Source: Acidiferrobacteraceae bacterium
Lineage (GTDB): Bacteria; Pseudomonadota; Gammaproteobacteria; Arenicellales; UBA868
Assembly: GCA_002713825.1 (NCBI GenBank)
Contig: PAUU01000055.1
Span: forward strand, 10,205-21,428
DNA: 11,224 bases
Direction of reading: 5' to 3'
In this document: positions 1 through 11,224 of the stretch, piece by piece
Numbering within the stretch: the first letter of the stretch is position 1
Layout: each line of letters opens with the position of its first letter
The notes under the pieces: model-generated
What the model was told of the DNA's origin: nothing
Seen by the model: only the letters and a program-made list of their open reading frames with translations
The model's database searches: none
Program-made: the position numbers and the translations under genes

Positions 1-1196
1 TGGCATTTGGCGATCCTGCACCCCAGCGTGTGGTCCGAGGAATCATTTTTGCCAGACTGGTCAACTTTATAGAGGGTCACGCCGCCGTTTCCTCAGAGCT
101 TGCGAGACGGGTTGCTGCAATGCTGGATAGCGCTTCAATGCCTCAGGTGCCGATGCGGGGTATCGGTTGCGCAGGGGAGATCCAGCCTCTCGGACATCTT
201 TTCAACGAGCTCTCCGAAGACCGGACGATGGGAGAGAAAGAAAACCTTTCTCTGGTTAACGGGTCTCCTTGCGCGTGTGCACTGGCGGCGGATGTTGCGC
301 TTTCTTCTCGGCGACGCCTGGATTTGGCCTATCGGTTTTTCGCGCTGTCGAGTGAGGCGCTTCGTGCGCCGCTTGAGGCTTATGATCCAAGTTTGGAGTC
401 ATTGTGGGCCGCTCCCGAGGAACTCTTGGCTCTTAAAGAATTGAGGAGGCTTACTGAAGGGGGGGATACCATGCGACGGGCGTTTCAGGCGCCGGTATCG
501 TGGCGGATTCTCCCGCGCGTGTTCGCCCAGGCTGAGCATGCCGTCAGCCGCCTTGAGGCCGTGGCGTCTTCATCGCTGATCAGCATTACCGACAACCCCG
601 TTTATATATTGCCTGACCAAGAAAATCCGTTGGGCAGGGTGTTCTCGACCGGGGGCTATCATAATGGCCTCGCATACCCCGCGATCGACAGCGCAACCGC
701 CTGCTGGGCAGACCTTGCCACTCTGGGGGATCGCCAAATCACCAAGCTCCTCGACAGCAAAGTCTCGCATCTTCCTGCCCAGTTGCTTGCCCATGAGGAT
801 GGATATATCGGCGTCGCAGGGATGGCTACGGTCGCGTATCAAGAGGAAGCCAGAAGGGCCGCGCAAGCGACTTTATTGCCAGGATCAGAAGGGGGAGGAT
901 TTGGTCAGAATGATGTCGGCGTACCGACCTTCTGGTCGTTTAACCAGCATTCGACCGCAAGTTCGGCGCTGGATGCCGTCCTGGCCTACCTGGGGGTCAC
1001 AGCAAGTCAGGCGCTGTATGTCACAGACAGGCCGGCGCCGCCCAGATTGACGAAAACGCTAGAGGCAATCAGAGCGCTAGTGCCGCCCGTTGTGAAGTCG
1101 AGAGCGCTGGGCCCAGAGGTGGAGCGTCTTGTCGCCCATATCGGCAAGGCAATATTGAGTGACGACCCGGTCGTCAAACTAGGGGCACTGGAATGA
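1..1196 (+). CDS. Aromatic amino acid lyase (HAL/PAL) family homologue lacking the MIO serine; 5' end outside window
   Basis: The reading frame is open from base 3, so the gene enters from the left edge; GTG at 30 is internal. About 397 C-terminal residues are visible. Family landmarks appear in order: the GxxGxxxPLxH segment that carries the MIO tripeptide, a VNGS segment (bases ~255-266, matching the LINGT asparagine), an SWR stretch (matching SLR of HAL), SITDNP (matching SVTDNP) and GGYHNG (matching GNFHG). Canonical enzymes build the electrophilic MIO group from Ala-Ser-Gly to eliminate ammonia from His, Phe or Tyr. Here the aligned tripeptide is Cys-Ala-Gly (bases 168-176), so the modified serine is missing. 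Other active-site positions also differ: the HAL tyrosine of PYSLR is Val, the GNFHG Phe is Tyr, and the QEDH glutamate region reads GQNDV. The fold is clear; activity as an ammonia lyase is doubtful. The stop overlaps the next start (ATGA), suggesting translational coupling. Confidence 0.85.
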   Translation, partial: AFGDPAPQRVVRGIIFARLVNFIEGHAAVSSELARRVAAMLDSASMPQVPMRGIGCAGEIQPLGHLFNELSEDRTMGEKENLSLVNGSPCACALAADVALSSRRRLDLAYRFFALSSEALRAPLEAYDPSLESLWAAPEELLALKELRRLTEGGDTMRRAFQAPVSWRILPRVFAQAEHAVSRLEAVASSSLISITDNPVYILPDQENPLGRVFSTGGYHNGLAYPAIDSATACWADLATLGDRQITKLLDSKVSHLPAQLLAHEDGYIGVAGMATVAYQEEARRAAQATLLPGSEGGGFGQNDVGVPTFWSFNQHSTASSALDAVLAYLGVTASQALYVTDRPAPPRLTKTLEAIRALVPPVVKSRALGPEVERLVAHIGKAILSDDPVVKLGALE

Positions 1197-2428
1197 TTTG
1201 CAGAGTAATCCTTGGTCTGCTGATGGCGTTTGGGGTTGGCGCGCATGCGTCAGGTTCAAGTGGGTCGGCGTTTGTTCCCTTTTTTACCGACGCCGACTGG
1301 GCCGTCACCGAGTTGGATGATCCAACAGGGCTGGCACCAGTCGCCGTGGTGCAGCGCTTTGAGGTGCGGCCCGGGCAGTGTGTTTCCCAGCCCCCATTCC
1401 ATGATTGCGAGAGAGGCGTTGAGCGAGCCGAACTCGGCGAAGCGATCGTACGTCGACGCTCTGCCGATACGCACTGGTATCGCTGGCAGGTTTTTTTCCC
1501 CCAAGACTTCGAGCCCGCCTACCCTGTGCGGAACCGGCACGGCCAGTTCGTTGATCATGGGACGGGAGACTCGGCCTGGGCTTTCGAGATCGGGAGCACA
1601 GGCGCCTTATGGTTTGGGAGCCAGTTTGACGATGAATCCCGATATTTTTCTGTCATAAATGAAAGGGATTTGCGCGGCGAGTGGCAGGACGTGATTGTCG
1701 AGGCCGTATGGAGTCGCCACAAAGGGAAGCTGAATGTCTGGGTTAACGGTCAGAAAAGGGTCCGCTATAAAGGAGTCACCTGTGATCGTTGCCAGATTGC
1801 GCTGACGTATGGAATTGCCCGCCATGGCGTGAGCAAGTTCAAGGAGCAATACTCTGAAAAAACGTTGCCGGTCCAGGTCATGTACTACCTGGCCGCTGAA
1901 ACGTACGCTGACGATCCCGGTTGGATCGTAGTCCCGCCGCCTGCAGAACCCGAAACTGACGAAGCGACACCCGAAAACAAAGTCATTGAGGAGACTATCG
2001 CAGAGTCAGAAAATGGAGAAGAGAAAGGGGGCGACCAGCAAGGTCCGTCGGGGGAAGAGTCGGTAGTTTCGGAGCCCATAGCGGTTGACTCTTCTGCGAC
2101 GATCCCGGTCCAAGTGGATGAAGGGTCAGCCGAGGTTACAATTGGCCCGGATTCTGAATCCGACTCAGCCTCGGTAACGGCGCCCCAGACGGTCGAAGGG
2201 TCTGACTCGGCCAGCACTCTCGGTAACACCGAAGAATCGATCCAAACGATTGAGGTGGGCGCTGAAGCGGAGTCCGATAAGGAGATAAATAAGACCGAGG
2301 GCGAAGAACAAAAGCTATCTGACAATGAAGCGCAGACAGCCTCAATTGAGGAGGTTGAAAATGCTGAAGGGGCGCTAAATGGGGTTGCCCCTCAACCTCT
2401 GCCCTCGGATACCGACGATAGACGTTGA
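1193..2428 (+). CDS. Secreted polysaccharide-lyase-like (heparin lyase I fold) protein with acidic C-terminal tail
   Basis: This is a 411-residue protein whose ATG overlaps the preceding stop by four bases. Residues 1-19 form a signal peptide with an AHA cleavage site, so it is exported. Residues ~25-245 resemble the 'polysaccharide lyase' domain family (heparin lyase I-like jelly roll): a GVERAELGE segment at 75-83, HWYRWQVFFPQDF at 94-106, GQFVDHGT at 117-124, then WQDVIVEAVWS and GKLNVWVNGQKRVRYKG (164-194). These match the family pattern of an Arg/Glu strand, a WY strand, and a W-x-D plus W-x-NG pair. Cys63/Cys72 and Cys197/Cys200 could form disulfides in the periplasm. From about residue 249 to the end the sequence is Glu/Ser/Asp/Thr-rich, low in hydrophobic residues and probably disordered, which is not part of the known fold. 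The substrate cannot be told, and a glycan-binding rather than cleaving role is possible. The family call is by pattern recognition only. Confidence 0.7.
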   Translation: MICRVILGLLMAFGVGAHASGSSGSAFVPFFTDADWAVTELDDPTGLAPVAVVQRFEVRPGQCVSQPPFHDCERGVERAELGEAIVRRRSADTHWYRWQVFFPQDFEPAYPVRNRHGQFVDHGTGDSAWAFEIGSTGALWFGSQFDDESRYFSVINERDLRGEWQDVIVEAVWSRHKGKLNVWVNGQKRVRYKGVTCDRCQIALTYGIARHGVSKFKEQYSEKTLPVQVMYYLAAETYADDPGWIVVPPPAEPETDEATPENKVIEETIAESENGEEKGGDQQGPSGEESVVSEPIAVDSSATIPVQVDEGSAEVTIGPDSESDSASVTAPQTVEGSDSASTLGNTEESIQTIEVGAEAESDKEINKTEGEEQKLSDNEAQTASIEEVENAEGALNGVAPQPLPSDTDDRR

Positions 2429-2452
2429 GCTCAAAGACGGAGCCTAAAAACA

Positions 2453-3010
2453 ATGGTGGAGAAAACATATATCTCGGCAAGCGAGCTTTTGCGGGATTCT
2501 TTCCTGTTGGGCAGGCAAATTATCGAGACGGAGTTTCGTCCAGATTTTATTGTGGGGGTGTGGCGAGGCGGAACCCCGGTTGGCATTGCCGTCCAGGAGT
2601 TACTGGATTATGCGGGTATCGTGACTGACCACGTTGCGATCCGGACCTCGTATTACCGCGGTATTGCCGATACGGCAGACGGTGTCCAGGTTCACGGCCT
2701 CGGCTATCTCATTAGAAAGTTAAACCGCGAGAACAAGCTGCTGATTGTCGATGACGTGCTGGACTCGGGTAGAAGTATTGAAGCGATCATCGATGAGCTC
2801 AAATTGCGCTGCCGGCGTAATCTTCCGGAGGATCTGCGAGTCGCGACAGTCTGGTACAAACCCAACAAGAGTGAAACGGGCCGGGTTCCGGACTTTTATA
2901 TTCATGAGACGGATCAGTGGCTGGTGTTCCCTCACGAGCTTCAGGGGCTCACAGTTGACGAGGTACAGACCGGCAAGCCGGAAATCGCGGACATCGTCAA
3001 AGGGCTCTAA
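2453..3010 (+). CDS. Phosphoribosyltransferase, hypoxanthine/xanthine-guanine type
   Basis: A 185-residue type I phosphoribosyltransferase. The 13-residue PRPP-binding motif is clear at residues 97-109 (LIVDDVLDSGRSI, two acidic residues followed by the D-S-G-R phosphate loop). The VWRGGTPVG loop at 36-44 fits the pyrophosphate-binding loop, and WYKP at 134-137 lies where the base-contacting hood segment is expected. Enzymes of this family transfer the phosphoribosyl group of PRPP to hypoxanthine, xanthine or guanine in purine salvage in the cytoplasm. The length fits the small XGPRT/HPRT-like group often annotated simply as hypoxanthine phosphoribosyltransferase; base preference cannot be read from sequence. 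ATG at 2453 is preceded by an ACGGAG-like ribosome binding site at 2437-2442. The gene starts 24 bases after the polysaccharide-lyase-like gene on the same strand, so it may share its transcript, although a functional link is not obvious. Confidence 0.88.
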   Translation: MVEKTYISASELLRDSFLLGRQIIETEFRPDFIVGVWRGGTPVGIAVQELLDYAGIVTDHVAIRTSYYRGIADTADGVQVHGLGYLIRKLNRENKLLIVDDVLDSGRSIEAIIDELKLRCRRNLPEDLRVATVWYKPNKSETGRVPDFYIHETDQWLVFPHELQGLTVDEVQTGKPEIADIVKGL

Positions 3011-3040
3011 GCCAGGCGATCCCCGTCGAGCGCGATCGCG

Positions 3041-5278
3041 TTAGGCCGAAAGGTCCCTTGGCAGAGAGACTAGGACCTCAACCCCGGAACTTCCAGGCCG
3101 GTTGCGCGCAGATACTGCTCCTTTGTGAAACTCAGCCACCAGTCGCACGATATACAGGCCAAGACCCAGGTGTGTCTTTCGAGCATCCCGGGCGCTTGAC
3201 ACCATTGGGTCGAAAAGGCTGTCGGCGATCTCCGAGGGCAAAGCGGGGCCGTCGTTTGATACCTTGATCTCAAATTCGCTGTCGATAACCCTAAGATTGA
3301 CCACGATAAGACCGTTTGGCGTCCCGAATGCGATTGCGTTGTCAATCAGTTTGTCCAGCAGTTGGGCGACACGATCGGGAACCCCATGCATCCATGCCGT
3401 AGTTGGCACCAAGGTCGCCACGATTCGATGACCAGGATTAGCCGCCTGATAACCGTCCACACAGTTTTGTAACGGCGAGCAGAGGTCGAAGCGCTCCAAC
3501 TGCTCTTGCTCCTGACTGAGTGCTTCTTTTAAGCTGGCGGCTTCTGTGAGACTCGTGATGATTGAGCGAAGTCGTCCGATCCCGTTTCGGGCCCGCTGCA
3601 GATGTTTGTCTTCCGACAGGTCCGCGTGGCTGTACTGGAAATTCTCTAGCGATGAATTCACAACATTGAGCGGGTTGTGAAGCTCGTGGGCCAGAGTATC
3701 GGGGAGTCTCTCAAGGTATCGGGTGTATTGGCCCAGGTCATGCAGCATCGAAGAGATACTGCGGGTCAAGCTGCCCAATTCATCGGAGGAGCGCGCCCCA
3801 GCGCGGATTTGGTCTTTGAGCAGTCGCCCCTCGGAAGAGGTCGCCTGTTCGGTTTCTCTTTGAAGACGTCCGACGCGATAGGTGAGCCGAGTTGAGAAAA
3901 TCAAGATCGCAAGCGCCAGGAAGAGGAAGACTGCCAGGAACAGTATGGTGAAGCGCTGGAGCGTGCTGTATTGAAGGGCGAGAAGCTTGTTCGCACTTTG
4001 TTTCACCAGTACAGCGCCTTCAATTTCGCCTTGGGCCCAAATTGGCGAAGCGGTAACAATAAGTTTCGCCTCTCCATAGCGGCGCCTTTCAGTGCTGGGC
4101 TCGCCTTCTGAGAGAACGCGAGCAAGGATCCGCTGGTCCTCTGCGCTGGACTCATCAGGCATGTCTGCGAGTCCTCGAGTCGGGCTTCTTAGGATCCAGT
4201 CAAAGAACTGGATAATCCGCTCTTGAAGACCCTGAAAGACTGAGACTGCCTCAGCTTGCTCAATCCGGAACGCCTCTCTCGCCGGTGGGATGATAGATCC
4301 GATCTGAGCCCGAACGCGGTAAGACTGATCCCAAACCGTTATGTTGGCCTCCGAGATGTAAAGCGGCTGGATCAACTTGGCCAGTTCCGGCGTCACGAGT
4401 CGAACGCTGCCAAAATCATAGGATCCAGGCTCCGGCTCGGTACTGATGATTTGAGCAACGGAGCGATCGTCTGGATCGTCGACGTCGACAATTTCGAACT
4501 TGAGTCGGGCACCTATTCCGAGCAGATCCCTGGGAATCCGGAGTTTCGCCGCGTAACCACCGGCAAGCGGTTCAATGGATCCTGAGATATCCCGCAGTGC
4601 TTCGCCATCGACGACATCGCGCCAGTTGGCGCGCATGAGATAAACGCTGAATCGGCCCGGGTCTTGAGCGGTCAACAAATAACGAAGAATCTCACCATTG
4701 TTGCGCTGGATCGTCATTCGGATCTGGTCGTTAGTGTCGAGCGAGAGGAGGGCAGGATCACGATAGACCACCACGTCATCGTGGATTTCAAAAAAAGCAA
4801 AAACCGCATCCTGGTTCAGCGCGAGTCCGTGACGCACGATAAGTGAGTCCGGCCGATAGCTTGCCCCGCATTCAAAAAGGCCAGACCCCGAGAAATGGGT
4901 GAGGGGGCCGACAGCAGAGGCCCAGATTTCTGGTGGGGCGTCGATCGCCAAAGGGTCGGTGATCTCAGACAACAAACTCGTTAGGGGACGACCGATTAAC
5001 TCAGGGACCCCTATCTCAGGGTCAAAAAGGTCCGTTCTATTGCCGAGGATGCTGGAGATTCCTTGCGTGGTGAGCTCCAATGCTTGCTCTTGCCCTTCAA
5101 GAAGGAACTTCTCCATTTCTCGGACAGATTCATAGCCCATCCAGGGGATAACGAGGAGCAGACCGACAAGAAGGAGAAGCTTGGTGCGAATCTTGAGCCC
5201 TTTGCGAATCTGGAGATTCCCCGGCCCAGTTCTGCCGCGGGAAGACGATACAGTTCGGGGGCCAACGAGGGAGTTCAC
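3041..5278 (-). CDS. pdsS: Membrane sensor histidine kinase, proteobacterial dedicated sortase system type
   Basis: With the GTG at 5278 as start the protein has 745 residues. TM1 is ~33-48, a ~390-residue extracytoplasmic sensor region follows (~56-440), then TM2 at ~442-462 and a HAMP-like linker. The HisKA H-box is HELHNPLN with phospho-acceptor His531. The ATPase domain has the N-box at DKLIDNA (Asn647), the G1 box at NDGPALP (675-681), an F-box at SLFDPM and the G2 box at GLGLYIV (705-711). All catalytic motifs are present. The N-terminal segment (IRTK, hydrophobic stretch, PWMGYESVREMEKFLLEGQEQ) and the large sensor region recall the kinase of the proteobacterial dedicated sortase system; this is from memory, not a search. 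The GTG overlaps the regulator's stop (GTGA), which is why I prefer it to the longer in-frame GTG at 5296. It most likely phosphorylates the regulator encoded just upstream. No sortase or sortase target is in the window. Confidence 0.85.
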   Translation of the reverse strand: MNSLVGPRTVSSSRGRTGPGNLQIRKGLKIRTKLLLLVGLLLVIPWMGYESVREMEKFLLEGQEQALELTTQGISSILGNRTDLFDPEIGVPELIGRPLTSLLSEITDPLAIDAPPEIWASAVGPLTHFSGSGLFECGASYRPDSLIVRHGLALNQDAVFAFFEIHDDVVVYRDPALLSLDTNDQIRMTIQRNNGEILRYLLTAQDPGRFSVYLMRANWRDVVDGEALRDISGSIEPLAGGYAAKLRIPRDLLGIGARLKFEIVDVDDPDDRSVAQIISTEPEPGSYDFGSVRLVTPELAKLIQPLYISEANITVWDQSYRVRAQIGSIIPPAREAFRIEQAEAVSVFQGLQERIIQFFDWILRSPTRGLADMPDESSAEDQRILARVLSEGEPSTERRRYGEAKLIVTASPIWAQGEIEGAVLVKQSANKLLALQYSTLQRFTILFLAVFLFLALAILIFSTRLTYRVGRLQRETEQATSSEGRLLKDQIRAGARSSDELGSLTRSISSMLHDLGQYTRYLERLPDTLAHELHNPLNVVNSSLENFQYSHADLSEDKHLQRARNGIGRLRSIITSLTEAASLKEALSQEQEQLERFDLCSPLQNCVDGYQAANPGHRIVATLVPTTAWMHGVPDRVAQLLDKLIDNAIAFGTPNGLIVVNLRVIDSEFEIKVSNDGPALPSEIADSLFDPMVSSARDARKTHLGLGLYIVRLVAEFHKGAVSARNRPGSSGVEVLVSLPRDLSA

Positions 5279-5976
5279 TCGTAGTCGGGCTCCCACTTAT
5301 AGCCGGTTCCATGAACGGTCTGGATTCGATCAAAATTTGGATCAAGCGTTCTGAACTTGTTTCGGACGCGGCGAATGTACCCGTTGATCGTGTTGCGCTC
5401 GACCAGGCCCTGGCGCGTCACATCACTTAGCGAATCGTAAGTGCGGACATGTCCAGGGTTTCGGGTGAGGGATTCGATAATCCAGAACTCAGTAAGGGTC
5501 AAATTGACGGGCTCACCTTTCCAGTGAATCAGCATACTCTTCTCGTTGACTTCCAATGAGCCTACTGCCACGTTGCTGTCCGGAGTAGGCGGGGTTTGGA
5601 GTTGTTCGGATATGCGGAGCAGGGCGTGCACACGTGCGACCAAAAACTCGAGGCTGACGGGTTTGGTGATGTAATCCCATGCGGTCATTCTCTGGGATGA
5701 GATCCGGTCGGCATCGCTGTCGCGAGCGGTCAAAAAAATAATTGGGAGGGTGGGGCTCAAATTTCGCAACTGCATACAGAGGTCAAAGCCGCCGTCCATG
5801 TCTTCGCCTAACATAACGTCCAGGAGCGCGAGATCGGGTAATTCGCGGTCGAACCCAGCTTCAGCGCTGGGCCGATCAGGGAAAGCACGGACTTCGTAGC
5901 CGTGAGCCGTCAACACGTCGCTATAGTTTTCACGTTGATCAGTATCGTCTTCAACGATAGCAATAACAGTAGCCAT
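5275..5976 (-). CDS. pdsR: OmpR/PhoB-family response regulator, partner of the adjacent sensor kinase
   Basis: A 233-residue two-domain regulator. The receiver domain (1-~120) has the acidic pair Asp10/Asp11, phospho-acceptor Asp53 (LLDVML), Thr83 (FLTARDSD) and Lys105 (DYITKP). The usual GADDY before the lysine reads TAWDY, a mild deviation. The C-terminal winged helix-turn-helix (~136-230) has the LTLTEFWIIESL helix, the recognition-helix region NTINGYIRRVRNKF (195-208) and the closing VHGTGYKW hairpin, typical of OmpR-type DNA-binding domains. It should dimerise on phosphorylation and bind tandem DNA repeats. The family that fits best in my memory is the response regulator of the proteobacterial dedicated sortase system, hence the symbol, which is less certain than the general call. 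It is first in a two-gene operon with the kinase (4-base overlap). A sigma-70-like promoter and an 11-bp-spaced direct repeat upstream suggest autoregulation. Confidence 0.88.
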   Translation of the reverse strand: MATVIAIVEDDTDQRENYSDVLTAHGYEVRAFPDRPSAEAGFDRELPDLALLDVMLGEDMDGGFDLCMQLRNLSPTLPIIFLTARDSDADRISSQRMTAWDYITKPVSLEFLVARVHALLRISEQLQTPPTPDSNVAVGSLEVNEKSMLIHWKGEPVNLTLTEFWIIESLTRNPGHVRTYDSLSDVTRQGLVERNTINGYIRRVRNKFRTLDPNFDRIQTVHGTGYKWEPDYE

Positions 5977-6011
5977 TAATGATCTCAGGACCGGTGGGTG
6001 TTAAAGCCAAT

Positions 6012-6041
6012 ATAGTAGGGGAATGGCTCCAGCGCAGTCAA
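6012..6041 (-). promoter_or_regulatory. Sigma-70-like promoter for the response regulator/kinase operon
   Basis: On the minus strand TTGACT (6041-6036) is followed after 18 bases by TACTAT (6017-6012). Both hexamers are one or two bases from consensus. Transcription would start near 6005, about 30 bases before the regulator's ATG at 5976. No strong Shine-Dalgarno sequence is seen before that ATG. The prediction rests on motif match and position only. Confidence 0.5.
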
Positions 6042-6053
6042 AGAAACACGAAC

Positions 6054-6071
6054 TTGCCATTCTTTTGCCAT
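6054..6071. promoter_or_regulatory. Tandem direct repeat TTGCCAT-N4-TTGCCAT, candidate response-regulator operator
   Basis: Two identical 7-base copies (6054-6060 and 6065-6071) are spaced by four bases, giving an 11-bp period. OmpR/PhoB-family regulators typically bind direct half-sites with 10-11 bp spacing on one face of the helix. The repeat lies 13 bases upstream of the predicted -35 of the regulator's promoter (about -50 to -67) and also upstream of the divergent small gene. Assignment to this regulator is inference. Confidence 0.4.
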
Positions 6072-6141
6072 AGGTTCTCCTACCGAATACCCCTTGTAAG
6101 GTCTAACATGGGTTCACCTAAGCAAATGAAGAGTGTTGGCC

Positions 6142-6372
6142 ATGAGCAAGATGGTTTTTGTTCCCTTATCGGACGAGATGATCTACGAGCACCCTGAGCT
6201 TATCAAGGGGCCTATCGGGGCATTTGCGCCCAAGAGCGTTAGTTTTCCCAATTCAACGTGTATTGGAGAAAAGCGTGAGCACTACTCGCTTGAGAAAAAA
6301 CATCAGGTTAGTGCGATGGACGGCGAAGTAGGGTGGGCATCAGATTGTGACAGAGCCGGTACTCGCACCTAG
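6142..6372 (+). CDS. Small protein of unknown function, divergent from the two-component operon
   Basis: A 76-residue ORF starting at ATG 6142, preceded at good spacing by a GAAGAG Shine-Dalgarno sequence (6128-6133). An in-frame GTG at 6133 is less likely because it overlaps that site. The first ~28 residues (MSKMVFVPLSDEMIYEHPEL, then IKGPIGAF) have the look of short conserved gammaproteobacterial proteins that begin with a phrase of the type 'xFVPLSDE-YxHPEL-GPL'; I recall such proteins but know no function for them. The second half is polar, with two cysteines and no clear pattern. There is no signal peptide or membrane segment. It is transcribed away from the response regulator, shares its control region, and is followed by a hairpin terminator at 6438-6467. 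The real product could be shorter if a frameshift has altered the tail. Confidence 0.6.
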   Translation: MSKMVFVPLSDEMIYEHPELIKGPIGAFAPKSVSFPNSTCIGEKREHYSLEKKHQVSAMDGEVGWASDCDRAGTRT

Positions 6373-6437
6373 AAACGCGCTCCTCGTTATACGAGAGCGA
6401 TAGGAAGGGCAAAATCGTTCTCCAGACCTTGCAATAA

Positions 6438-6467
6438 AAAAGGGCAACCACGCATGGTTGCCCTTTT
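6438..6467. terminator. Bidirectional rho-independent terminator
   Basis: A perfect inverted repeat of 13 bases (AAAAGGGCAACCA / TGGTTGCCCTTTT) encloses a 4-base loop CGCA. On the minus strand the stem runs into a T-rich tract (TTTTTT then ATT), an ideal terminator for the bactofilin gene that ends 35 bases away. On the plus strand the stem ends in TTTT, so it could also stop transcription of the small gene ending at 6372. The gap 6373-6501 otherwise shows nothing recognisable. Confidence 0.9.
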
Positions 6468-6501
6468 AAGACAAGTAAACCGTGGCGAACCCCGCGGTTT
6501 T

Positions 6502-7023
6502 TTAGTTTCGGAGCGATCCCGCTTCCGGGGTGTCTCTTCCCGGCCTTACCGGACGGGTGGTCGCCGGGCGAAGGCGAGGTGTCGTGGCCCTGTCCCCAAC
6601 GGTCGAATTTTCGGTATCCATATCGACGGAACCTTTAAAGCTGCAGCCATCCTCCAAGACAACACGAGGCGCGCGGATATCGCCTTTGACCTTGCCTGAG
6701 GGGCTGATAATCACCTGTTCGCTGCCGTAAAGCTCGCCCTTTACTTGCCCGTCGACACGAATGATGCGGGCGTTGATGTTGGCGGTTACTCGGCCGTTCT
6801 CGCTAACAACCAGGTTGTTGTCTTTGAAGTTGACCGTTCCTTCAATTGAACCATCTACGACGAGGTCTTCCTCTCCTGTGACGTCCCCATGAATCACGAT
6901 GGAGGGCCCGATTGTCGCGGGTTTACGGGAACCTGTCTTCGGCGAAGAGCTGGCCTTAGCGGTTGTGGAGGTTGGGGCTTCATCAGCTCCAGCACTGGCT
7001 GCGTCAATTTCCTTTTGTGACAT
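6502..7023 (-). CDS. Bactofilin (polymer-forming cytoskeletal protein)
   Basis: A 173-residue protein with the standard bactofilin plan. A polar, Ala/Ser/Thr/Pro-rich head (1-~38) is followed by a central repetitive beta-helix domain (~40-136), and then an Arg/Pro-rich tail (~147-173). The core shows the family's rungs: SIVIHGDVTGEEDLVVDG, SIEGTVNFKDNNLVV, GRVTANINARIIRVDG, QVKGELYGSEQVIISPSG, KVKGDIRAPRVVLEDG and CSFKGSVDM. Bactofilins assemble into nucleotide-independent filaments, often at the inner membrane, and take part in shape, stalk formation, peptidoglycan patterning or polar localisation; the specific role here is unknown. The ATG at 7023 has a GAGGAAC ribosome binding site (7035-7041). 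No partner such as an M23 peptidase is encoded next to it, although peptidases often neighbour bactofilins. It is monocistronic by appearance, with its own terminator. Confidence 0.93.
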   Translation of the reverse strand: MSQKEIDAASAGADEAPTSTTAKASSSPKTGSRKPATIGPSIVIHGDVTGEEDLVVDGSIEGTVNFKDNNLVVSENGRVTANINARIIRVDGQVKGELYGSEQVIISPSGKVKGDIRAPRVVLEDGCSFKGSVDMDTENSTVGDRATTPRLRPATTRPVRPGRDTPEAGSLRN

Positions 7024-7176
7024 GTCGGTATCAAGTTCCTCGGCCGTTATAGTTAAAAGGCCCCTAGAAAGAGCCTATTGACGGGCTTCTGCCGCCCGCT
7101 ACTTAGGGAATTGTCGCTGAGCGGGGCGATAGGGTCAATCTCGCTGCGAAATGCGCTGGCCGTCGGCGCAAATCGG

Positions 7177-7204
7177 ACTTAACATAATATACATTATGCG
7201 TAAC
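7177..7204 (-). other. dif: dif site: XerC/XerD chromosome dimer resolution site
   Basis: Read on the minus strand the 28 bases are an 11-base XerC arm GTTACGCATAA, a 6-base centre TGTATA and an 11-base XerD arm TTATGTTAAGT. By my count against the E. coli dif sequence as I remember it, 25 of 28 positions match, including the whole central region and the inner palindromic halves of both arms. XerCD recombinase acts here under FtsK control to resolve chromosome dimers, so the site marks the replication terminus region. It lies in the 218-base gap between bactofilin (upstream side) and the tatD stop. The tatD-fabF genes run towards dif, as expected for leading-strand genes near the terminus. 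A dif copy at the edge of an Xer-integrated mobile element is the alternative. Confidence 0.85.
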
Positions 7205-7241
7205 AATATAGCGGAGCCGCCACAAAGACCAGGTAATCAGG

Positions 7242-8018
7242 CTATCTATTGGCGCAGCTGAAGAGACGAAAAAAGTTCCTTGTCGTGAGCGCTGCCAGTT
7301 CTGCAAACTCTAGTCCACGCAGCTCAGCCAGGTACTCTGCCGTGTGCTTTACGAAGGCTGGTTCATTACGCTTCCCCCTGAACGGCACGGGCGCGAGGTA
7401 CGGTGCATCCGTCTCTACCAGCATCCTGTCGAGCGGAACTTTGCGAGCCACTTCGCGAAGCTCCTCCGCATTTTTAAACGTCACGATCCCCGAAAAAGAG
7501 ATATAGAAACCAAGATCCAAAGCGCCCTTTGCTGTCGGCCAATCCTCCGCGAAACAGTGCATGACGCCGCCAGCTTGAGACGCCTGCTCATTTTGCATGA
7601 GCTCCAGAGTCTCTCTCGCCGCATGGCGTGTATGGATGATAAGCGGCTTTTCGGTCTGCCGAGCCGCTCGAATATGCCGAGAGAATCGCTCTTTTTGCTT
7701 GCGCGCGTCACAGTCGTCCCGATAGAAGTCGAGGCCAGTCTCGCCGATCGCCACGACCTTGGGATCCGAGGCGAGTGTCTCAAGCTGCTCCTGTAAGGGT
7801 TCCTCGTTCGGCTCCAGTTGAGTGTTAGGGTGAACGCCGACGCTTGCTGAGATGTGTTCGGAGCGATTCGCAACTGCAAGAACCCGGTGAAAATCCGCAA
7901 GATTTACACAAACGCAAAGCAGATGACCAACGTCAGCCGAAAATGCGCGTTCAAGCACCCCTGAGAGGTCTTCACCAAAATCCGGGAAATCGACATGACA
8001 ATGAGAGTCGACCAGCAT
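7242..8018 (-). CDS. tatD: TatD family metal-dependent hydrolase / DNase
   Basis: A 258-residue TIM-barrel amidohydrolase-type protein from ATG 8018. That start places the metal-binding HxH motif (DSHCH, His6 and His8) at the N-terminus as in the family. It is also preceded by AAAGGAAC at 8023-8030; a longer ORF from 8093 would overlap pilZ. Further metal and catalytic residues are Glu93 (AIGETGLDFY), His129 (IIHTRH), His154 (MHCF) and Asp204 (ETDAPYLAP), all present. The PFRGKRNEP segment is typical. TatD proteins are metal-dependent 3'-5' exonucleases/endonucleases implicated in DNA repair and turnover. The position at the end of the mltG-tmk-holB-pilZ cluster corresponds to the ycfH/PA2959 type of TatD paralogue rather than the one in the tat operon. 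It ends 38 bases before the dif site. Confidence 0.93.
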   Translation of the reverse strand: MLVDSHCHVDFPDFGEDLSGVLERAFSADVGHLLCVCVNLADFHRVLAVANRSEHISASVGVHPNTQLEPNEEPLQEQLETLASDPKVVAIGETGLDFYRDDCDARKQKERFSRHIRAARQTEKPLIIHTRHAARETLELMQNEQASQAGGVMHCFAEDWPTAKGALDLGFYISFSGIVTFKNAEELREVARKVPLDRMLVETDAPYLAPVPFRGKRNEPAFVKHTAEYLAELRGLEFAELAALTTRNFFRLFSCANR

Positions 8019-8049
8019 CGCAGTTCCTTTTTGTTGAGATAAAGCGCGG

Positions 8050-8409
8050 TCAAAGTGTGTGGGTTGCAGCCGATTGTTGAGTTGCCTCAACAACCAACTC
8101 TTCGATCCGATCCTTCAATTTCGCCCCGTCCTGACCCTTAAATTGAACGCCAACGCCCTTGGTCCGGCTGCTTTGGGCCCCTGCAGGCGTCATCCAGACA
8201 ACGGTCGCGGCAAGCGCATACTGCTCCTCCCCTAGGAGCTTAACAACGAGAAATACTTCATCACCCATCCCGTATTCGTTGGGAGTCGGAACGAATAGCC
8301 CAGCATTCCTTAAGAACGGCATAAAAGCGGCCCGTAGGGTACGCAAATCGTTGATAGACACCGACAGGACACGAGGCCGTGCTTTTTTTTGAGAGCTTGG
8401 TTCGGACAT
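8050..8409 (-). CDS. pilZ: Type IV pilus assembly protein PilZ
   Basis: A 119-residue single-domain PilZ protein. The segments AAFMPFLRNAGLFVPT (27-42), YGMGDEVFLVVKLL and VVWMTPAGAQ (70-79), KGVGVQF and the C-terminal THTL closely resemble Pseudomonas aeruginosa PilZ as I remember it. It lacks the RxxxR and (D/N)xSxxG c-di-GMP-binding motifs of other PilZ-domain proteins, as the true PilZ of type IV pili does. PilZ is needed for pilus biogenesis and acts through partners such as FimX and the PilB ATPase rather than by binding c-di-GMP itself. It sits between holB and tatD, the standard gammaproteobacterial location, 24 bases after holB. The ribosome binding site is weak, so translation may depend on upstream genes of the operon. 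Confidence 0.95.
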   Translation of the reverse strand: MSEPSSQKKARPRVLSVSINDLRTLRAAFMPFLRNAGLFVPTPNEYGMGDEVFLVVKLLGEEQYALAATVVWMTPAGAQSSRTKGVGVQFKGQDGAKLKDRIEELVVEATQQSAATHTL

Positions 8410-8433
8410 CTTGATACTCTATTCGGAAAAGAC

Positions 8434-9477
8434 TCAGATTCGAGCGTGCTCTTCGCACACCCACGCGCAAATATCCTCGAGAGCAAGCTGTTCGTCAACT
8501 GCAGAGCCCACGGTCTCCCTCGCTGAACCGAGTCTTTGAAACGCGCGAATGGAAAAGCCGAGGTCGCGGAAAAGGCCCCCTGCCGAGGCTTTAGCCCCTT
8601 TTCGAACAGACTCGCGAACGGTTTGCAGAGAGAGATTCTGTAATATGTGTAGAGCTCGGTCGACCCCAACTTCTCCACAGAGTCTGGCCAGTGTCAGGCT
8701 ATCGGGGGTTTTATGGTTTTTCCCCATACAGTAGGCTACAAGAGTGGTCATGGCTGCCACGCTCCCGTTCGAAAGGAGTTCATCTATCGTGATCGGCCCG
8801 AGGCCAGAAACCAGCAAAGTTGAGAGATCCTCACTTTCTGGTTCGTGTCGCGCACGAAGCCAGGCTAAAGCATCATTCACGTTGGGCGCGGGACATTCAA
8901 TTCGAATGCAGCGGCTGTGAATGGTTGAGGGCAGTCGATAGGGGAAGCTCGTCACTAAAATGAAGTGGGTTTCCCCTGCTGGCTCCTCGAGCACTTTCAG
9001 CATAGCGTTCGCGGCATTGCGATTCAGCGCATCTGCTGCCAAGACCAACGCGACTTTCCTCCCCCCCAGGCGACTCGTTTCCAATAGCGACTCGGACAGC
9101 AGCCGAGCGCCGTCTACACTGATAAAGTTGCTTCGTTTGCGTTTCTGACTTGATTGCTCTGCATCAAGGTATCGTTGCGCGTGGCTAAGTAAGGCGGGAT
9201 GGCAGTCTTCGGCCAGCACTTCCGGCATTAACAGGTGAAGGTCAGGATGCACGCTGTTGGAGAGCAGGTGGCACGATTGGCACGAACCGCAGGCACGGCC
9301 CTGGCCCGGCTGCTTGCAAAGCATCTGTGTAGCCAGGTCGAGACCCAGGAGATACTTGCCGATCGCCGGTGGCCCGGAAACCAACAGGCCGTGATGCCTG
9401 TGATCACTGCCCAGCAGTTTTTCTCTGGTAGCGACAAGCCAGGGAAGGTCCGCTGAGTCAATCAATCGAAACCCCAA
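8434..9477 (-). CDS. holB: DNA polymerase III subunit delta' (clamp loader)
   Basis: A 347-residue AAA+ clamp-loader subunit, close to the usual ~330. It has a modified Walker A at 35-42 (GPPAIGKY: Tyr replaces the usual Ser/Thr, as expected for a subunit that does not hydrolyse ATP). A four-cysteine zinc module follows (C54, C63, C66, C69), then the AANAMLKVLEEP helix (155-166), sensor-1 region ILVTSFPYRLPSTIHSR and the SRC motif (188-190). Delta' works with delta, tau and gamma to open and load the beta clamp during replication. The only start that keeps the full N-terminus (GFRLIDSADLPWL) is a TTG at 9477, overlapping the end of tmk by 20 bases; an in-frame TTG at 9465 is the alternative. 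Translation is probably coupled to tmk. tmk-holB-pilZ-tatD is the conserved gammaproteobacterial order. Confidence 0.93.
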   Translation of the reverse strand: MGFRLIDSADLPWLVATREKLLGSDHRHHGLLVSGPPAIGKYLLGLDLATQMLCKQPGQGRACGSCQSCHLLSNSVHPDLHLLMPEVLAEDCHPALLSHAQRYLDAEQSSQKRKRSNFISVDGARLLSESLLETSRLGGRKVALVLAADALNRNAANAMLKVLEEPAGETHFILVTSFPYRLPSTIHSRCIRIECPAPNVNDALAWLRARHEPESEDLSTLLVSGLGPITIDELLSNGSVAAMTTLVAYCMGKNHKTPDSLTLARLCGEVGVDRALHILQNLSLQTVRESVRKGAKASAGGLFRDLGFSIRAFQRLGSARETVGSAVDEQLALEDICAWVCEEHARI

Positions 9478-10090
9478 ATCGCTCGTTCACCAGCAACTTT
9501 ATATTGCTATTGAGCTCGTCAACCGCCTGGCTGGCGTCGAGGTTGACTACCCGTCCTGCATCTATCTTAGCGATATGGTGATAGGCGGCCCGTACCCGTT
9601 CCTTAAATGCAGACTCCTCAGACTCGAAACGGTCGTGGCTGGCACCGCGTCCCCCGGTTCGTCGAATGCCGGCATTAATCCCGAGGTCTAGCAGTATGGT
9701 CAGGTCCGGCTTGAGACCTCCAGTCGCGATTTCCTCTAGTGAGGCGATGAGCGAATGCGGCAGGCCTCGCCCCCCGCCCTGGTAGGCGTAACTGGCGTCT
9801 GTGTAGCGGTCGCAAAGGACCCAACGGCCTGACGCTAGCGCTGGCTCAATAACTTCCTTGGTATGGTGGGATCGAGCGGCAAACATCAGCAACACCTCTG
9901 TTTCAGCATCTATAGAACTCGCATGATGCAACACCCAGTTTCTGATCTCTTCTGCGAGTTTCGTACCACCAGGCTCGCGGGTAACCAAAGGTTTTTGACC
10001 GGCAGTGGTTAGGGCCTGTGCAAGGAGTTCGATCTGAGTGGTCTTTCCGGCGCCATCTCCTCCTTCGAAGGTGATAAACCGACCTCTCAT
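9458..10090 (-). CDS. tmk: Thymidylate kinase (dTMP kinase)
   Basis: A 210-residue nucleotide kinase of typical length. The P-loop is at residues 10-17 (GGDGAGKT), the TREPGGT dTMP-site segment at 36-42, and the DRY motif with YTDASYAYQGGGRG at 93-108. The LID region (GGRGASHDRFE, ~145-155) is basic, as in the E. coli-type enzyme. It phosphorylates dTMP to dTDP in the cytoplasm and is essential for dTTP supply. It starts 18 bases after the mltG stop and overlaps holB, so it lies inside a tightly packed operon. ATG at 10090 gives the normal short N-terminus (MRGRFITFEG); no strong Shine-Dalgarno sequence is visible before it. Confidence 0.96.
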   Translation of the reverse strand: MRGRFITFEGGDGAGKTTQIELLAQALTTAGQKPLVTREPGGTKLAEEIRNWVLHHASSIDAETEVLLMFAARSHHTKEVIEPALASGRWVLCDRYTDASYAYQGGGRGLPHSLIASLEEIATGGLKPDLTILLDLGINAGIRRTGGRGASHDRFESEESAFKERVRAAYHHIAKIDAGRVVNLDASQAVDELNSNIKLLVNERFGVSID

Positions 10091-10108
10091 AAGCCGTTTG
10101 ATGGTTTC

Positions 10109-11134
10109 TCACCGACGATATTTCTTGACGGCACGGTTGTGCTCCTTCAGTGTTCTAGAAAACTCATGTGAACCGTCCCCCTTTGCCATGAAATACAGAT
10201 CCTCGGTCTCTAAGGGGTTAACTGCCGCGAGCAGCGCTGCCCGCCCGGGCAGAGAGATGGGGCCAGGCGGCAAGCCATTGCGAGTGTAGGTATTGTACGG
10301 TGTATCCTTCTTAAGATGACTCCTCTTTAGCGGCCCCTTGAAGTTCGACCCTAAACCGAATATCACCGTGGGGTCAGTCTGGAGTCGCATTTTCAAACGA
10401 AGCCGGTTGTGGAAAACGCCGCTGATTCGGGGCATCTCAGATTCAAGCATCGCTTCTTTTTGGATAATCGATGCAAGAATGAGTGCTTCGTAGGGATCGT
10501 TCAAGAGCAGGTCAGCAGCGCGCGCGTCCCAAGCGCTGGTGAGCTCCTCCTGCATTTTCGTTGCCGCACGGCCAAGAACGTTAAGGGCGCTGTCCCCTCG
10601 CAGAAAGAAATACGTCGACGGGAAGAATGCTCCTTCAACACTGGGCGCGTTCAAGGACAGATGATCTCCCAGGACGGGATCTGAGAAGTCGGCAAGAGTG
10701 TTGATCAGCATCTTTTCCTGTCCGAGCCGATCCCTGAGTTGGGAAAATCTCAAACCCTCGACGATAGTCAGTTTTCGCTGATGAACATCCCCCCTGCTGA
10801 CCTTCCCCAGGATCTGTGCAGGGTTGGTTTTTTCAGGGATAAGGTATTCCCCTGTCTTGAATGTTCCAGAGGTTCCGCTGAGAACTGCCCAAGCAAGTAC
10901 AGGCCAGCGGGATCCGGCGAATCCTTCTGAAACCAGTTGGGTTGCTAAAGAGTGGGCTCCGGTGCCGGGAGTGACGACCAGAAACTGCTCAGCCTGGTTT
11001 ATCGGCGTACGAATCGTCTGATAAAGAAAGATCAGCGAGACGCCAACACAACTTAGTGCGACTGCTGCGAAAAGACTGGCAAAACACCACAGGTACCATC
11101 GTCGTCTATGACCCTTAATCTTCACGAGCGGCAT
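10109..11134 (-). CDS. mltG: Endolytic peptidoglycan transglycosylase MltG (YceG-like)
   Basis: A 341-residue protein of the usual ~340 length. A basic N-terminus is followed by a single membrane anchor (~13-38), leaving the rest in the periplasm. A small LysM-like region (~45-110) precedes the YceG catalytic domain. The catalytic glutamate is Glu227 in ASIIQKEAML, followed by the signature segments VFHNRLRLKMRLQTDPTVIFG (240-260), YNTYTRNGLPPGPISLPG (280-297) and AAVNP...LYFMAKGDGSHEF. The enzyme cleaves nascent glycan strands and is thought to terminate their elongation. It begins 27 bases after the fabF stop, with a poor ribosome binding site. In many gammaproteobacteria pabC lies between the two genes; here there is no room for it. 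Confidence 0.95.
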   Translation of the reverse strand: MPLVKIKGHRRRWYLWCFASLFAAVALSCVGVSLIFLYQTIRTPINQAEQFLVVTPGTGAHSLATQLVSEGFAGSRWPVLAWAVLSGTSGTFKTGEYLIPEKTNPAQILGKVSRGDVHQRKLTIVEGLRFSQLRDRLGQEKMLINTLADFSDPVLGDHLSLNAPSVEGAFFPSTYFFLRGDSALNVLGRAATKMQEELTSAWDARAADLLLNDPYEALILASIIQKEAMLESEMPRISGVFHNRLRLKMRLQTDPTVIFGLGSNFKGPLKRSHLKKDTPYNTYTRNGLPPGPISLPGRAALLAAVNPLETEDLYFMAKGDGSHEFSRTLKEHNRAVKKYRR

Positions 11135-11161
11135 GTCGCGTTGAACCGAGGGGCTTGAAGA

Positions 11162-11224
11162 TTAGTATAGAGAGAATACCAAGGTCCCGTTTGTGCCGCC
11201 GAAACCGAAAGAGTTCGATACCGC
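11162..11224 (-). CDS. fabF: Beta-ketoacyl-ACP synthase II, C-terminal end (5' end outside window)
   Basis: The last 20 codons before a TAA stop at 11164-11162 read AVSNSFGFGGTNGTLVFSLY. This is the highly conserved C-terminal glycine-rich signature of elongating condensing enzymes (NSFGFGGTNGTLVF), which lines the active site next to the catalytic histidines. The gene continues beyond the right edge. FabF elongates acyl-ACP chains with malonyl-ACP in fatty acid synthesis. Identification as FabF rather than FabB rests on the signature and on its place directly upstream of mltG, the standard fabF-(pabC)-mltG-tmk arrangement. Confidence 0.9.
   Translation of the reverse strand, partial: AVSNSFGFGGTNGTLVFSLY

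Follow-up and report, generated by a model that had tools for sequence, protein, structure and literature searches.

A single dif site at the 3′ end of an mltG-tmk-holB-pilZ-tatD operon and the recurrence of this arrangement in Gammaproteobacteria

The window analysed here, a stretch of 11,224 nucleotides from an Acidiferrobacteraceae bacterium (Gammaproteobacteria; Arenicellales; UBA868), covers positions 10205-21428 of contig C58 (PAUU01000055.1) in an assembly (GCA_002713825.1, here G000) of 1.79 Mb in 63 contigs that is 73.5% complete. On its minus strand, a run of genes from mltG to tatD leads up to a short site resembling the dif of E. coli, and a bactofilin gene, a response regulator gene and a sensor kinase gene follow on the other side. 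The features discussed below are the following:

10109..11134, minus strand, mltG (YceG family); PF02618 with 268.7 bits, above the cut-off
9458..10090, minus strand, tmk, dTMP kinase; TIGR00041 with 180.5 bits, above the cut-off
8434..9477, minus strand, holB, DNA polymerase III delta'; NF004310 with 175 bits and TIGR00678 with 157.5 bits, both below their cut-offs, with its place in the operon
8050..8409, minus strand, PilZ-domain protein; PF07238 with 34.2 bits, above the cut-off
7242..8018, minus strand, tatD-family hydrolase; TIGR00010 with 297.8 bits, above the cut-off; ends 37 bp before dif
7177..7204, minus strand, predicted dif site, 5'-GTTACGCATAATGTATATTATGTTAAGT; 25/28 against E. 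coli dif, single copy in the assembly, present in 24/33 family genomes
7194..7204, minus strand, putative XerC-binding arm GTTACGCATAA, assigned by analogy with E. coli dif
7188..7193, minus strand, central hexamer TGTATA, the same as in E. coli
7177..7187, minus strand, putative XerD-binding arm TTATGTTAAGT, assigned like the XerC arm from its E. coli counterpart
6502..7023, minus strand, bactofilin, on the opposite flank of dif; PF04519 with 85.4 bits, above the cut-off
5275..5976, minus strand, response regulator; nearest model TIGR03787 (sortase-system regulator), below the cut-off
3041..5296, minus strand, sensor kinase; nearest model TIGR03785, below the cut-off
632..639, plus strand, the sole GGGNAGGG (KOPS-like) octamer in the window, aimed at dif; from a motif scan

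For the kinase/regulator pair (3041-5976, minus strand), the nearest models are both named for a 'proteobacterial dedicated sortase system', and both matches stay below the cut-offs. Positions 1193-2428 of the plus strand encode a polysaccharide-lyase domain protein with a long acidic C-terminal part, which is less conserved in the family than the adjacent phosphoribosyltransferase. A search for RNA or tRNA features within the window found none.

Like dif in E. coli, the dif-like site is intergenic, with the stop codon of tatD (from 7242) on one side and the start of the bactofilin gene (7023) on the other. Against a reference 28-mer that matches E. coli K-12 exactly, the coordinates, the minus strand and the 25 of 28 identical bases given in the initial annotation were reproduced. 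Inner arms and central TGTATA are identical to those of E. coli dif, in agreement with the Xer arms and the complete hexamer that had been annotated, and the mismatches are confined to positions 2, 4 and 27, that is to the outer arm ends. In its accessible part, the study of Carnoy and Roten (2009; PMC2731167) describes within-species variation of dif at positions 1-4 and 27-28 of its proteobacterial set, where the differences of the present site from E. coli also fall. The 28 bp appear to follow the XerC/XerD layout of an 11-bp XerC arm, a 6-bp centre and an 11-bp XerD arm. This classical XerC/XerD type is unlike the XerL dif of Legionella, which serves a single recombinase, has arms of perfect dyad symmetry that do not resemble Xer motifs and lies in a varying neighbourhood; the att site of LME-1 and the XerL dif are likewise intergenic, of ∼29 bp and near the GC-skew maximum (accessible part of PMC9765430). 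As such, the dif site of the window is of the textbook kind. It is the single match to E. coli dif at ≤3 mismatches within the window, no match this good was seen in dinucleotide shuffles of the window (0/200), and 2.9e-8 matches are expected under uniform bases. In an alignment of seven hand-picked genomes the site is almost invariant amid a spacer of 56% mean column identity, and the inner part of the XerC arm is constant or almost so.

Since the site lies upstream of the bactofilin gene and contains TATAAT-like words, this AT-rich palindrome could also be mainly the promoter or operator of that gene. However, a promoter-like pair on the bactofilin strand sits elsewhere, at 7138-7110 upstream of the gene (TTGACC-17-GACAAT, minus strand), and is retained in the closest relatives in the seven-genome alignment. 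Furthermore, the site also occurs in other families in loci whose fetched ∼10 kb lack a bactofilin match. On these two grounds a promoter/operator was rejected as the main role, and we consider it extremely improbable.

A comparison of the flanks in related genomes, as the initial annotation had suggested, revealed a single dif adjoined by tatD and/or bactofilin in all 24 of the 33 family genomes in which the site was found. Both flanks were matched in 22 of the 24, while the contigs of the other two (G019, G002) stop at dif and leave one flank visible. From the centre of dif to the ends of the protein matches, the distances in the family are ∼50-150 bp for tatD and ∼125-260 bp for bactofilin, on opposite sides. 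Among the nine family genomes without a dif match, G001 and G004 carry a dif-like sequence (4 or 5 mismatches) at the corresponding position, the contigs of G025 and G027 stop 28-56 b past the tatD match and before a complete dif, and the remaining five are also without a tatD match.

The site might alternatively be the attachment site of an integrated element (IMEX, filamentous phage or genomic island) instead of the chromosomal dif, as Xer-exploiting elements use dif. LME-1 of Legionella is an example (accessible part of PMC9765430). In favour of this explanation, more than one dif-like site is present in 3 of the 81 order genomes with a site (out of 109; single in 78) and in 11 of the 260 class genomes with a site (out of 370). 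Against it, the 73.5%-complete G000 contains one match at ≤3 mismatches and no second, better dif elsewhere, and each of the 24 family genomes has its one copy closely flanked by tatD and/or bactofilin. Two dif copies around foreign DNA, the arrangement that marks an IMEX, were found neither in G000 nor in the loci of the 24 relatives, and a search of IMG/VR contigs for exact matches to the 27-mer gave none. We therefore give an element origin hardly any weight. The earlier expectation that Xer-dependent mobile elements would be likely to insert here was not borne out either, the site being single and uninterrupted in 24 of the 33 family genomes.

A chromosomal dif is expected by the initial annotation to mark the replication terminus beside holB/tmk, and this is supported by the single site in the 73.5%-complete assembly together with the nearby peak of the contig skew. 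On C58 (46,956 b) the GC skew is +0.050 left of dif and -0.012 right of it, and the cumulative skew reaches its maximum 98 b from dif, at the scale of the contig and not of the whole genome. All 11 family genomes that have ≥7 kb on either side of dif (G000 included) show a left skew exceeding the right skew; in these genomes the skew peak lies <1 kb from dif in five and 3-19 kb away in six. The place of dif was likewise compared with the GC-skew maximum in the set of Carnoy and Roten (accessible part of PMC2731167).

The polarity of the KOPS motif GGGNAGGG, proposed earlier as a further check, was determined in the pooled fetched flanks of the 24 family genomes. The motif converges on dif: 127 copies point toward it and 8 in the other direction, whereas the reversed control motif gave 64:20 (Fisher P 2.5e-4, with genomes treated as independent though they are related). 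On C58 alone the control motif is nearly as polarised (5:1) as KOPS (8:1), and the KOPS evidence therefore counts only when pooled. The window was initially described as free of FtsK-orienting motifs, which has to be corrected for the one GGGNAGGG at 632-639 (plus strand); this lone octamer is uninformative by itself, because the mean chance number in the window is 1.48. Genome-wide counts of GGGNAGGG (156 and 100; control 123 and 85) are uninformative as well, because the contigs are unoriented. Other motifs gave pooled toward:away ratios of 50:6 (GGGCAGGG) and 257:59 (GNGNAGGG), and on C58 ratios of 3:1 (GGGCAGGG) and 7:3 (AGGGCAG), while no chi octamer was found on this contig.

G000 encodes XerD (372.6 bits) and an FtsK gamma domain (87.2 bits), both above the cut-offs. 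XerC was not found in the 73.5%-complete assembly and is regarded as absent from it, because the best match to the XerC model is the XerD gene itself; xerC is presumably encoded in the portion that the assembly lacks, and XerC is above the cut-off in 15 of 20 genus genomes. A short, weak tyrosine-recombinase match with an in-frame stop is present at C6:5193-5390 of G000 (L095). XerCD binding, strand exchange and their timing at dif are presumed to follow the E. coli system. Homologous recombination at the end of replication of a circular chromosome may leave a dimer. FtsK would load at KOPS and, steered by the polarity of the motif, would bring the two dif copies together at the septum, where its gamma domain would activate XerD and XerC/XerD would then resolve the dimer. 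The sequence, the single copy, the composition switch, the pooled KOPS convergence, XerD and the FtsK gamma domain, and XerC in most genus mates support a dif role, and the 28-mer is almost certainly the chromosomal dif of this bacterium.

Outside the family, the flanks of all 57 order genomes with a site were read over the length fetched (13 b to 10 kb), and 12 of them have tatD upstream of dif and on its strand. For six further order genomes the same position of tatD is deduced from the corresponding named records. Bactofilin and/or RR/HK genes are located downstream of dif on the same strand in loci of the order families f3, f6, f8 and f12, and the order genome G108 (L207) shows the arrangement mltG-tmk-holB-tatD-dif-RR-HK. 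Two or three dif-like sites were seen in the order genomes G064, G094 and G103. Starting from tatD, a dif (≤4 mismatches) was detected in 21 of the best 80 of 270 loci of tatD relatives, always downstream of tatD and on its strand (21/21), and one letter shuffle per locus gave 0 sites for the 80 loci. These 21 loci include family members, Arenicella, an Acidiferrobacteraceae MAG and a Muproteobacteria MAG.

Linkage across the class was followed in a hand-chosen set of 80 genomes with a site. TatD was called at E ≤1e-45 in 65 of them, with no match at this threshold in 15, and it shares a contig with dif in 40 of the 65 and is on another contig in 25. The distance between dif and tatD is ≤10 kb in 21 of the 65 genomes (14/47 families), ≤50 kb in 28 and ≤100 kb in 31 (21 families); these counts are not independent, because the genomes share ancestry. 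In all 31 genomes with dif within 100 kb, the site is downstream of tatD, and in 30 of them it is on the tatD strand (exception G378). In the nine other same-contig genomes tatD is 124-933 kb off, with dif downstream in six and on the same strand in six. The twelve single-contig genomes have dif-tatD distances of 2.7, 4.7, 6.0, 10.8, 35.5, 78.7, 93.8, 133, 312, 485, 512 and 933 kb. For xerD, the single control gene, dif was within 10 kb in 1 of 78 genomes and within 100 kb in 3, and on another contig in 59; the P values of this control treat genomes as independent.

Among the 21 class loci with dif within 10 kb of tatD, 20 were inspected (G186 left out), which were thus selected for linkage. 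In 19 of the 20, mltG, tmk, holB and tatD are found in this order upstream of dif and on its strand, with pilZ in 18 of the 19, and the remaining locus (G161) shows holB, pilZ and tatD before the fetched stretch ends. KOPS point toward dif 90 times and away 15 times in the 20 loci, and in 17 the left side has the higher GC skew, with the reverse in G458, G324 and G292. For the flank of dif opposite to tatD, no conservation was found across the class; a response regulator match (E ≤1e-60) was obtained in 13 of the 80 genomes, near dif only in G392 (∼4.7 kb).

Some class genomes carry more than one dif-like site. G160 has two, with 2 and 3 mismatches, at C1:158083 (plus strand) and C1:187407 (minus strand) (loci L211 and L212), which are 29 kb apart in opposite orientation, with mltG, tmk, holB and pilZ upstream of the first. 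Two or three such sites are also present in G155, G195, G268, G321, G357, G401, G417, G437, G440 and G449. Integrated elements, second replicons, contamination or chance matches may account for genomes with multiple sites.

E. coli was rejected as a keeper of the linkage. In K-12, dif and ycfH, the tatD-family gene that follows holB, are separated by 433 kb and lie on different strands, as compared to 37 bp between dif and tatD in the window; the neighbours of the K-12 dif also differ, being the yneL pseudogene and hipA, and the E. coli holB/tmk cluster includes fabD, fabG, acpP and fabF in addition. In the accessible part of their study, Carnoy and Roten interpreted the variable flanks of dif as different genetic environments, with about a quarter of the dif sites beside mobility genes (PMC2731167). 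In contrast to this view, the gene neighbourhood described here is common to genomes of many families.

We interpret the position of dif after mltG-tmk-holB-pilZ-tatD as an ancestral terminus neighbourhood that has been retained. That dif follows an operon codirectional with replication is expected if the operon is located near the terminus. What is not expected is that the operon is so often near the terminus and that dif keeps a constant orientation relative to it. This linkage is most simply explained by common ancestry followed by repeated loss, and dif has probably, though with considerable room for doubt, been tied to the 3′ end of the operon, with side and orientation fixed, since the ancestor of a large part of Gammaproteobacteria. 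The neighbourhood may have persisted because selection acts against rearrangements close to dif that invert polarised motifs. This idea leans on published inversion data and is consistent with the dearth of inversions near the terminus: in the accessible part of that study, within-arm inversions become scarce toward the terminus, and inversions that include the terminus were left out (PMC5993296).

That order, side and orientation are conserved across genomes from many families could also reflect a functional coupling of dif and tatD, through the replication timing of tmk/holB, transcription toward dif or a TatD nuclease acting at the terminus. However, the adjacency is explained equally well if gene order near the terminus was retained passively, and many genomes, that of E. 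coli among them, do without it, so that coupling seems unlikely to us. No report of a linkage between dif and tatD/holB/tmk was found by title or abstract start in the open-licence PMC literature, and one may be in print elsewhere; in word searches of main texts, PMC2731167 was negative for holB, tmk and TatD, and PMC3025954 for neighbourhood, synteny, flank and tatD.

The useful part of these observations is the neighbourhood rather than the site. If the ancestral linkage is true, the operon would indicate where replication terminated in the ancestor of the class, and one of the chromosome's oldest gene-to-site linkages would lie in a region that is often regarded as fluid. A conserved linkage would help to locate the terminus in fragmented genomes, would serve as a landmark for reconstructing ancestral replichores and would provide a test case for the proposal that gene order around dif is frozen by polarised motifs. 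With such a linkage, the essential genes tmk and holB would also have remained close to the point replicated last in many lineages.
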